A DNA stretch of 64,000 bases from Hymenobacter sediminicola (GTDB lineage: Bacteria; Bacteroidota; Bacteroidia; Cytophagales; Hymenobacteraceae): the NCBI RefSeq assembly GCF_014250515.1, contig NZ_CP060202.1, positions 3,979,501-4,043,500 of the forward strand, read 5' to 3'. Below are positions 1 through 64,000 of this stretch, piece by piece; the first letter of the stretch is position 1, and every line of letters begins with the position of its first letter. The notes under the pieces are model-generated. The model worked only from the letters and a program-made list of their open reading frames with translations. It was not told the DNA's origin and did not search any database. The position numbers and the translations under genes are program-made.

Positions 1-117
1 CGGAGCCGGTACCCGGTTCGGAATCGGATCCTGACCGTAAGCCAAGGCCACAGGCAACCATACACATAAGGCAGCCAACAGGGAACGTCGGCCGAAGAAA
101 TGGGAAACAGTTTTCAT
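1..117 (-). CDS. secreted protein, N-terminal fragment
   Basis: The ATG is at 117 on the minus strand and the frame stays open for 39 codons to the window edge. The visible part is a clear signal peptide: MKTVSHFFGRRS, a hydrophobic stretch (LLAALCVWLPVALA), then a likely cleavage near AYGQ and a proline-rich start of the mature chain (DPIPNRVPAP). The protein is therefore exported to the periplasm or beyond. Nothing remains to name a family. A terminator hairpin separates it from mscL upstream on the same strand. Confidence 0.6.
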   Translation of the reverse strand, partial: MKTVSHFFGRRSLLAALCVWLPVALAYGQDPIPNRVPAP

Positions 118-147
118 ATCGTAGGCTGAGAAAGTGAATGAAAGCCA

Positions 148-195
148 AAAAGCCGGCCTCTGCCCCGCTAGTCAGCAGAGAAAAGGCCGGCTTTT
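148..195 (-). terminator. Rho-independent terminator after mscL
   Basis: AAAAGCCGGCCT (148-159) pairs perfectly with AGGCCGGCTTTT (184-195). The inner segment CTCTGC/GCAGAG can also pair. A/T runs lie on both sides, so it could work in either direction; it sits just downstream of mscL. Confidence 0.75.
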
Positions 196-220
196 ATAAG
201 CGGCAATCGAAACTGGTGTA

Positions 221-643
221 TTAGCTGCGGGTGCGCAGCGCATCCCGGATTTCCATGAGCAGCACCTGGTCTTTAGTTGGGCCCGGATCAGCAACAATTA
301 CTTCCTGTGGCTTCTTAAAGCGGTTTGCTAGCTTCACAATCCAGAAGATGGCAAACGCCATCAGTATGAAAGCAATAACAGCGTTCAGAAACAGTCCGTA
401 GTTGACGGTGGCAGCCCCGGCTTTCTTCGCTTCCTCCAGCGTTTTGTAGGTCGAGCCATCGAGCGCAAGGAACCAATCTTTGAAATCCATTCCGCCGGTG
501 AGCAGGCTCAGCACAGGCATCAGAATATCGTCGGTCAATGATTTGACGATGTTGCCAAAAGCCCCACCGATGATAACACCTACGGCCAGATCCAGTACGT
601 TCCCTTTGGAAATGAACTCTTTAAACTCAGAAACGAATCCCAT
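221..643 (-). CDS. mscL: large-conductance mechanosensitive channel MscL
   Basis: MscL is a homopentameric inner-membrane pore that opens under membrane tension and releases solutes during hypo-osmotic shock. The 140 residues match the usual family length. The N-terminal amphipathic helix (FKEFISKGNVLDLAVGVIIG) runs into the glycine-rich pore helix TM1 (about residues 15-45). TM2 lies at about 82-106 (YGLFLNAVIAFILMAFAIFW), followed by a charged linker and the C-terminal helix ending LLMEIRDALRTRS. The gene appears monocistronic with a terminator right after it. I see nothing abnormal. Confidence 0.97.
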   Translation of the reverse strand: MGFVSEFKEFISKGNVLDLAVGVIIGGAFGNIVKSLTDDILMPVLSLLTGGMDFKDWFLALDGSTYKTLEEAKKAGAATVNYGLFLNAVIAFILMAFAIFWIVKLANRFKKPQEVIVADPGPTKDQVLLMEIRDALRTRS

Positions 644-830
644 ATACGTGAAGGGTTTTGGTGGAAGAGAGAATAGAACTCGGGCAATATAATATCTTTT
701 TAATTCCTTCTACTGTCCGGGTTAGTTCAGCAGTAACAAAATAGTAAGAGCCTTTTCTGCCCTTTTTCTACCAGCACTCCCTAGCTCTATAGCCGGTGTG
801 GCCGCGGGCATGAGGGCTGGCGTTTTGCGC

Positions 831-838
831 TATCTTTG
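831..838 (+). promoter_or_regulatory. -7 box of enoyl-CoA hydratase gene
   Basis: TATCTTTG fits the Bacteroidota -7 consensus TAnnTTTG and lies 30 bases before the ATG at 869. A clear -33 TTG at the right distance is not seen. Confidence 0.45.
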
Positions 839-868
839 CTCATCCGCTGATCTATTTCTTCCTTCTGC

Positions 869-1660
869 ATGGCCACTTTCGACAATCTGCTGTATGACCT
901 TGATGCTGCATCCGGCATCCTGACCATCACGCTGAACCGCCCTTCCAAGCTGAATGCACTGAATGCTGCCACGATTAAGGAAATCGGCACGGCAATGCAG
1001 TTGGCCCTCGATGATACCGCCGTGCGCGGCATTATTCTGACCGGGAGCGGAGAAAAGGCATTTGTGGCCGGAGCAGATATTGCCGAACTAGCGGCTGTTG
1101 AGAGTGAGTCGTTGGCGCGCCGAGCGTCAGAATCAGGCCAGGAAGTATTCTGCGCTATTGAGGAAAGCCCGAAACCGGTTATTGCGGCCGTTAATGGCTT
1201 TGCATTGGGCGGAGGCTGCGAGTTGGCTATGGCTTGCCATATGCGTATTGCTGCTGATACGGCCCGTTTTGGCCAGCCAGAGGTGAACCTGGGCCTGATT
1301 CCGGGCTATGGTGGTACGCAGCGCCTTACGCAGCTGGTAGGCAAAGGAAAAGCACTGGAATTGATGCTGACCGCCGACATGATAAAAGCTGATGAAGCCC
1401 TGCGTCTCGGCTTGGCGAACCATGTGGTGCCGGCCGCTGAGCTGATGGACTTTACCCGAGCTTTGCTGGGCCGCATTCTAACCAAAGCGCCTCTGGCCGT
1501 TGGGCTGGTCATCGACAGCGTGAATGCCTACTATGCAGATGAGCGCCACGGCTACCAGGTAGAAGCTAATGCCTTCGGGCAGTGTTTTGCCTCCGATGAT
1601 TTCAAAGAAGGCACTCAGGCATTTCTGGAAAAGCGCCCGGCGGCATTTACCGGCAACTAG
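869..1660 (+). CDS. enoyl-CoA hydratase/isomerase (crotonase family)
   Basis: This crotonase-fold enzyme most likely hydrates trans-2-enoyl-CoA to 3-hydroxyacyl-CoA in fatty-acid or branched-chain amino-acid breakdown. At 263 residues it has the normal single-domain length. The oxyanion-hole segment AFVAGADI is at about 64-71, and GGGCELAMA holds Glu118. The second acid, Glu138, lies in GQPEVNLGLIPGYGGTQRL. The 20-residue spacing equals that of the two catalytic glutamates of true hydratases (Glu144/Glu164 of rat crotonase), which favours hydratase over other crotonase activities. The gene stands alone, far from the beta-oxidation cluster at 39-48 kb. Substrate range cannot be read from the sequence. 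Confidence 0.9.
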   Translation: MATFDNLLYDLDAASGILTITLNRPSKLNALNAATIKEIGTAMQLALDDTAVRGIILTGSGEKAFVAGADIAELAAVESESLARRASESGQEVFCAIEESPKPVIAAVNGFALGGGCELAMACHMRIAADTARFGQPEVNLGLIPGYGGTQRLTQLVGKGKALELMLTADMIKADEALRLGLANHVVPAAELMDFTRALLGRILTKAPLAVGLVIDSVNAYYADERHGYQVEANAFGQCFASDDFKEGTQAFLEKRPAAFTGN

Positions 1661-1787
1661 TAAAGACCGAAGCAACAACGCCCATGCAGCAGTTTGGCAA
1701 AGCCCTTTGTTGGGTTAGAACAGGCACTTTGCTTTGGCGAGATACTCCGGTTATGCCGCTGCACAATCGTCATCAGTACCATATTAA

Positions 1788-3293
1788 ATGAGCGTAGCGA
1801 AGAAGCTTGCCTCGCAGACCGCCGTGTACGGTATCAGCAGTATTGTGGGCCGGGTGCTCACCTATTTGCTGGTACCCGTGTACACGGCCCGCTTTGCGGC
1901 AGCCGAATACGGCATTGTGACCGGACTCTACGCCTACGTATCTTTCCTGAACGTGGTATTCACGTACGGTCTGGAAACGACGTTTTTCCGCTTCGCCAAC
2001 CGGGCTGGTGCCGACCGGCAGCTTCTCTATGACAGAGTGCTTAGCCTATTATTGGTTAGCAGCGTGGTGCTTGCTGGGCTGCTGGCGTGGCAAGCTGGCC
2101 CACTGCTGCAACTGCTGGGGTTGCCGCCCGGCCACGAGCGGTATGCCGTGTGGCTGGCCCTAATTTTGGGCCTCGATGCGGTGGCGGCTATTCCGTTTGC
2201 CCGCCTTCGGTTGGAAAACAAGGCCCGCAAGTTTGCCGCCATTCGCATGGCCAATATCCTGCTGAACGTAGGGCTGAACCTGTTTTTTATTGTAGTGTGC
2301 CCCGATGTGCTGGCTGGCAAATACCTGACTGACCTACAGCCGGTGGTAGCACGCCTCTACGACCCCACCATAGGCGTCGGCTACGTGTTCTTGGCCAACT
2401 TGGCAGCTAGTGCCTTCACGCTGCTGCTGCTAGGCCGCGAATTGGCCGCTTTCCGGTTCCGCCTGAGCCTGGAGCCTTTGCGCCCATTGCTCACCTACGC
2501 CTACCCCATCATGCTGATGGGCCTGGCCGGCATGGTCAACGAGACACTGGACCGGATTCTGCTGCCGACCTGGCTGCCGGAAGGCTTCTACCCAGGCAAG
2601 AGCAGCCTGACGGCCGTAGGCATTTATGGAGCTTGCTACAAGCTTAGCATCTTTATGAGCCTCGTGATTCAGGCGTTCCGCTACGCCGCCGAGCCGTTCT
2701 TCTTTGCCCAAAGCACCGAGAAGAATTCGCCGGCCACTTTCGCGCAGGTACTGAAGTGGTTCACATTGTGCTGTGCCCTGATTTTTGTGCTCATCAGCGT
2801 GAATCTGGAGGTATTTGCGGAGCTATTTCTTAAGCGTGCCGAATACCGCGAGGGTATAGCAGTCGTACCGGTGCTGTTGCTGGCCAATCTGTTTCTGGGG
2901 GTGTATTGGAACCTGTCCGTATGGTTCAAGCTCACAGACAAGACCTACTACGGCACCTACATAGGGGCCGCCGGCGCAGTACTGACCATTGCACTGAACT
3001 TTCTGCTGATTCCGGTGCTGGGCTATATGGGTTCGGCCCTGGCTACGCTGGCCTGCTACTTTATGATGGCAGCCATCTGCTGGTGGCTGGGCGAACGGCA
3101 TTTTCCCGTGCCGTACCCGGTAGCGAGGCTGCTGGGCTGGCTGCTGGTGGCCACTGGTGTAGTGGCCCTGGGCTGGCTGGTTTCGGTGGAAAGCTACTGG
3201 CTCCGACAGGCGTGGCACGGGCTGCTATGCGCCGGGTTCCTGGGGCTGATGGTGGCCGTCGAGAAGCCGCAGCGTGTGCTAGCCCGGCGCTAG
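1788..3293 (+). CDS. Wzx-like polysaccharide flippase
   Basis: This is an integral inner-membrane protein of the MATE/MOP flippase superfamily (polysaccharide biosynthesis type). It would move lipid-linked sugar units across the inner membrane for cell-surface polysaccharide assembly. The 501 residues and roughly 12-14 hydrophobic segments match the family. The N-terminus ([20 protein letters not shown]) is the typical amphipathic start, with the repeated [23 protein letters not shown] pattern after it. There is no glycosyltransferase next to it; dut follows after 100 bp and a sugar nucleotidyltransferase lies 650 bp downstream. The substrate is unknown. Confidence 0.85.
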
Positions 3294-3381
3294 CCGCGGG
3301 TGCTTTCCTCCTCCGCACGACCAATTACCTCGCGTGAGTCTGTCTGAATCGACTGGACCGCTAAAACGAGTAATCAAAAAC

Positions 3382-3389
3382 TACCTTTG
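3382..3389 (+). promoter_or_regulatory. -7 box directly before dut
   Basis: TACCTTTG matches TAnnTTTG exactly and only four bases separate it from the dut ATG at 3394. A transcript started from it would have almost no leader. Confidence 0.4.
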
Positions 3390-3393
3390 TCTT

Positions 3394-3828
3394 ATGCAGA
3401 TTCCCGTTATCAACCGTTCCCACCATCCGCTGCCTGAGTACCAGACAGCCCATGCCGCTGGCCTTGATGTACGTGCCAACCTGGAGGCGCCTATTACGTT
3501 GAAGCCCCTGCAGCGCGCCCTGGTTCCAACTGGTCTGTTTATGGAAATTCCGGTGGGCTATGAGGTGCAGGTGCGGCCTCGCAGCGGCCTTGCCTACAAG
3601 CACGGAATCGGTATCGTGAACAGTCCGGGTACCATTGATGCTGACTATCGTGGCGAACTGAAGGTGCTGCTGGTAAACCTTTCCGACACGGAGTTCGTGA
3701 TACAGGATGGCGAGCGTATTGCCCAGCTGGTTGTGGCCCGGCACGAAGTCGTTTCGTGGCAGCCGGCCGAGGTGCTGAGCGAAACGCAACGCGGCGCGGG
3801 CGGCTATGGCAGCACAGGCGTGCAGTAG
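3394..3828 (+). CDS. dut: dUTP diphosphatase (dUTPase)
   Basis: The enzyme hydrolyses dUTP to dUMP and pyrophosphate, keeping uracil out of DNA and feeding dTMP synthesis. All five motifs of the trimeric family are present: AGLDVRAN (22-29), [10 protein letters not shown] (62-71), TIDADYRGE with catalytic Asp82 (80-88), GERIAQLV (106-113) and [10 protein letters not shown] (133-142). I chose the ATG at 3394 because it gives 144 residues beginning MQIPVINRS, the normal length; the reading frame continues upstream to 3334 but those codons are not family-like and would overlap the predicted promoter box. Confidence 0.96.
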
Positions 3829-3940
3829 CCAATTGAGTCGAGAAGAGAGAAGCTGACGTGCTGTTAGCGGCTCTGCTACAGAAGATTCAATAGATATTTT
3901 TACAATTCACCATCCAAACTCCTCATAACCAACTTACCCG

Positions 3941-4951
3941 ATGAGAATCATTGTCCCGATGGCAGGCATGGGCAAGCGTATGCGCCCGCACACCCTCACT
4001 GTTCCGAAACCACTCATTCCCATTGCTGGCAAACCCATTGTGCAGCGTCTGGTGGAGGATATTGCCAAAGTATGCGGCGAGCCGGTGCAGGAAGTAGCTT
4101 TCATTATTGGCCGCTTTGGAGCAGAGGTGGAGAAAAGCCTTGTGAAGATTGCAGAGTCAGTAGGCGCCAAGGGCACGATTCATTACCAGGACGAGCCGCT
4201 GGGCACGGCACACGCTATTCTATGTGCTCAAAGCGCCCTGACTGGTCCCGTGGTAGTAGCCTTCGCCGACACGCTTTTCAAGGCAGATTTCACGCTTGAT
4301 TCCAGCGTGCCCGGCACCATCTGGGTGCAGAAAGTAGACGACCCGAAACCCTTTGGCGTGGTCAAGCTGAATGAGCAGGGCCAGATTACAGACTTCGTCG
4401 AAAAGCCTCAGGAGTTTGTCTCGGACCTGGCCATCATTGGTATCTACTATTTCCAGGACGGCGAGTATTTGCGTAGCGAGTTGCAGTACCTGCTCGACAA
4501 TGACATCAAGGACAAAGGCGAGTACCAGCTCACCAATGCCCTCGAAAACATGAAAAACAAGGGCACTACGTTCGTGCCCGGCCGCGTTACGGAATGGCTT
4601 GACTGCGGCAATAAGGACGCTACCGTTTTCACCAACCAACGCTACCTGGAGTACCTGCAGGAGCGTGGTGAAAACCTGGTAGCTGACTCAGCCAAGGTGA
4701 CCAACTCCGTTCTGATTCCGCCAGTGTATGTGGGCGAAGGCGTAATTATCACGGATTCGGTAGTAGGCCCACACGTTTCGCTGGGCAACCAAACCAACGT
4801 GCGTGGGTCTGTTATTACGAATTCCATCGTGCAGCAATCGGCCACGGTGCTTCACGCCAATGTCACCAATTCCATGATTGGCAACTTTGCCACCGTGGCC
4901 AGCACCCCCGACGACCTGAGCTTGGGCGACTACAATACGCTGCGCGTATGA
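3941..4951 (+). CDS. sugar-phosphate nucleotidyltransferase
   Basis: This protein activates a sugar 1-phosphate with an NTP, giving an NDP-sugar for envelope polysaccharide. The N-terminal half is a Rossmann-like nucleotidyltransferase with the signature MAGMGKRMRPHTLTVPKPLI (7-26). Metal and substrate residues are plausible at AFADTLF (108-114) and the EKP segment (155-157). The C-terminal part (about 245-336) has hexapeptide-like turns (VYVGEGVIITDSVVGPHVSL) typical of a left-handed beta-helix. It resembles RmlA-like glucose-1-phosphate thymidylyl/uridylyltransferases, but the base and sugar cannot be fixed from sequence. It lies upstream of the envelope operon at 5066-9024. Confidence 0.85.
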   Translation: MRIIVPMAGMGKRMRPHTLTVPKPLIPIAGKPIVQRLVEDIAKVCGEPVQEVAFIIGRFGAEVEKSLVKIAESVGAKGTIHYQDEPLGTAHAILCAQSALTGPVVVAFADTLFKADFTLDSSVPGTIWVQKVDDPKPFGVVKLNEQGQITDFVEKPQEFVSDLAIIGIYYFQDGEYLRSELQYLLDNDIKDKGEYQLTNALENMKNKGTTFVPGRVTEWLDCGNKDATVFTNQRYLEYLQERGENLVADSAKVTNSVLIPPVYVGEGVIITDSVVGPHVSLGNQTNVRGSVITNSIVQQSATVLHANVTNSMIGNFATVASTPDDLSLGDYNTLRV

Positions 4952-5065
4952 TAATTTAGTAGCCGCTTACGTTACGCAGAAGCGCGGGGCCATTCCGCCG
5001 TTTTGGGTATCTTGACCTTCTTCCGTTTCTTCTGACTGGCGGATCTGCTCCGCGCTCCTGTCTTC

Positions 5066-6883
5066 ATGCGTCGCGTTTTTCCTTCCCTATTCCTCCTGCT
5101 GGCTTTGCTGTACCTGCCCGAACCGGGAAGGGCACAGCAAAGCCAGTCTGGTACTACGGCCACTCCGAAGGCAGAGGCCAAGCCCCGCAAGCTGAGCCGC
5201 AAAGAACGCAAGGAACTGGCCCGTCGGGCCGAGTTGGATGCCGTCAGCAGCCAGCGCCAGCTCACTGAAAAGGACCGTGAGGCCAGTGAAGCCTTCTTCG
5301 TGGAGGGAGTGAAGTATGTGATTCTGGAGGACTACAACAAGGCGCTGGAGCGGCTGCTGAAGGCGTATGCCCTCAATCCCGGCAATGCGGCCATCAGCTA
5401 TAAAATTGCCGAAACCAACCTGCTTAGCGGCAACCTGAAAGACGCCAGCAACTTCGCGCAATCGGCTGTCAAGCTCGACCCCAAAAACGCCTATTATTAC
5501 CTGCTGCTGGCCCAGACCTACGCTTCGCAGAAGCAGTATGACCAAGCTGCCAAAGTATATACCCAGTTGATTCAGGATGTGCCGGATTCCGGCTACTACC
5601 TTTTTAATCTGGCAGATCTGTATCTGGCCCAGGGCAAGCTGAACGAGGCGCTGGCCACGCTGGAACGCGCTGAGAAGCAGTTTGGCCCGCTGGATGAGGT
5701 ATCGTTCAAGAAACAGCAGATTTACCTCAAGCAGAACAACCTCGACAAGGCGCTGCTGGAAGGCGAAGCGTTGATCAAGGCCAACCCCGACGAAATACGC
5801 TACGTGCTGGCACAGGCCGAAATGTATGCTGCCAACAACCGCCTGCCTGATGCTGTGCGGGTAGCCGAACAGGCCCTCCGCCAAGACCCCGAAAGCCCAC
5901 AGGCCCGCATGATTCTGGCCGATGTGTACCGGCAGCAGGGCAACGCCGCTGAGTCGGAGAAGCAGATTAAGCTGGCCTTCGAAAGCCCGGGCCTCGATAT
6001 TGATGACAAGGTGCGTGTGCTGGTGGATTTCATTAAGCAGCTGCCCAATCCCAAGATTGAGAAAACAGCCCTAGACCTAGCCGCCATCACGGTGCGGGTG
6101 CACCCGAAAGAAGCCAAAGCCTACTCCGTGGCCGGCGACATTCAAACCCTGACCAACCATAAGGAGGATGCCCGCAACACCTATTTGCAGGCCATTAAGC
6201 TCGACAACTCCCGCTACCAGATCTGGCAGCAGGTAGTCTTGATTGACGCGGAGCTGAGCCAGACTGATTCGCTGCTGCGACACACGGACCGCGCGCTGGA
6301 GCTGTTTCCGAACCAGGCACCGCTTTGGTTTTATAATGGGGTAGCCTACGTGCTGAACAAGCAGCCCGCCAAAGGCGTGAAAGCGCTGGAATATGGCCGC
6401 AAGCTGGCCACCGACAACCCCGAGCTGCTAGCCCAGTTTGACACTCAGCTTGGTGATGCCTACCACGAGTTGAAGGAGTATGCCAAGTCGGATGCGGCCT
6501 ATGAGGCAGCGCTGACATTTGATGCCAACAACGCACAGGCTCTCAACAACTACAGCTACTTTCTGTCGGTGCGGGGCGAGAAGCTAGACCGCGCCAAAGA
6601 AATGTCGGGCAAGCTGGTGAAGCAGTTCCCCGATAATGATACGTATCTGGACACTTACGCTTGGGTGCTGTATAAGCAGAAGGACTATGCCGGCGCCAAG
6701 CAGTATCTGGAAAAGGCACTACTTACCAGCAAAGATGCCACGGTAATTGAGCACTACGGCGACGTGCTGTTCCAGCTGGGCGACAAGGATAAAGCCCACG
6801 CCGAATGGCTGCGGGCGAAAAAGATAGGCGGTGCATCAAGCCTGATTGACCGCAAAATCAAAGACAAGAAACTATATGAGTAA
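5066..6883 (+). CDS. secreted tetratricopeptide-repeat protein
   Basis: A 605-residue protein with a signal peptide (MRRVFPSLFLLLALLYLPEP, cleavage near GRAQQ), a short basic linker (KPRKLSRKERKELARR), then TPR repeats over essentially the whole chain from about residue 70. It is probably a periplasmic or outer-membrane-associated scaffold. The stop codon overlaps the ATG of the next lipoprotein gene by 8 bases (ATGAGTAA), so the two are translationally coupled. The order TPR protein, DUF4292 lipoprotein, EnvC-like protein recurs, as I recall, in Bacteroidota, suggesting a shared envelope role. The exact partner is unknown. Confidence 0.85.
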   Translation: MRRVFPSLFLLLALLYLPEPGRAQQSQSGTTATPKAEAKPRKLSRKERKELARRAELDAVSSQRQLTEKDREASEAFFVEGVKYVILEDYNKALERLLKAYALNPGNAAISYKIAETNLLSGNLKDASNFAQSAVKLDPKNAYYYLLLAQTYASQKQYDQAAKVYTQLIQDVPDSGYYLFNLADLYLAQGKLNEALATLERAEKQFGPLDEVSFKKQQIYLKQNNLDKALLEGEALIKANPDEIRYVLAQAEMYAANNRLPDAVRVAEQALRQDPESPQARMILADVYRQQGNAAESEKQIKLAFESPGLDIDDKVRVLVDFIKQLPNPKIEKTALDLAAITVRVHPKEAKAYSVAGDIQTLTNHKEDARNTYLQAIKLDNSRYQIWQQVVLIDAELSQTDSLLRHTDRALELFPNQAPLWFYNGVAYVLNKQPAKGVKALEYGRKLATDNPELLAQFDTQLGDAYHELKEYAKSDAAYEAALTFDANNAQALNNYSYFLSVRGEKLDRAKEMSGKLVKQFPDNDTYLDTYAWVLYKQKDYAGAKQYLEKALLTSKDATVIEHYGDVLFQLGDKDKAHAEWLRAKKIGGASSLIDRKIKDKKLYE

Positions 6884-7649
6884 ACACATTGCGCTGAGCC
6901 TGCTTCTGGCCATCATCCTGCTGGGCAGCTGCACCCGGAAAGCGGTTCCTACCAAATCGGGGGCGACCACCAAGCGGCCTGTTCCGGAAGCCGTGCGCGC
7001 TACCAATGTGGAGTTCCGCTTCCTATCGGCGAAAGGCAAAGCGCAGTTCGATTACCAAGGCAACCAGCAGGCAGCCAACATCAATGTTCGTATCCGCAAA
7101 GACAGTGTCATCTGGATTTCGGCTTCACTAATTGGCTTAGAGGGCGTACGTGCTTATATCACCCGCGACTCAGTGCAGGTGCTTGACAAGCTGCACCGCG
7201 AATATTACGCCGGTGACTATGCCTACCTGAGCAAGCGCTTGAATGTGCCCGTCAACTTCGACATGCTACAGGCGCTGCTTCTTGGCAACTACCTCCCTCC
7301 TCTCGACCCAGCCACCGAACCCAAAGTGGCCACGGAAAACTCGATGCAGCGGGTCAATTATGAGCAGGTAGGCCTGCTTGTGCAGCAGCTCATCGAGTTG
7401 GGAAAGGCCCGCGTGCAGCAGCTTACGGTAGAAGATCCGGCTACTCAGAACAAGGTGACCGTGGACTACACCGATTTCCGGGTGCTGGAACGGGCGCCGC
7501 AGTCTTTCGCCTACAATACGCTTTTGCAGATTCAGCAGGGCCAGAACAAACCCACCACTGCTACGCTCAGCTACCGTACCGTTGATGTAGACAAGGAGCG
7601 CCTGCAATTCCCGTTCTCCATTCCAAAAGGCTATGCCCGGAAGAAGTAA
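6876..7649 (+). CDS. DUF4292 lipoprotein
   Basis: A 257-residue lipoprotein: MSKHIALSLLLAIILLGSC is a lipobox-ended signal, so the mature chain starts at Cys19 and is membrane anchored. The body resembles the DUF4292 family, which I recall as having a LolA/LolB-like beta-sheet fold; a role in handling lipid or lipoprotein at the outer membrane is an inference. I use the ATG at 6876, inside the end of the TPR gene, because the signal peptide begins there; an in-frame start 30 bases earlier would put a basic tail in front of it. The 3' end overlaps the EnvC-like gene by 17 bases. Confidence 0.82.
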   Translation: MSKHIALSLLLAIILLGSCTRKAVPTKSGATTKRPVPEAVRATNVEFRFLSAKGKAQFDYQGNQQAANINVRIRKDSVIWISASLIGLEGVRAYITRDSVQVLDKLHREYYAGDYAYLSKRLNVPVNFDMLQALLLGNYLPPLDPATEPKVATENSMQRVNYEQVGLLVQQLIELGKARVQQLTVEDPATQNKVTVDYTDFRVLERAPQSFAYNTLLQIQQGQNKPTTATLSYRTVDVDKERLQFPFSIPKGYARKK

Positions 7650-9024
7650 GCGCTGGCTGGCAATTGTCTTGCTGTGTAGCCAGCTGGGAGCACTCAGCCT
7701 GAGCAGCGTGCTGCTGGCGCAGCGTGCCCAGACTACCCGAAGAACTACGACTACCAAAAAAACGAAGGCCCAGCTTGAGCGGGAGCGGCAGGCCACACTG
7801 CGCCGAATTCGTGAAACCAGCCGTATTCTGGAGCAGACCCAACGCCAGAAAGAGGCCTCTTTGGGCCAGCTAAACGCGCTGAAGGAAAAGCTGACTGTAC
7901 AGCAGGGCGTTATCCGCAATATTTCCTCGGAGCTGTACTACATCAAAACCGATGTGCAGCAAACCGAAACGCAGGTACAGAAAACCAAGCAGAACCTGGA
8001 GCAGCTGAAAGCTGAGTATGGTCGGCTTATCTACGCCGGTTCCAAAACGGCCAACAGCTACAACCGCATCATGTTTCTGTTTGCGGCTGAGTCGTTCAAC
8101 CAGTTTATGTTGCGCCTGCGCTACATCCGGCAATACTCAGAAGTGCGCCAAGCCCAAGCTGCGCAGATTGCAGGCACCCAACAGCGCCTGAGCCAGCAGC
8201 TCAACGGCCTGAAAGTGAAACAGGAGCAACAAGGCCAGCTGCTGAACACGCAGGTAGCCGAGAAGAACAACCTGGTAACGCTCAAAACCCAGCAGGACCA
8301 AGTCGTAACCAAGCTCAGCAAACAGGAACAGGGGCTACGGCAGGAACTGGCCGACCGCCAGCGCGCCATCAGCCGGCTCGACAACCTGATTGCGGACCGG
8401 GTGCGAGAAGAAATTGCGCGTGCCGCCCGGGTGGCAGCCGCCAAAGCAGCAGCACGCGCGGCTGCCCGCGAGCGGGCCGAGCGGGCTGCCGCTTCCACGC
8501 CCGGCCGTACTTCCACAGAAGCTCCTGCGCGCACTTACTCTGAACCCGCGGAACCGGCAGAGCCCGTCCGCACCGACCGGGTTACTCTAACTCCGGAAAC
8601 GGCAGTGCTTTCCTCATCCTTTGCTGATAACCGTGGCAGTCTGCTTTGGCCAGTTGCCAAAGGCTTTATCTCGCAGCGCTTTGGCCGCCACAATCATCCG
8701 GTACTCAAGAATGTGGTGGTAGAGAATCGTGGCATCGATATTCAGACCGGCTCTGGTGAGGCAGTACGCTCTATTTTCGATGGCAAAGTGTTGACCGTAG
8801 CCAGCGTACCTGGCATGAACAACATCGTCATGATTCAGCACGGCGAGTATTTCACGGTATACGCCAAGCTGCGGAGTGTGAGCGTGAGCGAAGGCCAAAC
8901 GGTGAAGATGCGCCAGCAGATTGGAACCGTGTATACCTCTTCCGAAGGCACTTCCGAGGTGCAGTTTCAGGTGTGGCGCAACAGCTCCAACCTCAACCCT
9001 GAAAACTGGCTGGGACGCCACTAG
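7633..9024 (+). CDS. EnvC-like murein hydrolase activator (degenerate M23)
   Basis: 463 residues: an N-terminal signal-anchor (SKRWLAIVLLCSQLGALSLSSVLLA), a long coiled coil (about 35-285) rich in Q, K and E, an Ala/Arg stretch (about 255-290), and a C-terminal LytM/M23 domain (about 335-463). The zinc-binding HxxxD of active M23 peptidases is Asn365-x3-Asp369 here, and the HxH motif is Gln444-Phe-Gln446. Like E. coli EnvC it should therefore not cut peptidoglycan itself but activate a separate amidase during cell separation. It is the last gene of the TPR-DUF4292-EnvC operon and is followed by a terminator hairpin. Confidence 0.88.
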   Translation: MPGRSKRWLAIVLLCSQLGALSLSSVLLAQRAQTTRRTTTTKKTKAQLERERQATLRRIRETSRILEQTQRQKEASLGQLNALKEKLTVQQGVIRNISSELYYIKTDVQQTETQVQKTKQNLEQLKAEYGRLIYAGSKTANSYNRIMFLFAAESFNQFMLRLRYIRQYSEVRQAQAAQIAGTQQRLSQQLNGLKVKQEQQGQLLNTQVAEKNNLVTLKTQQDQVVTKLSKQEQGLRQELADRQRAISRLDNLIADRVREEIARAARVAAAKAAARAAARERAERAAASTPGRTSTEAPARTYSEPAEPAEPVRTDRVTLTPETAVLSSSFADNRGSLLWPVAKGFISQRFGRHNHPVLKNVVVENRGIDIQTGSGEAVRSIFDGKVLTVASVPGMNNIVMIQHGEYFTVYAKLRSVSVSEGQTVKMRQQIGTVYTSSEGTSEVQFQVWRNSSNLNPENWLGRH

Positions 9025-9040
9025 CGTGCCGTTGCCGCAT

Positions 9041-9071
9041 AAAAAAACACCGCACACGGTACGGTGTCTTT
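9041..9071 (+). terminator. terminator after the EnvC-like gene
   Basis: A short hairpin ACACCG (9047-9052) / CGGTGT (9062-9067), flanked by seven A on the left and CTTTC on the right. It is weak but well placed 17 bases after the stop codon. Confidence 0.5.
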
Positions 9072-9271
9072 CTGAGCTATGAAAACAAACTTAGCTATCA
9101 GCATCTCCTGTGTACCGAACCAGCCAAAGCTGGCCTACAGCAAAACAGGCGCCCACCGATAACATGCCGAAATATAGCATGTTGCCTAGCCAGATGGCAG
9201 GAAAATTCGGTGAAAGCCTGATTTTTCACGCTGAACAGTACGCTTTCCTTCTGTCAGTTTTGCAACCAACA

Positions 9272-10243
9272 TTAGATCAGGTTTAGCCGGCTCAGCAGAA
9301 TGGATTTGTAGGAGTTGCCGATAGGAATAAGCGTGGGAGACTGACGGTCCTGCGGCCGGCCCACGTCCACCTGCACCGAGTCGCCTTCGATGGCCATAAT
9401 CCGGTCCAGACAGACGATATACTTCCGGTGAATACGGGCAAATTCGCGGGCTGGCAGCTTTGTTTCTAGTTCTTTCATTGTGCTGTACACCGTATACCGC
9501 TCCCGCGAGGTATAGATGTTTACATAGTCACCGAGGGCCTCTACGTATCGGATATCTTCTGTATGCACCCGAATCAGGCGGTGCTCCTGCTTCACAAATA
9601 TCTCGTTGCGGCTTCCCATAAACATCGACTGTGCCGCATCATTGGCCATCCGGATCAGTCCGTCTAGTTTTTGGCTTTCCTGCTCCAGCTGCAAACGGGC
9701 GCGCCGCAACTCTAGATGGGTTACCGCTTCTTTGGCCAGAATGCGTAGCGCATCACGTTGCTGGGCCGTAAGCTGGCGGGGCTCGGTATCAATCGTGCAA
9801 ATCGTGCCCAACGCCTGACCGTCCGGCGTAATCAGGGCTGCGCCGGCATAGAAACGCACGTTCGGGTCATTCACTACTGACGGATAATGCTGAAAGAGCG
9901 GATCCTTTTGCGCATCCGGCACCTCAAACACATCATCAATCTGCAGCGCGTACTGGCAGAACGTAAAATTTCGGTCTACTTCTTTGACATCGAATTCCAC
10001 GTTGCAGGCCTTAATCCATTGCCGCTTGTCATCAATGAAAGACATCATCGACATCGGCGTACCACAGATGTAGGAGGCTAGCCGCACCAGATTGTCGAAG
10101 GCGGCCTCAGACGGCGTATCCAGAACCTGGTAGTTACGCAGTGCTTCCAGCCGATCAGCTTCTTTAGAATGAAGGGCGTGTTTTGGAAAGCCAATACTGG
10201 TTTCTATTTCCGATGATACTTTAACGGATGTCGACTTCGGCAT
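9272..10243 (-). CDS. GAF-domain LytTR DNA-binding regulator
   Basis: A 323-residue cytoplasmic transcription regulator. Residues about 25-170 form a GAF sensor domain (EADRLEALRNYQVLDTPSEA, then SMMSFIDDKRQWIKA and the characteristic FCQYALQ), a helical linker at 170-215, and a LytTR DNA-binding domain to the end (IRVHTEDIRYVEALGDYVNI, EFARIHRKYIV). There is no receiver or kinase domain, so it likely senses a small ligand or redox state directly. I prefer the ATG at 10243 (MPKSTSVKV); the frame extends to 10312 but the extra residues look non-homologous. It is transcribed alone, divergently from the tatA genes. Target genes are unknown. Confidence 0.85.
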   Translation of the reverse strand: MPKSTSVKVSSEIETSIGFPKHALHSKEADRLEALRNYQVLDTPSEAAFDNLVRLASYICGTPMSMMSFIDDKRQWIKACNVEFDVKEVDRNFTFCQYALQIDDVFEVPDAQKDPLFQHYPSVVNDPNVRFYAGAALITPDGQALGTICTIDTEPRQLTAQQRDALRILAKEAVTHLELRRARLQLEQESQKLDGLIRMANDAAQSMFMGSRNEIFVKQEHRLIRVHTEDIRYVEALGDYVNIYTSRERYTVYSTMKELETKLPAREFARIHRKYIVCLDRIMAIEGDSVQVDVGRPQDRQSPTLIPIGNSYKSILLSRLNLI

Positions 10244-10492
10244 AAAGCAGAGAAATGAGCGGGATTCAAACGCTAAACGGCAGGTACACCGCTCCGGCAG
10301 AAAAGGAAACAACTAAACGATCAACTTGCTTTTTTACACGCCAGACAGCTGCTCTATTCTGTTGAACCAGCCAATTTTCCCGACGAGCATTTGCCTATAA
10401 AGATAGGAGTTGTATTCGTTTGCCCTGAGCCGCTGGGAAAGTCTTCCTCGGTGTAACGGGCACTTTTTTTAAAATTATGAGGTACCTTTACC

Positions 10493-10500
10493 AATCCTAT
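10493..10500 (+). promoter_or_regulatory. -7-like box before tatA
   Basis: TACCTTTA differs from TAnnTTTG in the last base. It makes start codons at or before 10500 unlikely for the first tatA. Confidence 0.35.
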
Positions 10501-10562
10501 TGTATGTGCGTATGCGTACACTAGGCTTTCAACTCCCAATCGGGCTCATGCCCTCCTCCAGT

Positions 10563-10781
10563 ATGTTACTTTCCTCGCTTTTCCTGATCGGCAATTTCGG
10601 TACGACCGAGATTCTGCTGATTGTAGTTGCTATTATTCTGCTGTTTGGTGCCAAACGTATTCCAGAACTGTTCCGGGGAATGGGCCAGGGCATCCGCGAG
10701 TTCAAGGACGCCTCAAAGGAGGAAAAGCCAGAGTTTCGTGACCGTCCGGTGAATCCTAACGACTCCAACCAGCCTCGCTAA
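10563..10781 (+). CDS. tatA: twin-arginine translocase subunit TatA/E (first copy)
   Basis: A 72-residue TatA-type protein: N-terminal membrane helix (TEILLIVVAIILLFG), the FGAKRIPELFRGMGQGIREF hinge and amphipathic helix, then a polar tail. TatA oligomers form the size-adaptable conduit that carries folded proteins across the inner membrane. I place the start at 10563 (MLLSSLFLIGNFG); ATGs at 10512 and 10548 in the same frame remain possible. It is followed after 15 bp by a second tatA gene and then gatA, probably one transcript. No tatC is in the window. Confidence 0.88.
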   Translation: MLLSSLFLIGNFGTTEILLIVVAIILLFGAKRIPELFRGMGQGIREFKDASKEEKPEFRDRPVNPNDSNQPR

Positions 10782-10796
10782 CAACGCACCCACACC

Positions 10797-11204
10797 ATGC
10801 AAACGCCACTTCTTTTTATTGGCGACATTGGGGGTAGTGAGCTGATGCTCATCCTGGTCGTCATTCTTATCTTCTTTGGAGCCAACAAGATTCCTGAGTT
10901 GGCTCGTGGCCTCGGCAAAGGCATCCGGGAGTTCAAAGATGCTTCTCGTGAAATCCGCAGCGAATTTGAAAACGCCGGCCAGCCCCAACAGCCCTACCAG
11001 CAGCAGTTCAACCAGAACTACGTAGCACCGGCTCCGGAGGTGGCACCTCAGCCTCTGCCCGATGACGCTTACACGCCTTCTGACGCCGCTCCGGTTTCGC
11101 CCGGCACTGCCTACGTTCCGCCGGTAGCTCCTCCCATGGATGGTGGTATTACGCCGCCAGTAGCTCCTGCAGCTGAGCGTCCCCGTCTTGACCAAATGTC
11201 CTAA
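10797..11204 (+). CDS. tatA: twin-arginine translocase subunit TatA/E (second copy)
   Basis: A 135-residue paralog of the preceding gene: membrane helix SELMLILVVILIFFG, hinge GANKIPELARGLGKGIREFK, the same FKDAS(R/K)E continuation, then a long Pro/Gln/Ala-rich tail (from about residue 62) that the first copy lacks. The longer tail may mark it as the TatB-like partner of the pair, as TatB proteins usually carry longer cytoplasmic tails; that is only an inference. gatA starts 14 bp downstream. Confidence 0.88.
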   Translation: MQTPLLFIGDIGGSELMLILVVILIFFGANKIPELARGLGKGIREFKDASREIRSEFENAGQPQQPYQQQFNQNYVAPAPEVAPQPLPDDAYTPSDAAPVSPGTAYVPPVAPPMDGGITPPVAPAAERPRLDQMS

Positions 11205-11218
11205 CTGATTTATTCGAT

Positions 11219-12655
11219 TTGAGACGCTTTCATTCTCTCACGGAAGTTCGCCACGAGCTGACGGCAGGCACCACGACCTGCCGTCAGCTCGTGGAGTATT
11301 ATCTGGACAACATTGAGCGGCAGAATGGCCGCCTCAATGCTTTTCTGGAAGTATGGCCCGATGAAGCACGTGCCCAGGCTGATGCCATAGATGCTAAACT
11401 GGCGGCCGGTACGGCCGGCAAGCTGGCTGGTATGGTTATCGGGCTGAAGGATGTGCTTGCCTACAAAGACCACGCCTTACAAAGCAGCAGCCACATCCTG
11501 GACGGCTTTAAGTCGTTATACACTGCTTCGGCGGTGCAAAGGCTACTGGATGAGGATGCCATCTTCATCGGCCGCCAGAACTGCGACGAGTTTGCAATGG
11601 GCGCTTCCAACGAGACGTCTTATTTCGGGCCGGTACGCAATGCCTTGGACGAAAAGCGGGTTTCGGGTGGTTCTTCAGGAGGCTCGGCTGTAGCGGTACA
11701 AGCCGATATGTGCTTGGCTTCTATCGGTTCGGACACAGGTGGGTCGGTGCGTCAGCCAGCGGCTTTCTGCGGCATTGTCGGCTTTAAGCCTACATACTCG
11801 CGTATTTCTCGCTATGGTCTGGTTGCCTACGCCTCGTCGTTTGACCAGATTGGTACGCTCACCCGCTCTGTAGATGATGCGGCGCTGCTACTGGAAGTAA
11901 TGGCCGGTGCCGATAACTTCGATAGCACTGCCAGCCAGCGTGATGTACCCTCTTACAGCCAACTACTGGAACCGGCACCACACTACCGCATCGGCTATAT
12001 CCGTGATGCAGTAGAACGCCCCGGCCTCAATCCAGAGATAAAAGAAGCACTGGAGCACAAGCTGGAAGAGCTACGTGGCCAAGGCCATGTGGTAGACGCG
12101 GTGGATTTTCCCTACCTCGACTACATGGTGCCTACCTATTACATCCTGACCACCGCCGAAGCCAGCTCCAACCTGAGTCGCTTTGATGGGGTGAAGTATG
12201 GCTACCGGGCTCCGGATGCTACTGACCTAGCTTCGCTCTACAAAAAGACTCGCTCACAAGGATTTGGCCCGGAAGTGCAACGCCGTATTCTGCTAGGCAC
12301 CTTTGTGCTTTCGGCTGACTATTACGACGCATACTACACCAAAGCGCAGCAGGTACGCCGACTCATCAAGGACAAAACTGACGAATTACTTCGCCAGTAC
12401 GATTTCTTGGTGTTGCCAACCGCGCCTACCACGGCCTTCCGTATTGGGGAGGTGAACAAAGACACCCTGGCCATGTATCTGGCCGATATATTTACGGTGC
12501 AGGCATCACTAGCTGGCGTACCGGCCGTGTCGGTACCCGCGGGCAATGACTCGGAAGGGTTGCCAATTGGGCTGCAGGTTATAAGTGGCGCGTTCCGCGA
12601 AGAACATCTTCTGGCCTTCGCCAAATCCCTTACGGAAACCTTGACTCCGGCATAA
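11219..12655 (+). CDS. gatA: Asp-tRNA(Asn)/Glu-tRNA(Gln) amidotransferase subunit A
   Basis: GatA is the glutaminase subunit of GatCAB, which converts mischarged Glu-tRNA(Gln) or Asp-tRNA(Asn) into the correct aminoacyl-tRNA. It is an amidase-signature enzyme of 478 residues with the Lys-Ser-Ser triad: Lys in IGLKDVLAYKDH, the glycine/serine motif GGSSGGSAVAV, and the acyl-enzyme Ser in GSDTGGSVRQPAAFCG, followed by GFKPTYSRISRYGL. The only usable start is TTG at 11219. Codons 11-26 contain a perfect 18-bp inverted repeat (see separate entry). A strong terminator follows the stop. gatB and gatC are not in the window. Confidence 0.95.
   Translation: MRRFHSLTEVRHELTAGTTTCRQLVEYYLDNIERQNGRLNAFLEVWPDEARAQADAIDAKLAAGTAGKLAGMVIGLKDVLAYKDHALQSSSHILDGFKSLYTASAVQRLLDEDAIFIGRQNCDEFAMGASNETSYFGPVRNALDEKRVSGGSSGGSAVAVQADMCLASIGSDTGGSVRQPAAFCGIVGFKPTYSRISRYGLVAYASSFDQIGTLTRSVDDAALLLEVMAGADNFDSTASQRDVPSYSQLLEPAPHYRIGYIRDAVERPGLNPEIKEALEHKLEELRGQGHVVDAVDFPYLDYMVPTYYILTTAEASSNLSRFDGVKYGYRAPDATDLASLYKKTRSQGFGPEVQRRILLGTFVLSADYYDAYYTKAQQVRRLIKDKTDELLRQYDFLVLPTAPTTAFRIGEVNKDTLAMYLADIFTVQASLAGVPAVSVPAGNDSEGLPIGLQVISGAFREEHLLAFAKSLTETLTPA
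11251..11294. repeat. 18-bp perfect inverted repeat within gatA
   Basis: CCACGAGCTGACGGCAGG (11251-11268) and CCTGCCGTCAGCTCGTGG (11277-11294) are exact reverse complements with an 8-base loop. The structure lies in the translated region 33-76 bases after the start codon. There is no U-run after it, so it is not a standard terminator. Confidence 0.85.
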
Positions 12656-12673
12656 ACAGGCTGTTTTTAGCAT

Positions 12674-12723
12674 AAAAGCCAAAACGACGAGTGGTGCCTG
12701 CCACTCGTCGTTTTGGCTTTTTA
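12674..12723 (+). terminator. strong terminator after gatA
   Basis: AAAAGCCAAAACGACGAGTG pairs with CACTCGTCGTTTTGGCTTTT around a short loop and is followed by further T. It is one of the most stable terminators in the window. Confidence 0.9.
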
Positions 12724-12809
12724 CCTTGCAGTTGTACTTGCGCTGAGTATATTTAACCCGATTTGAATCAGGGCCTTTCGTTTTATAACACGATACCCCG
12801 GACAAGGAA

Positions 12810-14819
12810 ATGAAGAAAAAATTGCTCCGTGTTGTAGTAAGCAGCGGCTTGCTGGGCGCCACTCTTGTGCCGGCAGTGTTGGCCCAGACTCTGCCCGAAA
12901 GGCTGCCAGAATCCCCCCGCCCTATCGGTTCTGACGATACCACACAGGTAGTGGATCTGCAACTGCTGCCCGACTCGCTGGTGGCGGCCCCTGTGCTGCT
13001 GGATTCGGCGAAGCTGGTCTGGATGCAGACTCCACCGGAGCTACGCGACTTAGTAGGCGACCGTATCAATTGCTTCGAAACCGATGCCCCGCACGCCTTC
13101 AATCCGGCTGTTATGCCGTTTGTGCTGTATTTTACGGAGCGCAACCGGAAGTACATGCAAAGGGTACTGGAGCGAGAGAATCTGTATTTCCCGCTGTTTG
13201 AGAAATACCTCGCCAAATACAACCTGCCTGTAGACCTCAAATACCTTGCGGTTGTAGAATCGGCCTTGATTCCAACGGCTAAGTCGCACGTGGGAGCTAC
13301 CGGTCTGTGGCAGTTTATGGGGCCCACAGCCGGCGACCTGCGCCTACGCCGCGACGAGTGGGTAGACGAGCGGATGAACCCGGAGAAGGCAACAGAAGCT
13401 GCCTGCAAGCACCTGCGTTACCTCTACGGCGTTTTCCACGACTGGGAGCTGGTGCTGGCGGCGTATAACTGGGGAGCGGGCAGCATGCAGCGGGCTATGC
13501 GGCGTACTGGCAAAAAAACGTTCTGGGACCTATATCCACACCTGCCGAAAGAAACGCGCAACTACGTGCCCACTTTCACGGCCATTATGTACTCGATGAA
13601 GTACGCGCAGGCCCACAAACTGCACTCACCAGACCTGAACTACCGATACGCCGAAGCTATGGATACGCTGCAGGTAGGCGGCCGGGCCCTCGACCTGCAT
13701 CGGCTTAGCCAGGCGTGCGGCTTCGCCGATTCCTCAGCGCTATTACGCTACAACCCTGAGTTGAAACGTAGCTGGTTGCCGGAAGGCTACCGGAGCTACG
13801 CCGTGCAGGTACCTGCCACGGCCCGCCCACAGCTCGCCATGGTAGACCGGGGCACTCTGTTTGACTACTGCCGTCCTCGCACGGATATACCCACTCCACT
13901 GGCCCCGATTATGGCCCGCCTGCAGGGTGTCGAAGCATTTCCGGTGCGCACCATGGCAGCCAGTGGCACGCCACGTGAAGAAGATGCCACTCCTGGCCCA
14001 CGATTCCGGCGCGTACGCCACACCGTACGGCGAGGCGAAACGGCCGCTGCCGTTGCCGGGCGTTATGATGTTAGTACTGCCCAGTTGGCCCGCTGGAACG
14101 CTCTGCGCCAAGGCCGGCCGTTGGTTCCGGGCAAACAGCTGGTGGTATTTGTGCCTGTAGCCATGCCGGCCGCAGCGCCCACTACTGCTACGGCACGTAA
14201 GCTGAGTAATCCTGCTCGGCTCCCTATAGCGTCAGCAAAAACTGCCTCTATTTTTCAGCCAGAAAAACAAGCTATTTTATCTACAATAGAAGAAGTAGTG
14301 GCAGCGGCAGAACCCGTCAAGAGTGCTGTCCTGAGTGGCAACCCGCAAGCTATTAGCGAGGAAGTAGCGGCCACTGCCGCCACTGCCGCCACGCTAACAA
14401 CTTCCGACGACAGCCTGCCGGCTTTCTACCTGGTTCGGCGCGGCGACAATCTGGCGAAGATTGCCGAGAAGCGCGGCCTGACGGCAACTCAGCTCATGGC
14501 CTGGAACGAGTTGAGTTCGGAGAAAGTAGTACCTGGGCAGAAGCTCGTGCTGCGGGCGCCGGCGAATGAAGAAGCTGAAGCGGTAATAGTGCCAGCCAGA
14601 AAGCCCCGTCCTTCTGAAAAAGCCAGTGCAACCGTAGCGGCCAAGTCAGCCCAAGCAGCACGAATGGCCGACAATAAAGTGCACATGGTACAGAAGGGCG
14701 ATACGCTCTATAATATCTCGCGCCGCTACCAGGGCGTAACCGTGGAACAATTGCGACGCCTCAACAACCTGACTTCGGATGAAGTGAAGCCCGGGCAGAA
14801 GCTGATTGTAGCACGATAA
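12810..14819 (+). CDS. MltD-like lytic transglycosylase with three LysM repeats
   Basis: A 669-residue exported enzyme that cleaves the beta-1,4 bond of peptidoglycan to give 1,6-anhydro-muropeptides. After a signal peptide (LLRVVVSSGLLGATLVPAVLAQ) the SLT domain lies at about 125-290: catalytic Glu in VVESALIPTAKSHVGATGLW, then QFMGPTAGDLRLR and VLAAYNWGAG. Three LysM peptidoglycan-binding repeats follow: HTVRRGETAAAVAGRY (about 405-450), YLVRRGDNLAKIAEKRG (about 540-585) and HMVQKGDTLYNISRRY (about 625-669), joined by Ala/Pro-rich linkers. It probably remodels the wall during growth or insertion of envelope machines. It stands alone between terminators. Confidence 0.92.
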   Translation: MKKKLLRVVVSSGLLGATLVPAVLAQTLPERLPESPRPIGSDDTTQVVDLQLLPDSLVAAPVLLDSAKLVWMQTPPELRDLVGDRINCFETDAPHAFNPAVMPFVLYFTERNRKYMQRVLERENLYFPLFEKYLAKYNLPVDLKYLAVVESALIPTAKSHVGATGLWQFMGPTAGDLRLRRDEWVDERMNPEKATEAACKHLRYLYGVFHDWELVLAAYNWGAGSMQRAMRRTGKKTFWDLYPHLPKETRNYVPTFTAIMYSMKYAQAHKLHSPDLNYRYAEAMDTLQVGGRALDLHRLSQACGFADSSALLRYNPELKRSWLPEGYRSYAVQVPATARPQLAMVDRGTLFDYCRPRTDIPTPLAPIMARLQGVEAFPVRTMAASGTPREEDATPGPRFRRVRHTVRRGETAAAVAGRYDVSTAQLARWNALRQGRPLVPGKQLVVFVPVAMPAAAPTTATARKLSNPARLPIASAKTASIFQPEKQAILSTIEEVVAAAEPVKSAVLSGNPQAISEEVAATAATAATLTTSDDSLPAFYLVRRGDNLAKIAEKRGLTATQLMAWNELSSEKVVPGQKLVLRAPANEEAEAVIVPARKPRPSEKASATVAAKSAQAARMADNKVHMVQKGDTLYNISRRYQGVTVEQLRRLNNLTSDEVKPGQKLIVAR

Positions 14820-14957
14820 CAGAACTCAGTACCAGTACCACTCCTGCCGGTTCCGGAATATCCGGGTCCCGGCAATTTTGCGTCCGACGAAACCGAGGCA
14901 CTAGGCTAATAGTTGTAGGCGCCGGAGCAAGTTGCTCCGCTTCTACCGACTCTACTC

Positions 14958-15665
14958 ATGAAAAAGATACCCATAGAAATCTGGTCAGATATTGTTTGCC
15001 CGTTCTGCTACATCGGCAAGCGACGCCTCGAGAAAGCCTTGGCCAGTTTTCCGCACTCCGACGCCATCGAAATCAAATGGCGCAGCTTCGAGCTGGATCC
15101 GGAGGCGAACCCAATGCCGGGCGAAAACCAGTACAAGCGTCTTGCAAGCAAGTATGGTAAAACAGAAGACTGGGCCCGGCAGATGAGTGCTAACATGACC
15201 CAAATGGCCGCTGAAGAAGGCCTAGCCTTCGACTTCGACCATGCCGTACCGGCCAATACTTTCCGGGCACACCAGTTGGTACACTTGGCGGCACAACATG
15301 GCCTACAGGATGCCGCCAAGGAGCGTCTGTTCAAAGCCTATCTAGAAGAAGGTCAGGACATCAACGAGGTGGCCACCCTCATCCGCCTAGCGCAGGAGTT
15401 AGGTATCCCCAACGACCAAGCGGAAAAGGTACTGGCCGCCGATGCATTTGCGCAGGAAGTCCGTCACGACGAATACCAGGCCCGGCAGATTGGCGTGCGG
15501 GGTGTACCTTATTTCGTCTTCGATGATAAGTACGCAGTTTCTGGGGCCCAGCCCGCCGAAATGTTTGCGGAAGTGCTGGCTCGGGTCTGGGAAGAGGCGC
15601 GGCCCCAGCCCGTACAACTTACCGGTACCGAAGGCGCTGCCTGCGACATTGATGGCAATTGCTAG
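14958..15665 (+). CDS. DsbA-family (FrnE-like) oxidoreductase
   Basis: A 235-residue thioredoxin-fold protein of the DsbA/FrnE type. The active-site motif is Cys14-Pro-Phe-Cys17 in IWSDIVCPFCYIGKRRLEKA, followed by the large helical insertion and the cis-proline segment (RQIGVRGVPYFVFDDKYAVSGAQ). There is no signal peptide, so it acts in the cytoplasm, as FrnE proteins do, probably as a thiol-disulfide oxidoreductase in stress protection. It converges on the aldo/keto reductase gene with a long shared terminator between them. The substrate is unknown. Confidence 0.88.
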   Translation: MKKIPIEIWSDIVCPFCYIGKRRLEKALASFPHSDAIEIKWRSFELDPEANPMPGENQYKRLASKYGKTEDWARQMSANMTQMAAEEGLAFDFDHAVPANTFRAHQLVHLAAQHGLQDAAKERLFKAYLEEGQDINEVATLIRLAQELGIPNDQAEKVLAADAFAQEVRHDEYQARQIGVRGVPYFVFDDKYAVSGAQPAEMFAEVLARVWEEARPQPVQLTGTEGAACDIDGNC

Positions 15666-15673
15666 ACAATACC

Positions 15674-15729
15674 TTACCGCACAGAAAACGGCCGCTTCAG
15701 CAATGAGGCGGCCGTTTTCTGTGCGGTAA
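15674..15729. terminator. bidirectional terminator, 22-bp perfect stem
   Basis: TTACCGCACAGAAAACGGCC begins the left arm (15674-15695), which is exactly complementary to the right arm (15708-15729) around a 12-base loop. It lies between two convergent genes and serves both. Confidence 0.85.
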
Positions 15730-15743
15730 AAGCACATGGTATG

Positions 15744-16739
15744 TTAAGCTGGTTGCGGCATTTGCTCCAGCTGCTGGCTAATGAACTCTACTTCCTGTGG
15801 GGATAGTTGTACGTCAATGGCACGCGCGTTCTGCACAGCTTGCTCTGGGTTGCGGGCTCCTGCCAGCACCACCGAAATACCTGGCTGCGCCAGAGTCCAG
15901 CGCAGCACCAACTGGCCAAGAGTGGCATTTTTGCTCTCTGCCATTGGCCGGATTTTGCTCAGAAACGCATTTACACGCGCCACGTTTTCAGAGGCAAAAA
16001 GCGGATGCTTGGCACGTAAGTCACTTTCTTCAAACACCTGCCCTGGCTTAATCTTGCCGGTAAGCAGGCCTAGCTGCATCGGGCTGTACGCCAAGATGGC
16101 CTTGTGATGCGCCAGGGTGTATGGCACCAAGTCCTTTTCAATATCACGCCGCACCATGCTATAGGGCACTTGGTTGGAAGCCAGCGGCAGCACCTTTTCT
16201 GCTTCCTGCATCTGCTCCACCGAATAGTTGCTTACACCCACAGCGCGGACTTTGCCTTGCTCCACCAGCCGAAGTACGGCCTCCATGGTTTCGTGGATGG
16301 GCGTGGTTTTGTCGGGCCAATGAATCTGGTATAGGTCAATGTAGTCGGTGCCTAGGCGGCTCAGGCTGTCTTCGCACTCCTTGATGATGCTTTCGGGCGC
16401 GGCGTACTTATACACGTCGATATCCTGGCCGTCGTTGTTCTTGGTTTTCATGGCGAAGTCACCTTTTGCCACATCCCAGCGCATTCCAAACTTTGTCAGC
16501 AGCTGTACCTTGTCGCGAGGCAGCCCTTTGATGGCTTCGCCCACAATCTGCTCACTCAGGCCCTGTCCGTAAATCGGGGCGGTGTCAATGCTGGTCACAC
16601 CCAACTCAAAGGAAGCACGAATAGCTCCTACGGCATCATTTTGCTCGGTACCGCCCCACATCCAGCCACCGGCAGCCCAGCTGCCAAAAGCAATGCGTGA
16701 AACATGCACCCCGGAATTTCCTAGCTCTGTGTACTCCAT
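15744..16739 (-). CDS. aldo/keto reductase
   Basis: A 331-residue NAD(P)H-dependent TIM-barrel oxidoreductase that reduces carbonyls to alcohols. Family marks are the N-terminal GNSGVHVSRIAFGSWAAGGW, the SIDTAPIYGQGLSEQIVGEA segment with catalytic Asp and Tyr, the Lys in LLTKFGMRW, the YQIHWPD strand, and GVSNYSVEQM. The C-terminal cofactor loop (LAGARNPEQAVQNARA) is also present. It resembles the large AKR group that includes YajO/Tas-like proteins; the physiological substrate cannot be assigned. It is transcribed alone and divergently from the hydrolase pair. Confidence 0.9.
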   Translation of the reverse strand: MEYTELGNSGVHVSRIAFGSWAAGGWMWGGTEQNDAVGAIRASFELGVTSIDTAPIYGQGLSEQIVGEAIKGLPRDKVQLLTKFGMRWDVAKGDFAMKTKNNDGQDIDVYKYAAPESIIKECEDSLSRLGTDYIDLYQIHWPDKTTPIHETMEAVLRLVEQGKVRAVGVSNYSVEQMQEAEKVLPLASNQVPYSMVRRDIEKDLVPYTLAHHKAILAYSPMQLGLLTGKIKPGQVFEESDLRAKHPLFASENVARVNAFLSKIRPMAESKNATLGQLVLRWTLAQPGISVVLAGARNPEQAVQNARAIDVQLSPQEVEFISQQLEQMPQPA

Positions 16740-17182
16740 AACGTCTGTCTACTGCAGTATTTGGCTCCGTTGCCAGCCTGCGAGGTGAGGTATAAGCCAG
16801 TTAGCCGGATAAGGTTCCGGAAATCTGCCCTGTGGCACTTTGTCAAAGCCAAGATGTAGCCTTTGCAGCCGCTCGTCGGTCAGGCACTGATTTTATAACG
16901 GAAAAGCCGCTGGCCCAGAAAAGCGGAGCAGTAACGCCAGTGATGCAGAAAGAAATTCTGGCTCGAATGCCTCGCCAATCTTAGCTTGATAGTCCACAGA
17001 CGTCATCGACTAGCCAAACAGGAGGCCAGCCCTGTTTGACACTACTTAGCATCCCTGTCATCCTGTGTATTCGCCAAGTTAAACCTGGGCAAAAAATAAT
17101 TGATTGAAGTACCTTTGATTTTGATACTTTCCGTGCCTTCCCCGTATACAGGCAATCTGAAAGGCCTTCTGTTTGTAACTTT
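16740..17182. promoter_or_regulatory. 443-bp divergent intergenic region with -7 box
   Basis: This gap separates the aldo/keto reductase (minus) from the first hydrolase (plus). I see no gene or repeat. TACCTTTG at 17110-17117 fits the -7 consensus on the plus strand, 65 bases before the ATG at 17183. No good -33 element is visible. The sequence from 17085 to 17130 is distinctly A/T-rich. Confidence 0.4.
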
Positions 17183-18667
17183 ATGAAGAAAAGTTTATAC
17201 GCTCTTTTCCTGTTTTGTGCATTCCTTTTCACTACTCAGGTTTTTGCCGCCGATGGTCCAGTCCTGAACGGCCAGTGGCGTGGCCCATTGAAAGTACCGG
17301 GTGGCCAGCTTGAGCTGATCATAACCATCATTCCGCTCACCAACGGTGGCTACTACGCGGCCCTTGATGTGCCGCAGCAGCGTATCTACCGCATGCCGGT
17401 GGAAGTGACGGTGAAAGGCAATGAGCTTAGCCTGGAAATCGAGCAGGCGGGCAGCAGCTTCGTTGGCAAGATTCAGAACAATGGAGCCCTGCTTTCCGGC
17501 AACTGGAAGCAGCCCGGCCTGAGTGGCCCTCTGCAGTTGCAACGGGCCAAGTCCTCGGAAATGGCCGCCGGGAAAGTTCGCCTCACCCCTCCTTATCGTG
17601 AAGACGAAATCAGCTTCACCAATCCCACTGCCCGGCTGCGTTTGAGCGGCATGCTCACGGTGCCGGCCGGTCCGGGGCCTTTCCCGGCCGTTGTGCTGGT
17701 TTCCGACTCTGGGCCGCAGGACCGTGACGCCGGCGAGCAGGAATACCGCATGTTCAGTATCCTAGGCGACTACCTGACGCGCCGTGGCATTGCCGTGCTG
17801 CGCTTCGACGACCGGGGCACCGGCAAGTCGCAGGGCATTTATCTCACAGCTACCACACAGGATTTGGTAGGCGATGCGCAGGCTGCAATGGCCTTTTTGC
17901 GCGGCCGTGAGCTCATTAATCCGCAGGAAATCGGGTTCATTGGGCACGGCGAAGGTGCCAACGTAGCCCTGCTGGCCGCCGCCGATGCTGGCCCCGCCAA
18001 ACCGGCCTTTGTCATATCGATGGCCGGCTATGGCTTGCCAGGTCGCCACGTTCTTACCCGGCAGCAGTTGGAAATTATGCGTCTTATCGGCGCCAGCCCG
18101 GCACAGGTGAAGGCTTCTATGGAGTTGCACGCCGATATGATTGATATTATCCGGCAAACTCCCAACGATGCACAGGCACGCGGCAAAGTGGCGGCTACGC
18201 TTCGCATGAGCAATACCGACCTCGACCCGCACATGGCGCGGGCCCGCGCTGTACAGCTCACTTCGCCTTGGTCGCGCTACTTCATCGATTTTGAGCCTAT
18301 GCGTAAGCTACCGGATGTGAAGTGTCCGGTGCTGGCCATTAACGGGGCCGATGACCTGCAGGTGGAAGCCACAAACAACCTTGCCATGCTGCGCAAAGGC
18401 CTGCGTTCCAACCGCGACGTTACGACCCGCCGCCTAACCGGCGTGAACCACTGGCTACAGCCCAAAATGGAAGAATGGGCTATTGTGAACGGAGAACAAC
18501 AGCCTACCTTCTCGCCGAAGGCGCTGGATGTTATGCGCGAATGGATTGCCAAACGCACTACCCAGCCCAATGCGCTACCCGTCACAGTGAAGCGTGCGGC
18601 ACCAGCCAAGCCGGCCAAGGCCCCTCGGAAGCCTCGGGCTGCCGCGCAACAGCAAGCCAGCCGCTAG
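17183..18667 (+). CDS. secreted alpha/beta-hydrolase, nucleophile missing
   Basis: 494 residues: signal peptide (KKSLYALFLFCAFLFTTQVFA), a small beta-rich N-terminal domain (about 24-125, GQWRGPLKVPGGQLELIITI), then an alpha/beta-hydrolase domain (about 145-460) with PAVVLVSDSGPQDRD and LRFDDRGTGKS. The nucleophile elbow reads GHGEG, with Gly256 where the family has Ser. The acid (INGADDLQV) and His (GVNHW) remain. The basic Ala/Pro-rich tail (KRAAPAKPAKAPRKPR) is absent from its tandem paralog. It is likely either catalytically inactive or uses another chemistry. The next gene begins 64 bp downstream. Confidence 0.87.
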   Translation: MKKSLYALFLFCAFLFTTQVFAADGPVLNGQWRGPLKVPGGQLELIITIIPLTNGGYYAALDVPQQRIYRMPVEVTVKGNELSLEIEQAGSSFVGKIQNNGALLSGNWKQPGLSGPLQLQRAKSSEMAAGKVRLTPPYREDEISFTNPTARLRLSGMLTVPAGPGPFPAVVLVSDSGPQDRDAGEQEYRMFSILGDYLTRRGIAVLRFDDRGTGKSQGIYLTATTQDLVGDAQAAMAFLRGRELINPQEIGFIGHGEGANVALLAAADAGPAKPAFVISMAGYGLPGRHVLTRQQLEIMRLIGASPAQVKASMELHADMIDIIRQTPNDAQARGKVAATLRMSNTDLDPHMARARAVQLTSPWSRYFIDFEPMRKLPDVKCPVLAINGADDLQVEATNNLAMLRKGLRSNRDVTTRRLTGVNHWLQPKMEEWAIVNGEQQPTFSPKALDVMREWIAKRTTQPNALPVTVKRAAPAKPAKAPRKPRAAAQQQASR

Positions 18668-18731
18668 CCTGCAGACTCCACAGGTTGCCGTATACTTGCG
18701 TTTCTGATTGCCGACCTTTTATTCCGAGCAG

Positions 18732-20138
18732 ATGAAACGTATTTTTTCAGGAGTACAGGCTTTGCTTTGCGCACTGCTCCTGAGTGGCAGCTTTGGTGCT
18801 ACCGCCCAAGGCTCAAAGTCGGTGGCGGGTCCTTGGAATGGTATCCTGGAAACGCCAAATCCGGCACAGCTCATTATCAACATCAGCGAACCGCCGAATG
18901 GGCCACGTATTGCTGCGCTGAGCGTTCCGCAGCAAAAAGTAACCGATATGGCCTTCTCCGGTGCAGAAATGCAGGGAGACAGTTTGGTGCTGCTTTCCGA
19001 TTTTCTGGGGCTGCGCTACGCCGCTAAGCTTTCTGTCGATGGCCAGCAACTCAAAGGCCTTTGGAAGCAGAACGGGGAAAAATGGAATCTGACGCTGACC
19101 CGGGGCCTGCCCGCCCCACCGCCCCCACCCAAGCGCCCGCAGGACCCGACTCCGCCACTCCCTTACCGCGAGCAGGAAGTTAGTTTTCAGAACCCACGAA
19201 GCAACCAGCAACTGACCGGCACGCTCACGCTGCCCGCTGGCAAAGGTCCTTTTCCGGCAGTGGTACTGGTATCAGGGTCGGGGCCGCAGGACCGGGATGA
19301 GGCTCTCATGGGCCACCGCCCGTTCCTAGTACTGGCTGACTACCTGACGCGCCGGGGCGTTGCCGTGCTGCGCTACGACGACCGGGGCGTGGGCAAATCA
19401 GGCGGCACGTACGCAACGGCTACCACCGCCGACTTCCTGACCGATGCGCAGGCAGCACTGCAGTTCCTGCGTACCCAGCCAGGTATTCAGCCGAAGCGGG
19501 TGGGCATGATTGGGCACAGTGAGGGAGGGACTATTGCGTTGCTGGCAGGTGCTCAGCCCGCGCCGCCCGCCTTCATTGTGTCGCTGGCCGGCGTGGGCGT
19601 GAGCGGCACCGAACTGCTGATTCGCCAACAGGCTGACCTATTGCGCACGGCTGGCCTCGACACTGCCCATCTGCAGCAGTTGCGCCGCACCCAGCAGCAG
19701 GTTCTACAGATTATCACCACTACTCTCGACAACCCGCCTGCTATATCCAAGGTGGTGCCTTTGCTGAAACAGGCCAGCCCCGGCGTTACGGAATCAGCCC
19801 TCACAGCCATGGCAACCCAAATGACGGCCCCTTGGTATCGGCATTTCCTAACTCTCAATCCACAGCCCGAACTGGCGAGGGTGAAAGCGCCGGTATTGGC
19901 CCTCAATGGCAGCAAAGATTTGCAGGTTGCCGCTGACCTGAACTTGCCCGCCATTGAGAAAGGCCTGAAAGCGGGCGGCAACCGCGACGTGACTATTCAG
20001 CAGCTTGATGGGCTAAATCACCTGCTGCAGACTGCTACAACGGGGTTGCCATCGGAGTACGGCCAGCTGGATGAAACCATTTCCCCCGCAGCACTGCAAC
20101 TCATTGGTAACTGGATAGCCAGCCACACCAAGCGCTAA
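18732..20138 (+). CDS. secreted alpha/beta-hydrolase
   Basis: 468 residues, paralogous to the preceding gene along the whole length. Signal peptide (RIFSGVQALLCALLLSGSFG, cleavage near TAQ), the same beta-rich N-terminal domain (GPWNGILETPNPAQLIINIS), a Pro-rich linker (APPPPPKRPQDPTPPLP), then the hydrolase domain with PAVVLVSGSGPQDRD and an intact elbow GHSEG (Ser263). The acid lies in LNGSKDLQV and His in GLNHLLQ. It is probably a periplasmic esterase or peptidase-like hydrolase. I start at 18732 because the signal peptide begins there, not at the in-frame ATG at 18708. Confidence 0.88.
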   Translation: MKRIFSGVQALLCALLLSGSFGATAQGSKSVAGPWNGILETPNPAQLIINISEPPNGPRIAALSVPQQKVTDMAFSGAEMQGDSLVLLSDFLGLRYAAKLSVDGQQLKGLWKQNGEKWNLTLTRGLPAPPPPPKRPQDPTPPLPYREQEVSFQNPRSNQQLTGTLTLPAGKGPFPAVVLVSGSGPQDRDEALMGHRPFLVLADYLTRRGVAVLRYDDRGVGKSGGTYATATTADFLTDAQAALQFLRTQPGIQPKRVGMIGHSEGGTIALLAGAQPAPPAFIVSLAGVGVSGTELLIRQQADLLRTAGLDTAHLQQLRRTQQQVLQIITTTLDNPPAISKVVPLLKQASPGVTESALTAMATQMTAPWYRHFLTLNPQPELARVKAPVLALNGSKDLQVAADLNLPAIEKGLKAGGNRDVTIQQLDGLNHLLQTATTGLPSEYGQLDETISPAALQLIGNWIASHTKR

Positions 20139-20146
20139 CTGACCAC

Positions 20147-20195
20147 AAAACAAAAGTGGCCTACTCAGCACAATGCTGGGCAGGCCGCTTTTGTT
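20147..20195. terminator. terminator between hydrolase and MFS genes
   Basis: CAAAAGTGGCCT and AGGCCGCTTTTG form a 12-bp stem with one G-T pair, and CAGCA/TGCTG pairs inside it. It lies between convergent genes. Confidence 0.75.
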
Positions 20196-20225
20196 TGCAC
20201 TCTAGCGCTTACTGCGCTTACGCTG

Positions 20226-21506
20226 CTAGGCTTTCACCTTCTCTGGAGTCATATCAAGCCGGCGCAATTTGTCGGCGCGCCAGGCCGTGATGCCCACTAC
20301 CAGAATGGTCATGCCTCCGCCAAACACGACGGAACGCACCACGCCCAACAACCGCGCCGCTGCTCCCGACTCGAACGAGCCGATTTCGTTGCTGGAGCCA
20401 ATGAAGATGTTGTTCACGGCTGAAACCCGGCCTTTCATGTACTCCGGCGTATAGGTGTGCAGCAGTGTGGAGCGCACGATAACGGAAACCGAATCGAAGA
20501 CTCCCGTCATAAAGAGCAGGAAAAGCGAAAGCCAAAAGTTGGTAGACAGAGCAAACAGAATAGTGGCTACCCCGAAGCCTGCTACTGCCCACAGCAATTT
20601 GCGGCCCGCGTGGCGCTTAAGCGGAAAGTAGGTCAGAAACACTGCCATCAGGACCGAACCCACTGCGGGAGCCGATTCCAGATGCCCTAGCCCGGCGGCC
20701 CCTACTTTCAGAATATCCACTGCAAACACCGGCAGCAGCGCCACAGCTCCCCCAAATAGCACCGCAAATAGGTCGAGCGACAAGGCGGCCAACACGAGCT
20801 GGTTCTGAAAGATAAACTGCAGCCCACTCAGCACACTGTCTTTCAGGCCCAGCTTCTCTCCCTCCAGCGGCGGCAGCGGCCGTGACGCAATCTGCAGGAA
20901 CTGCAGTAGTGCCAGGCCCAGCAGCACCGAAGCCACCGTATAAGAAGCAGCCACGCCCAAGTGCGCAATCAGGTAGCCCCCAATGGCCGGCCCCATGACG
21001 GAGGCAGCCTGGTACGTTGTGCTGTTCCAGGTCACGGCATTGGCTAGTTTGTCGCGGGAGGGCAGCAACTGCGGCATAAATGAGAATAGCGCCGGCCCCA
21101 GAAAGCCGCGCGCAATGCCACTCAAAAATATTACGCTGTAGAGTGGCAGCGTATAAAACGACTCTTTTGCCAGCAGCCCAATGCCGGCCGGCGAAGCAAA
21201 GAACCATAGCGCGGCTGCACAGAGCACCAGCACTCCTACCGCAGCCACAATAATGTTCTTGCGCCGCACCGAATCGGCAACATGCCCGGCATACAGCGAC
21301 ACTGTGATACTAGGAATGGCCTCCGCCAACCCAATCAGGCCCAGAGCCAGCGGATCATTGGTCAGCTTGAATATCTGCCAGCTGACGACCAAGCCCTGAA
21401 TACGCGTAGCAATAGTCAGGAATATCCGCGCCGAAATCAGACGACGAAAGTCCGGTAGACGTAGTGCGGCATACGAGTCGTGGCGCGGAATAGAAGAATC
21501 GGGCAT
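20226..21506 (-). CDS. MFS transporter, EntS/DHA3-like
   Basis: A 426-residue inner-membrane transporter of the major facilitator superfamily with about 12 hydrophobic segments. The N-terminus (YAALRLPDFRRLISARIFLT) and the cytoplasmic loop SLYAGHVADSVRRKNIIV between TM2 and TM3 are typical. The segment YTPEYMKGRVSAVNNIFIGSSNEIGSF resembles the EntS-type exporters (DHA3 group) that export siderophores or drugs. No siderophore synthesis gene lies nearby, so the substrate is unassigned. It is convergent with the hydrolase pair and divergent from the small gene at 21660. Confidence 0.88.
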   Translation of the reverse strand: MPDSSIPRHDSYAALRLPDFRRLISARIFLTIATRIQGLVVSWQIFKLTNDPLALGLIGLAEAIPSITVSLYAGHVADSVRRKNIIVAAVGVLVLCAAALWFFASPAGIGLLAKESFYTLPLYSVIFLSGIARGFLGPALFSFMPQLLPSRDKLANAVTWNSTTYQAASVMGPAIGGYLIAHLGVAASYTVASVLLGLALLQFLQIASRPLPPLEGEKLGLKDSVLSGLQFIFQNQLVLAALSLDLFAVLFGGAVALLPVFAVDILKVGAAGLGHLESAPAVGSVLMAVFLTYFPLKRHAGRKLLWAVAGFGVATILFALSTNFWLSLFLLFMTGVFDSVSVIVRSTLLHTYTPEYMKGRVSAVNNIFIGSSNEIGSFESGAAARLLGVVRSVVFGGGMTILVVGITAWRADKLRRLDMTPEKVKA

Positions 21507-21659
21507 AGAAGTGTGTCACAGGCGAAGAAGCGGCAAAGGTAGAGGCTACGCATCGGCAAGCCCCGTATTTCTGCGGCGCTGCTCTTGTTTGCCGGCTGCT
21601 TCTTCGTAAAATTGATTGAAACCGGCCCTCTATTATTTCCGGCCGACTTCCCCACCATT

Positions 21660-22082
21660 ATGCCCCAATCCGTTCAGGTCGCCGATTTTGCGGAACTCAC
21701 TTTCCGGGAAGACCTCCGCGTGCTGCTAGCCCGCTGGCTGCGCCCTATTTCTTCACTTGAGCTGCAACAGAGCTACGAGGCGCTCCTGGCAATGGCAGCA
21801 CCCCACCGCTGCCGCTTCTGGCTGCTTGATTTGCGCCGCCGTGGCACCAGCACTGAAGACGACACCCATTGGGTACTGGAAATATTTTTGCCACAGCTGG
21901 CCCCTCGCTTGGGCGGCCGGATCTATCTAGCCTTTCTTGTCTCGCCGGTTCACTTGGCCGTCATTGACCAGGAGAGCGGTGCACCGCTGGTGGCAAATGC
22001 CCATTGCCATGCCCGGCTTTTTACGGATGAAGGACTAGCCTCTGCTTGGCTGGCGCGGCGGCACCAGCATGAGAGTGTATAG
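21660..22082 (+). CDS. hypothetical protein (140 aa)
   Basis: I do not recognise a family. From the ATG at 21660 (MPQSVQVADFAELTFREDLR) it gives 140 residues with no signal peptide or membrane segment. The sequence alternates helical and hydrophobic strand-like stretches (CRFWLLDLRRR, IYLAFLVSPVHLAVI), in the style of STAS-like or SpoIIAA-like small alpha/beta domains, which are common in Hymenobacter; that comparison is only by pattern. It is alone between a divergent transporter and an A/T-rich leader region of the sigma factor. Confidence 0.7.
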   Translation: MPQSVQVADFAELTFREDLRVLLARWLRPISSLELQQSYEALLAMAAPHRCRFWLLDLRRRGTSTEDDTHWVLEIFLPQLAPRLGGRIYLAFLVSPVHLAVIDQESGAPLVANAHCHARLFTDEGLASAWLARRHQHESV

Positions 22083-22232
22083 CACTAGCACCCATGCTAT
22101 TTTTTCTACCCCTGAATCAAGTACTTATCAAAAAAACTAGCGGAGCTTACAATAGAAAACATCTAATTGTCAATGTTCTATGAAAAGGTTTTGAAAAACC
22201 AGAAAAAAATTTCGCTTTGGGCATTCTAGGCA

Positions 22233-22263
22233 TTGTGATTAGTCCGGCAGTTACATACATTTG
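22233..22263 (+). promoter_or_regulatory. promoter of the ECF sigma gene
   Basis: TTG at 22233-22235, a 20-base spacer, then TACATTTG at 22256-22263, matching the Bacteroidota housekeeping promoter. Transcription would start near 22270 and give a 90-base leader before the ATG at 22361. The region 22083-22260 is A/T-rich and contains the small hairpin GGTTTT/AAAACC. Confidence 0.6.
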
Positions 22264-22360
22264 GTTCAAGAGGTTCTTCATCATTCGCTCATCTCGAGTT
22301 TTTTCACGGTAACTGCACAATATGGCATAAAGCTCTACGTTTCTTAACCTGTAGTTCTTT

Positions 22361-22996
22361 ATGGAAACCATGCAGCCGAGCGACTCCGCTCTTATATCCC
22401 TTTACATTGCTGGCAATGAAGAGGCCTTCGCGCATTTGCTCGAACGGCACAAGGCCCGTGTTTTCACGACAATCATGTTGATTGTGCGCGATGAAGACGT
22501 GGCCGAAGACCTGCTGCAGGACACATTCATAAAGGCGATTCACACCATGAAAGGTGGCCGCTACAATGAGGAGGGCAAATTCTCCTCTTGGATCTGCCGT
22601 ATTGCCCACAATCTGGCCATTGATTTTTTCCGTCGGGAGAAGCGTAGCCCCCTACTTAATCTTGACACAGCCAGTCATGCCTTCAATTCACTCTCGCACG
22701 CCGAAGAGGGAGTGGAGGCGGCTCTTACGCGGGAGGAAACCTATGCCCGGCTTCGGGAGTTAATACAGGACCTGCCTGCAGCACAAAAGGAAGTACTCGT
22801 GATGCGCCATTACGGCGACATGAGCTTTCAGGAAATTGCTGATGCAACGGGGGTAAGCATCAACACCGCCTTGGGGCGGATGCGCTACGCACTGATTAAC
22901 CTGCGGAAAAAAATGGCCGCACAGCCCGTTTTCTATGATCAAAACCTTTACCCACGAGAAACTGCTCCGGTACGTATACAACGAATTGCCAGCTAA
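22361..22996 (+). CDS. ECF RNA polymerase sigma factor
   Basis: A 211-residue sigma-70 family regulator with only regions 2 and 4. Region 2 (about 10-90) has the core-binding helix DEDVAEDLLQDTFIKAIH and the -10 reading helix GKFSSWICRIAHNLAIDFFR. Region 4 (about 130-190) has LPAAQKEVLVMRHYGDMSFQ and the helix-turn-helix EIADATGVSINTALGRMRYA. It would redirect RNA polymerase to a regulon, perhaps envelope stress. Its 3' end overlaps the next gene by 62 bases in another frame, so the two proteins are co-expressed. The extra C-terminal tail from about 190 is encoded in that overlap. Confidence 0.93.
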   Translation: METMQPSDSALISLYIAGNEEAFAHLLERHKARVFTTIMLIVRDEDVAEDLLQDTFIKAIHTMKGGRYNEEGKFSSWICRIAHNLAIDFFRREKRSPLLNLDTASHAFNSLSHAEEGVEAALTREETYARLRELIQDLPAAQKEVLVMRHYGDMSFQEIADATGVSINTALGRMRYALINLRKKMAAQPVFYDQNLYPRETAPVRIQRIAS

Positions 22997-23165
22997 TGAG
23001 CAGCAAGAGATAGAGCAAGCCTTGCAGCACGACGCCGAACTGGCGGCCACCTGCGCCGACCTGCTGCTAGCCCAACGCACCCTCGACAGCCTGCGCCACA
23101 AACCTGGCCAGCGCAGCACCGAGGCTATTCTGCAGTACTCCCGCACGTTTCTACGCTCGGCGTAG
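22935..23165 (+). CDS. small anti-sigma-like protein
   Basis: A 76-residue protein starting IKTFTHEKLLRYVYNELPAN, a pattern like the N-terminus of zf-HC2 anti-sigma domains (a short helix, then E-x-E..I..AL..D.EL). The usual HxxxCxxC zinc motif is missing (only one Cys, in ATCADLL) and there is no membrane helix. It overlaps the sigma gene by 62 bases, which supports a linked role, most simply as a cytoplasmic partner that restrains the sigma factor. The function is inferred from position and pattern only. Confidence 0.7.
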   Translation: MIKTFTHEKLLRYVYNELPANEQQEIEQALQHDAELAATCADLLLAQRTLDSLRHKPGQRSTEAILQYSRTFLRSA

Positions 23166-23186
23166 GAACTTCTCTCCCCTTTTCGT

Positions 23187-23236
23187 CATCCTGCCTAGGC
23201 TGTTTCACGCACAGCTTAGGCAGGATGCTGTTTTTA
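23187..23236 (+). terminator. terminator after the sigma/partner operon
   Basis: CATCCTGCCTAGGCTGT and ACAGCTTAGGCAGGATG form a 17-bp stem with one G-T pair around a 7-base loop, followed by CTGTTTTT. Confidence 0.85.
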
Positions 23237-23271
23237 GGGGATATTTGTGCGTATTCTTTTGCCATTGCTTT

Positions 23272-23991
23272 ATGCGGAAGTCCGAGCGTTACCGTCGCTT
23301 TCTGGAATATTTCACGACCAATTTCCCGCAGCCGGAAACGGAGTTGCATTACCGCAACCCCTACGAACTGATTGTGGCGGTAGTACTAAGCGCGCAGTGT
23401 ACGGATAAGCGCGTAAATCAAGTAATGCCTGCCCTCCTGGAGCAATTCCCGACGCCTGAGCAACTGGCTGCAGCCACAGCCGACGACATTTTCCCGTTCA
23501 TTCGCAGCGTTTCCTACCCTAATAATAAAGCCAAGCACCTAGCTGGGCTTGGACGCATGCTCTTGGCTGATTTTGGCGGCGAAGTACCTAGCAGCATCGA
23601 GGAACTGCAACGGCTACCTGGCGTAGGGCGCAAGACGGCCAACGTAGTTGTTTCGGTGATTTATAATCAGCCCGCTATGGCCGTGGATACGCACGTGTTT
23701 CGGGTTTCGCACCGGTTAGGACTGGTGGCCCGTACGGCTACTACGCCATTGGCTGTTGAAAAGGAATTGGTGCAGCATATCCCGCAGGATCTTATTCCGA
23801 AAGCGCACCACTGGCTGATTTTACATGGCCGCTACATTTGTGTAGCTCGCCAACCCAAATGCGCCATTTGTCCACTCACTGAGTGGTGCAAATACTACGC
23901 TGAGGTAGTTGCCAAACAAATCACCCCGAATGCAAAACCTGCTTCAGCAAGCCTTAATGCAGAAAATAAACAGGCACCTAGTACAACTTAG
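23272..23991 (+). CDS. nth: endonuclease III
   Basis: A base-excision repair glycosylase/AP lyase that removes oxidised pyrimidines. From the ATG at 23272 (MRKSERYRRFLEYF) it has 239 residues. Visible marks are NPYELIVAVVLSAQCTDKRVN, the helix-hairpin-helix LPGVGRKTANVV with the catalytic Lys, AVDTHVFRVSHRLGL with the catalytic Asp, and the iron-sulfur ligands Cys-x6-Cys-x2-Cys-x5-Cys in CVARQPKCAICPLTEWC. The short tail after the cluster is Ala/Asn-rich. I reject the upstream in-frame start at 23245 because it adds an unrelated Cys/Phe-rich leader. Confidence 0.96.
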   Translation: MRKSERYRRFLEYFTTNFPQPETELHYRNPYELIVAVVLSAQCTDKRVNQVMPALLEQFPTPEQLAAATADDIFPFIRSVSYPNNKAKHLAGLGRMLLADFGGEVPSSIEELQRLPGVGRKTANVVVSVIYNQPAMAVDTHVFRVSHRLGLVARTATTPLAVEKELVQHIPQDLIPKAHHWLILHGRYICVARQPKCAICPLTEWCKYYAEVVAKQITPNAKPASASLNAENKQAPSTT

Positions 23992-24027
23992 TATATAAAT
24001 GGCCTTCTTAAGCACAAACATCAAGGA

Positions 24028-25251
24028 CTAGCAAGCTTGTTCGAGTATCTTCTGTACCGATACCGCCATCTGCTCGCGGTCAAAGGCACTTATAGCTACT
24101 TCACGTCCGGCTTTACCAGCGGCTTCTAATTGTGCAGGCGCAGCAAGCAGCTTAGCGAGCAGTGCGCTCAACGCCGCAGCGTCGCTGGGAGGCGAGTACC
24201 AGCCACAGCCGTATGTTTCCACCAAGTCTCGTGTCCAGCCATTATTTGTCACGATGACGGGTGTGCCGACGGCGAGGCTGTCGTAGAATTTCGCCGGCGA
24301 ATTTGTGTCCAGCACGGACATTCCTAGGAACGATACCACCGACACTTCCGCCAGCCGAAACCAGCTAAATACAGCGTGCCTGGGCTGTGGTAGTACCAAC
24401 CGTATAGCCGAACAGCGGGCAGCGGCTTCCCGTACTCGTGGCTCATCGAACCCGAGCCCCAGAAAAAGCCACGTCAGGTTAGGCACCTGAGTGGCCAATA
24501 GCTCTGCTGCTGCCAGCAGCGTCGGAATATCGTTGGCGCGGCCCAGTGTACCAGCATAAAGCACTATACGGCGTCCTTCCAAACCCTGCTCGCGCCGCAA
24601 AGCCTCCAAAGCTACATCAGTTGCGCTGGTGGCCAAATCCAGGTCGGTGCCATTGAGCACCGTAGTAACCTTGGAAGGCAGTGCCAATGGAGCTTCTGCA
24701 CTTGGGGCTCCCAAAACGGTTTCCACGTAGCGCGTCATGTCCGGCGAAAGTGCCATAATATGCTGAGCGCTCCTGTACAGGCTTTTTTCTAGCGCAAACA
24801 AGCGCCGCTGCGCCCAGCGGTTCGGTATAGCGCCCATGGCAATAGGAAACGAAGGCCACAGATCCTGCACTTCGAATACCCAAGGCACCTTTCGCCAGCG
24901 TGCTACCCGCGCCGCAGCCCAGGCCGCTGTCAGGGGCGTGCTGATACCCCAGATGACATCGGGCTTATCAATTCGCAGACCTTCCTGCACCGCGTAAGCC
25001 GCATATTGCCCGAACGCCAGGCCGCGCCGCGCAACTCCCATCCGGTTTTCATACGGCACTTCAGCAGCCCGCATCTCTACCCCTTCTGGCAACCACGGAA
25101 ACTGCTGCGTAAGCCGTTGCCGCTCCCATGTGCGCGTCGTAATTAGCGTGATACGATGTGTGCGGGCCAAGTGCGCCAACAGCGAATAGTGCCGGCTGGT
25201 GGCCGGGCAATCCGGATTGGTGTGATACTGGCTGAAAACGGCTATGTGCAC
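24028..25251 (-). CDS. glycosyltransferase (GT4, WbuB-like)
   Basis: A 407-residue two-domain GT-B glycosyltransferase, likely adding a sugar to a lipid-linked surface polysaccharide. The N-terminal domain starts HIAVFSQYHTNPDCPATSRH, a pattern typical of WbuB-type enzymes, and contains PWVFEVQDLWPSF. The C-terminal donor domain has RIVLYAGTLGRANDIPTLL and the acidic NSPAKFYDSLAVGTPVIVTN, equivalent to the EX7E nucleotide-sugar motif with partial change. No other polysaccharide gene adjoins it. Donor and acceptor are unknown. Confidence 0.88.
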   Translation of the reverse strand: MHIAVFSQYHTNPDCPATSRHYSLLAHLARTHRITLITTRTWERQRLTQQFPWLPEGVEMRAAEVPYENRMGVARRGLAFGQYAAYAVQEGLRIDKPDVIWGISTPLTAAWAAARVARWRKVPWVFEVQDLWPSFPIAMGAIPNRWAQRRLFALEKSLYRSAQHIMALSPDMTRYVETVLGAPSAEAPLALPSKVTTVLNGTDLDLATSATDVALEALRREQGLEGRRIVLYAGTLGRANDIPTLLAAAELLATQVPNLTWLFLGLGFDEPRVREAAARCSAIRLVLPQPRHAVFSWFRLAEVSVVSFLGMSVLDTNSPAKFYDSLAVGTPVIVTNNGWTRDLVETYGCGWYSPPSDAAALSALLAKLLAAPAQLEAAGKAGREVAISAFDREQMAVSVQKILEQAC

Positions 25252-25347
25252 GTTGTAACAGTTACGAATGATGCCGTGTAAGTCGATGCTGCGCAGCTAC
25301 TGAACTCTTGCAGAACCGGCTTCTTAGCGCTTTATGCAGCCTTCCCT

Positions 25348-26364
25348 TTACCGTTCGGCCCGGCGTGGACGCGGCCGGTAGTGCGACTCCGTCAGGATAT
25401 GCTGCGGGTTCTTGTCGGCCATGAGCTGGGCCAGCGTCACGTTAGGATGTTCAGCCATGTACTTGCGCACAATCTGCCAGCCTACCCAAGCTCCAATCCG
25501 GCCGGGGCACGTTTTGTCGATTTCCGGGATATTGGGCCGTTCGCCCACATATTTCTGCACCGTGAACGGAGCTGTATTGTAAAGGAGCTTCTTGTCCAAG
25601 AAGTGCGCCCAGATCTTGCCTTCGTTGAAGTACACTCCCTGAAGTTCCTTATCGGTGTAGCCTATCAGTAGCGAATCGGCGGTGCAGGGCAGCACCCGTT
25701 CTGCAAAGTAGAGCGACTTGCCATACTGCACCATTTCGCCCAACATAGTCTGGTTGGTTAGCTCCTTCTTGTTGTACTTGCTGCTGATGGCCAGCGCGGC
25801 GGTTGGCAGCACGTACTCTGGGCGGTAGCGGCGTAGAATATACTCGGGCACATTAGGGCGGTACTTTGCTTTGTCACCCACGAAGAAGTCCAGCCCCAGC
25901 ACCATCAGGCTGTCGTTCACAAACATATCCTGACTCAGGCCCGATACAAACGTCTTAACCGGCGGTACCCGGAAATCGGGGAAATTATATCGAATATGCT
26001 TGAACATGCCCTCCAGACCGTTTTTCAGCATTTCAGAGTCCTGAAATATACTGTCGGTTTGGCGGCCGAGCTGCTGCAGGCCGGGGTTGGTAGCCAGGCG
26101 CGTAAGGGTCGCCGCCAGCATACCGTCGGAAGGAAACTGCCGGCGCTGCAGAAATTGGTTGGCGAACAGCGGATGTTCCACCAAAAAACGCTTTGCATCC
26201 CCGTCCGTTCTGATCTGAAAAAACGGCTTTTCCAGCCGCTCCAACTGTACCGGGGCCGATACATTAGCCACCGCCGGGTCCGGCGCACAGGATTTTTCGT
26301 TTTGTCCGCAGGCAGCCAATAAGGCGGTACAGAAACTGAGCACAACGGGTAGAACGGGGCGCAT
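25348..26364 (-). CDS. gldB: gliding motility lipoprotein GldB
   Basis: A 338-residue lipoprotein: MRPVLPVVLSFCTALLAAC ends in a lipobox, with acylation at the Cys of LLAACGQNEK. The sequence then follows the GldB pattern (ERLEKPFFQIRTDGDAKRFL, GLSQDMFVNDSLMVLGLDFF, GKIWAHFLDKKLL, WVGWQIVRKYM), related to zincin-like DUF2268 proteins, and ends close to the usual family length. GldB is needed for gliding in Flavobacterium and is linked to the type IX secretion machinery; its biochemical action is not settled. The frame stays open far upstream to 27042, but the lipoprotein signal fixes the start at 26364. Divergent from the PorT-like gene. Confidence 0.9.
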   Translation of the reverse strand: MRPVLPVVLSFCTALLAACGQNEKSCAPDPAVANVSAPVQLERLEKPFFQIRTDGDAKRFLVEHPLFANQFLQRRQFPSDGMLAATLTRLATNPGLQQLGRQTDSIFQDSEMLKNGLEGMFKHIRYNFPDFRVPPVKTFVSGLSQDMFVNDSLMVLGLDFFVGDKAKYRPNVPEYILRRYRPEYVLPTAALAISSKYNKKELTNQTMLGEMVQYGKSLYFAERVLPCTADSLLIGYTDKELQGVYFNEGKIWAHFLDKKLLYNTAPFTVQKYVGERPNIPEIDKTCPGRIGAWVGWQIVRKYMAEHPNVTLAQLMADKNPQHILTESHYRPRPRRAER

Positions 26365-26390
26365 AGCTAAGGGAAAGTGAGGCACGCTTC

Positions 26391-26398
26391 TATCTTTG
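26391..26398 (+). promoter_or_regulatory. -7 box of the PorT-like gene
   Basis: TATCTTTG matches TAnnTTTG, 74 bases before the ATG at 26473. It lies in the short divergent spacer shared with gldB. Confidence 0.4.
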
Positions 26399-26472
26399 AG
26401 GCGAAAATAGCCAAAACCAAACGCCGGACGACGTAGCTTCGTATCTAACGCCCACTCTAGCCTACTTCTGCC

Positions 26473-27147
26473 ATGAAAAAAATGATTCTCGCTGCCCTCC
26501 TTGTTGGAGCATCGGCTGCTACGGCTTCGGCCCAGGTTGAAATCGGGCTGAAACTCTCGCCTTCCGTTACCAGTCTGCGTACCGAGTCTCCCAGTGCCTT
26601 GGGCTTCCAGAGCGAAGGCAGCAAGCTTACTATCGGCGGCGGTCTTGTTGTAGACTACTTTTTCGGGCAGAACTATGCCTTCAGCACCGGGGTAATGCTC
26701 ACGGGCAAAGGCGGCAAATTCAGCTATTACGACCCAGCCACCAACCTGCGCTACGAGCAGAAGCTGGGCCTGCAGTACATCGAAGTTCCGGTTACGGTGA
26801 AGCTCTTTACCAACGATATTGCCACCGACACCAAGCTCTATTTCCAGTTGGGCGGCTCCCTGAATGCAGCCATTGCCGGCAAAATAAACGGCAACAAGCG
26901 CTATTCCGACCCCGGTAAGAATAACCTCGAAAGCAAAGCTTCTGACCACGCCATTATCCCGGATGCAGCGGTGCTGTTGGGCACAGGCGTAGAGTATCAG
27001 GTTGGCCAAAGCACGAAAGTGTTTGCCGGAGTCAGCTACCACCGGGGCCTGCTCAACATCGAAAAGTACTTCGAGGATGAGCGGGACTTCTCGGATGTCT
27101 CGCTCAAAAACAACGAATTTAGATTGGATCTAGGGCTCAAGTTTTAG
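26473..27147 (+). CDS. PorT-family outer-membrane beta-barrel protein
   Basis: A 224-residue outer-membrane protein. The signal peptide (KKMILAALLVGASAATASAQ) is followed by alternating amphipathic strands: VEIGLKLSPSVTSLRTES, TIGGGLVVDYFFGQNYAFST, LQYIEVPVTVKLFTN, TKLYFQLGGSLNAAIAG, and a final strand ending LDLGLKF with the C-terminal aromatic typical of barrel proteins. This matches the PorT/outer-membrane beta-barrel family common in Bacteroidota. Some members assist type IX secretion, but many are of unknown role, so I leave the symbol empty. It lies next to gldB. Confidence 0.85.
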   Translation: MKKMILAALLVGASAATASAQVEIGLKLSPSVTSLRTESPSALGFQSEGSKLTIGGGLVVDYFFGQNYAFSTGVMLTGKGGKFSYYDPATNLRYEQKLGLQYIEVPVTVKLFTNDIATDTKLYFQLGGSLNAAIAGKINGNKRYSDPGKNNLESKASDHAIIPDAAVLLGTGVEYQVGQSTKVFAGVSYHRGLLNIEKYFEDERDFSDVSLKNNEFRLDLGLKF

Positions 27148-27163
27148 CCATCCATCAGCAACG

Positions 27164-27206
27164 AAAAAGCCCGTTCTGCAGCATGCAGAACGGGCTTTTC
27201 TTCTTT
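27164..27206. terminator. bidirectional terminator
   Basis: AAAAGCCCGTTCTGC pairs exactly with GCAGAACGGGCTTTT around AGCAT, between the convergent PorT-like and rng genes. Confidence 0.9.
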
Positions 27207-27238
27207 CAGGAGGAGTTGTCGCAGACAACTACGCTTGT

Positions 27239-28852
27239 TTAGTCGGTGATTTCAATCTCAATTTCGCGGTCCTGCAAGCGGGCCATGGCCGCAGCGGCTG
27301 AGTGCAGTTCGATTTCCTCACCATGCTCATCCTCGATGCGGTAGTCCGTCAGACCTAGGCTGGTATCCTTCGTGACTTTAATCCACTTGTAGTACTTGAG
27401 GTACCACTTCATCTGCCGGCTTACCAGCCCTTTGGTGTAGTACGCGTGCAGGAACGGATGCACATGCAGCGTAATACCCGACTGGTTTTGCGTCACCAGC
27501 AAATCCTCGATGCTGTTGTCGATTTCGTCAGTTACCTGGATCGAAGCCGAGATTTTGCCGGTTCCACCGCAGGTGGGGCATACCTCGCCAGTCACGATTT
27601 TTTCGGCTGGACGTACGCGTTGCCGCGTAATCTGCAGCAATCCGAACTTGGTGATGGGCAGAATGGTGAAGCGGGCTTTGTCGTGCTTCATGATCTGATA
27701 CACAACATCCTCCACCTTCTTGCGGCTTTCCCCCGACTTCATATCGATGAAGTCGACGACGATGATACCGCCCATGTCGCGCAGCCGAAGCTGGCGGGCC
27801 ACCTCTTTGGCGGCCAGCATGTTCACCATCAGTGCTGTAGCTTCCTGGTCGCTTTCCTGGTTGCTCTTGTTCCCGGAGTTGACGTCGATGACGTGCAGGG
27901 CTTCGGTATGCTCAATCACCAGGTAGCCGCCGCCAGGCACCGTCACGGTTTTGCCAAACAGCGTTTTCAGCTGCTTTTCAATCCCGAGATGCTCAAACAC
28001 CTTCACCTTGCCGGTGTAGTGCTTCAGCAAGCCCAGTTTATCAGGCGCAATCTGCTCCAGATAGCCCCGAATTTCGTCGTAGCGGGCCGTTGTATCTACC
28101 GTAATAGCGTCAAACGACTCGTTGAGCATATCGCGCAGCATAGAGCTTGTGCGTCCCAACTCTCCCAGCACCTTGTCGCGCTCCTTGGCGATGCGCAACG
28201 CCTGGAAGAGTTGCTCCCACTTGCCCACCATGCTTTGCATGTCCCGGTCGAGCTCCGCTACCTCACGGCCCTCGGCTACCGTCCGGATAATGACGCCAAA
28301 ATTGTCGGGCTTGATGGAAGCAATGAGCCGCTTGAGCCGCTCCCGCTCCGTCTTGCTGACAATCTTCTTCGAAACACTGATGGTGTTTGAAAACGGTACC
28401 AGTACCAAATACCGGCCAGCCATCGAAATGTCGGTGGACAAACGCGGCCCCTTGGTCGAAATCGGCTCTTTTACTATCTGAACCAGCACTTGCTGGCTCT
28501 TCTTTAGCGTGTCGGCAATCTTGCCTACTTTATCCAGTGGCTTTTCCAAGCCAAAGGATTTGAGGGCAGCTACCGCTGTTTTCTGCGACTGTACGCCCCG
28601 CACCCACTTGCTAAGCGAGGGAAATTGCTCGCCTAGGTCGCCGTAGTGCAGAAACGCATCTTTTTCGTACCCGATGTCAATGAACGCAGCGTTCAGACCG
28701 GGCATAACTTTCTTGACCGTGCCCAGGAAGATGTCGCCCACCGAGTAATTGGTGTCGTTGCGGTCGAAATGATATTCGATGAGCCGCTTGTCCTGTAGCA
28801 GGGCAATCCGTTCTCCTTCCTGAGTAGAATTAATGATTAATTCGTTACTCAA
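27239..28852 (-). CDS. rng: ribonuclease E/G family protein
   Basis: A 537-residue endoribonuclease for rRNA maturation and mRNA decay. It begins with an S1-like RNA-binding domain (DRNDTNYSVGDIFLGTVKKV ... GYEKDAFLHYGDLG), which carries an insertion of about 60 residues. The DNase I-like catalytic domain contains the metal-binding Asp pair in ALHVIDVNSGN and IIVVDFIDMKSGE, and the zinc-link Cys-Pro-Thr-Cys is in GEVCPTCGGTGK. The length fits RNase G rather than RNase E, as the long disordered tail is missing. It follows the COX24-like gene on the same strand. Confidence 0.94.
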   Translation of the reverse strand: MSNELIINSTQEGERIALLQDKRLIEYHFDRNDTNYSVGDIFLGTVKKVMPGLNAAFIDIGYEKDAFLHYGDLGEQFPSLSKWVRGVQSQKTAVAALKSFGLEKPLDKVGKIADTLKKSQQVLVQIVKEPISTKGPRLSTDISMAGRYLVLVPFSNTISVSKKIVSKTERERLKRLIASIKPDNFGVIIRTVAEGREVAELDRDMQSMVGKWEQLFQALRIAKERDKVLGELGRTSSMLRDMLNESFDAITVDTTARYDEIRGYLEQIAPDKLGLLKHYTGKVKVFEHLGIEKQLKTLFGKTVTVPGGGYLVIEHTEALHVIDVNSGNKSNQESDQEATALMVNMLAAKEVARQLRLRDMGGIIVVDFIDMKSGESRKKVEDVVYQIMKHDKARFTILPITKFGLLQITRQRVRPAEKIVTGEVCPTCGGTGKISASIQVTDEIDNSIEDLLVTQNQSGITLHVHPFLHAYYTKGLVSRQMKWYLKYYKWIKVTKDTSLGLTDYRIEDEHGEEIELHSAAAAMARLQDREIEIEITD

Positions 28853-28906
28853 TGGATTGGGTTGTTAGGTAATCCCGAGAGCCACAGCTCGCCCCCGAAA
28901 CCGGCA

Positions 28907-28942
28907 AAGGGAAGCCGGTACGCGTAGGTACCGGCTTCCCTT
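28907..28942 (-). terminator. hairpin between the COX24-like gene and rng
   Basis: AAGGGAAGCCGGTA and TACCGGCTTCCCTT form a perfect 14-bp stem with an 8-base loop. Only a short T-run follows on the minus strand, so it may be a weak terminator or processing site. Confidence 0.55.
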
Positions 28943-29051
28943 GCAAGCCTCGGGGAAAGCGAACTAGTGGCCACTCTCGGGGATACAAGATGAGAGATAG
29001 ACGGTGACTTGCGTTTAGCCGACAAGCCCCGCCAGCAGACCCCGCAAGGGA

Positions 29052-29141
29052 TTACTTCTTCTTGTGACGGTTTTTGCGCAGGCGCTTCTTCCGTTTGTGG
29101 GTAGCAATCTTATGACGCTTTCTTTTTTTTCCGCAGGGCAT
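29052..29141 (-). CDS. 29-residue basic AURKAIP1/COX24-domain-like protein
   Basis: The minus strand encodes MPCGKKRKRHKIATHKRKKR followed by LRKNRHKKK and a stop. Two thirds of the residues are Lys, Arg or His. The KRKRHKxxTHKRKKRLRKNRHKKK pattern matches the short C-terminal motif of the AURKAIP1/COX24 family, which in mitochondria is a small-subunit ribosomal protein; the bacterial form is annotated in many Bacteroidota next to rng, as I recall. A ribosome-associated role is therefore likely but unproven. It is easily missed because of its size. Confidence 0.85.
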   Translation of the reverse strand: MPCGKKRKRHKIATHKRKKRLRKNRHKKK

Positions 29142-29175
29142 GTTTGATGAGGTTAAGGGTTAGTAGAAAAGGTAC

Positions 29176-30090
29176 TTAATTCAATTTCTGAAGCTGCTCG
29201 TCAACCGAGGCCGTCAGGCCAGGATCAGTGCTCAGGCTTTTGGCTTTCTGGAAAGCTTTCCGGGCATCTTCTTTCGCTCCAGTCTGAGCTAAAGCGACGC
29301 CAAGATAAAACTGTCCGTTGACGTTTTCAGGATTTACCTTCGTTAGCTCCCGAAAACGCTCTACTGCTTTCTCGTATTGATTGCTCTGCATCGAGAGCAG
29401 ACCAAGGTTATAAATGGCCTTTTCGTTCTGCGGATCAATGGCCAATACTTCGCGTAGCAGCACCACACCCTGCACCGGATTTTCGCCAGCCATGAAGGCC
29501 ATACCCAGGTTGGTTTTGGCATCCAAGTTCTCCGGGTTGTTTTTCAACACTTTCCCATAGAGCTCTTGGCACTTGGCTCCTAGCTGCTTCTGGCGCTCCT
29601 GTGTAGTTGCGAAGCTGAATGCTTCGAAGTACGCATCAGCTGCCCGTTTCCAGGCCTGTTCGCCGGGGCGGGCCTGCGCCAGTTGCTCCAAGTAATACCC
29701 GGCGCTGTCGAACTTCTCCACTGCCTTATACTTGATTGCCAAGTCCGAGGCTACCCGAAGCTTGGAAATTGGGTCTTTTTCAGCCGAGTACTTCGCCAGC
29801 AAACCGTTGATTTCGCGGCGTTGCGCCGGCGCTACCACCATGTGCGGCTGCTCCGGTGTGGCACCGGGCTCGTCGTGGCTGCCGGCCGGGTGGCCGTGCT
29901 CGTCTAGTTCGGTGGTAGAAGGGGCCGCCGCGCCATTGTCGCGGTTAGCAGTGCGGGCAGCACTCTGCGCCAAGTCGCCTTTGCCTTCCTTGGGCTTGAC
30001 AATCACCTTGGGCAGCAGAAACAGCCCAGCTACCAACGCCAGAGCGACGGCAAGCAGAATCAGCTGATGTGAGTTGGTGCGTGTAGCCAT
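29176..30090 (-). CDS. membrane-anchored TPR protein
   Basis: 304 residues: an N-terminal membrane anchor (SHQLILLAVALALVAGLFLL), a low-complexity linker (about 35-75, Asn/Gly/His-rich), then TPR repeats from about 90 to 290 (NLDAKTNLGMAFMAGENPVQ, KAIYNLGLLSMQSNQYEKAV, NVNGQFYLGVALAQTGAKED). A single anchor and periplasmic TPR domain suggest a scaffold. It sits between HU and the COX24-like/rng genes on the same strand, an order I recall as conserved in this group, though a joint function is not obvious. Confidence 0.85.
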   Translation of the reverse strand: MATRTNSHQLILLAVALALVAGLFLLPKVIVKPKEGKGDLAQSAARTANRDNGAAAPSTTELDEHGHPAGSHDEPGATPEQPHMVVAPAQRREINGLLAKYSAEKDPISKLRVASDLAIKYKAVEKFDSAGYYLEQLAQARPGEQAWKRAADAYFEAFSFATTQERQKQLGAKCQELYGKVLKNNPENLDAKTNLGMAFMAGENPVQGVVLLREVLAIDPQNEKAIYNLGLLSMQSNQYEKAVERFRELTKVNPENVNGQFYLGVALAQTGAKEDARKAFQKAKSLSTDPGLTASVDEQLQKLN

Positions 30091-30172
30091 CCGAAAAAAG
30101 CAGGCCGCCGGGCTTCCATAAGCAGGATGCCCAGCGGCGCCGCCAGCAGTGCGTTATGCCTGAGCCAGAGGC

Positions 30173-30478
30173 TTAGGCGTTAGCTAGTTCCTTGATTTTC
30201 TTGCTGTTCTTGATCTTACCGATGAACGTTTTCGACGGCTTGAAGCTCGGAATAAAATGCTCGTCAATGATGATTGACGTATTTTTCGAGATGTTGCGAG
30301 CGACTTTCTTCGCACGTTTTTTGTTTACGAAGCTGCCGAAGCCGCGTACGTAGATGTTGTTGCCTTCGGCCATCGAATCCTTCACGACTTTGAAGAAGGC
30401 TTCCACGGTAGCCGAAACGTCTGCTTTCTCAATGCCAGTCTTGTCGGCAATTTCGGCGATTACTTCTGCTTTAGTCAC
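30173..30478 (-). CDS. HU-family DNA-binding protein
   Basis: A 101-residue histone-like protein that bends and compacts DNA as a dimer. It shows the N-terminal helices TKAEVIAEIADKTGIEKADV, the beta arm GNNIYVRGFGSFVNKKRA and the minor-groove segment IDEHFIPSFKPSKTF. The start is the GTG at 30478 (VTKAEV), since no ATG is near and the upstream open frame to 30619 crosses the promoter and is not HU-like. The promoter (30580-30609) is the best match to the Bacteroidota consensus in the window, fitting a highly expressed gene. Confidence 0.94.
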   Translation of the reverse strand: MTKAEVIAEIADKTGIEKADVSATVEAFFKVVKDSMAEGNNIYVRGFGSFVNKKRAKKVARNISKNTSIIIDEHFIPSFKPSKTFIGKIKNSKKIKELANA

Positions 30479-30579
30479 GCTGGTAGGTACTATGGGGTGA
30501 AAAATGAGTGCTGGGCAAAAAGTCCAATTCAAGACGTAAGCCCTTGCCCGGTAAGCTGTTCGCTTGCGAATTGGGGCCA

Positions 30580-30609
30580 CAAAGGTAGCCCCCTTTTTTG
30601 GTTTTGCAA
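30580..30609 (-). promoter_or_regulatory. consensus promoter of the HU gene
   Basis: On the minus strand TTG (30609-30607), exactly 19 bases, then TACCTTTG (30587-30580). This is the full Bacteroidota -33/-7 arrangement. The predicted leader to the GTG is about 95 bases. Confidence 0.75.
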
Positions 30610-30671
30610 TAGTTTTCACAGCAATAGAAACGGGCTTCTAAAAACCATACAACTTATTCTTTTTCAAACAC

Positions 30672-31763
30672 TTGAATCATCTACTCTCTTCTGTTACGCA
30701 CCCCTTTTTTGCTAAGACTCTCTTGGAATGGTACCCGCGGCATCGCCGCGACCTGCCTTGGCGCCATACCCGAGACCCATATGCTATCTGGCTGTCGGAG
30801 GTGATCCTACAACAAACACGCGTGAAGCAGGGTCTTCCCTATTATTTCACCTTTATCAACTCCTATCCAACGGTGCAGCACTTGGCTGCGGCTCCTGAAG
30901 ACGAAGTGCTGCGCCACTGGCAGGGCTTGGGATACTACAGCCGCGCCCGGAACATGCACCACACGGCTCAGCAGGTAGTGCGCGAATACGATAGTCAGTT
31001 TCCGACTTCTTATGCAGGCTTGCTACAGCTACGGGGGGTCGGCCAATACACGGCGGCGGCTATTGCTTCCTTCGCCTTCAATGAGCAGGTAGCGGTGCTG
31101 GATGGCAATGTGTTCCGGGTGCTGGCTCGCGTATTTGGCCTTACGCAAGACATTGCCGCGCCGGCTAACCGCAAAGTATTTCAGCAGTTGGCTGATACTC
31201 TCATTCCGGCGGACCAGCCAGCAGAATTCAACCAGGCCATTATGGAGTTTGGTGCTATTCAGTGCACACCCCTAAAACCTGACTGCCTATTTTGCCCATT
31301 GCAGAGCCATTGTTACGCGTTTCAGCATGGCATGGTCAGTGAGCTTCCGGTAAAGAGTAAAGCCAAAGCCGCCCGCACCCGCTTCTTTCACTATCTGGTG
31401 CTACGCCATGCCGACACGATATACATGCGCAAGCGGGGCCCTAAAGACATCTGGGAAGGACTCTACGACTTTCACCTGCAGGAAACAGAGTCCGGAGAGC
31501 TAGCGGCGGTAGCACTAGTGGCGGCCGTCGAGGCAGTAGGCGGCCAGCTAGATCTACAGCAGGTAGAAGAGCCGGTTCAGGCTATGCGTCACGTCCTGAG
31601 TCATCAAAAAGTAGAAGCCAAATTCCATGTTGTATGGCTGCAGGAGCCGCTGCCTGCTTCTAGCCTGCAATCAACGGGGCTAGCCGCTTTCAGTAGCTCA
31701 GAAATAGAAGAGTTGCCCAAACCCATTTTAATTGCTAACTATATTAGCAATTCGATTAAATAA
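30672..31763 (+). CDS. mutY: A/G-specific adenine glycosylase
   Basis: MutY removes adenine mispaired with 8-oxoguanine. The 363 residues contain the N-terminal catalytic domain (LPWRHTRDPYAIWLSEVILQ with the catalytic Glu), the helix-hairpin-helix (LLQLRGVGQYTAAAIASFAF), catalytic Asp in VAVLDGNVFRVLARVFGL, the iron-sulfur cluster ligands Cys-x6-Cys-x2-Cys-x5-Cys (CTPLKPDCLFCPLQSHC), and a C-terminal NUDIX-like domain for 8-oxoG recognition (from about 235, with MRHVLSHQKVEAKFHVVWLQ). The start is a TTG at 30672; it is divergent from the HU gene. Confidence 0.95.
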   Translation: MNHLLSSVTHPFFAKTLLEWYPRHRRDLPWRHTRDPYAIWLSEVILQQTRVKQGLPYYFTFINSYPTVQHLAAAPEDEVLRHWQGLGYYSRARNMHHTAQQVVREYDSQFPTSYAGLLQLRGVGQYTAAAIASFAFNEQVAVLDGNVFRVLARVFGLTQDIAAPANRKVFQQLADTLIPADQPAEFNQAIMEFGAIQCTPLKPDCLFCPLQSHCYAFQHGMVSELPVKSKAKAARTRFFHYLVLRHADTIYMRKRGPKDIWEGLYDFHLQETESGELAAVALVAAVEAVGGQLDLQQVEEPVQAMRHVLSHQKVEAKFHVVWLQEPLPASSLQSTGLAAFSSSEIEELPKPILIANYISNSIK

Positions 31764-31859
31764 CCAGCTAATTTATTTGGAATTGCTTCTGAGTTTTAAT
31801 ATCTTTAAAGTAAGATAAAGTGTCTCTCTTACCTTTTCTCACATTATAATATTCTACTG

Positions 31860-32288
31860 ATGGCAGGCATCAACAAAGTAATTTTGGTAGGGAATCTGGG
31901 CAAAGACCCAGAGGTGCGCCACCTCGAAGGCGGTAGCAGTGTAGCAAACTTTACGCTGGCTACCAACGAGTATTACCGCGACAAGCAAGGCACCCGCATT
32001 GAGCGGACCGAATGGCATAACATCGCCGCTTGGCGGGGTTTGGCTGAAATGGCGGAGAAATACCTCAAAAAGGGCCAACAGGTATATGTAGAAGGCAAAA
32101 TCCGGACGCGCCAATACCAAGATAAGGACAACCAGACCCGCTATATCACCGAAATCATTGCCGACGAAATAACCATGCTGGGCGGCCGGCCGCACGCTAC
32201 TGATGGCCACAACAGCCAGCAGGAAGCTGCGGCAGAGGCGCCTCAAACGTTCCGACAGGAGCCAGAACTGGACCAACTGCCCTTCTAA
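31860..32288 (+). CDS. ssb: single-stranded DNA-binding protein
   Basis: A 142-residue SSB that coats ssDNA and recruits repair and replication proteins. The OB-fold covers residues 1-110 ([60 protein letters not shown]). A short flexible linker leads to the acidic protein-interaction tip ELDQLPF, the Bacteroidota version of the DDIPF tail. It lies between mutY and gldD with a terminator right after it. Confidence 0.96.
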
Positions 32289-32303
32289 TCTGGCTACTCC
32301 TAC

Positions 32304-32334
32304 AAAAAGCCCTGGCACGCAGCCAGGGCTTTTT
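32304..32334 (+). terminator. terminator after ssb
   Basis: AAAAAGCCCTGGC pairs exactly with GCCAGGGCTTTTT around ACGCA, 15 bases after the stop. Confidence 0.92.
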
Positions 32335-32406
32335 GCGTTGCAACGGTTGCCGAAACCTGTGGCGACGGCCGGAAAATATCCAGCATTTTCACGTTTGGTT
32401 TCGCGT

Positions 32407-32414
32407 TACCTTTG
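32407..32414 (+). promoter_or_regulatory. -7 box of gldD
   Basis: TACCTTTG, 24 bases before the ATG at 32439. It follows the ssb terminator, so gldD has its own transcript start. Confidence 0.45.
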
Positions 32415-32438
32415 AGTTGTACTTCTGCATTGCTGCCA

Positions 32439-33035
32439 ATGCCTGCTTTCCGATTCTCTTGTGTGCTTTCAGTCTTAGGACTGCTTGCCACGGCTTGCAC
32501 TTCTTCCGGCTCTGAGGGTGACTATACGCCCAAACCGAAAGGCTACAACCGTATTGACCTGCCGCCGCATGCCTACCAGCCGCTGGCGCCAGGCCACCCC
32601 TACACGTTCCAGTATTCGCGCTATGCCAAGGTGCTGCGCGACTCGTCTTATCTGGCGCAGCCGCACTGGATCAACGTGTATTATCCAAAGCTGCAGGCTA
32701 ATGTGCAGATTACGTATGCAAACATTGCCGGCAAACCGCAGCTCTATACCAAGCTGCTAGAGGATGCGCGCAAGCTTACCAGCAAGCACGAAATCAAGGC
32801 TACCGCCATTGATGAAAACATCCTGAAAACGCCCAACGGCATGCGGATAGCCGTATTTGAGTTGCAGGGGGAAGTTCCCAGTCAGTTTCAGTTTTATACC
32901 ACCGACAGTACAAAACACTTCTTCCGCGGAGCCCTCTACTTCCGTACGGCTACTGCCAACGACTCGTTGGCGCCGGTGATTGACTACGTGAAAAAGGACA
33001 TTGTGCAGCTGCTGAACACGCTAAAATACCAGTAA
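32439..33035 (+). CDS. gldD: gliding motility lipoprotein GldD
   Basis: A 198-residue lipoprotein; MPAFRFSCVLSVLGLLATAC carries the lipobox with acylated Cys20. The mature part matches GldD: YTPKPKGYNRIDLPPHAYQP, PYTFQYSRYAKV, HWINVYYPKLQANVQITY and DSLAPVIDYVKKDIVQLLNT. GldD is required for gliding in Flavobacterium and is counted among proteins linked to type IX secretion; its mechanism is unknown. I use the ATG at 32439, as the upstream TTG at 32412 would lie across the promoter box. The neighbours ssb and recG are unrelated in function. Confidence 0.92.
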   Translation: MPAFRFSCVLSVLGLLATACTSSGSEGDYTPKPKGYNRIDLPPHAYQPLAPGHPYTFQYSRYAKVLRDSSYLAQPHWINVYYPKLQANVQITYANIAGKPQLYTKLLEDARKLTSKHEIKATAIDENILKTPNGMRIAVFELQGEVPSQFQFYTTDSTKHFFRGALYFRTATANDSLAPVIDYVKKDIVQLLNTLKYQ

Positions 33036-33039
33036 CCAG

Positions 33040-33113
33040 AGCTGATAGCTGACTGCTAGTTGCTGTTGGCTATCTGCTCGGTTCCTGGCTAACAGCCAAT
33101 AGCTAACAGCTAT
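33040..33113. repeat. imperfect palindromic repeat before recG
   Basis: TTGCTGTTGGCTAT (33060-33073) pairs with ATAGCTAACAGCTA (33100-33113) at 12 of 14 positions, and GCTAACAGC occurs twice. The left part shares TGATAGCTGAC with the reverse strand at 45869-45879 before fadB. It touches the recG start codon. Confidence 0.6.
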
Positions 33114-33116
33114 TAG

Positions 33117-35216
33117 ATGAGTAATTTCTTTCAGACCAAGATTGAATACCTGCGCGGGGTGGGGCTGCAGCGGGCTCAACTGCTGCAAAAAGAGTTGAAC
33201 CTATTCACCTACGGTGATTTGATCCAGCGGTATCCGTTCCGCTACCTCGACCGCACGCAATTTTACAACATCTGCGACCTGCACGACGACTTACCTTACG
33301 TGCAGGTGAAAGGCATTCTGCGCAACCGTGAAGTAGTAGGAGAAGGCCCCAAGAAGCGCATGGTGGCCAAAATAGCGGATGCCAGCGGTGAACTGGAGCT
33401 GGTGTGGTTCAAGGGAGTGAACTACCTGGAGAAAATCATCAAAAACCACCAGGAATACATCGTTTTTGGCAAGCCTACCATGTTCAATGGGCGGCCCCAG
33501 ATGGCACACCCAGAACTGGAAGAAGTAACCGAAGCAAAACCAGGCCAGAGCTACCTGCAACCTGTTTACAACACCACCGAGAAGCTCAAGAACTACCACC
33601 GCGTGGATAGCAAGGCTATTGCGCGCATGGTCTTCGATCTGCTGAAGCTTGCGCTGCCGCAGGTGCACGAAACGCTTTCGGAAGACTTGGTGCGGCAGTA
33701 TGGGCTGATGGACAAGGCCACTGCCTACCAGCAGATTCACTTTCCGCAGAGCACCGAATTGCTGCAGGCGGCACGGTTTCGGCTCAAGTTTGAGGAACTG
33801 TTCTACGTGCAGCTTAAGCTGCTGCGCCAGCGCGACCAGCGCAAAGTAGAATTGGCCGGACAAATATTCCGGGAAGTGCCGTCCCTGGTGCATTTCTACA
33901 AAGAGGTGATGCCTTTTGACCTGACCGGGGCTCAGAAGCGCGTCATCCACGATATCTACAAAGACTTCTGCTCCGGCAAGCAAATGAACCGGCTGTTGCA
34001 AGGCGACGTGGGCTCGGGCAAAACTATTGTGGCCTTCATCAGCATGCTAATGGCAGCTGATAACGGCGCACAAAGCTGCCTGATGGCGCCCACTGAAATT
34101 CTGGCTGACCAGCACTATGTAGGCCTGAAGCAGTACGCCGACCTGCTGGGTCTCAACATCGGGAAGCTGACCGGCAGCACCCGCACGGCCGAGCGGCGCG
34201 TGCTACACGAGCAGTTGCGTTCTGGTGAAATGCACATGTTGGTTGGCACGCACGCGTTGCTCGAAGATGTAGTGCAGTTCCGCAACCTGGGCCTCACCAT
34301 CATGGACGAGCAGCACCGGTTTGGTGTAGCACAACGCTCCAAGCTCTGGCAGAAGAACCCGCATGTGATACCCCATGTGCTGGTGATGACGGCGACACCC
34401 ATTCCGCGCACGCTGGCCATGACGCTCTACGGCGACCTAGACGTGTCTGTAATTGATGAGCTACCGGCTGGCCGCAAGCCTATCGTCACGGTGCACCGCT
34501 TCGACTCAAACCGCCTGAAAGTGTTCGGCTTCCTGCGCGACCAGATCAACCTGGGCCGGCAGGTATACATCGTCTACCCGCTGATTGAGGAGAGCGAAGC
34601 CATGGCCGATTACAAGGACCTCATGGACGGCTACGAAAGCATTGCGCGCGCCTTTCCGGAGTTCCAGATCAGCATCGTGCATGGGCGCATGTCGGCGGCC
34701 GAGAAGGATGCTGAGATGCAGCGCTTCGTGGAGCGCAAAACCCAGATTATGGTGGCTACCACCGTCATTGAGGTAGGCGTGAACGTGCCCAATGCTTCTG
34801 TAATGGTGATTGAAAGCACTGAACGGTTTGGCCTATCGCAGCTGCACCAGCTGCGTGGCCGCGTGGGCCGGGGCGCTGAGCAGAGCTACTGCATTCTGAT
34901 GAGTGGCTACAAGCTCAGCAAAGACTCCCGTACGCGCATCGAAACGATGGTGCGCACCAACAATGGATTTGAAATTGCCGATATCGACCTGAAGCTGCGG
35001 GGGCCCGGCGACCTGATGGGCACCCAGCAAAGCGGCGTGCTGGACCTGCTGATAGCCGACCTGGCCAAAGATGGCCGCATTCTGGCCGAAAGCCGGGCAG
35101 CGGCTCAGGCTCTGCTCAACGACGACCCCGCCCTGGCTAAGCCTGACAATCAGCCCATCCGGCGGCACATCGAGAGTTTACCTGCTACAGCCGTCAACTG
35201 GAGCCGAATCAGCTAG
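33117..35216 (+). CDS. recG: ATP-dependent DNA helicase RecG
   Basis: A 699-residue superfamily 2 helicase that regresses stalled forks and processes branched DNA. The N-terminal wedge domain (about 5-180) includes an OB-fold (VQVKGILRNREVVGEGPKKR). The helicase core has the Q-motif region LTGAQKRVIHDI, Walker A LLQGDVGSGKT, the Walker B box IMDEQHRFGVAQR, MTATPIPRTLAMTLYGDLDV and the C-terminal motifs MVATTVIEVGVNVPNASVMV and QLRGRVGRG. The length is normal. The ATG at 33117 directly abuts a palindromic repeat. Confidence 0.97.
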   Translation: MSNFFQTKIEYLRGVGLQRAQLLQKELNLFTYGDLIQRYPFRYLDRTQFYNICDLHDDLPYVQVKGILRNREVVGEGPKKRMVAKIADASGELELVWFKGVNYLEKIIKNHQEYIVFGKPTMFNGRPQMAHPELEEVTEAKPGQSYLQPVYNTTEKLKNYHRVDSKAIARMVFDLLKLALPQVHETLSEDLVRQYGLMDKATAYQQIHFPQSTELLQAARFRLKFEELFYVQLKLLRQRDQRKVELAGQIFREVPSLVHFYKEVMPFDLTGAQKRVIHDIYKDFCSGKQMNRLLQGDVGSGKTIVAFISMLMAADNGAQSCLMAPTEILADQHYVGLKQYADLLGLNIGKLTGSTRTAERRVLHEQLRSGEMHMLVGTHALLEDVVQFRNLGLTIMDEQHRFGVAQRSKLWQKNPHVIPHVLVMTATPIPRTLAMTLYGDLDVSVIDELPAGRKPIVTVHRFDSNRLKVFGFLRDQINLGRQVYIVYPLIEESEAMADYKDLMDGYESIARAFPEFQISIVHGRMSAAEKDAEMQRFVERKTQIMVATTVIEVGVNVPNASVMVIESTERFGLSQLHQLRGRVGRGAEQSYCILMSGYKLSKDSRTRIETMVRTNNGFEIADIDLKLRGPGDLMGTQQSGVLDLLIADLAKDGRILAESRAAAQALLNDDPALAKPDNQPIRRHIESLPATAVNWSRIS

Positions 35217-35288
35217 CAGCTAGCCTGCTGGCATCGTTGCGGGCTGGGCATAAAAAAAGCGACCCTCAACGGCCGCTTACCGAAAATT

Positions 35289-35522
35289 CTATTGAAAGCT
35301 TGTAGCTGAATGGCTGACAGGCTCCATGGTGTGCCACTGGGAATCCCCCGCCGGGGCGTCGGACTGGACTGTGAGCTGCTGCAGAAGTGACACCGGCTGA
35401 ACTGGAGTTACCTGGACTGAGCGCATGGCTTTTGCCATATCCGACAGGTTTGATGGTTCTTTTGCTACCTTACCGATGATGATGAGAGCGAAGAGAAGAA
35501 TGAAGCGAAGTAAAGATTTCAT
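35289..35522 (-). CDS. small hypothetical exported protein
   Basis: From the ATG at 35522 the gene encodes 77 residues: a hydrophobic N-terminus (KSLLRFILLFALIIIGKVA) that is a signal peptide or membrane anchor, then a Ser/Gln/Pro-rich polar tail (SNLSDMAKAMRSVQVTPVQP). I do not recognise a family. The longer open frame to 35579 adds an unlikely basic leader before the hydrophobic segment. Convergent with recG. Confidence 0.5.
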   Translation of the reverse strand: MKSLLRFILLFALIIIGKVAKEPSNLSDMAKAMRSVQVTPVQPVSLLQQLTVQSDAPAGDSQWHTMEPVSHSATSFQ

Positions 35523-35935
35523 ATTGAGTGTGTAGCTGCCCCGACTAGCGAAAGCGCGGCGGAACAAAGTTAAGGCCAAATTTCTTCTCCGCTGGTAGCT
35601 TTCTGATTACCAGTAAGCTCTACAGTGGATGAAAACTCCCATTCAATGCTCTGGAGAAAGAAAATTGCCGTCTACTTATTTTTCAGAGAGTAGATAATCA
35701 GCACTTCTCATTCTCCTTCCATGCAGGCTGCAATTAATATTTCGCCTGCAAAGTAAACGGAGAGCAGGCGCAAAAGTGACCTTCTCAGCATTATGGAAGC
35801 ATGAACAAATCGTTACCCGACGGCCGGTTGCCTGAACGGGTGCGGGGCGTGTACGGCAAGAGCTTGGAGTTGGATACCTTTGGAGAATACATTTTTTTGG
35901 GTTTTGTCCATTACTCCACGTAACCTGCTTTCTTC
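35523..35935. promoter_or_regulatory. 413-bp intergenic region with -7 box
   Basis: I see no established gene here. TACCTTTG at 35875-35882 fits the -7 consensus for the gene at 35936. An ATG at 35801 opens a 40-codon frame (MNKSLPDGRLPERVRGVYGK) ending just before that gene; I cannot support it as real. The segment 35620-35720 is A/T-rich. Confidence 0.4.
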
Positions 35936-37387
35936 GTGCGTTTTAAATATCTACTAGCTGCCAGCTCCCTTGCTTGCGGCCTGCTGTTTACTCCCACTGT
36001 AGTGTGGGCTCAGAAAGTAAAGTCAGCCTCTTTCAGCTACATTCCGGAGCAGTCTGATGACCGCTACAACCAGCGTGTAGCACGCAAAACGCTGCCTTTG
36101 GCTAAAGGAGGCTTCCTCATTCTGGCGCACAAATCGGCTACAGAATATGCTGTGGAGCGCTACGACGCCGACCTCAAGCTGCAATGGGCTGCCTCTTTGC
36201 CCCTCACCGCTGAGCAGGCCATTGACGGGTTTGCCAGCAGCAACAGTCAGGCTGTTGTCGTGATTCATCAGAAAAACGGGGCTTCTCAGACACTGTCGGC
36301 GCAGGCTATTGACCTCAGCAACGGACAGAAGGCACCGCTAAAGAAACTGATAGATACCGGCATCCGCGACCGGCGCCCCGGCGTCGCTTTTTCACCCGAT
36401 GGCAGCAAGCTGGTAGCTTGGCGCTACCTCACCCGCGACGTGCAAATACGGTCCATCAGCGCCAGTGTTTATGACGAAAAGCTAACCAAGGTGAAAGACC
36501 GGGCCTACGACTTCAGTGACCAGGGTGCTTTCTTTTCCACTACCATCCACGTCGGCAATGACGGCACGCAGTACGTGACGCTCGTGAGCGACGAGATGAA
36601 GAAGCTGACAGTACGCCGCTACCTCAACACAGCCAACAACATCAAAGTAATGTCGGTAGCGGTAGGCGGTGTTTTCGGCGGCAAAGTCGTCAACGTGTTT
36701 GACTCTCGCTTTCTGCTGCAGCCCGACAATACCCTGTATGCCGCGGCCATTTGCAACGAGCGGGAGAGCGGACTTTACTACAGCCTGAAAGTGGTCAAGT
36801 TTGACTTCTCGGGGGAAGGGGATATGAAGTTTGCGCCCGAGTTTCGCTTCACGCCTGAGTACCTAGCCGAAACCAATAAGGCCAGCGCGACCAATGCCAA
36901 GCGCCTAGAAGACGTGTATCTCACGGATTTACTCATTTCGGAAGAGAAACAGCTGGTTGTGGTAGCAGAGAAGAAATATGAGGAAGGCGGAGACGATTCG
37001 CCTGGCCATACCCGCGAACTGCATTTGTTTGGATACAATGAGTTTCAGGCCCCTAGCTGGCACAGCATAATTGCTAAAGACCAAGTAGCCCCTGCTACTG
37101 AGGGCTTCAGCAGTATCGGCTACCGCGCCACCGTATTCGGGCAGGATATTCAGTTTGTAACCTGGGAGAAACTCAAAAACAAGTCCGATTTGTACCTGCG
37201 CCGGGTAAACGCGCAGACAGGCGTAATTTCGGAGCCAAAGGGTTTGGGCCTGAACGTGGCCGCCGACCAGAACCCTTCCTATGTGAAGGATTTCACTGGC
37301 TGGCTTGATGCCAAAACCCTCATCGGCGTCAGCCGCCCCAGCAAGAAATCAGCGGCCCTCATGCTGAACAAGATTGTGGTAAAGTAA
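35936..37387 (+). CDS. hypothetical exported protein, propeller-like
   Basis: 483 residues from a GTG start: signal peptide (RFKYLLAASSLACGLLFTPTVVWAQ), then a long beta-rich chain with repeated blade-like units (GGFLILAHKSATEYAVERYD, GVAFSPDGSKLVAWRYLTRD, STTIHVGNDGTQYVTLVSDE, LQPDNTLYAAAICNERESGL). The FSPDGSK motif and spacing suggest a beta-propeller. I do not recognise a named family. There is no membrane anchor, so it is probably periplasmic or secreted. A strong terminator follows it. Confidence 0.75.
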   Translation: MRFKYLLAASSLACGLLFTPTVVWAQKVKSASFSYIPEQSDDRYNQRVARKTLPLAKGGFLILAHKSATEYAVERYDADLKLQWAASLPLTAEQAIDGFASSNSQAVVVIHQKNGASQTLSAQAIDLSNGQKAPLKKLIDTGIRDRRPGVAFSPDGSKLVAWRYLTRDVQIRSISASVYDEKLTKVKDRAYDFSDQGAFFSTTIHVGNDGTQYVTLVSDEMKKLTVRRYLNTANNIKVMSVAVGGVFGGKVVNVFDSRFLLQPDNTLYAAAICNERESGLYYSLKVVKFDFSGEGDMKFAPEFRFTPEYLAETNKASATNAKRLEDVYLTDLLISEEKQLVVVAEKKYEEGGDDSPGHTRELHLFGYNEFQAPSWHSIIAKDQVAPATEGFSSIGYRATVFGQDIQFVTWEKLKNKSDLYLRRVNAQTGVISEPKGLGLNVAADQNPSYVKDFTGWLDAKTLIGVSRPSKKSAALMLNKIVVK

Positions 37388-37408
37388 ACCACGGATTCTT
37401 TCTGATGT

Positions 37409-37443
37409 AAAAAAGCCGCCTCTGTTCCCAGAGGCGGCTTTTT
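37409..37443. terminator. bidirectional terminator
   Basis: AAAAAGCCGCCTCTG pairs exactly with CAGAGGCGGCTTTTT around a 4-base loop, between convergent genes. Confidence 0.93.
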
Positions 37444-37462
37444 CGTTTGTATTGCGGTTGGC

Positions 37463-38887
37463 TTATGGAAAGATGCCGAGGGACTGGTAGCTGACGCCGA
37501 TTTTCTCGATGGCGCTGTAGAAAGCGGCTGTGCGTAGGTCAGTGATACTTGGTATGTCATCCATTACCTTACGAATGGACTGGTAGGCGGTAATCATCGT
37601 GTCCTCAAGGCCAGAACGCACAAGATCTATTTCGTCGGCGCCGTGGATGATGAGTTGCCGCTCCTCGGGAGTAACGGTTTTGCCGGTGGTGCGCTCAATG
37701 GTGGTAACCAAGCGGCGCATAGCAGCCTCCTCAGCGCGTTTGCCCATACGGCCAAACCGCACGTTCGACAGGTTTTTCAGCCACTCGAAGTACGATACTG
37801 TCACGCCGCCAGCGTTGAGGTATAAGTCAGGCAGAATGATAATGCCTTTCTCCAGCAGGATTTTCTCGGCTCCCTGCGTGGTAGGACCGTTGGCTCCTTC
37901 CGCAACAATTTTGGCCTTGATGTTGGCTGCGTTGCCCTCATGAATCTGGTTTTCCAACGCGGCGGGCAGCAGTACGTCGCACTCGTATTCCAGCAAATCC
38001 AGCGACTCAGCTATGTCTTTTGCGCCGGCGAAGCCCAGCACGGAGCCCGTTTCCTGGCGGTGCTTGAACACGGCTGCCACGTCGAGGCCTTTCTCGTTGT
38101 AGATGCCGCCTTCCCGCTCGGCAATGCCGGTGATAAGGGCGCCTTCTTCCTGGCAGAAATGCGCCGCGTAGTAGCCCACGTTGCCCAGGCCCTGCACAAT
38201 AATGCGCTTGCCGGCAATACCGCTACTCAGGCCCGCTTTCTTCAGCATGGGCTCATCGAGCAGCAGTTCCCGCAGGCCGTAGAACACGCCCAGTCCCGTG
38301 GCCTCGGTCCGCCCCCGGATACCGCCCTGCCCGACGGGTTTGCCGGTCACACAGCCCAGCGCGTTGGTGTCGCCGTACTTGAACGTCATGTACGTATCGG
38401 CAATCCAGGCCATTTCGCGGCTACCGGTACCGTAGTCAGGGGCCGGCACGTCCATGCCCGGGCCGATCAGGTTTTTCTTGATCAGCTCACTGGCGTAGCG
38501 TCGCGTTACGCGCTCCAGCACGTTGACGGGCGTGGTGCGCGGATTGATTTTCACGCCACCTTTCGCGCCACCGAACGGCACGTCCACCAGCGCACACTTA
38601 AAGGTCATGAGCGTGGCCAGAGCCATTACTTCCTCCTCGTCTACATACACGCTGTACCGGATGCCGCCTTTGCTGGGCAGCTTGTGGTGACTGTGCTGCA
38701 CCCGGATACCTTCGAACACCTGCACATGACCGTCTACCTCCACCGGGAAGTTGACCTTATAAATGCTGTTGCAGGCCCGGATTTGGGCAATGATGCCGGG
38801 GTCGAGTTTGGAAAAGCTTGCCGCATGGTCGTAAAACCGCAGCACGCTCTCGTAAAAGTCTTTGCCCTGTACCTGTTCGTTGGCCAT
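37463..38887 (-). CDS. glutamate dehydrogenase (Glu/Leu/Phe/Val family)
   Basis: A 474-residue enzyme that interconverts glutamate with 2-oxoglutarate and ammonia using NAD(P). The catalytic segment [20 protein letters not shown], the Lys in [13 protein letters not shown] and the Asp in [16 protein letters not shown] are present, followed by the Rossmann domain ([20 protein letters not shown]). [16 protein letters not shown]-type residues ([20 protein letters not shown]) favour glutamate over branched-chain substrates. The cofactor preference cannot be read with confidence. It is the first gene left of the fatty-acid cluster, with its own transcript and an inverted-repeat element upstream. 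Confidence 0.93.
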
Positions 38888-38979
38888 AAGTGGATGGAAT
38901 GAAGGTGGGAGTATCTCCTTGCAAACGGCAGCCCGGCCGCTGGCGTTGTGCCAAGGTTCGTTTTTGAGCCTGATTTAAC

Positions 38980-39116
38980 GGTGTAGAGACGCGTATTCGC
39001 GTCTCGTCATTGCTGATGTTGTTTACCCAACCAGCCAGAATAACTCTAACAGCCCACGCCATAGCCAAAGGTCTGTGTGGTGCGGACGACGAGACGCGAA
39101 TACGCGTCTCTACACC
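38980..39116. repeat. palindromic element, family A copy 1
   Basis: Perfect 29-bp terminal inverted repeats at 38980-39008 and 39088-39116, starting GGTGTAGAGACGCG. Each arm contains its own hairpin GAGACGCG-TATT-CGCGTCTC. The 79-bp core begins near TTGCTGATGTTGTTTACC. No open frame is inside. Confidence 0.9.
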
Positions 39117-39134
39117 ATCCTGACCTCTAAAACA

Positions 39135-39171
39135 CAACAAGCCGCCCCCGAACCGGGAGCGGCTTGTTGTT
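39135..39171 (-). terminator. terminator downstream of the acyl-CoA dehydrogenase gene
   Basis: ACAACAAGCCGC pairs with GCGGCTTGTTGT with a partly paired C/G inner segment. It lies about 100 bases after the dehydrogenase stop and before element A copy 1. Confidence 0.65.
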
Positions 39172-39267
39172 ACTCAGATTCTCATCGGTTTCACAACCCG
39201 CAGAAAGCGCCTGCCAGCACTGTCTACAACATCCGTCAAATCCGATGAATCCGGCTAAATCCCTGAT

Positions 39268-41055
39268 TTAGTAGGTGTACTCGTTGGCGGCAATGAGGTG
39301 GTCAGCAATGCGACGACGGGCCTCCTTGGCGTTGTAGAGGTCGGCTTTGGTGAACCGCTTCAGGCCCATAGCCAGCAGGCGCTGCTCGTCACCCTCAGTC
39401 ATAGTGCCGATGGCGTCTTTGCCAAACTTGTTCACCTGATCTACCGTGTCGTAGAGATACACGCGGGCAATATCGATTTGCGTCGAAACGGCCTCCTCGC
39501 CTTTGGTGGCGGCTTCCTTCTCTACGCGCAGCAACGTGCTTTCGGCGGTGTACACCTTGATGGCCATGTCGGCAATGTTCATCAGTACTTCCTGCTCTTT
39601 GGCGAGCGAGTTCATGTACTTCTGCACGGCCGTACCAGCTACCATCAAGATGGCCTTCTTCAGCTTGGCAATGGTCTTTTTCTCAGCAGCAAACAGGCCG
39701 GTTTCCTCTTCCAGATTGAAGTCCGGAATGGCCATCAGCTCCTGCTGCACGGCCTGGGCGGGGCCCATCAGGTCCAGTTCGCCTTTCATGGCCTTCTTCA
39801 GGATCATGTCGACGGCCAGCATGCGGTTGATTTCGTTGGTACCCTCGAAGATGCGGTTGATGCGCGAATCCCGGTAGGCGCGGTCCATGGGGTAATCGGC
39901 CGAGAAGCCGTAGCCACCGTAGATCTGTACGCCTTCATCCACCACGTAGTCGAGCACTTCTGAGCCTTCCACTTTCAGAATGGCGCACTCCACAGCAAAC
40001 TCGCGGGCAGCCCCCAGCAGGGCCTCGTTGTGGCTCTGGCCTTTGCTGAGCAGCTCCTGCTCCATGCGGAAGATGTCCATGCCGGCGCGGTAAATAGCCG
40101 ATTCTACGGCGTAAATCCGCACGGCCTGCTGGGCCAGCTTGTACTTGATAGCGCCGAACTTGCTGATGGGCAGCTTGAACTGCACCCGCTCGTTAGCATA
40201 CTTCACACTCAGCGTGGCAGCCATTTTGGTAGCACCCAGGCAAGCGGCAGCCAGCTTGATGCGGCCGATGTTCAGGATGTTGAAAGCAATGAGGTGGCCT
40301 TTGCCAATCTCGCCCAGCACCGCCGATTTCGGCACTTTCACGTCGGACAGGAACACCTGGCGGGTCGAGGAACCCTTGATGCCCATCTTGTGCTCCTCGT
40401 TGCCGAGGCTCAGGCCGGGCGTGTTTTTCTCCACAATGAAGCCGGTGAACTTGTCACCATCCACCTGCGCAAACACGATGAATACGTCGGCGAAACCGCC
40501 GTTGGTAATCCACATTTTCTGGCCGTTGAGCACGTAATGCTCACCGTCCTCGGTGGGCATGGCTTTAGTTTTGGCGCCCAAGGCGTCGGAACCGGAGCCA
40601 GGCTCGGTGAGGCAGTAGGCACCCATCAACTCGCCGTTGGTGAGGCCGGGCAGGTACTTGGCCTTCTGCTCGTCGTTGCCGAAGTACAGAATGGGCAGCA
40701 TGGCAATGCCGGTATGCGCCGCGAAGGCCACCGGGAACGAGTGGCCACCGCCCACACCCTCCGTCACGCGCAGCGACGTGGGGAAGTCCATGTCCAGTCC
40801 GCCGTACTGCTCAGGAATGCTCACGCCGAACAGGCCCAGTTGACCGGCTTTTTCCATCAGGCCGCGCATGAGGCCTTCCTCGTGGTTATCGAGGCGCTCC
40901 AGCAACGGCTGCACCTCCTTCTCCACGAAGTCGAGAGCAGTCTGGTGCATCATGTTCTGCTCCTCCGAAAAATCGGCGGGCGTGAATACGTCCTGGGCGT
41001 CGGTTTCCTTGATGATAAACTCGCCGCCTTTCACAAGTTGGTTGGTTACTTCCAT
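39268..41055 (-). CDS. acyl-CoA dehydrogenase (VLCAD-like, 595 aa)
   Basis: A flavoenzyme for the first step of beta-oxidation, oxidising acyl-CoA to trans-2-enoyl-CoA. It has the acyl-CoA dehydrogenase fold in residues about 30-420 (GLFGVSIPEQYGGLDMDFPT, MGAYCLTEPGSGSDA, KMWITNGGFADVFIVFAQVD) and the active-site Glu in RIFEGTNEINRMLAVDMIL. The extra C-terminal domain of about 150 residues is typical of very-long-chain type enzymes. Its upstream region contains a near copy of the sequence in front of marR (41163-41200), so it probably belongs to the same regulon as marR. Confidence 0.94.
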   Translation of the reverse strand: MEVTNQLVKGGEFIIKETDAQDVFTPADFSEEQNMMHQTALDFVEKEVQPLLERLDNHEEGLMRGLMEKAGQLGLFGVSIPEQYGGLDMDFPTSLRVTEGVGGGHSFPVAFAAHTGIAMLPILYFGNDEQKAKYLPGLTNGELMGAYCLTEPGSGSDALGAKTKAMPTEDGEHYVLNGQKMWITNGGFADVFIVFAQVDGDKFTGFIVEKNTPGLSLGNEEHKMGIKGSSTRQVFLSDVKVPKSAVLGEIGKGHLIAFNILNIGRIKLAAACLGATKMAATLSVKYANERVQFKLPISKFGAIKYKLAQQAVRIYAVESAIYRAGMDIFRMEQELLSKGQSHNEALLGAAREFAVECAILKVEGSEVLDYVVDEGVQIYGGYGFSADYPMDRAYRDSRINRIFEGTNEINRMLAVDMILKKAMKGELDLMGPAQAVQQELMAIPDFNLEEETGLFAAEKKTIAKLKKAILMVAGTAVQKYMNSLAKEQEVLMNIADMAIKVYTAESTLLRVEKEAATKGEEAVSTQIDIARVYLYDTVDQVNKFGKDAIGTMTEGDEQRLLAMGLKRFTKADLYNAKEARRRIADHLIAANEYTY

Positions 41056-41162
41056 GACCGGGTGAGGGTTGATGTGGGAAAATTCGAAGTCAAAAAGAAG
41101 AGAAACTACTCGGCTTACCTACTATTTACCGGCAAGTAAGCCCCGTTGTTTTGTCGTACCGA

Positions 41163-41200
41163 AAGATACAAAAATTTGTTATGCTTGCCGACTAGTTCAC
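41163..41200 (-). promoter_or_regulatory. putative MarR operator before acyl-CoA dehydrogenase
   Basis: On the plus strand AAGATACAAAAATTTGTT (41163-41180) matches AACATACAGAAATATGTT before marR at 15 of 18 positions, and is followed by ATGCTTGC..ACTAGTT, again shared. The minus strand reads TATCTTTC at 41168-41161, a -7-like box, so bound protein would cover the promoter. Confidence 0.6.
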
Positions 41201-41207
41201 GAAAAGA

Positions 41208-41231
41208 AAACCCCAGTTTGATGTGGGGTTT
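41208..41231. terminator. short terminator-like hairpin
   Basis: AAACCCCA (41208-41215) pairs with TGGGGTTT (41224-41231), with CTTTTT following on the plus strand. It lies between the orphan gene and the acyl-CoA dehydrogenase promoter. Confidence 0.5.
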
Positions 41232-41252
41232 CTTTTTGCGGTTCGGCAGAAC

Positions 41253-41354
41253 GTGTAGAGACGCAATATTTTGCGTCTCCTTTTTGCTGACGTTGTTTAG
41301 CATGGGCGGTGCCAGCCGTTCAACGACGAGACGCAAAATATTGCGTCTCTACAC
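41253..41354. repeat. palindromic element, family A copy 2
   Basis: Perfect 27-bp terminal inverted repeats (41253-41279 and 41328-41354), starting GTGTAGAGACGC like copy 1. The inner hairpin is GAGACGCAA-TATT-TTGCGTCTC: same loop, but the stem pairs differ from copy 1 while staying complementary. The core shares TTGCTGA.GTTGTTTA with copy 1. Confidence 0.9.
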
Positions 41355-41370
41355 CGTTCCAACTACGCAG

Positions 41371-41445
41371 CTTTGGCTTGTGCCGTGAGCGGCTGAGTTT
41401 TCCGTCCGAAGCTGGGCTTCGGGCCGCCCACGGCACAAGCTAAAG
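41371..41445. repeat. inverted repeat next to family A copy 2
   Basis: CTTTGGCTTGTGCCGTG (41371-41387) pairs with CACGGCACAAGCTAAAG (41429-41445) with one mismatch. The right arm runs into a 17-base sequence (41437-41453) that recurs at 42042-42058. Confidence 0.75.
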
Positions 41446-41466
41446 CATGTGCTGTTACTAGTCGAG

Positions 41467-42030
41467 CTATGGCTTGTTTTTTAACTGCTCCAAACCACCG
41501 CTTTTGATTAGTTGCTGTGTGTCTTTGTACTGGTATTGCATGAAGGCCGCAATTGCCGATAAATAGGCCAGCTGTTTGGTCTCAGGCAATGAATACTGCT
41601 TAAGGAAGCTACCATAATCGGACAGTATTTCGGATACTGAGCCATTCCTCAGGATAATGACCTTGCCCTTTTGATTGATAAAGAGCTGGCCGGAATCATG
41701 AGAGCCTGACAGGAACATGTAAACACCATCCGTAAACTGTTTCTGTGAACGATTAAGAACATTAAAAACAGGAACGTATAAGTATTCCCCTCCTATTGTC
41801 ATTGGCGCGCCATCCCGCTTCTCCAAATAGTGACACAGTTGGGCAACAATAGGCGTTGAAACCTTTACTGCTTCACGCATGGAAAAATCGAACCGTTGCG
41901 CCTGAGCTTGGTAGTTTGCTGAAACTGTAAGCCAGAAAAAAGTGAAGATGAGCAGCAGTGAAGCACCTTTGTTGCCTGGTAATCGAGACTGATTACTTGT
42001 GCGGTAGAGATGCTTCACTGCGTTCAGCAT
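41467..42030 (-). CDS. orphan hypothetical protein, start within a repeat
   Basis: 187 residues with no recognised family. A hydrophobic stretch (GASLLLIFTFFWLTVSANYQ) that looks like a signal peptide starts only at about residue 22; the first 16-20 residues (MLNAVKHLYRTSNQ) come from a sequence that I recall as a frequent intergenic repeat in Hymenobacter. The body is polar with weak strand pattern (MTIGGEYLYVPVFNVLN, GKVIILRNGSVSEILS). No other ATG is available in frame. It interrupts the order fadA / acyl-CoA dehydrogenase and is bracketed by 17-base direct repeats. Confidence 0.6.
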   Translation of the reverse strand: MLNAVKHLYRTSNQSRLPGNKGASLLLIFTFFWLTVSANYQAQAQRFDFSMREAVKVSTPIVAQLCHYLEKRDGAPMTIGGEYLYVPVFNVLNRSQKQFTDGVYMFLSGSHDSGQLFINQKGKVIILRNGSVSEILSDYGSFLKQYSLPETKQLAYLSAIAAFMQYQYKDTQQLIKSGGLEQLKNKP

Positions 42031-42056
42031 GACGTGCTTTTAAGCTAAAGCATGTG

Positions 42057-43235
42057 CTACTTCAGCAGCTCGTAGATGCCGGCTACGCCCTGGCCGCCCC
42101 CTACGCAGGCGGTTACCATGCCGTACTTTTGGCCCCGGGCGCGCAGCTCGTGGAACAGCTGGATGCTGAGCTTAGCGCCGGAGCAGCCCAGCGGGTGGCC
42201 AAGGGCAATGGCGCCGCCGTTCACGTTCACTTTGCTCTGGTCCATGTGCAGCTCGCGCATCACTGCGAGGCTCTGGGAGGCGAAGGCCTCGTTCAGCTCG
42301 AACAGGTCGATGTCCTGAAGCTTCATACCGGCCTGGCGCAGTGCCTTCGGCACGGCCTTGATGGGGCCCATGCCCATGATGCGCGGGTCGATGCCTTCGG
42401 TGGCGTAGGTCACCATGCGGGCAATCGGCTCCAGATTCAGCTCCTTCACCATGCGCTCCGACATGACGATGACGAAAGCGGCACCGTCGGAAGTCTGCGA
42501 GGAGTTACCGGCCGTTACCGAGCCGTTGGCGGCAAACACGGGGCGCAGCTTGCCCAAGGCCTCCAGGGAAGTATCGGCGCGGGGGCCTTCGTCGGTATCG
42601 ACTACGAACGAGCGGTTTTTCTTTTTGCCGGTGGCTTGGTCGAGGTAGGTTTCCTCCACGGTTACGGGCACAATCTGGTCCTTGAACTTGCCTTCCTGAA
42701 TGGCTTTGATGGCCTTCTGGTGCGAGTTGTAAGCAAACTGGTCCTGGTCTTCGCGGGTGATGCCGTAATCCTGGGCCACGGCTTCGGCGGTGAGGCCCAT
42801 GCCGAGGTAGTAGTCGGGGTGCTTCTGGGCCAGGTTGTAGTTGGGCACGGTTTTCCAGCCCACGGTGGGCACTAGGCTCATGCTTTCGGTACCGCCGGCC
42901 ACGATGCAGTCGGCCATACCAGCGGCAATTTTACCGGCGGCCATGGCAATGGTTTCCACGCCGGAGCCGCAGTAGCGGTTCACGATGAGGCCCGACACAT
43001 TCATCGGCAGAGCCAGCAGCGAAATCAGGCGGCCCATCTGCAGGCCCTGCTCGGCCTCGGGTACGGCGTTGCCCACAATCACGTCGTCGATGCGGGTGGG
43101 GTCCAGCTGGGGCACCGAGGCCACCAAGTGCTTGATGACGTCGGCGGCGAGGTCATCGGGGCGGGTGAAGCGGAAACCGCCGCGGTTGGCCTTGCCAACG
43201 GCCGTACGGTAACCGGCTACGATATATGCGTTCAT
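42057..43235 (-). CDS. fadA: acetyl-CoA C-acyltransferase (thiolase)
   Basis: The last enzyme of beta-oxidation, cleaving 3-ketoacyl-CoA to acetyl-CoA and a shortened acyl-CoA. It has 392 residues with the nucleophile Cys89 in [20 protein letters not shown], the conserved His in [16 protein letters not shown], and the second catalytic Cys in [15 protein letters not shown]. It lies 181 bp downstream of fadB on the same strand; repeat element B fills much of that gap. Its stop codon is inside the 17-base sequence repeated at 41437-41453. Confidence 0.95.
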
Positions 43236-43280
43236 GGTTTCAAGTCTTAGAGAAGGTGGGGAAGTAGAGGTAGGCTACCT

Positions 43281-43401
43281 CCCCTCCTTGGAAAGGAGGG
43301 GTTGGGGGTGGTTGACGGCTGGTAGAACAGTTTTTAGAACTAGCTCTAGTATTGTTCTGACGTCATTCAACCACCCCTAGCCCCTCCTTTCCAAGGAGGG
43401 G
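43281..43401. repeat. palindromic element, family B
   Basis: Left arm 43281-43315 (starts CCCCTCCTTGGAAAGGAGGG) and right arm 43367-43401 are complementary at 33 of 35 positions. Each arm again forms its own hairpin from CCCCTCCTT and AAGGAGGGG. It lies between fadB and fadA and contains no gene. Confidence 0.88.
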
Positions 43402-43416
43402 AACTAGTTTTTAGCT

Positions 43417-45825
43417 CTAGTTTCTCAAGGGTTTGCCGGTCGTCAGAATCGACTGAATACGCTCCAGCGTTTTCCGCTCGCCGGTGAGGCTGAGGAAGGC
43501 TTCGCGCTCCAGGTCCAGCAGGTACTGCTCCGATACTTCGGTGGGACTGCTCAGGTCGCCGCCGCACATGATATAGGCCAACTTGTTGGCAATTTTCACG
43601 TCGTGGTCGGAGATGTAGCGGCCTTCCTTCATGGCGTGTACGCCGGTCAGGAACATGCCCAGAGCGCCTTTGCCCTGCACCTTGATGTTGGTTTTCTGCA
43701 GCGGCTGGGTGTAGCCATCCTCGGCCAGCTCAATGGCGGCGGCTTTGGCCTGAGCCAGTACGCGGTTGGAGTTCACCACCACTTCGTCGCCGCGGCGCAG
43801 GAAGCCCAGGTCGAAGGCTTCGTGGGCCGAGGTGGATACTTTGGCGGTGCTCACCGTCATGAAGGCGTTGCGCAGCAGGTTGTACTCCGGCTCACCTTCC
43901 TCGTATTTGAGGGCGGTGCGCAAGGTCATTTCCTTGGTGCCGCCACCGCCCGGAATCAGGCCCACGCCGAATTCCACAAGGCCCATGTAGGTTTCGGCCG
44001 CCGCAACTACCCGGTCGCAGTGCAGGTTCAGCTCGCAGCCGCCGCCCAGGGCCAAGCCGTGGGGTGCGCCCACCACCGGAATGCTGCTGTAGCGCATCCG
44101 CATCATAGCCTGCTGGAACTGGGCAATCATCAGGTTCAGCTCGTCGTACTCCTGGTCCAGCGCGAACATGTACACGAGGCCCAGGTTGGCCCCAGCCGAG
44201 AAGTTCGGCGCGTCGTTGCCCACCACGAGGCCGCGGAAGTCCTTTTCGGCCAGCTCCACGCCTTTCAGCAGGCCCTGGATGACGTCGGAACCCAGTGCGT
44301 TCATCTTCGAGTGGAACTCCACATTCAGAATCCCGTCGCCCATGTCGAGTACCGAGGCCCCAGCGTTTTTCCACAGCACTTTGCCCGTGGCGCGCAGGTT
44401 ATCCAGAATAATGAAGTTCTCCATGCCCGGAATGGCCTGGTAGCTCTTCGACTCGATGTCGTAGAACTGCTTCACGCCCGCTTCGCTCACTTTGTAGAAG
44501 GCGGTGTGGCCGGCGGCTACCATCTCCTCTACCCACGGCGCTACGGTTTTGCCTTCAACCTTGGCCAGCTCCAGACCCTTCTGCACGCCCAAGGCATCCC
44601 AGGTTTCGAAGGGGCCCAGGTCCCAGCCGAAGCCGGCGCGCAGGGCGTCGTCAATCTTGTAGAGCGAGTCGGTGATTTCCGGAATCCGGTTGCTCACGTA
44701 GGCAAACAGACCGGCGAAGGTCTTGCGGTAGAAGTCCCCGGCTTTGTCTTTGCCGGCGGCCAGCACCTTGAAGCGGTCCGCCAGCTTTTCAATCGGCTTG
44801 GTGGCTTCCAGAGTGGCAAACTTCACCTTCTGACTGGGCTTGTATTCCAGCGTATTCAGGTCGAGGGCCTGAATTTCCGACTTACCGCCGGCGCCCTTCA
44901 CTTTCTTGTAGAAGCCTTGGGCGGTTTTGTCGCCCAGCCATTTGTTCTCGGCCATCTTCTTGATGAAGTCGGGCAGCTGAAACACGTGCTTGGCTTCGTC
45001 GTTGGGCAGGTTCTGGGCGAGGCCGTTGGCCACGTTGATCATCGTATCCAGACCTACCACATCAGAGGTGCGGAACGTGGCCGACTTGGCGTGGCCGATA
45101 ACCGGCCCGGTCAGCTTGTCCACTTCCTCCACCGTCAGGCCTAACTCGCTCATCACCTGCACCACGTCCATGATGGCGAAAACGCCCACCCGGTTGGCAA
45201 TGAAAGCGGGCGTGTCTTTGGCCAGCACTGTGGTTTTGCCCAAGTACAGGTCGCCGTAGTGCATCAGGAAATCCACCACCGACTTGTCGGTTTCCGGCGT
45301 CGGGATGATTTCGAGCAGCTTCAGGTAGCGGGGCGGGTTGAAGAAGTGCGTGCCGCAGAAGTGCTTGCGGAAGTCGTCAGAGCGGCCTTCCGTCATCATG
45401 TGAATCGGAATGCCCGAGGTGTTCGACGTGATGAGCGTGCCGGGCTTGCGGTACTGCTCTACGCGCTCAAACAGGCTCTTTTTGATGTCGAGACGCTCTA
45501 CTACCACCTCAATCGTCCAGTCGCAGCCGGCAATGTCCTTGAGGTTATCGTCAAAGTTGCCGGTCTTGATGCGGCTCACGTCCTGCTTGCGGTACAACGG
45601 CGAGGGGTTGGCCGCAACGGCCGCCTGCAGCGAGCTGTTCACGATGCGGTTCTTCACGGCCGGGTTGTCCAGCTTCAGGCCTTTGGCCTCTTCAGCGGGC
45701 AGCAGCTCCTTGGGCGCAATGTCGAGCAGCAGTACCTGCACACCGATGTTGGCGAAGTGGCACGCAATGCGCGAGCCCATCACCCCGGAGCCCAATACGG
45801 CTACTTTTTTGATGGTACGATTCAT
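43417..45825 (-). CDS. fadB: 3-hydroxyacyl-CoA dehydrogenase / enoyl-CoA hydratase fusion
   Basis: A bifunctional beta-oxidation enzyme of 802 residues. The dehydrogenase is N-terminal: Rossmann motif VAVLGSGVMGSRIACHFANI (8-27), CGTHFFNPPRYLKLLEIIPT with the catalytic His, then two helical domains to about 480. The crotonase-type hydratase is C-terminal (about 490-700) with PHGLALGGGCELNLHCDRVV and GLVEFGVGLIPGGGGTKEM, which hold the two catalytic glutamates. This order is the reverse of E. coli FadB. fadA follows downstream; marR is upstream, separated by a terminator that overlaps the marR stop. Confidence 0.94.
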   Translation of the reverse strand: MNRTIKKVAVLGSGVMGSRIACHFANIGVQVLLLDIAPKELLPAEEAKGLKLDNPAVKNRIVNSSLQAAVAANPSPLYRKQDVSRIKTGNFDDNLKDIAGCDWTIEVVVERLDIKKSLFERVEQYRKPGTLITSNTSGIPIHMMTEGRSDDFRKHFCGTHFFNPPRYLKLLEIIPTPETDKSVVDFLMHYGDLYLGKTTVLAKDTPAFIANRVGVFAIMDVVQVMSELGLTVEEVDKLTGPVIGHAKSATFRTSDVVGLDTMINVANGLAQNLPNDEAKHVFQLPDFIKKMAENKWLGDKTAQGFYKKVKGAGGKSEIQALDLNTLEYKPSQKVKFATLEATKPIEKLADRFKVLAAGKDKAGDFYRKTFAGLFAYVSNRIPEITDSLYKIDDALRAGFGWDLGPFETWDALGVQKGLELAKVEGKTVAPWVEEMVAAGHTAFYKVSEAGVKQFYDIESKSYQAIPGMENFIILDNLRATGKVLWKNAGASVLDMGDGILNVEFHSKMNALGSDVIQGLLKGVELAEKDFRGLVVGNDAPNFSAGANLGLVYMFALDQEYDELNLMIAQFQQAMMRMRYSSIPVVGAPHGLALGGGCELNLHCDRVVAAAETYMGLVEFGVGLIPGGGGTKEMTLRTALKYEEGEPEYNLLRNAFMTVSTAKVSTSAHEAFDLGFLRRGDEVVVNSNRVLAQAKAAAIELAEDGYTQPLQKTNIKVQGKGALGMFLTGVHAMKEGRYISDHDVKIANKLAYIMCGGDLSSPTEVSEQYLLDLEREAFLSLTGERKTLERIQSILTTGKPLRN

Positions 45826-45959
45826 TCGTGGGGAGGAATGAGGTGGGAAGAAATAAGTTGTTGGTTGTCAGCTATCAGTCACCGGCCCAAGGCCGAAACT
45901 AGTCGTCATGCCGAGTTTCTGAACAAACAAGCTCCCTTTCAAGCGGGAAGCCAGCCTAT

Positions 45960-45994
45960 AAAAAAAGCCCCGGTCGCCCGGCTACGCCGGCGAC
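45960..45994 (-). terminator. terminator overlapping the marR stop codon
   Basis: On the minus strand GTCGCCGG (45994-45987), then CGTAG, then CCGGGCGAC (one bulge), CGGGG and a run of seven T. The marR stop codon (45984-45982) is inside the hairpin, so transcripts ending here stop right at the end of translation. Confidence 0.65.
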
Positions 45995-46458
45995 TCGGAG
46001 CGCTGAGGTTTCAGCTTGAAATCGTCGTAGAGGGTTTTTCCCTCAATCATGCCCGTAATCTGGGCTACTACCTTGAAGAACACATTCAACTCACTCTGCG
46101 GGATTTTCTCGCGCACTTTCAGGTTGAAGTGGCGCACCGTTTGGCGGGAAATTTCCTTGCCACGCAGGCCTTCCTCGGTCAGGAAGATGCGTACCGAGCG
46201 TTTGTCCTGGGTGTCAGCCTGTTTATAGATCAGGCCTTTTTCTTCCATAGAGCGCAGAATGCGCGTCAAGGAACGTGTTTCCAATCCTAGCAGCGGTGCT
46301 ATCTTCGTAGCGGGCGTGCCGTTTTCCTGGTCGATGTTCAGCAACACAAAGCCAATGCTCGTGGTGATGTCGTGCTTGGCCGCCTGCGTATTGTACATAC
46401 GCGAAATGGCGTGCCAGGCAACTTTGATGTTATAATCGACGGTTTCTTCGGGAGTCAT
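45982..46458 (-). CDS. MarR-family transcription regulator
   Basis: A 158-residue winged-helix regulator, usually a dimer that releases DNA on binding a ligand. It has N-terminal dimerisation helices (EETVDYNIKVAWHAISRMYN), the recognition helix region (PATKIAPLLGLETRSLTRIL), the beta wing (EEKGLIYKQADTQDKRSVRI) and C-terminal helices. It sits upstream of fadB, and sequences before it and before the acyl-CoA dehydrogenase gene are nearly identical; I infer control of beta-oxidation with autoregulation, and a CoA thioester as a possible ligand. Start: ATG at 46458, in preference to a TTG at 46473. Confidence 0.9.
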   Translation of the reverse strand: MTPEETVDYNIKVAWHAISRMYNTQAAKHDITTSIGFVLLNIDQENGTPATKIAPLLGLETRSLTRILRSMEEKGLIYKQADTQDKRSVRIFLTEEGLRGKEISRQTVRHFNLKVREKIPQSELNVFFKVVAQITGMIEGKTLYDDFKLKPQRSESPA

Positions 46459-46479
46459 GGGGAGGTACGGCAAGTGCGG

Positions 46480-46510
46480 TAAACATACAGAAATATGTTA
46501 TGCTTGCATA
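46480..46510 (-). promoter_or_regulatory. putative MarR operator and promoter before marR
   Basis: AACATA-CAGAAA-TATGTT (46482-46499) is a perfect 6+6+6 palindrome, and TATGC-TT-GCATA (46499-46510) is a second one beside it. The -7-like box TATGTTTA (46487-46480, minus strand) lies within the first palindrome, so repression by promoter occlusion is plausible. Confidence 0.65.
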
Positions 46511-46621
46511 CTAAGTTACTCAAAAAAGTTTTGTCCTGTACGTGCCTTTGCTCATCCACTTGCTTCTATTGCTGCAAGTGACTAGCGGCCTCACTATACG
46601 TCTTGAGTCAAATCAATCAAC

Positions 46622-46664
46622 AAAAAAAGGCCTGGCAACTCAGTGGAGTAGCCAGGCCTTTTTT
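46622..46664 (-). terminator. terminator after fadD
   Basis: AAAAAAGGCCTGGC pairs exactly with GCCAGGCCTTTTTT, with ACTC/GAGT pairing in the loop; 20 bases after the fadD stop. Confidence 0.9.
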
Positions 46665-46683
46665 CAAGAGAATCAAATTGGGA

Positions 46684-48465
46684 TTAGGGCTTTACAGCAT
46701 GCTGGTACAGACTTTCAATCAGCCCCTTATTATTCTCAGTAATAGCTTTGCGCTTGACCTTCATGGTGGGCGTCATTTCGCCGGTTTCCACGGTCCAGAG
46801 CTGGGGCAGCAAGGCAATTTTCTTGACCTGCTCCCATTGTGCGAATCCACCGTTGTACTTGTGCACAAGGTCTTCGTACATCTTCACCACCTTTTCGTTT
46901 TTGACTAACTCCTCATTGGAGCAGTTGCAGTCCACACCGTTGCGCTTGCACCAGCCTTTGAGGTCGTCGAAGGAAGGAATGACGAGGGCCGACGGGAATT
47001 TCTGGCCGTCGCCGACCACCATGCACTGCTCTACCAGCGGCGACTCTTTCAGCTTGCCTTCCAGCACCTGCGGGGCAATGTATTTGCCGCCCGAGGTCTT
47101 GAACATCTCCTTCTTGCGGTCGGTGATTTTGAGGAATTTGCCTTCTACCATCTCGCCGATGTCGCCGGTATGGAACCAACCTTCCTCGTCGAATTCCTTG
47201 GCCGTCAGCTCAGGCTTGTTGTAGTAGCCTTTCATCACCGACTCCGACTTGGTTAGAATCTCGCCGTCAGCAGCAATTTTCACCTCGGTGTTGTCGATGA
47301 TAGGGCCCACGGTGCCAATCATGTTGTTTTCGGGCTCGTAGCCGCCAACTGCAATAACGGGAGAGGTTTCGGTAAGCCCGTAGCCTTCCATCACCCGAAT
47401 GCCGGCCGACCAGAACACGCGGGCTAAGCGAGGCTGCAGGGCCCCGCCCCCACTCACAATACACCGCAGGTTGCCGCCAAGGGCCTCGCGCCACTTGTTG
47501 AAGATGAGCTTATTGGCCAGCTTGAGCTGCGTGTTGTAGAAGAAGCCGTGGTCTTTCTGGTTGTCGTACTTCAGGCCCAGATCCAGGGCCCAGAAAAACA
47601 GGCTCTTCTTGACGCCTTCCAGCGTGTGCCCTTTCGCTACAATCTTGTCGTAGACCTTTTCGAGCAGGCGCGGCACAGTGGTAAAGATTTCGGGTTTTAC
47701 CTCGCGCAGGTTGTCGGCAATGGTTTCCATGCTCTCGGCGTAGTAGATGCTCACGCCGTTGATAAGGTACAGATGCGTTACCATCCGCTCGAAGATGTGG
47801 CAGAGCGGCAGGAAACTCAAGGCTTTATCGTCCTTCGTGACGGGCACGAAGCGTTGGGAATTGCGGCAGTTGCTGAGCAGGTTGTTATGCGTTAGCATTA
47901 CGCCCTTCGGCTGGCCAGTAGTACCGGAAGTATAGATAAGCGTCAGCAGATCTTCAGGCTGCACGGCCGCTTTTATGGGCTCTAAATCTGCAGGATTCCC
48001 TTTTTTGCCCAGTTCCAGCAGTTCGGAGAAATGCCGGGCACCTAGTACTTTGTCAAAAGTAAAAATATTGTCAGGCGGAATGTTCAAGCCCTGCGTGGCC
48101 TCCCGCACTTTGTCCAGCAACTTCGTATCGGCCACAAAAACGGCTTTTACTCCGGCATCGGTGAAGATGTATTTATAGTCTTCTACCGTAATGCTTGGGT
48201 ACATAGGTACGCTGGTAGCACCTAGCTGCGCAATACCAAAATCGGCGAACATCCACTCGGGACGGTTCATAGAAATGATGGCGACTTTGTCATCTTTCCC
48301 GATGCCTAAGCTGCGCAGGCCGAGGCTCACCAGATTCACCTGTTCTACCACCGTATCGGTGCTGATGGGCGTGTACTGGCCGTTGATTTTGGCCGCGAAG
48401 CAGTCAGGTTTGTTGTACTTCTGCTGCAGATTGGGCAGAATATCGAACGTACGGCGAATGTCCAT
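46684..48465 (-). CDS. fadD: long-chain acyl-CoA synthetase
   Basis: An AMP-forming ligase of 593 residues that activates fatty acids with ATP and CoA, feeding beta-oxidation or membrane lipid synthesis. Motifs are the P-loop LTLIYTSGTTGQPKGVMLTH, EGYGLTETSPVIAVGGYEPE, the hinge GWFHTGDIGEMVEGKFLKIT with DRKKEMFKTSGGKYIAPQVL, and the catalytic C-terminal Lys near TMKVKRKAI. It belongs to the AMP-binding group close to mammalian-type long-chain ACSL. I start at the ATG at 48465 (MDIRRTFDIL); a GTG at 48480 is possible. No copy of the MarR operator is visible upstream. Confidence 0.93.
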   Translation of the reverse strand: MDIRRTFDILPNLQQKYNKPDCFAAKINGQYTPISTDTVVEQVNLVSLGLRSLGIGKDDKVAIISMNRPEWMFADFGIAQLGATSVPMYPSITVEDYKYIFTDAGVKAVFVADTKLLDKVREATQGLNIPPDNIFTFDKVLGARHFSELLELGKKGNPADLEPIKAAVQPEDLLTLIYTSGTTGQPKGVMLTHNNLLSNCRNSQRFVPVTKDDKALSFLPLCHIFERMVTHLYLINGVSIYYAESMETIADNLREVKPEIFTTVPRLLEKVYDKIVAKGHTLEGVKKSLFFWALDLGLKYDNQKDHGFFYNTQLKLANKLIFNKWREALGGNLRCIVSGGGALQPRLARVFWSAGIRVMEGYGLTETSPVIAVGGYEPENNMIGTVGPIIDNTEVKIAADGEILTKSESVMKGYYNKPELTAKEFDEEGWFHTGDIGEMVEGKFLKITDRKKEMFKTSGGKYIAPQVLEGKLKESPLVEQCMVVGDGQKFPSALVIPSFDDLKGWCKRNGVDCNCSNEELVKNEKVVKMYEDLVHKYNGGFAQWEQVKKIALLPQLWTVETGEMTPTMKVKRKAITENNKGLIESLYQHAVKP

Positions 48466-48633
48466 AGAGTGAAAAGGCACTAAGGTGGGACTGGCGAATG
48501 AAGGTCAGTTTTGCGTTCCTGCCCAGCCTTACTACCTAAGCCGAACGGGAAACGCTGCTTAAATAACTACTTTTTTCGCGGGAAAGCTCCTATCTGCCGC
48601 AGAAAGCCAATAGGGCCGTGGCAGGCTTTTGCG

Positions 48634-48641
48634 TAGCTTTG
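48634..48641 (+). promoter_or_regulatory. -7 box of the arginase-fold gene
   Basis: TAGCTTTG fits TAnnTTTG, 25 bases before the ATG at 48667. Confidence 0.4.
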
Positions 48642-48666
48642 TCGGAGTCCGCATCTTCTGTGCCCG

Positions 48667-49851
48667 ATGAATCTGGCCATTTTTTTTGATCCGCTCCACG
48701 AAGAGCTACCGTCTGCTACTGCCAGTGCCACTGCGTTGGCAGCATATATTTCGGCTTTCCTGGATGTTTTTCCTGACTGGCGGGCGGCAGATATGGCGCT
48801 TATCGGGCTGGATGAATGGCGCGGTAGCGCCGCAGGCCAGCCTGCTCTACAAGGCGCCGATGAAGTACGCCGCCGCTTTTACCAACTGCAGAAAGGCACC
48901 GGCCCGGCCCGTATTGTTGACTTAGGCAACCTGCGGCCCGGCCTTACACTCGATGACACCTACCAGCGTCTGCGCGAAATTGTGGCCGTATTGCTGGAGC
49001 ATAACACAGTACCTATTCTGCTAGGCGGCTCCCATGACTTAGACTATGGGCAGTTTCTGGCCTACGAAACGCTCGACCGGCCTATTAGCTTTGCTGCCGT
49101 AGATGCGCGAGTAGATATGGCCGAGCAGGATTGTGCCGTGCCGGAAGAGAGCCATCTGCGGCGCATGCTTATGCATGAGCCTAGCTTCCTGTTCAATTTC
49201 GCGCAGTTGGCGCACCAGCAATACTTGGTGGCGCCGGATGTACTAGCGGCGTTGGAAAAGCTGCATTTTGAAACCCTCCGCGTGGGCCAGATCCGCGACG
49301 ACATCCGGCAGTCGGAACCACTGCTTCGCCAAGCCGATTTCGTGAGCTTTGATATTGCGGCCCTGCGCTGGAACGACGCGCCAGGCTATTATCCGGCCAA
49401 CCCGTTTGGGCTTACCAACGAAGAGGCCGCCAAGTTGGCTTGGTATGCCGGCTGCAACGACCAACTCAGCTCCTTCGGCCTGTACGGCTACCGGCCTGAC
49501 TACGATACGCACGGCCTCGCGGCGTCTGTTCTGGCCACTATGCTCTGGTATTTTGTGGAGGGCTACTACCACCGGCGCCGCGAAACCGATTTCCGAGGGC
49601 CCAACTTCATCCGTTATGCAGCCGGATTGCACAGCCCTCCTGAGCTTGCTTCTTTAGACGAAGACAAGGAAGATGGGCCCGACCGTATTGTATTTTACAA
49701 GTCGCAACAGACGGAGCGGTGGTGGATGGAAGTAGTGAACCTGACTGGGGAAGTGAAGCGCATTGTGCCGTGTAGCTATGAAGACTACTTCCATGCTTCC
49801 CAAGGTGACCTGCCCAACCGTTGGATTCTCACGCAGGCCCTGCTCGGCTGA
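48667..49851 (+). CDS. arginase/formimidoylglutamase-fold protein, altered metal site
   Basis: 394 residues of the ureohydrolase (arginase/agmatinase/formimidoylglutamase) fold. The three metal motifs are recognisable but changed. GGDHS reads GGSHD with His123 kept; DAHxD reads DARVD, with Arg148 in place of His; SxDxD reads SFDIA, with Asp229 kept and Ala231 in place of Asp. Two of the six usual Mn ligands are therefore lost, so standard two-metal hydrolysis is doubtful. The C-terminal extension (ETDFRGPNFIRYAAGLHSPP, then a hinge of acidic residues) is longer than in true arginases. Related Bacteroidota proteins are usually labelled formimidoylglutamase; I would not trust that name here. 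Confidence 0.8.
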   Translation: MNLAIFFDPLHEELPSATASATALAAYISAFLDVFPDWRAADMALIGLDEWRGSAAGQPALQGADEVRRRFYQLQKGTGPARIVDLGNLRPGLTLDDTYQRLREIVAVLLEHNTVPILLGGSHDLDYGQFLAYETLDRPISFAAVDARVDMAEQDCAVPEESHLRRMLMHEPSFLFNFAQLAHQQYLVAPDVLAALEKLHFETLRVGQIRDDIRQSEPLLRQADFVSFDIAALRWNDAPGYYPANPFGLTNEEAAKLAWYAGCNDQLSSFGLYGYRPDYDTHGLAASVLATMLWYFVEGYYHRRRETDFRGPNFIRYAAGLHSPPELASLDEDKEDGPDRIVFYKSQQTERWWMEVVNLTGEVKRIVPCSYEDYFHASQGDLPNRWILTQALLG

Positions 49852-49899
49852 TGGTAGCCTGCCAATGCTCCTGCCCATACCCGTCGAACTGAGCACTAT

Positions 49900-50169
49900 A
49901 TGACCCCGACAACGGAACCAGGAACCATCCAAGCCGAGCTACCCGCCTACACGCGCGGCCAGCTGGCCCTGCGCAACGGCCAGGACCGGGACGAAATATG
50001 GGTAGCCTACCGAGGGCTCATCTATGATGTGACACGCTCCCGCCTATGGCGCCGCGGCAACCATTACGAGCATTGGGCAGGCCAAGACCTTACTCAGGAG
50101 CTCGACCGGGATGCGCCCCACACGCCTAATGTGTTCGATAATTTTTCTGTTATCGGCCGGCTTGCGTAG
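49900..50169 (+). CDS. cytochrome b5-like haem-binding protein
   Basis: An 89-residue single-domain protein without signal peptide. It has the b5-type core: YTRGQLALRNGQDRDEIWVA, then YRGLIYDVTRSRLWRRG, the ligand segment NHYEHWAGQDLTQELD and the second ligand region APHTPNVFDNFSVIGRL. The His in NHYEHWAGQDLT and the His in APHT fit the two axial haem ligands of bacterial b5-like domains. It may pass electrons to an unknown partner. It begins 48 bp after the arginase-fold gene, probably in one transcript. Confidence 0.82.
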   Translation: MTPTTEPGTIQAELPAYTRGQLALRNGQDRDEIWVAYRGLIYDVTRSRLWRRGNHYEHWAGQDLTQELDRDAPHTPNVFDNFSVIGRLA

Positions 50170-50241
50170 AGGAATACGCACCGCAAGTGGCTCTATTATT
50201 TTCGCCTAAAACTCCCGTCTCACCCGCCACCCACCTTTCCC

Positions 50242-51042
50242 ATGAACACAACTGAAAGCGCCTCTCTTTTCAATAACCTCGAAACGCTGAGCACACGCGA
50301 GCTACTGGAAGGCATCAACAGTGTAGACCAGACCGTGCCGCAAGTGGTAGCCAAGGCCCTACCTCAGATTGAGGCCTTGGTTGAAGCGACCGTAACACGA
50401 TTAGGCGCGGGAGGCCGGCTGTTCTACATCGGGGCTGGTACCAGCGGCAGACTAGGTGTGCTGGACGCCTCCGAGTGCCCTCCCACATTCGGGGTGCCGC
50501 ACGGATTGGTAGTTGGGCTGATTGCAGGAGGAGACACGGCCATCCGTAGGGCAGTGGAAAACGCGGAAGATGATGCCGAGCAGGCATGGCGCGACTTGGC
50601 AGCCTACGACATTACAGACAAGGATATTGTGGTAGGTATTGCGGCTTCAGGCCGTACGCCCTACGTGATAGGCGGACTGGAACAGGCCCGGCAGCATGGA
50701 TTGGCCACGGGCTGTATTGTTTGCAATGCGGGCTCTGCGGTTGCGGCCGTAGCGGAGTTTCCGGTGGAAGTAGTAACGGGGCCGGAGTTCGTGACGGGCA
50801 GTACCCGCCTGAAGGCCGGCACAGCCCAGAAGCTCGTGCTCAATATGCTGACTACCGCCACATTTATCCGGCTGGGACGAGTGAAGGGCAACAAGATGGT
50901 GGATATGCAGCTATCCAATGCGAAGCTGATAGACCGGGGCGAAAAGATGCTGATGGATGAACTGGGCGTCGGCCAGGACGAAGCAGCGCAGTTGCTACAG
51001 CAACACGGTTCAGTGCGAGCAGCGTTGGCAGCTAAGCGCTAG
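50242..51042 (+). CDS. murQ: N-acetylmuramic acid 6-phosphate etherase
   Basis: MurQ splits MurNAc-6-phosphate into GlcNAc-6-phosphate and lactate during recycling of peptidoglycan. The 266 residues contain the SIS sugar-phosphate domain: GRLFYIGAGTSGRLGVLDAS with the following Glu in ECPPTFG as the likely catalytic acid, LIAGGDTAIRRAVENAEDDA, and VVGIAASGRTPYVIGGLEQA. The C-terminal helical part ends before the UBA-like tail found in longer members. No PTS or kinase for MurNAc is near, so the substrate supply is unclear. Confidence 0.93.
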   Translation: MNTTESASLFNNLETLSTRELLEGINSVDQTVPQVVAKALPQIEALVEATVTRLGAGGRLFYIGAGTSGRLGVLDASECPPTFGVPHGLVVGLIAGGDTAIRRAVENAEDDAEQAWRDLAAYDITDKDIVVGIAASGRTPYVIGGLEQARQHGLATGCIVCNAGSAVAAVAEFPVEVVTGPEFVTGSTRLKAGTAQKLVLNMLTTATFIRLGRVKGNKMVDMQLSNAKLIDRGEKMLMDELGVGQDEAAQLLQQHGSVRAALAAKR

Positions 51043-51195
51043 AAGCAAGGCACTGTAGCATTCCGAGGTTTTGCTGTTCCAACCAGCTTTTCGGAAACCC
51101 GCTGTCTTTCTTCTGAGTTTAGGCACAAAGGAAAGTTGCAGAGACTTTCCTTTCGGTCCTGTGTAAGCAGACGCTTATGCCTCAACTCTCTACCT

Positions 51196-51762
51196 ATGCA
51201 TACCATTGAGCCGCACTACGCCTGGATAGACCAGTATTCTGCTACTGAAGACCCTCGCTCCCCTCTCTTTGAAGCCGAAAATAGCCTCGACTCGTACGTC
51301 AACACAATCTACGGCTACTACATACATCCGCAGTGGGACAGCCTCGATTCCGAGACGCTCTTCCTCAAGATTCTGTTCGTCGACTATGACTTGGGTATTG
51401 CCATCATCGAGTTTATCGGTGAATGGAATGATGCCATCGAAAACGACATCATGAATCTTAAGCGTAACATCATTGACTTGATGACGCATGAGGGCATCCG
51501 CAAATTCATCCTCATCGGGGAAAGTGTCTTTAATTTCCACGGCTCCGAGGACGACTATTACGAAGAATGGTTCGAGGATGTGGAAGACGGCTGGATTGCG
51601 GCCGTTAATTTCCAGGAGCATGTGACGCGTGAAATGCGCCAGTATAACCTTGATTCGTACATCAATTTTGGTGGTCAGCTAGATGAACTGCCTTGGCGCA
51701 CATACCCACCGCGCAAGCTGTTTGAAGTAGTAGATGGCTTGCTTCAGCGCCGCCTTGGCTAA
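51196..51762 (+). CDS. hypothetical acidic protein (188 aa)
   Basis: I do not recognise a family. From the ATG at 51196 (MHTIEPHYAWIDQYSATEDP) it gives 188 residues, strongly acidic and rich in Tyr, Trp and Asp/Glu (SEDDYYEEWFEDVEDGWIAA). It has no signal peptide or membrane segment. The central part (TLFLKILFVDYDLGIAIIEF) and the aromatic C-terminus (LDELPWRTYPPRKLFEVVDG) suggest a compact cytoplasmic domain. The frame also continues upstream to a TTG at 51136, which I reject because it adds a Cys/Arg-rich leader. Confidence 0.75.
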   Translation: MHTIEPHYAWIDQYSATEDPRSPLFEAENSLDSYVNTIYGYYIHPQWDSLDSETLFLKILFVDYDLGIAIIEFIGEWNDAIENDIMNLKRNIIDLMTHEGIRKFILIGESVFNFHGSEDDYYEEWFEDVEDGWIAAVNFQEHVTREMRQYNLDSYINFGGQLDELPWRTYPPRKLFEVVDGLLQRRLG

Positions 51763-51873
51763 TATTTCCTGTGGCAAGCGTGAGTTGCTGAGTACAATCC
51801 GAAACGTTTCCTTAAGCCACCACTGGAGAAATACGTTAGCTGCATACTCAAGGCTTCACTTTGCACTGGACAT

Positions 51874-51911
51874 AAAAAAAGGCTGTTCCTCTGGAGGAAC
51901 AGCCTTTTTTT
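51874..51911. terminator. bidirectional terminator
   Basis: AAAAAAAGGCTGTTCC pairs exactly with GGAACAGCCTTTTTTT around TCTGGA, between convergent genes. Confidence 0.93.
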
Positions 51912-51935
51912 ATGAGCGCCGAGAGGCGCGTCAGA

Positions 51936-52172
51936 CTACTTAGCGTCTTGCGCGTCAGCAGAGTTTTCCATAGCGTCAGCTTTGGCTTCAGTAGCGTTTT
52001 CTACCGAGTCAGCACCAGCTTCGTTGCCAGCATCTTCCATAGCGTCAGCCTTAGCTTCGCCAGCATCTTCTACCTGCTCAGCCTGAGCTTCTTGAGCGTT
52101 TTCGGTTTTGCTGTCGCAAGAAGCGAAAGAGAAAGAAACAGCAGCCAGGGCGAGGAACAGTACTTTTTTCAT
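51936..52172 (-). CDS. small acidic repeat lipoprotein
   Basis: A 78-residue lipoprotein: KKVLFLALAAVSFSFASC ends in a lipobox, giving acylation at the Cys of FASCDSK. The mature part is of very low complexity (Ala, Glu, Asp, Asn) and contains two near copies of EAKADAMED and the related ADSVENATEA, so it is probably disordered or an extended helix. It resembles small periplasmic Ala/Glu-rich lipoproteins seen in many Bacteroidota, for which I know of no function. It is convergent with the gene at 51196. Confidence 0.72.
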   Translation of the reverse strand: MKKVLFLALAAVSFSFASCDSKTENAQEAQAEQVEDAGEAKADAMEDAGNEAGADSVENATEAKADAMENSADAQDAK

Positions 52173-52320
52173 GGTGTTGAAAGAAAAGAGAGGTGAAAAT
52201 CAGATTTAAAAACTCCTTGCCTTACGGCTGAGAATCGGAGCTTTATATTCAGTTTTGCAGAAGGTAACCTAACTCGTCAGGAAAAATTTAAGATTTCTCC
52301 ACACCCGCTATCTAACTGCC

Positions 52321-53643
52321 TTATTTCTTGCGGAATACAATACCAATTGGAACGCCCGTAAAGTCGAAATGCTCCCGCAGGCGGTTCTCTAGATAGCGCG
52401 AGTAGCTCTCCTTCACATACTGCGGTAGGTTGCAGAAGAAAGCGAATACGGGGTTGTGCGTGGGGAGCTGCGTAGCGTATTTGATGCGCACCAGCTTGCC
52501 TTTCTGAATGGGCGGCGGGTACTTCTCAATTTCCTTCAACATCACCTCGTTCAGCTCCGAAGTCGGGATTTTGCGGCGCTTGTTGTCGTACACTTCAATG
52601 GCCATTTCGATGGCCTTGTGCACGCGCTGCTTGTTGAGCACCGAAATAAAAATGATGGGCGGATAGCTGATCGGCGCTATTTTCTCGCGGATTTTATCCT
52701 CGAACTCCTTGGCCGTATTGGTTTCCTTGTTCTCAATCAGGTCCCACTTGTTCACCAGAATCACGATGCCCTTGCGGTTCTTATCGGCCAGTCCGATGAT
52801 GTTCAGGTCCTGGGCTTCAATACCACGGGTAGCATCGAGCATCACGATGCAGATATCCGACTCTTCCAGTGCCCGGATGGAGCGCAATACGGAGTAGAAC
52901 TCTACGTCTTCGTGCACCTTGGTCTTGCGGCGCAGACCGGCCGTATCCACTAGAATGAATTCCTTGCCGAAAGCATTGTAGCGCGCCTGGATAGAGTCGC
53001 GGGTGGTACCCGCAACGTCCGTCACGATGCTGCGCTCGGTACCTAGCAGCAGGTTCACGAACGACGACTTACCCACGTTCGGGCGGCCGACCACGGCAAT
53101 TTTTGGGATGCCGGCATCGGGCTCCTCTACTCCTTCTTCCTCAAAGTGGCTTACTACAGCATCGAGCAGGTCGCCGGTGCCGGAGCCGCTGGCCGAGGAA
53201 ACTGCGAATATTTCGCCGTCGCCAACGCCCAGAGCGTAAAATTCGCCCGCCGAGTGGATCCGGGAGTTGGTATCTGCCTTGTTGGCTACTACATAAATGG
53301 GCTTTTTGCCCTGGTAGCGGCGCAATACATTGGCAAACTCTTCGTCGAGGCTGTGCACACCAGCCATGGCATCTACCATGAACAGCACGACATCGGCCTC
53401 GTCAATGGCCAGCTTTACCTGTTTGTTGATTTCACCTTCGAAGATATCGTCGGAGTTGTGCACGTAGCCGCCCGTGTCGATGACGGTGTAATACTTGCCT
53501 ACCCAGTCGCCGTAGCCATAGTGCCGGTCGCGGGTGACGCCGCTTTCATCGTCCATGATGGCCTTGCGTTGGCCGACGAGGCGGTTGAAAAGCGTGGATT
53601 TGCCCACATTGGGGCGTCCCACAATTGCAATGGTATTCTTCAT
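52321..53643 (-). CDS. der: ribosome-assembly GTPase Der (EngA)
   Basis: An essential GTPase with two tandem G domains that matures the 50S subunit. G domain 1 begins IAIVGRPNVGKSTLFNRLVG (G1) with DTGGYV (G3) and NKAD (G4); G domain 2 begins AVVGRPNVGKSSFVNLLLGT with DTAGLRRK and NKWD. A C-terminal KH-like domain (about 355-440) ends VPIGIVFRKK. I set the start at the ATG at 53643 (MKNTIAIVG); the longer frame adds 10 unrelated residues. It is downstream of era on the same strand, about 150 bp apart. Confidence 0.97.
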   Translation of the reverse strand: MKNTIAIVGRPNVGKSTLFNRLVGQRKAIMDDESGVTRDRHYGYGDWVGKYYTVIDTGGYVHNSDDIFEGEINKQVKLAIDEADVVLFMVDAMAGVHSLDEEFANVLRRYQGKKPIYVVANKADTNSRIHSAGEFYALGVGDGEIFAVSSASGSGTGDLLDAVVSHFEEEGVEEPDAGIPKIAVVGRPNVGKSSFVNLLLGTERSIVTDVAGTTRDSIQARYNAFGKEFILVDTAGLRRKTKVHEDVEFYSVLRSIRALEESDICIVMLDATRGIEAQDLNIIGLADKNRKGIVILVNKWDLIENKETNTAKEFEDKIREKIAPISYPPIIFISVLNKQRVHKAIEMAIEVYDNKRRKIPTSELNEVMLKEIEKYPPPIQKGKLVRIKYATQLPTHNPVFAFFCNLPQYVKESYSRYLENRLREHFDFTGVPIGIVFRKK

Positions 53644-53796
53644 GTGTCTGACTCCAGCCGCCGGCCCGACCAAATTCGGCAGTGCCCGGAGTAGTTAAGT
53701 GAATGTGAGGTCGGAAGTCTTTGTAGAGCTTAGAAACGAGAACTGAGAGCCTAGACCCAATTTCTTGGGTTCTGAATTCTCATTTCTAAGCTATAC

Positions 53797-54696
53797 TTAT
53801 TGATTGTAGCCGAAGCGGGTGAGAGCCTTCGGATCAGTGCGCCAGTTCTCGTTGACTTTGACGTAGATTTCGAGGAACACTTTTTTCTGGAAAAACTTCT
53901 CCATTTCCTCGCGGGCCCAAGTGCCTACTTTCTTCAGCGCCGTGCCCTGCTGCCCGATGATGATGCCTTTTTGACTGGCGCGCTCTACGTAGATGATGGA
54001 GCGCATTCGGATGATGTTTTCATCTTCCTTGAACTCCTCAATCTCCACTTCGCAGCTGTAGGGAACCTCTTTCTTATAGAGCTTGAAGATTTTCTCCCGG
54101 ATCATCTCGGCCGCGAAAAACCGCTCGGGCTTGTCCGTTAGCTCATCTTTGGGGTAGTAAGCCGGGTGTTCGGGCAGCTTAGCCAGCACCAGATCCAGCA
54201 GCTCACCGGTCCCGAACTTTTCCAGCGCCGAAATTGGTAGCACGCGGGTGGCATTGGGCAGATGCTCCTGCCAATATTCCACCTTGGCTTCCACTTCGGC
54301 CTGGTCGGCCTGATCTATTTTATTGACGAGCAGGAAAATAGGCGTGTTCACCATCTTGCGCAGGCGCTCCACTACCGGCTCCTCGTCATACTTTTCGTAG
54401 ATATCAGTCACGAAGAGTACAACGTCGGCATCTTCCAGCGACGAGTATACAAACGACATCATGGCGTTGTGCAGCTCGTATTTAGGCTGAATAATGCCGG
54501 GCGTGTCGGAGTAGACAAGCTGGAAATTTTCGCCGTTGAGGATGCCCAGGATACGGTGGCGCGTGGTCTGGGCTTTGCTCGTAACGATGCTGAGCCGTTC
54601 GCCCATCAGGGCGTTCATGAGCGTGGACTTGCCCACGTTGGGCTTGCCGATAATGCTCACGAAGCCAGCGCGGTGCGGTGTTGGTTCGGTATTCAC
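53797..54696 (-). CDS. era: GTPase Era
   Basis: Era binds the 3' end of 16S rRNA and helps 30S assembly. From a GTG at 54696 (VNTEPTPHRAGFVSIIGKPN) the protein has 299 residues, the family norm. The G1 motif GKPNVGKSTLMNAL, G3 DTPGII and G4 NKID are seen, and a C-terminal KH domain contains GIIIGQQGTALKKVGTWARE. The longer frame to 54918 would run through the promoter area, where TACCTTTG (54727-54720, minus strand) fits a -7 box. der lies downstream. Confidence 0.95.
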   Translation of the reverse strand: MNTEPTPHRAGFVSIIGKPNVGKSTLMNALMGERLSIVTSKAQTTRHRILGILNGENFQLVYSDTPGIIQPKYELHNAMMSFVYSSLEDADVVLFVTDIYEKYDEEPVVERLRKMVNTPIFLLVNKIDQADQAEVEAKVEYWQEHLPNATRVLPISALEKFGTGELLDLVLAKLPEHPAYYPKDELTDKPERFFAAEMIREKIFKLYKKEVPYSCEVEIEEFKEDENIIRMRSIIYVERASQKGIIIGQQGTALKKVGTWAREEMEKFFQKKVFLEIYVKVNENWRTDPKALTRFGYNQ

Positions 54697-54920
54697 TTCA
54701 GGATCTGAAAATTGGCCTGCAAAGGTACGGGTTTTCGCGTGCCCAGCCGCCGGCCCAGTAAACATCAGCCGGCGGAAGATTGTCTGTACCCCAACTGAAA
54801 GATGAGATACATCAGGTTTTAGTTCGCAAATGGTTGTGCGACCTTTGCAGTTCAACCTCCGGAGTCTACTCCCTTTCTTCACCGTTCTGCCGCTCCGGCT
54901 ATACCCCGGCGCTACCATCT

Positions 54921-55964
54921 ATGCCCACTTCCGCTCCCACTAACGGCCGCATTGGTGTCCTGCTCGTGAACCTCGGCACCCCCGATTCGCCCCAGACCAG
55001 CGACGTGCGCCGCTACCTTAACGAGTTTCTGACCGATGCCCGTGTGATTGACATGCCGGCCGCCATCCGCTACCCACTATTTCAGGGGCTGGTGGTGCCG
55101 CTACGTGCGCCAAAGTCGGCCAAGATTTACCAGCAACTCTGGACGGAGCGTGGCTCGCCGCTGCTCTACCACGGCTTGGATCTGCAGAAACTGGTGCAGG
55201 AGAAGCTGGGCAACGACTACCTAGTGGCTTTCGGGATGCGCTACCAGAAGCCCAGTATCGAAAGTGCCCTGCAGGAACTGCGCGACGCGGCTGTGGATCG
55301 GATTATCGTGCTACCGCTGTTTCCGCAGTACGCGGCGGCCAGCACGGGCTCGGTGCAGGAAAAGGTGATGGAGCTGGTAAGCAAGTGGTGGATAGTGCCC
55401 AGCATTTCCTTCATCAGCACGTTTGTGGAAGACTCCGGCTTTATTGGCACGTTTGCCACGCTGGGCAAAGAGGAAATGGCTAAGCACGACTACGACCATG
55501 TCGTGTTCAGCTACCACGGCATTCCGGAGCGCCACGTGCTAAAGGGCAGCCACAAAAACTACTGCAAACTGGGCACCTGCTGCGCCAGCTACAACAAAAA
55601 CAACCGCTACTGCTACCGCGCCCAGTGCTTCGAAACGTCGCGGCAGCTGGGTAAGGCGCTGGGCCTACAGCCGGAGCAATACACTACCACCTTCCAGAGC
55701 CGCCTGCAAAGCCGCCTCCGCGACCCATGGCTGCAGCCCTACACCGACGAGGTTATCAAGGAAATGCCGGCCAAGGGCATCAAAAGCGTGCTGGCTTTCT
55801 CCCCCGCCTTCGTGGCCGACTGCCTAGAAACCACGATTGAGGTGGGCGAGGAATTCAAGGAAATGTTTGAGGAAGCCGGCGGGCAGCACTGGCAGCTGGT
55901 GCCCAGCCTGAACTCGCACCCGCAATGGGTGCAGGCCGTAGCCGATATGATTCGGCGGAACTAA
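54921..55964 (+). CDS. hemH: ferrochelatase
   Basis: HemH inserts Fe(II) into protoporphyrin IX, the last step of haem synthesis. The 347 residues begin MPTSAPTNGRIGVLLVNLGT, and the conserved motifs are LGTPDSPQTSDVRRYLNEFL, the active-site His in VFSYHGIPERH, and the Glu pair in CLETTIEVGEEF. A Cys-rich segment (CKLGTCCASYNKNNRYC, then C in RAQCFE) may carry an iron-sulfur cluster, as in some bacterial ferrochelatases; this is inference. I chose the ATG at 54921 and reject the longer frame from 54780. A very long terminator follows. Confidence 0.95.
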   Translation: MPTSAPTNGRIGVLLVNLGTPDSPQTSDVRRYLNEFLTDARVIDMPAAIRYPLFQGLVVPLRAPKSAKIYQQLWTERGSPLLYHGLDLQKLVQEKLGNDYLVAFGMRYQKPSIESALQELRDAAVDRIIVLPLFPQYAAASTGSVQEKVMELVSKWWIVPSISFISTFVEDSGFIGTFATLGKEEMAKHDYDHVVFSYHGIPERHVLKGSHKNYCKLGTCCASYNKNNRYCYRAQCFETSRQLGKALGLQPEQYTTTFQSRLQSRLRDPWLQPYTDEVIKEMPAKGIKSVLAFSPAFVADCLETTIEVGEEFKEMFEEAGGQHWQLVPSLNSHPQWVQAVADMIRRN

Positions 55965-55977
55965 GAACTTAGCCCGG

Positions 55978-56043
55978 GTACGTAGCTAAACAGAAAAGGC
56001 CCTCACGCGGAAGCATGAGGGCCTTTTCTGTTTAGCTACGTAC
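55978..56043. terminator. bidirectional terminator, 28-bp perfect stem
   Basis: The left arm (55978-56005, starts GTACGTAGCTAAACAGAAAA) and right arm (56016-56043) are exact reverse complements with a 10-base loop. It lies between hemH and the convergent PRC-barrel gene. The A/T block inside the stem gives a T-run for both directions. Confidence 0.88.
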
Positions 56044-56048
56044 ATTAC

Positions 56049-56528
56049 CTACGGCTCACGGCGGCGGAAGCTGGCGGGCAGCCCGGCGGGGCGACGGGTA
56101 TGGTAGAAATGCTGCTCATCGAAGGAAGGCTGCTCGTAGAACGGGCCCGTGAAGTGCTCCGGCAGCTCCAGCCGCAACGCCCGAAGCATAGCTTCTTCGT
56201 ATTCGCGGGTAATCTGGAACTCCTGATACGGCGGGTAGTCCAGCACCGAGTCCAGCGTGAGCGAAGGCACAAACAGGTTGTCGCCGTCATCGTCCAGCGC
56301 GGCTACCCCAATGGGAATCAAGATGTGCCGCTCCCGGTCGTTGATATGAAGGCTCGCATCCAGCTCTACATCCAGGTAGCGTACTTTCAGCGTTTCCTCT
56401 TCTACTATCAGCTCCGTGACTTCACCAAACGGGCGGCCGTCGCCGCCACGCACCGTCCAGCCCCGCACATCGGGGTTGCCGTCGGCTACTTCGTAGTCGG
56501 TTAGGTCGCGCAGGCGGCGCAGGTGCAT
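56049..56528 (-). CDS. PRC-barrel domain protein
   Basis: 159 residues without signal peptide. The N-terminal half has a PRC-barrel (DVRGWTVRGGDGRPFGEVTE, then LKVRYLDVELDASLH), and the second half repeats a similar strand pattern (HILIPIGVAALDDDGDNLFV, LTLDSVLDYPPYQE). PRC-barrel proteins of this type occur in the photosynthetic reaction centre H subunit and in RNA-processing proteins; the free-standing form has no agreed function. I start at the ATG at 56528 (MHLRRLRDLTDYEV); a GTG at 56561 is in frame. Confidence 0.8.
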   Translation of the reverse strand: MHLRRLRDLTDYEVADGNPDVRGWTVRGGDGRPFGEVTELIVEEETLKVRYLDVELDASLHINDRERHILIPIGVAALDDDGDNLFVPSLTLDSVLDYPPYQEFQITREYEEAMLRALRLELPEHFTGPFYEQPSFDEQHFYHTRRPAGLPASFRRREP

Positions 56529-56599
56529 ACTTCCGGCAGAAGGAATATGAGTTGGTTCCACAGCAGAATGGGGCTTAGGGCTTTATGATATGTGCTTTT

Positions 56600-57256
56600 C
56601 TACGAAGCCGGCTCACTTAGCGTACGAACGATTTCGGCAGCGCGGTCGAAAAACTCCTGTGTCTGCTTTTGGTCGGCCGGCGTTTCGGTGCGGCCTGAGA
56701 GCTGCGTAGCACGGCTTACCAGCTCTGCCACGGCGGGCTCCAGCGCCGGGTATCGCTTCTGCTGCATGGCCTGCATAAGACCGGCAGCGGCCACAAACCC
56801 AGGACGCACACTGGTATTCGGCTCAGCAAGGCGAGCGGTGGCACTAGTCAGGCCATCACGCTTTTCGCTTACGGCCGCATCGCGCAGGTCGTCACGGTCG
56901 GCCAGCTCTACCAAGGCGGAGGTTAATAGCCGAAGTCCTTCGCGCGAGTAGCTAGGCTGCGCGGGGTTGGTTTTGGCGAAGGCCGCCAGCACGTCTGGCG
57001 TAACGGGAGCGGCCTCAGAAGCCATATTTCCTACTGCTTCATCATCCGCAGGCCGTGGGCCGGTCTCGGCACCGGTAGTTGTATCGGGAGCCGGACTGAC
57101 GGTTTGTTCTACTGGGCCAGCCGGCGGGACATTGGCCTGCGGATCATCGTGGCGCAACAGGTACCAGGCAGCGGCACCTACTACGGCCAGCACCAGTAGA
57201 ATCAGAAGCCAAGGGCTGGGCGAGCTTTTTTTGCGTTGAATGTTGATGTCGGCCAT
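56600..57256 (-). CDS. hypothetical membrane-anchored protein (218 aa)
   Basis: No family recognised. One membrane helix near the N-terminus (SPWLLILLVLAVVGAAAWYL), a Pro/Ala/Thr-rich spacer (about 40-85), then a helical domain with Arg/Leu-rich stretches (LRLLTSALVELADRDDLRDA, FFDRAAEIVRTLSEP). With the basic N-terminus inside, the helical part would lie outside the cytoplasm. It precedes the PRC-barrel gene on the same strand by 71 bp and is divergent from the DUF2157 gene. Confidence 0.72.
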   Translation of the reverse strand: MADINIQRKKSSPSPWLLILLVLAVVGAAAWYLLRHDDPQANVPPAGPVEQTVSPAPDTTTGAETGPRPADDEAVGNMASEAAPVTPDVLAAFAKTNPAQPSYSREGLRLLTSALVELADRDDLRDAAVSEKRDGLTSATARLAEPNTSVRPGFVAAAGLMQAMQQKRYPALEPAVAELVSRATQLSGRTETPADQKQTQEFFDRAAEIVRTLSEPAS

Positions 57257-57364
57257 AAAGGGAGCGGGCTAGGGTTTGGGCCATCCATACGAAGGCGGGC
57301 TAAAATACGATACGTCTGCAGCTTCAACCATCCTGCTGTTGCGCCCCTGCAATTCGTAAACTGC

Positions 57365-57372
57365 TATGTTTG
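57365..57372 (+). promoter_or_regulatory. -7 box of the DUF2157 gene
   Basis: TATGTTTG fits TAnnTTTG, 34 bases before the ATG at 57407. It excludes the earlier in-frame start at 57236. Confidence 0.45.
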
Positions 57373-57406
57373 GCTGAACACATGCCCATCCTTTCACTTA
57401 CCTGAT

Positions 57407-58396
57407 ATGCACTCTGACCAGCTACTAGCTGACTTGGAAGCCCGCGGTTTGCTCCCGCCGGAACAAGCCGCCGCCATTGCGCAGGATGAACAGAACCGGC
57501 CTTTTTCGCTGCACCAGGAGTTGCGGGCGGCGCTGTACTTGGGCATCACGCTGCTCACTGGCGGGCTGGGCGTGCTGCTCTACCAGCACCTCGACGAAAT
57601 TGGGCATGGAGTCATTATTGCCAGTATGTTTCTGCTGATGATGGCCGGTTTTGGGTACGCGGCACGGCACCGGCAGCCCTTTACGTGGGGGCAGGCAGTA
57701 GCCCCTAGCTTCATACCTGATTATGCGCTGTTGCTCGGCTGCCTGCTGTTTCTGGCACTGGAAACCTATCTGCAGGTGCAGTACAATGTGTTCGGGAGTC
57801 GCTACGGCCTGGCGACCATGCTGCCGGCCGTGCTATTTTTCGGGCTGGCGTACCGCTTCGACCACCGGGGCGTGCTGGCCATGGGCATCACGGCGCTGGC
57901 CTTGTGGGTGGGCGTGAGCATTGCCCCGGTTTCCGCTTTCACAGACAATAATTTCTTCACTACTCGCCTCGGCGGCGTGGCGGTATTGCTGGGCCTGCTG
58001 CTAACCGGTGTAGGGCTGGATGCCGACCTCAACCGCCGCAAGCCACATTTTGCCTTCACCTACGTGTCGTTGGGGGCCAATCTGGCGCTGCTGGCCGCCA
58101 CGGCTGCTTTATTTGATTTCTACCCGCAACCGTTCCTGCCCAAAGTGGTGGTGGTGCCGCTGATTCTGGCGCTGAGTGTGGCCCTGATGTGGTATGCGCG
58201 CCGGACACAGTCCTACTTGTTTCTGCTGATGGGGCTGCTGTACGGCTACCTCATAGTATCCTATCTGTTTTTCCGGGCACTTGAATTTAGTCATGGCGCA
58301 GGTGCTGAGTTGATCATTACATTCTACTTCACGCTTTCGGCGGTTGGTATCATTCTGCTGTTTGTCAACGGCAAGAAATTTCTGCGACGCATATGA
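57407..58396 (+). CDS. DUF2157 membrane protein
   Basis: A 329-residue integral membrane protein of the DUF2157 family. A soluble N-terminal helical section (SDQLLADLEARGLLPPEQAA) is followed by about nine membrane helices from residue 40 (ALYLGITLLTGGLGVLLYQH). The molecular function of the family is not known. The start is the ATG at 57407, right after the -7 box. Its stop overlaps the next membrane gene by 4 bases (ATGA), which points to a joint complex. Confidence 0.85.
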   Translation: MHSDQLLADLEARGLLPPEQAAAIAQDEQNRPFSLHQELRAALYLGITLLTGGLGVLLYQHLDEIGHGVIIASMFLLMMAGFGYAARHRQPFTWGQAVAPSFIPDYALLLGCLLFLALETYLQVQYNVFGSRYGLATMLPAVLFFGLAYRFDHRGVLAMGITALALWVGVSIAPVSAFTDNNFFTTRLGGVAVLLGLLLTGVGLDADLNRRKPHFAFTYVSLGANLALLAATAALFDFYPQPFLPKVVVVPLILALSVALMWYARRTQSYLFLLMGLLYGYLIVSYLFFRALEFSHGAGAELIITFYFTLSAVGIILLFVNGKKFLRRI

Positions 58397-59580
58397 GTTG
58401 GAAAGCCTACAATCCTGCCTGGCCGTTGCACGAAGCCATGCAAGCTGCCTCCGCCCGCTGGCACCGCCGGGGCCTGCTCACGGCTGGGCAGCAGCAAGCC
58501 ATCCAGGTTGCCTATCCGCTAGAGTTCTACCGCCCAGGTCTGTTTCTACGCATCGGGCTGTTCATTTTTGCCTGTATCGGGGCATTGGGAGGCGCAGGCT
58601 TCTTTGCCTTGCTCACAGAGCTGGACCACTTCCGGGCTGTAGCCATCCTGGGTGGTTTCGGTACGCTGGCGGCGCTGGAGTTCTTTATCCGCAGCTCCCG
58701 ACTCTACCACGCCGGCGCCGACCAGGCGCTACTCTACATCACACTGGGGTGGTTCACGGTACTGCTCATCGATATCGTGCATGACATAGTACCCTACTCG
58801 TCGCGCTACGGTACCTCACTCGGCACTAGTTATCTGTTTCTGATACTAGGGCCCCTATTCCTGCTGTTTCTGGCCGTTACTATCCGCTACGCCGACCGGC
58901 TGGTGGCTGCTGGCACTTATCTGCTGCTACTACTTCTGATGGCCAACTGGCTGCTACAAGTTCCGGCAGGACGGCTGTTGCTACCATTTGCGCTGATGCT
59001 GGCTTCGGGGGTAGCCTACTGGTTGGTGAAGCGGCTCAGCCGCCGGCCCGATTATCTGTACTACCGCCGCTGCCTGCTAATGCTGCAGGCGTTGGCGCTG
59101 GCTACATTTTACCTAGGTGGCAACTACTACATGGTGCGGGAAGGCAATGCGCATATCAGCGGCGAGTATGTCTCCGCTCAGATTCCGTTTGCGCCGCTGT
59201 TCTATCTGTTCACAGCAATTATTCCGCTGGTGTGTATAGCCGTAGGACTGCGCCGACCCAGCCGCATATGGCTGCTCACGGGCTTGGCAGCAGCGGCTTT
59301 TTCGCTGTTTACGCTACGCTACTACCGCGCCCTGATGCCACCGGAAGTAGCCGCTGTACTGGCCGGGGCCGTGCTGCTGGCGCTGGCAGCTTGGGCAGTG
59401 CGCTACCTGCGTCCGGCCCGCCACGGCCTCACCTCCCGTCCCAATGATGAGCATTCCCCTCATTTCAACCTGGAGTCGTTGGTGGTAGCCCAGACAGCGG
59501 TAGTGCCGCAGGCGCCCCCGCCCGGCTTCCAGTTTGGGGGCGGCCACTCCGGCGGTGGCGGCGCCGAAGGCAATTATTAG
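58393..59580 (+). CDS. multi-pass membrane protein with Gly-rich tail
   Basis: 395 residues with about ten membrane helices, beginning with an amphipathic helical region (WKAYNPAWPLHEAMQAASAR, with HRRGLLTAGQQQAIQVAYPL) that looks like the N-terminus of the DUF2157 partner. The C-terminus is a flexible tail ending GGGHSGGGGAEGNY. I do not recognise a named family, though it may be a distant relative of the preceding gene. The 4-base overlap indicates translational coupling. Confidence 0.8.
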   Translation: MSWKAYNPAWPLHEAMQAASARWHRRGLLTAGQQQAIQVAYPLEFYRPGLFLRIGLFIFACIGALGGAGFFALLTELDHFRAVAILGGFGTLAALEFFIRSSRLYHAGADQALLYITLGWFTVLLIDIVHDIVPYSSRYGTSLGTSYLFLILGPLFLLFLAVTIRYADRLVAAGTYLLLLLLMANWLLQVPAGRLLLPFALMLASGVAYWLVKRLSRRPDYLYYRRCLLMLQALALATFYLGGNYYMVREGNAHISGEYVSAQIPFAPLFYLFTAIIPLVCIAVGLRRPSRIWLLTGLAAAAFSLFTLRYYRALMPPEVAAVLAGAVLLALAAWAVRYLRPARHGLTSRPNDEHSPHFNLESLVVAQTAVVPQAPPPGFQFGGGHSGGGGAEGNY

Positions 59581-59632
59581 CCTAGCTGAAGCATAGGATT
59601 CCAGGTAACTGACCGCGCAGGTGGCTGCCAAT

Positions 59633-59665
59633 GAGTACTAGCCGTATGTATCTACATACGTACTC
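59633..59665. promoter_or_regulatory. palindromic operator candidate before DUF389 gene
   Basis: GAGTA, a 5-base gap, CGTATGTA-TC-TACATACG (59643-59660), then TACTC: nested complementary arms with only the two central bases unpaired in the inner part. It ends 5 bases before the ATG at 59671. Confidence 0.5.
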
Positions 59666-59670
59666 TACTT

Positions 59671-60600
59671 ATGCACCGAAGCCTTGAACTCACTGTTCCG
59701 CCTGCCGTTACCGAAACCCTGTGCCAGCAGCTTATCGAACTGGACGAAGTCATCAGCTTGAGCGTGCTACCTGGGGCCTCCCGCAAGCCGCCGGGCGACA
59801 TTATCACCGTGCAGGTGCTTAACCGGGGAGCCGACGAGGTGCTGCGCCGTGCCGGAGCGGCTGTTGCCAAACCCGAGGACTTGTCAGTATCCACGGCGGA
59901 GCTGAGCAGCATTATTGCTCCAGCCGAAGGCGAAAAAGTTCTTAACGACAAGGACGAGGCTATTTGGGAAGAAGTGGAAGCCGGGCTACGCCACCAGGGG
60001 CGCCCAACGCCCAACTATGTGGCCCTGATGGCACTGGGCGGTATTATGGCGGCTATCGGGCTGGTGTCGGAGCCGGTGCCGCAGGCCGTGGCTTTTATTG
60101 CATCCAGCATCATTGCGCCCGGTTTTGAGCCTATTGCCGCTCTACCAATGGGCGTGGTACTGAAACGCTGGCACGTGGTATGGCGCGGCCTTCGCTCCAC
60201 TCTCATTGGGTATTTTCTCTTCATCCTGACGGCGGGCCTCACGATGTGGCTGCTGGTAGCCAGCGGCGAAAGCTCAGCAGCTGAACTGATGGCCAATCCG
60301 GAAGTGCACAGCATTTCGCAGCCCACCCTCAAAAGCCTGCTGATTTCGGCTTGCGGGGCCGCGGCCGGCATTGTGATTATTGCGGCCTACCGGCGTAGCG
60401 TCATTGCTGGCGCCCTCATTGCTCTCATCCTGATGCCGGCAGCCGCCCTCATTGGGGCCGGGGTTGCAGTCGGTATATCCAGTCTGGCGGTGGAGGGCCT
60501 CATTCGTTTTGGCATTGATGTAGCCTTTGTGCTGGTGCTCGGGTTCATTGTTTTCTACAGCAAACAGAAGATTCTGCACCGCCGTCGGCCTCTGGAATAA
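59671..60600 (+). CDS. DUF389 membrane protein
   Basis: 309 residues of the DUF389 (TIGR00341-type) family: a small N-terminal cytoplasmic domain (about 1-105, HRSLELTVPPAVTETLCQQL) followed by about six membrane helices with the family motif IASSIIAPGFEPIAALPMGV. The family is widespread but has no proven function; a transport or membrane-stress role has been guessed. The palindrome just before the ATG suggests local control. It starts 90 bp after the membrane gene pair and may share the same transcript. Confidence 0.88.
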   Translation: MHRSLELTVPPAVTETLCQQLIELDEVISLSVLPGASRKPPGDIITVQVLNRGADEVLRRAGAAVAKPEDLSVSTAELSSIIAPAEGEKVLNDKDEAIWEEVEAGLRHQGRPTPNYVALMALGGIMAAIGLVSEPVPQAVAFIASSIIAPGFEPIAALPMGVVLKRWHVVWRGLRSTLIGYFLFILTAGLTMWLLVASGESSAAELMANPEVHSISQPTLKSLLISACGAAAGIVIIAAYRRSVIAGALIALILMPAAALIGAGVAVGISSLAVEGLIRFGIDVAFVLVLGFIVFYSKQKILHRRRPLE

Positions 60601-60605
60601 GACAT

Positions 60606-60645
60606 AAAAAAGCCGCCTGCGCTACGGTAGCACAGGCGGCTTTTT
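60606..60645. terminator. bidirectional terminator
   Basis: AAAAAGCCGCCTG pairs with CAGGCGGCTTTTT, with GCTA/TAGC pairing inside, between convergent genes. Confidence 0.9.
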
Positions 60646-60663
60646 CGAGTGAATGGCGCACTG

Positions 60664-61812
60664 TTATACTTTCAATGGCTCTTTGCGGAACATTTTAGCG
60701 AGCTGCTCCACAGCGTAGTCTACCTCCTCAACGGTGTTGTATTTGCTCATGGAAAAACGGATGGTTCCCCGGTCGGGGTCAGCACCCAGGGCCTGTAGCA
60801 CGTGCGAGCCAGCCTGGGCGCCGCTAGTACACGCCGAGCCACCAGACACCGATATATGATTGATGTCGAGGTTGAAAAGCAGCATTTCATTCATAGACGA
60901 GGGCGGCAGGCTCACGCTCAGAACAGTATAGAGGCTGTGCTCCGCATCGGCTGAGGTACCATTGAACTGAACACCTTCAATTTCAGCCTGCAGCTTCTCG
61001 ATGAACCGGTCTTTCAGCCCCTGAATATGGCGCTGATGCTCGGTCATGTCGCGGTACGCAATTTCCAGGGCCTTAGCCAGCCCAATGATGCCATATACGT
61101 TTTCGGTGCCCGCCCGCTGGTTGCGCTCCTGCGAACCGCCATGAATCAGGGCGTCCATGGTCTGGCCCGAGCGGCGGTAGAGGAAACCCACCCCTTTCGG
61201 ACCGTGGAACTTGTGCGCTGAACCCACCAGAAAGTGGGTTTTCAGTTGCTGCACATCGTGCTTGTAGTGTCCCATAGTCTGCACCGTATCGGTGTGAAAC
61301 ACGGCATCGTGGCGGGCACATATTTCGCCGATAGTGGCAATGTCGTTCAGGTTCCCAATTTCGTTATTGGCGTGCATCAGGCTCACGAAGGTGCGTGGGT
61401 GCGTGGCCAGCAACTCCTCCAGATGTTCCAGATCCAAGCGGCCCTGCGCATCGTGGCGAAGGTAGCTCAGCTTGGCGTCGCCGCATTTTTCCAGAGCCTG
61501 CGTGGTGTGCAGCACCGCATGGTGCTCCAGCGGCGACGTAATCATGTGTTTCAGCCCCAGCGTCCGGACACTGCCGAAAGCAGCATAATTATCGGCTTCT
61601 GTGCCACACGAGGTGAATACGATTTCAGCCGGTGCCGCATTAATGAGGTGCGCAATGCTTTTGCGCGCGTTTTCGATGGCTGCCCGCGACTGTCGGCCGT
61701 GCCCATGAATACTGCTGGGGTTGCCGAAATGGTCCCGCATAAAAGGCAGCATAGCATCCAGCACTTCGGGGTCTAGGGGCGTGGTAGCGGCGTTATCGAA
61801 GTAAACAGTCAT
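60664..61812 (-). CDS. cysteine desulfurase (NifS/IscS class V aminotransferase)
   Basis: A PLP enzyme of 382 residues that takes sulfur from cysteine, giving alanine and a persulfide for iron-sulfur clusters or thiolated tRNA. It shows the start TVYFDNAATTPLDPEVLDAM, the internal aldimine Lys in VGSAHKFHGPKGVGFLYR, and the persulfide Cys in SVSGGSACTSGAQAGSHVLQ, in a loop of the NifS/IscS (not SufS) type. I use the ATG at 61812 (MTVYFDN). No scaffold gene is adjacent. A -7-like TATTTTTG lies at 61854-61847 on the minus strand. Confidence 0.92.
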   Translation of the reverse strand: MTVYFDNAATTPLDPEVLDAMLPFMRDHFGNPSSIHGHGRQSRAAIENARKSIAHLINAAPAEIVFTSCGTEADNYAAFGSVRTLGLKHMITSPLEHHAVLHTTQALEKCGDAKLSYLRHDAQGRLDLEHLEELLATHPRTFVSLMHANNEIGNLNDIATIGEICARHDAVFHTDTVQTMGHYKHDVQQLKTHFLVGSAHKFHGPKGVGFLYRRSGQTMDALIHGGSQERNQRAGTENVYGIIGLAKALEIAYRDMTEHQRHIQGLKDRFIEKLQAEIEGVQFNGTSADAEHSLYTVLSVSLPPSSMNEMLLFNLDINHISVSGGSACTSGAQAGSHVLQALGADPDRGTIRFSMSKYNTVEEVDYAVEQLAKMFRKEPLKV

Positions 61813-61854
61813 GGGCGGCAACGTAGGTTGTGGGTGGCAACGGCCACAAAAATA

Positions 61855-61883
61855 AAGGATTCCGGCGGGGTAGCCGGAATCCT
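61855..61883 (-). terminator. terminator after the glmM-like gene
   Basis: AAGGATTCCGGC pairs exactly with GCCGGAATCCTT around GGGGTA. It overlaps the upstream region of the cysteine desulfurase gene. Confidence 0.8.
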
Positions 61884-61916
61884 TCTTTCAAGTTGCAAAA
61901 ATTGCAGCGACCAGCT

Positions 61917-63311
61917 TTAGCTCTTCACCGAAATAATTTCCTTGATGTCAGCTATGATTTTATTGGCCAGATGGTCGGCAGTGGCATTGGAATCCGACTC
62001 GGCATAAATCCGGATGATAGGCTCCGTGTTCGACTTGCGCAGGTGCACCCACTCCTTATCAAACTCGATTTTCACCCCATCAATCGTGTTGACGGGCTGC
62101 TTGGCGTAGCGCTGCTGCATCTGCTCCAGCACTTGGTCGGTATTGATTTCCGGCGTCAGCTCAATCTTATTTTTTGAGATAAAGTAGTTGGGGTAAGAAG
62201 CCCGCAGGCGTGTCATGGTGAGACCGGTCTTGGCCAGGTGGCTCAGGAAAAGCGCAATACCTACCAGCGAGTCGCGTCCATAATGCAGCTCCGGGTAGAT
62301 GATACCGCCGTTACCTTCGCCGCCAATTATGGCGTTGGTTTCCTTCATCTTGGTCACCACGTTCACCTCGCCCACGGCTGCTGCCGCATAGTTGCCGCCG
62401 TGCTTTTCCGTTACGTCGCGCAGGGCCCGGGTGCTGCTCAAGTTGCTGACGGTGTTGCCGCCGCCGTTTTGCTGCAGCACATAGTCAGCCACGGCTACTA
62501 GCGTGTACTCCTCGCCGAACATGGTGCCGTCTTCGTTCACCAGCGCCAGGCGGTCCACATCGGGGTCTACCACAATGCCCAGATCGAAGGAGCCTTTTTC
62601 CATCGTTTTGGCAATTTCCCGCAGGTTTTCGGGCAGCGGCTCAGGGTTGTGCGCAAAGTCGCCGGTTGGCTCGCAGAACAGCTTCTCGATGACCTCCACA
62701 CCTAATTGCTCCAGCAGCATAGGCACGGCAAAGCCGCCTGTGGAATTTACCGCATCCACTACCACCCGGAAATTCTTGCCCTTGATGGCGGCCTTGTCGA
62801 CCAGCGGCAGCGCCAGAATGGTGTTGATGTGCTCCTGTAGGAACGTGTCGTCGGTGCTGTATTGGCCCAGCTTCATAACGGGCGCAAAGTCAAATGCCTC
62901 CGAGTCGCCGAGGGTCAGTACTTTTTTGCCTTCCTCATCCGATATGAACTCGCCCTTGTCGTTGAGCAGTTTCAGCGCGTTCCACTGCTTCGGGTTGTGC
63001 GAAGCCGTTAGAATGATGCCGCCACCGGCTTTTTTAGCTGGCACCGCCATTTCTACGGTAGGAGTCGTGCTCAGGCCCAGATCCACTACGTCGATGCCCA
63101 AGCCCTGCAATGTGGCGGCCACCAGCTTGCTCACCATCTCGCCGGAAATGCGTGCGTCGCGCCCGATAACGATGGTATTGTTTTGGGTGGTGTTGAGAAC
63201 CCACGTGCCAAAAGCCGCCGCGTATTTTACAATGTCGATGGGCGTCAGGCCTTCGCCGGCTGCGCCGCCAATAGTACCCCGGATGCCCGAAATGGATTTA
63301 ATCAGTGCCAC
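61917..63311 (-). CDS. glmM: phosphoglucosamine mutase (phosphohexomutase)
   Basis: A 464-residue alpha-D-phosphohexomutase, most likely converting glucosamine-6-phosphate to glucosamine-1-phosphate for peptidoglycan and lipid A synthesis. The phosphoserine loop is GGGIILTASHNPKQWNALKL, the metal loop DPDVDRLALVNEDGTMFGEE, the sugar-binding loop GGEGNGGIIYPELHYGRDS and the C-terminal phosphate loop RKSNTEPIIRIYAES. The GEGNGG motif with EYTLVAVADYVLQ supports GlmM, though phosphomannomutase activity is not excluded. TACTTTTG (63345-63338, minus strand) fits a -7 box. Confidence 0.9.
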   Translation of the reverse strand: MALIKSISGIRGTIGGAAGEGLTPIDIVKYAAAFGTWVLNTTQNNTIVIGRDARISGEMVSKLVAATLQGLGIDVVDLGLSTTPTVEMAVPAKKAGGGIILTASHNPKQWNALKLLNDKGEFISDEEGKKVLTLGDSEAFDFAPVMKLGQYSTDDTFLQEHINTILALPLVDKAAIKGKNFRVVVDAVNSTGGFAVPMLLEQLGVEVIEKLFCEPTGDFAHNPEPLPENLREIAKTMEKGSFDLGIVVDPDVDRLALVNEDGTMFGEEYTLVAVADYVLQQNGGGNTVSNLSSTRALRDVTEKHGGNYAAAAVGEVNVVTKMKETNAIIGGEGNGGIIYPELHYGRDSLVGIALFLSHLAKTGLTMTRLRASYPNYFISKNKIELTPEINTDQVLEQMQQRYAKQPVNTIDGVKIEFDKEWVHLRKSNTEPIIRIYAESDSNATADHLANKIIADIKEIISVKS

Positions 63312-63478
63312 AAGCCAAGTCTGTTTTTTGAATGGGGCAAAAGTAGAGAAACGCCCCTGCTTTCGCTATGAAAGTACGTATTCTGTGCCGCAGCAGTGCG
63401 CAGGCAGGTTTGTCACCTTATCTGCTCCGCTGTTCACTCCGCCGTGACGGCCTAACGATAGAGTGTGGCATGGCGTTG

Positions 63479-63486
63479 TATCTTTG
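63479..63486 (+). promoter_or_regulatory. -7 box directly before mazG
   Basis: TATCTTTG matches TAnnTTTG, with only five bases between it and the ATG at 63492. A transcript from it would have no real leader. Confidence 0.4.
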
Positions 63487-63491
63487 AACTA

Positions 63492-64000
63492 ATGGAATAT
63501 AACACTCCCAACCGCCGGCCGGCTCAGCTGGAAGCTTTTAGCCGCCTGCTTGATGTGCTGGAACGCCTGCGCGCCGAATGTCCCTGGGACCGAAAGCAAA
63601 CCCTGGAGAGCCTGCGCCACCTCACCATCGAAGAAACCTACGAACTCAGCGACGCCATTATCCGCCACGACCTGCCGGACTTGCAAAAAGAGCTGGGGGA
63701 TGTATTTCTGCACCTGATTTTTTACGCCAAAATAGCCTCTGAGACTGGTCAGTTCGACATTGCAGATGTGCTGAATGCGCAGTGCGAAAAGCTTATCTTC
63801 CGGCATCCGCATATTTATGGCAGCGTGCAGGCCGAAACCGAAGAAGAGGTGAAGCGCAACTGGGAACAGCTTAAACTCAAGGAAAAAGGCAACACGTCGG
63901 TGCTTGGTGGCGTACCTACCTCGCTACCGGCTCTTGTGAAGGCGATGCGCATTCAGGAGAAAGCGCGCGGTGCGGGCTTCGACTGGGAGCGACCAGAGCA
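63492..64000 (+). CDS. mazG: nucleoside triphosphate pyrophosphohydrolase MazG, N-terminal part
   Basis: The frame opens at the ATG at 63492 (MEYNTPNRRPAQLEAFSRLL) and runs off the window after 169 codons. It shows the MazG hallmark: LRAECPWDRKQTLESLRHLT, then EETYELSDAI with metal-binding acids and KELGDVFLHLIFYAKIASE, which completes the EExxE...ExxD cluster, and the later KRNWEQLKLKEKG and LPALVKAMRIQEKARGAGFD. The enzyme hydrolyses non-standard NTPs to NMP and pyrophosphate. The C-terminal domain is outside the window. Confidence 0.94.
   Translation, partial: MEYNTPNRRPAQLEAFSRLLDVLERLRAECPWDRKQTLESLRHLTIEETYELSDAIIRHDLPDLQKELGDVFLHLIFYAKIASETGQFDIADVLNAQCEKLIFRHPHIYGSVQAETEEEVKRNWEQLKLKEKGNTSVLGGVPTSLPALVKAMRIQEKARGAGFDWERPE

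Follow-up and report, generated by a model that had tools for sequence, protein, structure and literature searches.

A hairpin within the gatA coding sequence of Hymenobacter is very probably a selected RNA structure

Three described systems come closest to the element reported here. The RNase III sites of Escherichia coli betT are stem-loops proposed to act on the mRNA that contains them (PMC4067347). Mitochondrial genes of Nematomorpha contain perfect inverted repeats with both arms coding for conserved residues, and in those termed 'phase 2' palindromes codon position 2 stands opposite codon position 2 (PMC6649704). In Flavobacterium johnsoniae, which belongs to the same phylum as Hymenobacter and does not use Shine-Dalgarno sequences, start regions carry less structure between about -20 and +20, and initiation is tuned by structure around the start codon within this zone (PMC6847099).

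The hairpin studied here lies in gatA of Hymenobacter sediminicola, within a window of 64,000 nucleotides (the whole stretch of DNA analysed, from contig NZ_CP060202.1). Like the betT sites, it is a stem-loop proposed to act on the message that carries it, but it is known from its evolutionary pattern alone and its stem sits at codons 9-28. It shares with the Nematomorpha palindromes a perfect repeat inside a gene, arms that code for conserved residues, and the position 2 register. However, those palindromes are numerous, reach up to 284 bp, and belong to animal mitochondria, whereas here a single bacterial gene carries a single short stem, found genus-wide with co-changes and nested losses. 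Relative to the zone described in F. johnsoniae, the gatA element begins just past -20 to +20 and leaves the zone open. Among the papers listed in searches on Hymenobacter, gatA hairpins, and coding-region RNA structure, judged partly by title, we found no account of this hairpin.

A perfect stem near the gatA start codon

The relevant features of the window are as follows, with positions counted from its first letter.

10500-10781, plus strand: first tatA-family gene, a mechanical ORF with its family match from residue 33
10797-11204, plus strand: second tatA-family gene, with its stop 14 nt 5' of the gatA start
11219-12655, plus strand: gatA, Asp/Glu-tRNA amidotransferase subunit A, with a TTG (UUG) start
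11243-11302, plus strand: whole element including the weak lower helix, containing the conserved rare codons GTT10 and TAT27
11243-11249 with 11296-11302, plus strand: lower helix, register read by eye
11246-11248, plus strand: conserved rare codon GTT10, in the lower helix
11251-11268, plus strand: 5' arm, gatA codons 11-17
11253-11292, plus strand: genus-wide core of 16 pairs, 11253-11268 pairing with 11277-11292
11269-11276, plus strand: loop of 8 nt, varying freely in sequence among species (TGGTACCA in locus L008)
11277-11294, plus strand: 3' arm, gatA codons 20-26
11297-11299, plus strand: conserved rare codon TAT27, in the lower helix

The gatA ORF scored 555 bits against TIGR00132 (cut-off 481.1), and the closest named gatA found was that of H. 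duratus BT646 (98%). Two tatA-family genes stand in tandem 5' of it, at 10500-11204, and the true start of the first may lie further in than 10500. A pattern search placed a tatA-like motif upstream of gatA in 142 of 142 genes, outgroups included. Directly past the gatA stop, a strong inverted repeat with a T-run (12675-12720) drew several chance Rfam matches and is likely an intrinsic terminator.

A preliminary description of this DNA had reported an 18-bp perfect stem with an 8-base loop in codons 11-26 of gatA, near the TTG, and the exact arms were confirmed. All 18 pairs are Watson-Crick and the arms are 100% complementary, with the outermost two pairs of the window's stem not general in the genus. 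The codons of the two arms face one another with position 1 opposite position 3 (CAC/GTG, GAG/CTC, CTG/CAG, ACG/CGT, and GCA/TGC). Below the stem, the lower helix consists of G-C or G.U, A-U, G.U, U-A, and C-G around A.A and U.U mismatches (in ORF numbering, A27-U82, G28.U81, U29-A80, U30.U79, and C31-G78). Together they make an irregular helix of roughly 21 pairs in an element of about 60 nt that lies 25-84 nt into the gene, counted from the start codon's first base. RNAalifold recovered only part of the core and did not predict the lower helix. Across the five counted pairs of the lower helix, 97.8% of cells were paired; four of the five changed on one side alone and none on both. TAC27 and GTA10 are avoided, although the former would make a G-C pair and the latter A-U. 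Either weakness is required of the lower helix, or these U's are recognised by something. A pure stability model does not account for the retention of U81 and U30, where Watson-Crick pairs would be synonymous.

The stem had also been called very unlikely by chance, which two measures bore out. When residues were held fixed and codons were drawn at gatA codon frequencies, 18 Watson-Crick pairs arose in 3 of 200,000 draws (P = 1.5e-5). The fold of 131 nt had z = -5.3, and none of 200 dinucleotide shuffles was equally stable. We then scanned 464 kb of the same genome (the window plus further stretches, with 418 kb in ORFs of at least 100 codons) for perfect stems with loops of 3-15 nt. The gatA hairpin was the longest within an ORF and one of only four of at least 11 bp; two of the other three fall within 22 nt of a called start and may be upstream of the real one.

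Searching the genome with a covariance model (described below) turned up gatA alone, with further copies absent up to an E of 10 among the 150 of 5,246 first-look candidates scored, and a dispersed, REP-like repeat was rejected on this result. Rfam 15 returned nothing at gathering score over the hairpin in a search of 10400-12800, which led us to reject a known RNA family; two minus-strand microRNA-precursor matches there (E of 0.39 and 3.4) were far below their gathering scores. A transcription terminator was likewise rejected for the gatA stem, as a T-run is absent 3' of it.

Distribution, gain, and loss among relatives

We collected 192 loci, all with a gatA match, from 80 named loci, further loci, and 60 genome stretches, covering part of 120 genus genomes. 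These yielded 142 distinct gatA starts. The ingroup comprised Hymenobacter and a sister genus, g5, whose genes coincide with records of Hymenobacter edaphi, H. busanensis, and Solirubrum puertoriconensis, among others. The outgroup was formed by 21 genes of four genera (g2, g3, g4, and g6), including Adhaeribacter and Pontibacter records.

With the line between stem-bearing and stemless genes drawn by eye, the stem was present at the same gatA codons in 112 of 121 distinct ingroup genes and in none of the 21 outgroup genes. Stem-bearing genes had 13-18 Watson-Crick pairs out of 18 (14-18 counting G.U), compared with 8-12 pairs counting G.U in the nine stemless genes and 4-13 in the outgroup. 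Mean pairing in stem-bearing genes was 16.9, against 12.5 expected from codon choice, while the outgroup mean of 7.8 equaled its expectation of 7.8. The preliminary description had raised two possible objections, that close relatives might encode these residues yet lack the stem and that the hairpin might be an assembly artefact. The first does not hold for a stem that such a large share of relatives keep, and the second is excluded by 112 distinct genes from many independent assemblies.

A covariance model built on 80 distinct stem regions matched 117 of the 120 genus genomes, 109 of them at gatA with E of 1e-18 or less. The eight weak matches (E from 5e-7 to 0.09) were in genomes with stemless genes. 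The three genomes having no match were 81-82% complete, and one of them (G096) carries the ninth stemless gene. Order-wide, where filters were stricter, the model matched 37 of 291 genomes. Hymenobacter or g5 accounted for 35, and the other two matches were weak (E of 0.006 and 0.045). Some relatives had additional weak matches beyond gatA, with a third or fourth match in a few of the 120 genus genomes. Five that we inspected (in G112, G130, G058, G028, and G260) were short inverted repeats lacking the gatA flanks, two of them in no open frame of at least 80 codons; judged by their letters, these five are unrelated to the gatA element. The one in G112 (L228:836-892) is a perfect hairpin that by chance has ACGAGCTGGC in common with the gatA stem.

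With the outgroup as root of the gatA tree, parsimony required three changes in all: a single gain, on the branch leading to Hymenobacter and g5, and two losses. One loss affected a clade of eight genes; its sisters, L166 and L167, carry perfect stems (support 98). The other affected the single gene L100.

The preliminary description had suggested that the stem might tune gatA relative to upstream tatA, and this idea drew weak support. In all nine stemless genes, tatA and gatA lie 123-311 nt apart, and the gap contains, as judged by eye, a hairpin resembling a terminator together with a T-run. The tatA stop lay at most 36 nt upstream of gatA in 95 of 112 stem-bearing genes versus 0 of 9 stemless genes. 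Loss of the stem is thus confined to genes in which gatA now stands apart from tatA. However, this amounts to two events, and 17 stem-bearing genes have gaps above 60 nt, some with terminators, although one (L157) is probably misread as separated. Lineages that kept the stem despite separation include L117/L118/L164 and L166/L167. A comparison of stem loss with tatA separation over independent pairs gave 1.2 versus 0.0 of 7 and had no power. As a separate observation, L117, L118, and L164 carry a long imperfect hairpin and six T between tatA and gatA, with the gatA stem kept.

UUG was used by 116 of the 121 ingroup genes (107 of 112 stem-bearing and 9 of 9 stemless), and AUG occurred in only five g5 genes, all separated from tatA. 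These five have one or two core mismatches in addition to ATG in place of TTG; four g5 genes without a tatA gap likewise have one core mismatch. The outgroup genes, which are without the stem, have tight tatA-gatA spacing in 19 of 21 cases and a UUG start in 14 of 21. Neither tight spacing nor UUG therefore requires the stem, because stemless outgroups have both and all nine stemless ingroup genes keep UUG. A device needed by all tatA-gatA operons was rejected on the grounds that outgroups have the spacing without the stem.

Frozen silent codons and the pattern of pairing

We counted codon changes on a gatA tree built without codons 1-36, using the 296 columns in which at least 95% of the 112 stem-bearing genes had one residue. 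Only codons 13, 14, 23, 24, and 27 showed zero change, while the median column changed 11 to 31 times depending on the residue. Codon 24 was CTC in 112 of 112 genes, although CTC makes up 18% of leucine codons. Similarly, codon 27 was TAT in 111 of 112 (20% of tyrosine codons), and codon 10 was GTT in 92 (8% of valine codons) and ATT in 16. Because the 112 genes had been picked for having the stem, we repeated the count on all 121 genes over the 342 columns in which 85% or more of the genes had the same residue. Of the ten slowest columns, eight were codons 9, 13, 14, 17, 23, 24, 26, and 27 of the element, which changed 1-3 times where the median was 25, and the remaining two were codons 122 and 240. 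A second slow silent-site patch lies elsewhere in gatA, at 11579-11593 (codons 121-125, N-C-D-E-F).

Codons 10 and 27 played no part in choosing the stem-bearing genes. Among the nine stemless genes, codon 10 ended in T in none, and codon 27 was TAT in one and coded for His in six. These altered codons imply that the flanks were released along with the stem, with the caveat that the nine genes fall in two lineages and so are not nine independent cases.

Pairing within the 16-pair core was tallied over 1,792 cells from the 112 genes. We observed 1,648 Watson-Crick, 113 G.U, 10 A.C, and 21 other mismatched cells, whereas codon choice alone would give about 135 G.U, 129 A.C, and 390 other mismatches. 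Hence, A.C was depleted about 13-fold on the mRNA strand, with G.U near expectation. Inferred steps on the tree comprised 18 from Watson-Crick to G.U and 16 in reverse, 5 from Watson-Crick to A.C, 5 two-step changes from one Watson-Crick pair to another, 8 that led to other mismatches, of which 3 began at Watson-Crick and 5 at G.U, and 2 that restored a pair from another mismatch. In total, 13 of 54 steps led to A.C or other mismatches. In the true register 98.1% of cells were paired, compared with 27-61% in slid registers.

The preliminary description had proposed looking for compensatory synonymous changes in related species, and these were found, both as coupled codons and as the two-step Watson-Crick changes. 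The combination ACG15-CGT22 occurred in 63 of 112 genes, GCG15-CGC22 in 23, and other combinations in 26. In L106, an Arg-to-Cys codon, TGC22, faces GCA15, while relatives have GCG15. An ancestry-aware test of covariation between T15 and R22 over independent pairs gave 4.3 versus 0.5 of 7 with a median p of 0.22; this test lacks power and its result is only suggestive. Double change affected 3 pairs (reached in 10 of 500 shuffles) and 24 cells (reached in 0 of 500). Two slid registers also have 24 and 26 double-changed cells, and the double-change count alone consequently proves little.

That G.U was tolerated while A.C and other mismatches were mostly purged implies the stem was selected as RNA of the mRNA strand, rather than as a DNA palindrome or a hidden ORF. 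Taking the comparative evidence together, we hold with high confidence that the hairpin is a selected RNA structure in Hymenobacter and its sister genus.

Possible roles of the element

From sequence comparisons, we infer a cis-acting role for the hairpin. It may well control gatA on the tatA-gatA message, working mainly on translation, a proposal in which our confidence falls a little short of even. Ribosomes ending tatA, whose stop is usually 6-36 nt upstream, or freshly bound ribosomes would initiate at the weak UUG. The stable upper stem would lie beyond the footprint of the initiating ribosome, and the weakness of the lower helix would keep the start site open. The stem would then act as a barrier setting ribosome passage right after initiation at gatA. 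Such a barrier might either hold the ribosome over the UUG or brake early elongation, so that GatA would not be over-made, and it might raise or lower net output.

The main rivals of this translational control are RNase III processing and a protein-binding site, either of which we consider unlikely. Slowed early ribosomes, processing, and protein binding had all been among the roles suggested in the preliminary description, and each stays a candidate here. In the former, cleavage by RNase III or another double-strand-specific nuclease would set the life of gatA mRNA or split tatA from gatA. About two helical turns is the size preferred by double-strand-specific nucleases such as RNase III, and the irregular stem of roughly 21 pairs, lower helix included, comes to about that length. 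The loop is free in sequence while the stem is conserved, which also fits a nuclease site, and betT is reported to have a stem-loop RNase III site, one that sets mRNA stability (PMC4067347). However, cleavage at this position would break the gatA reading frame, and it could therefore only lower GatA.

The hairpin might, at a similarly low probability, be bound by a regulatory RNA-binding protein, perhaps in autogenous control by the tRNA-binding GatCAB. Its lower helix keeps U30.U79 and G28.U81 even though GTA or TAC would pair better, which suggests recognition beyond stability, and within its own genome the covariance model matches gatA alone. The lack of conservation in the loop argues against a protein site. 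More speculative still, and rather improbable, is a clade-specific RNA switch. In such a switch, the hairpin would gate the passage of ribosomes from tatA on to the gatA UUG, or would be bound by GatCAB or another tRNA-handling factor such that amidotransferase supply feeds back on its own message, with the conserved U30 and U81 as part of the recognition.

Explanations other than RNA structure fared worse. A DNA-level element (a cruciform, operator, or other protein-binding palindrome) could account for the perfect palindrome in the window and the many invariant core letters among relatives. Yet a DNA palindrome would not distinguish G.T from A.C, so the observed 113 versus 10 cells (expected 135 and 129) contradict it; the arms also co-vary and the conserved flanks are asymmetric. 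It was rejected on the asymmetry between G.U and A.C, and we regard it as very improbable. Even less credible is a functionless palindrome made and kept perfect by template switching during replication. Template switching is documented (PMC8794818) and may explain the stem's origin. Likewise, the trace of a small inversion-duplication, as had been proposed earlier, may describe how the stem arose but does not explain its long conservation. As the keeper of the stem, template switching predicts arms that change jointly rather than codons unchanged across 112 genes, and it leaves TAT27 and GTT10, which are outside the arms, and the persisting G.U pairs unexplained; it was rejected on the frozen codons. 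An overlapping second reading frame behind the silent-site constraint, the least plausible candidate, was rejected on frame openness: one antisense frame is stop-free across 69 nt in 104 of 112 genes, but it is open over 210 nt in just 52 of 112, the other two plus-strand frames are open over 69 nt in 32 and 46 of 112, and no such frame predicts pairwise co-change.

It is hard to prove that an RNA structure is conserved within coding sequence, and about a hundred species make gatA a clear case. Here, an ordinary enzyme gene shows one gain, two losses, frozen silent codons, and co-changing codon pairs. The gatA hairpin, from a phylum in which ribosomes work without Shine-Dalgarno pairing, illustrates that selection can act on protein, codon choice, and RNA shape at once.
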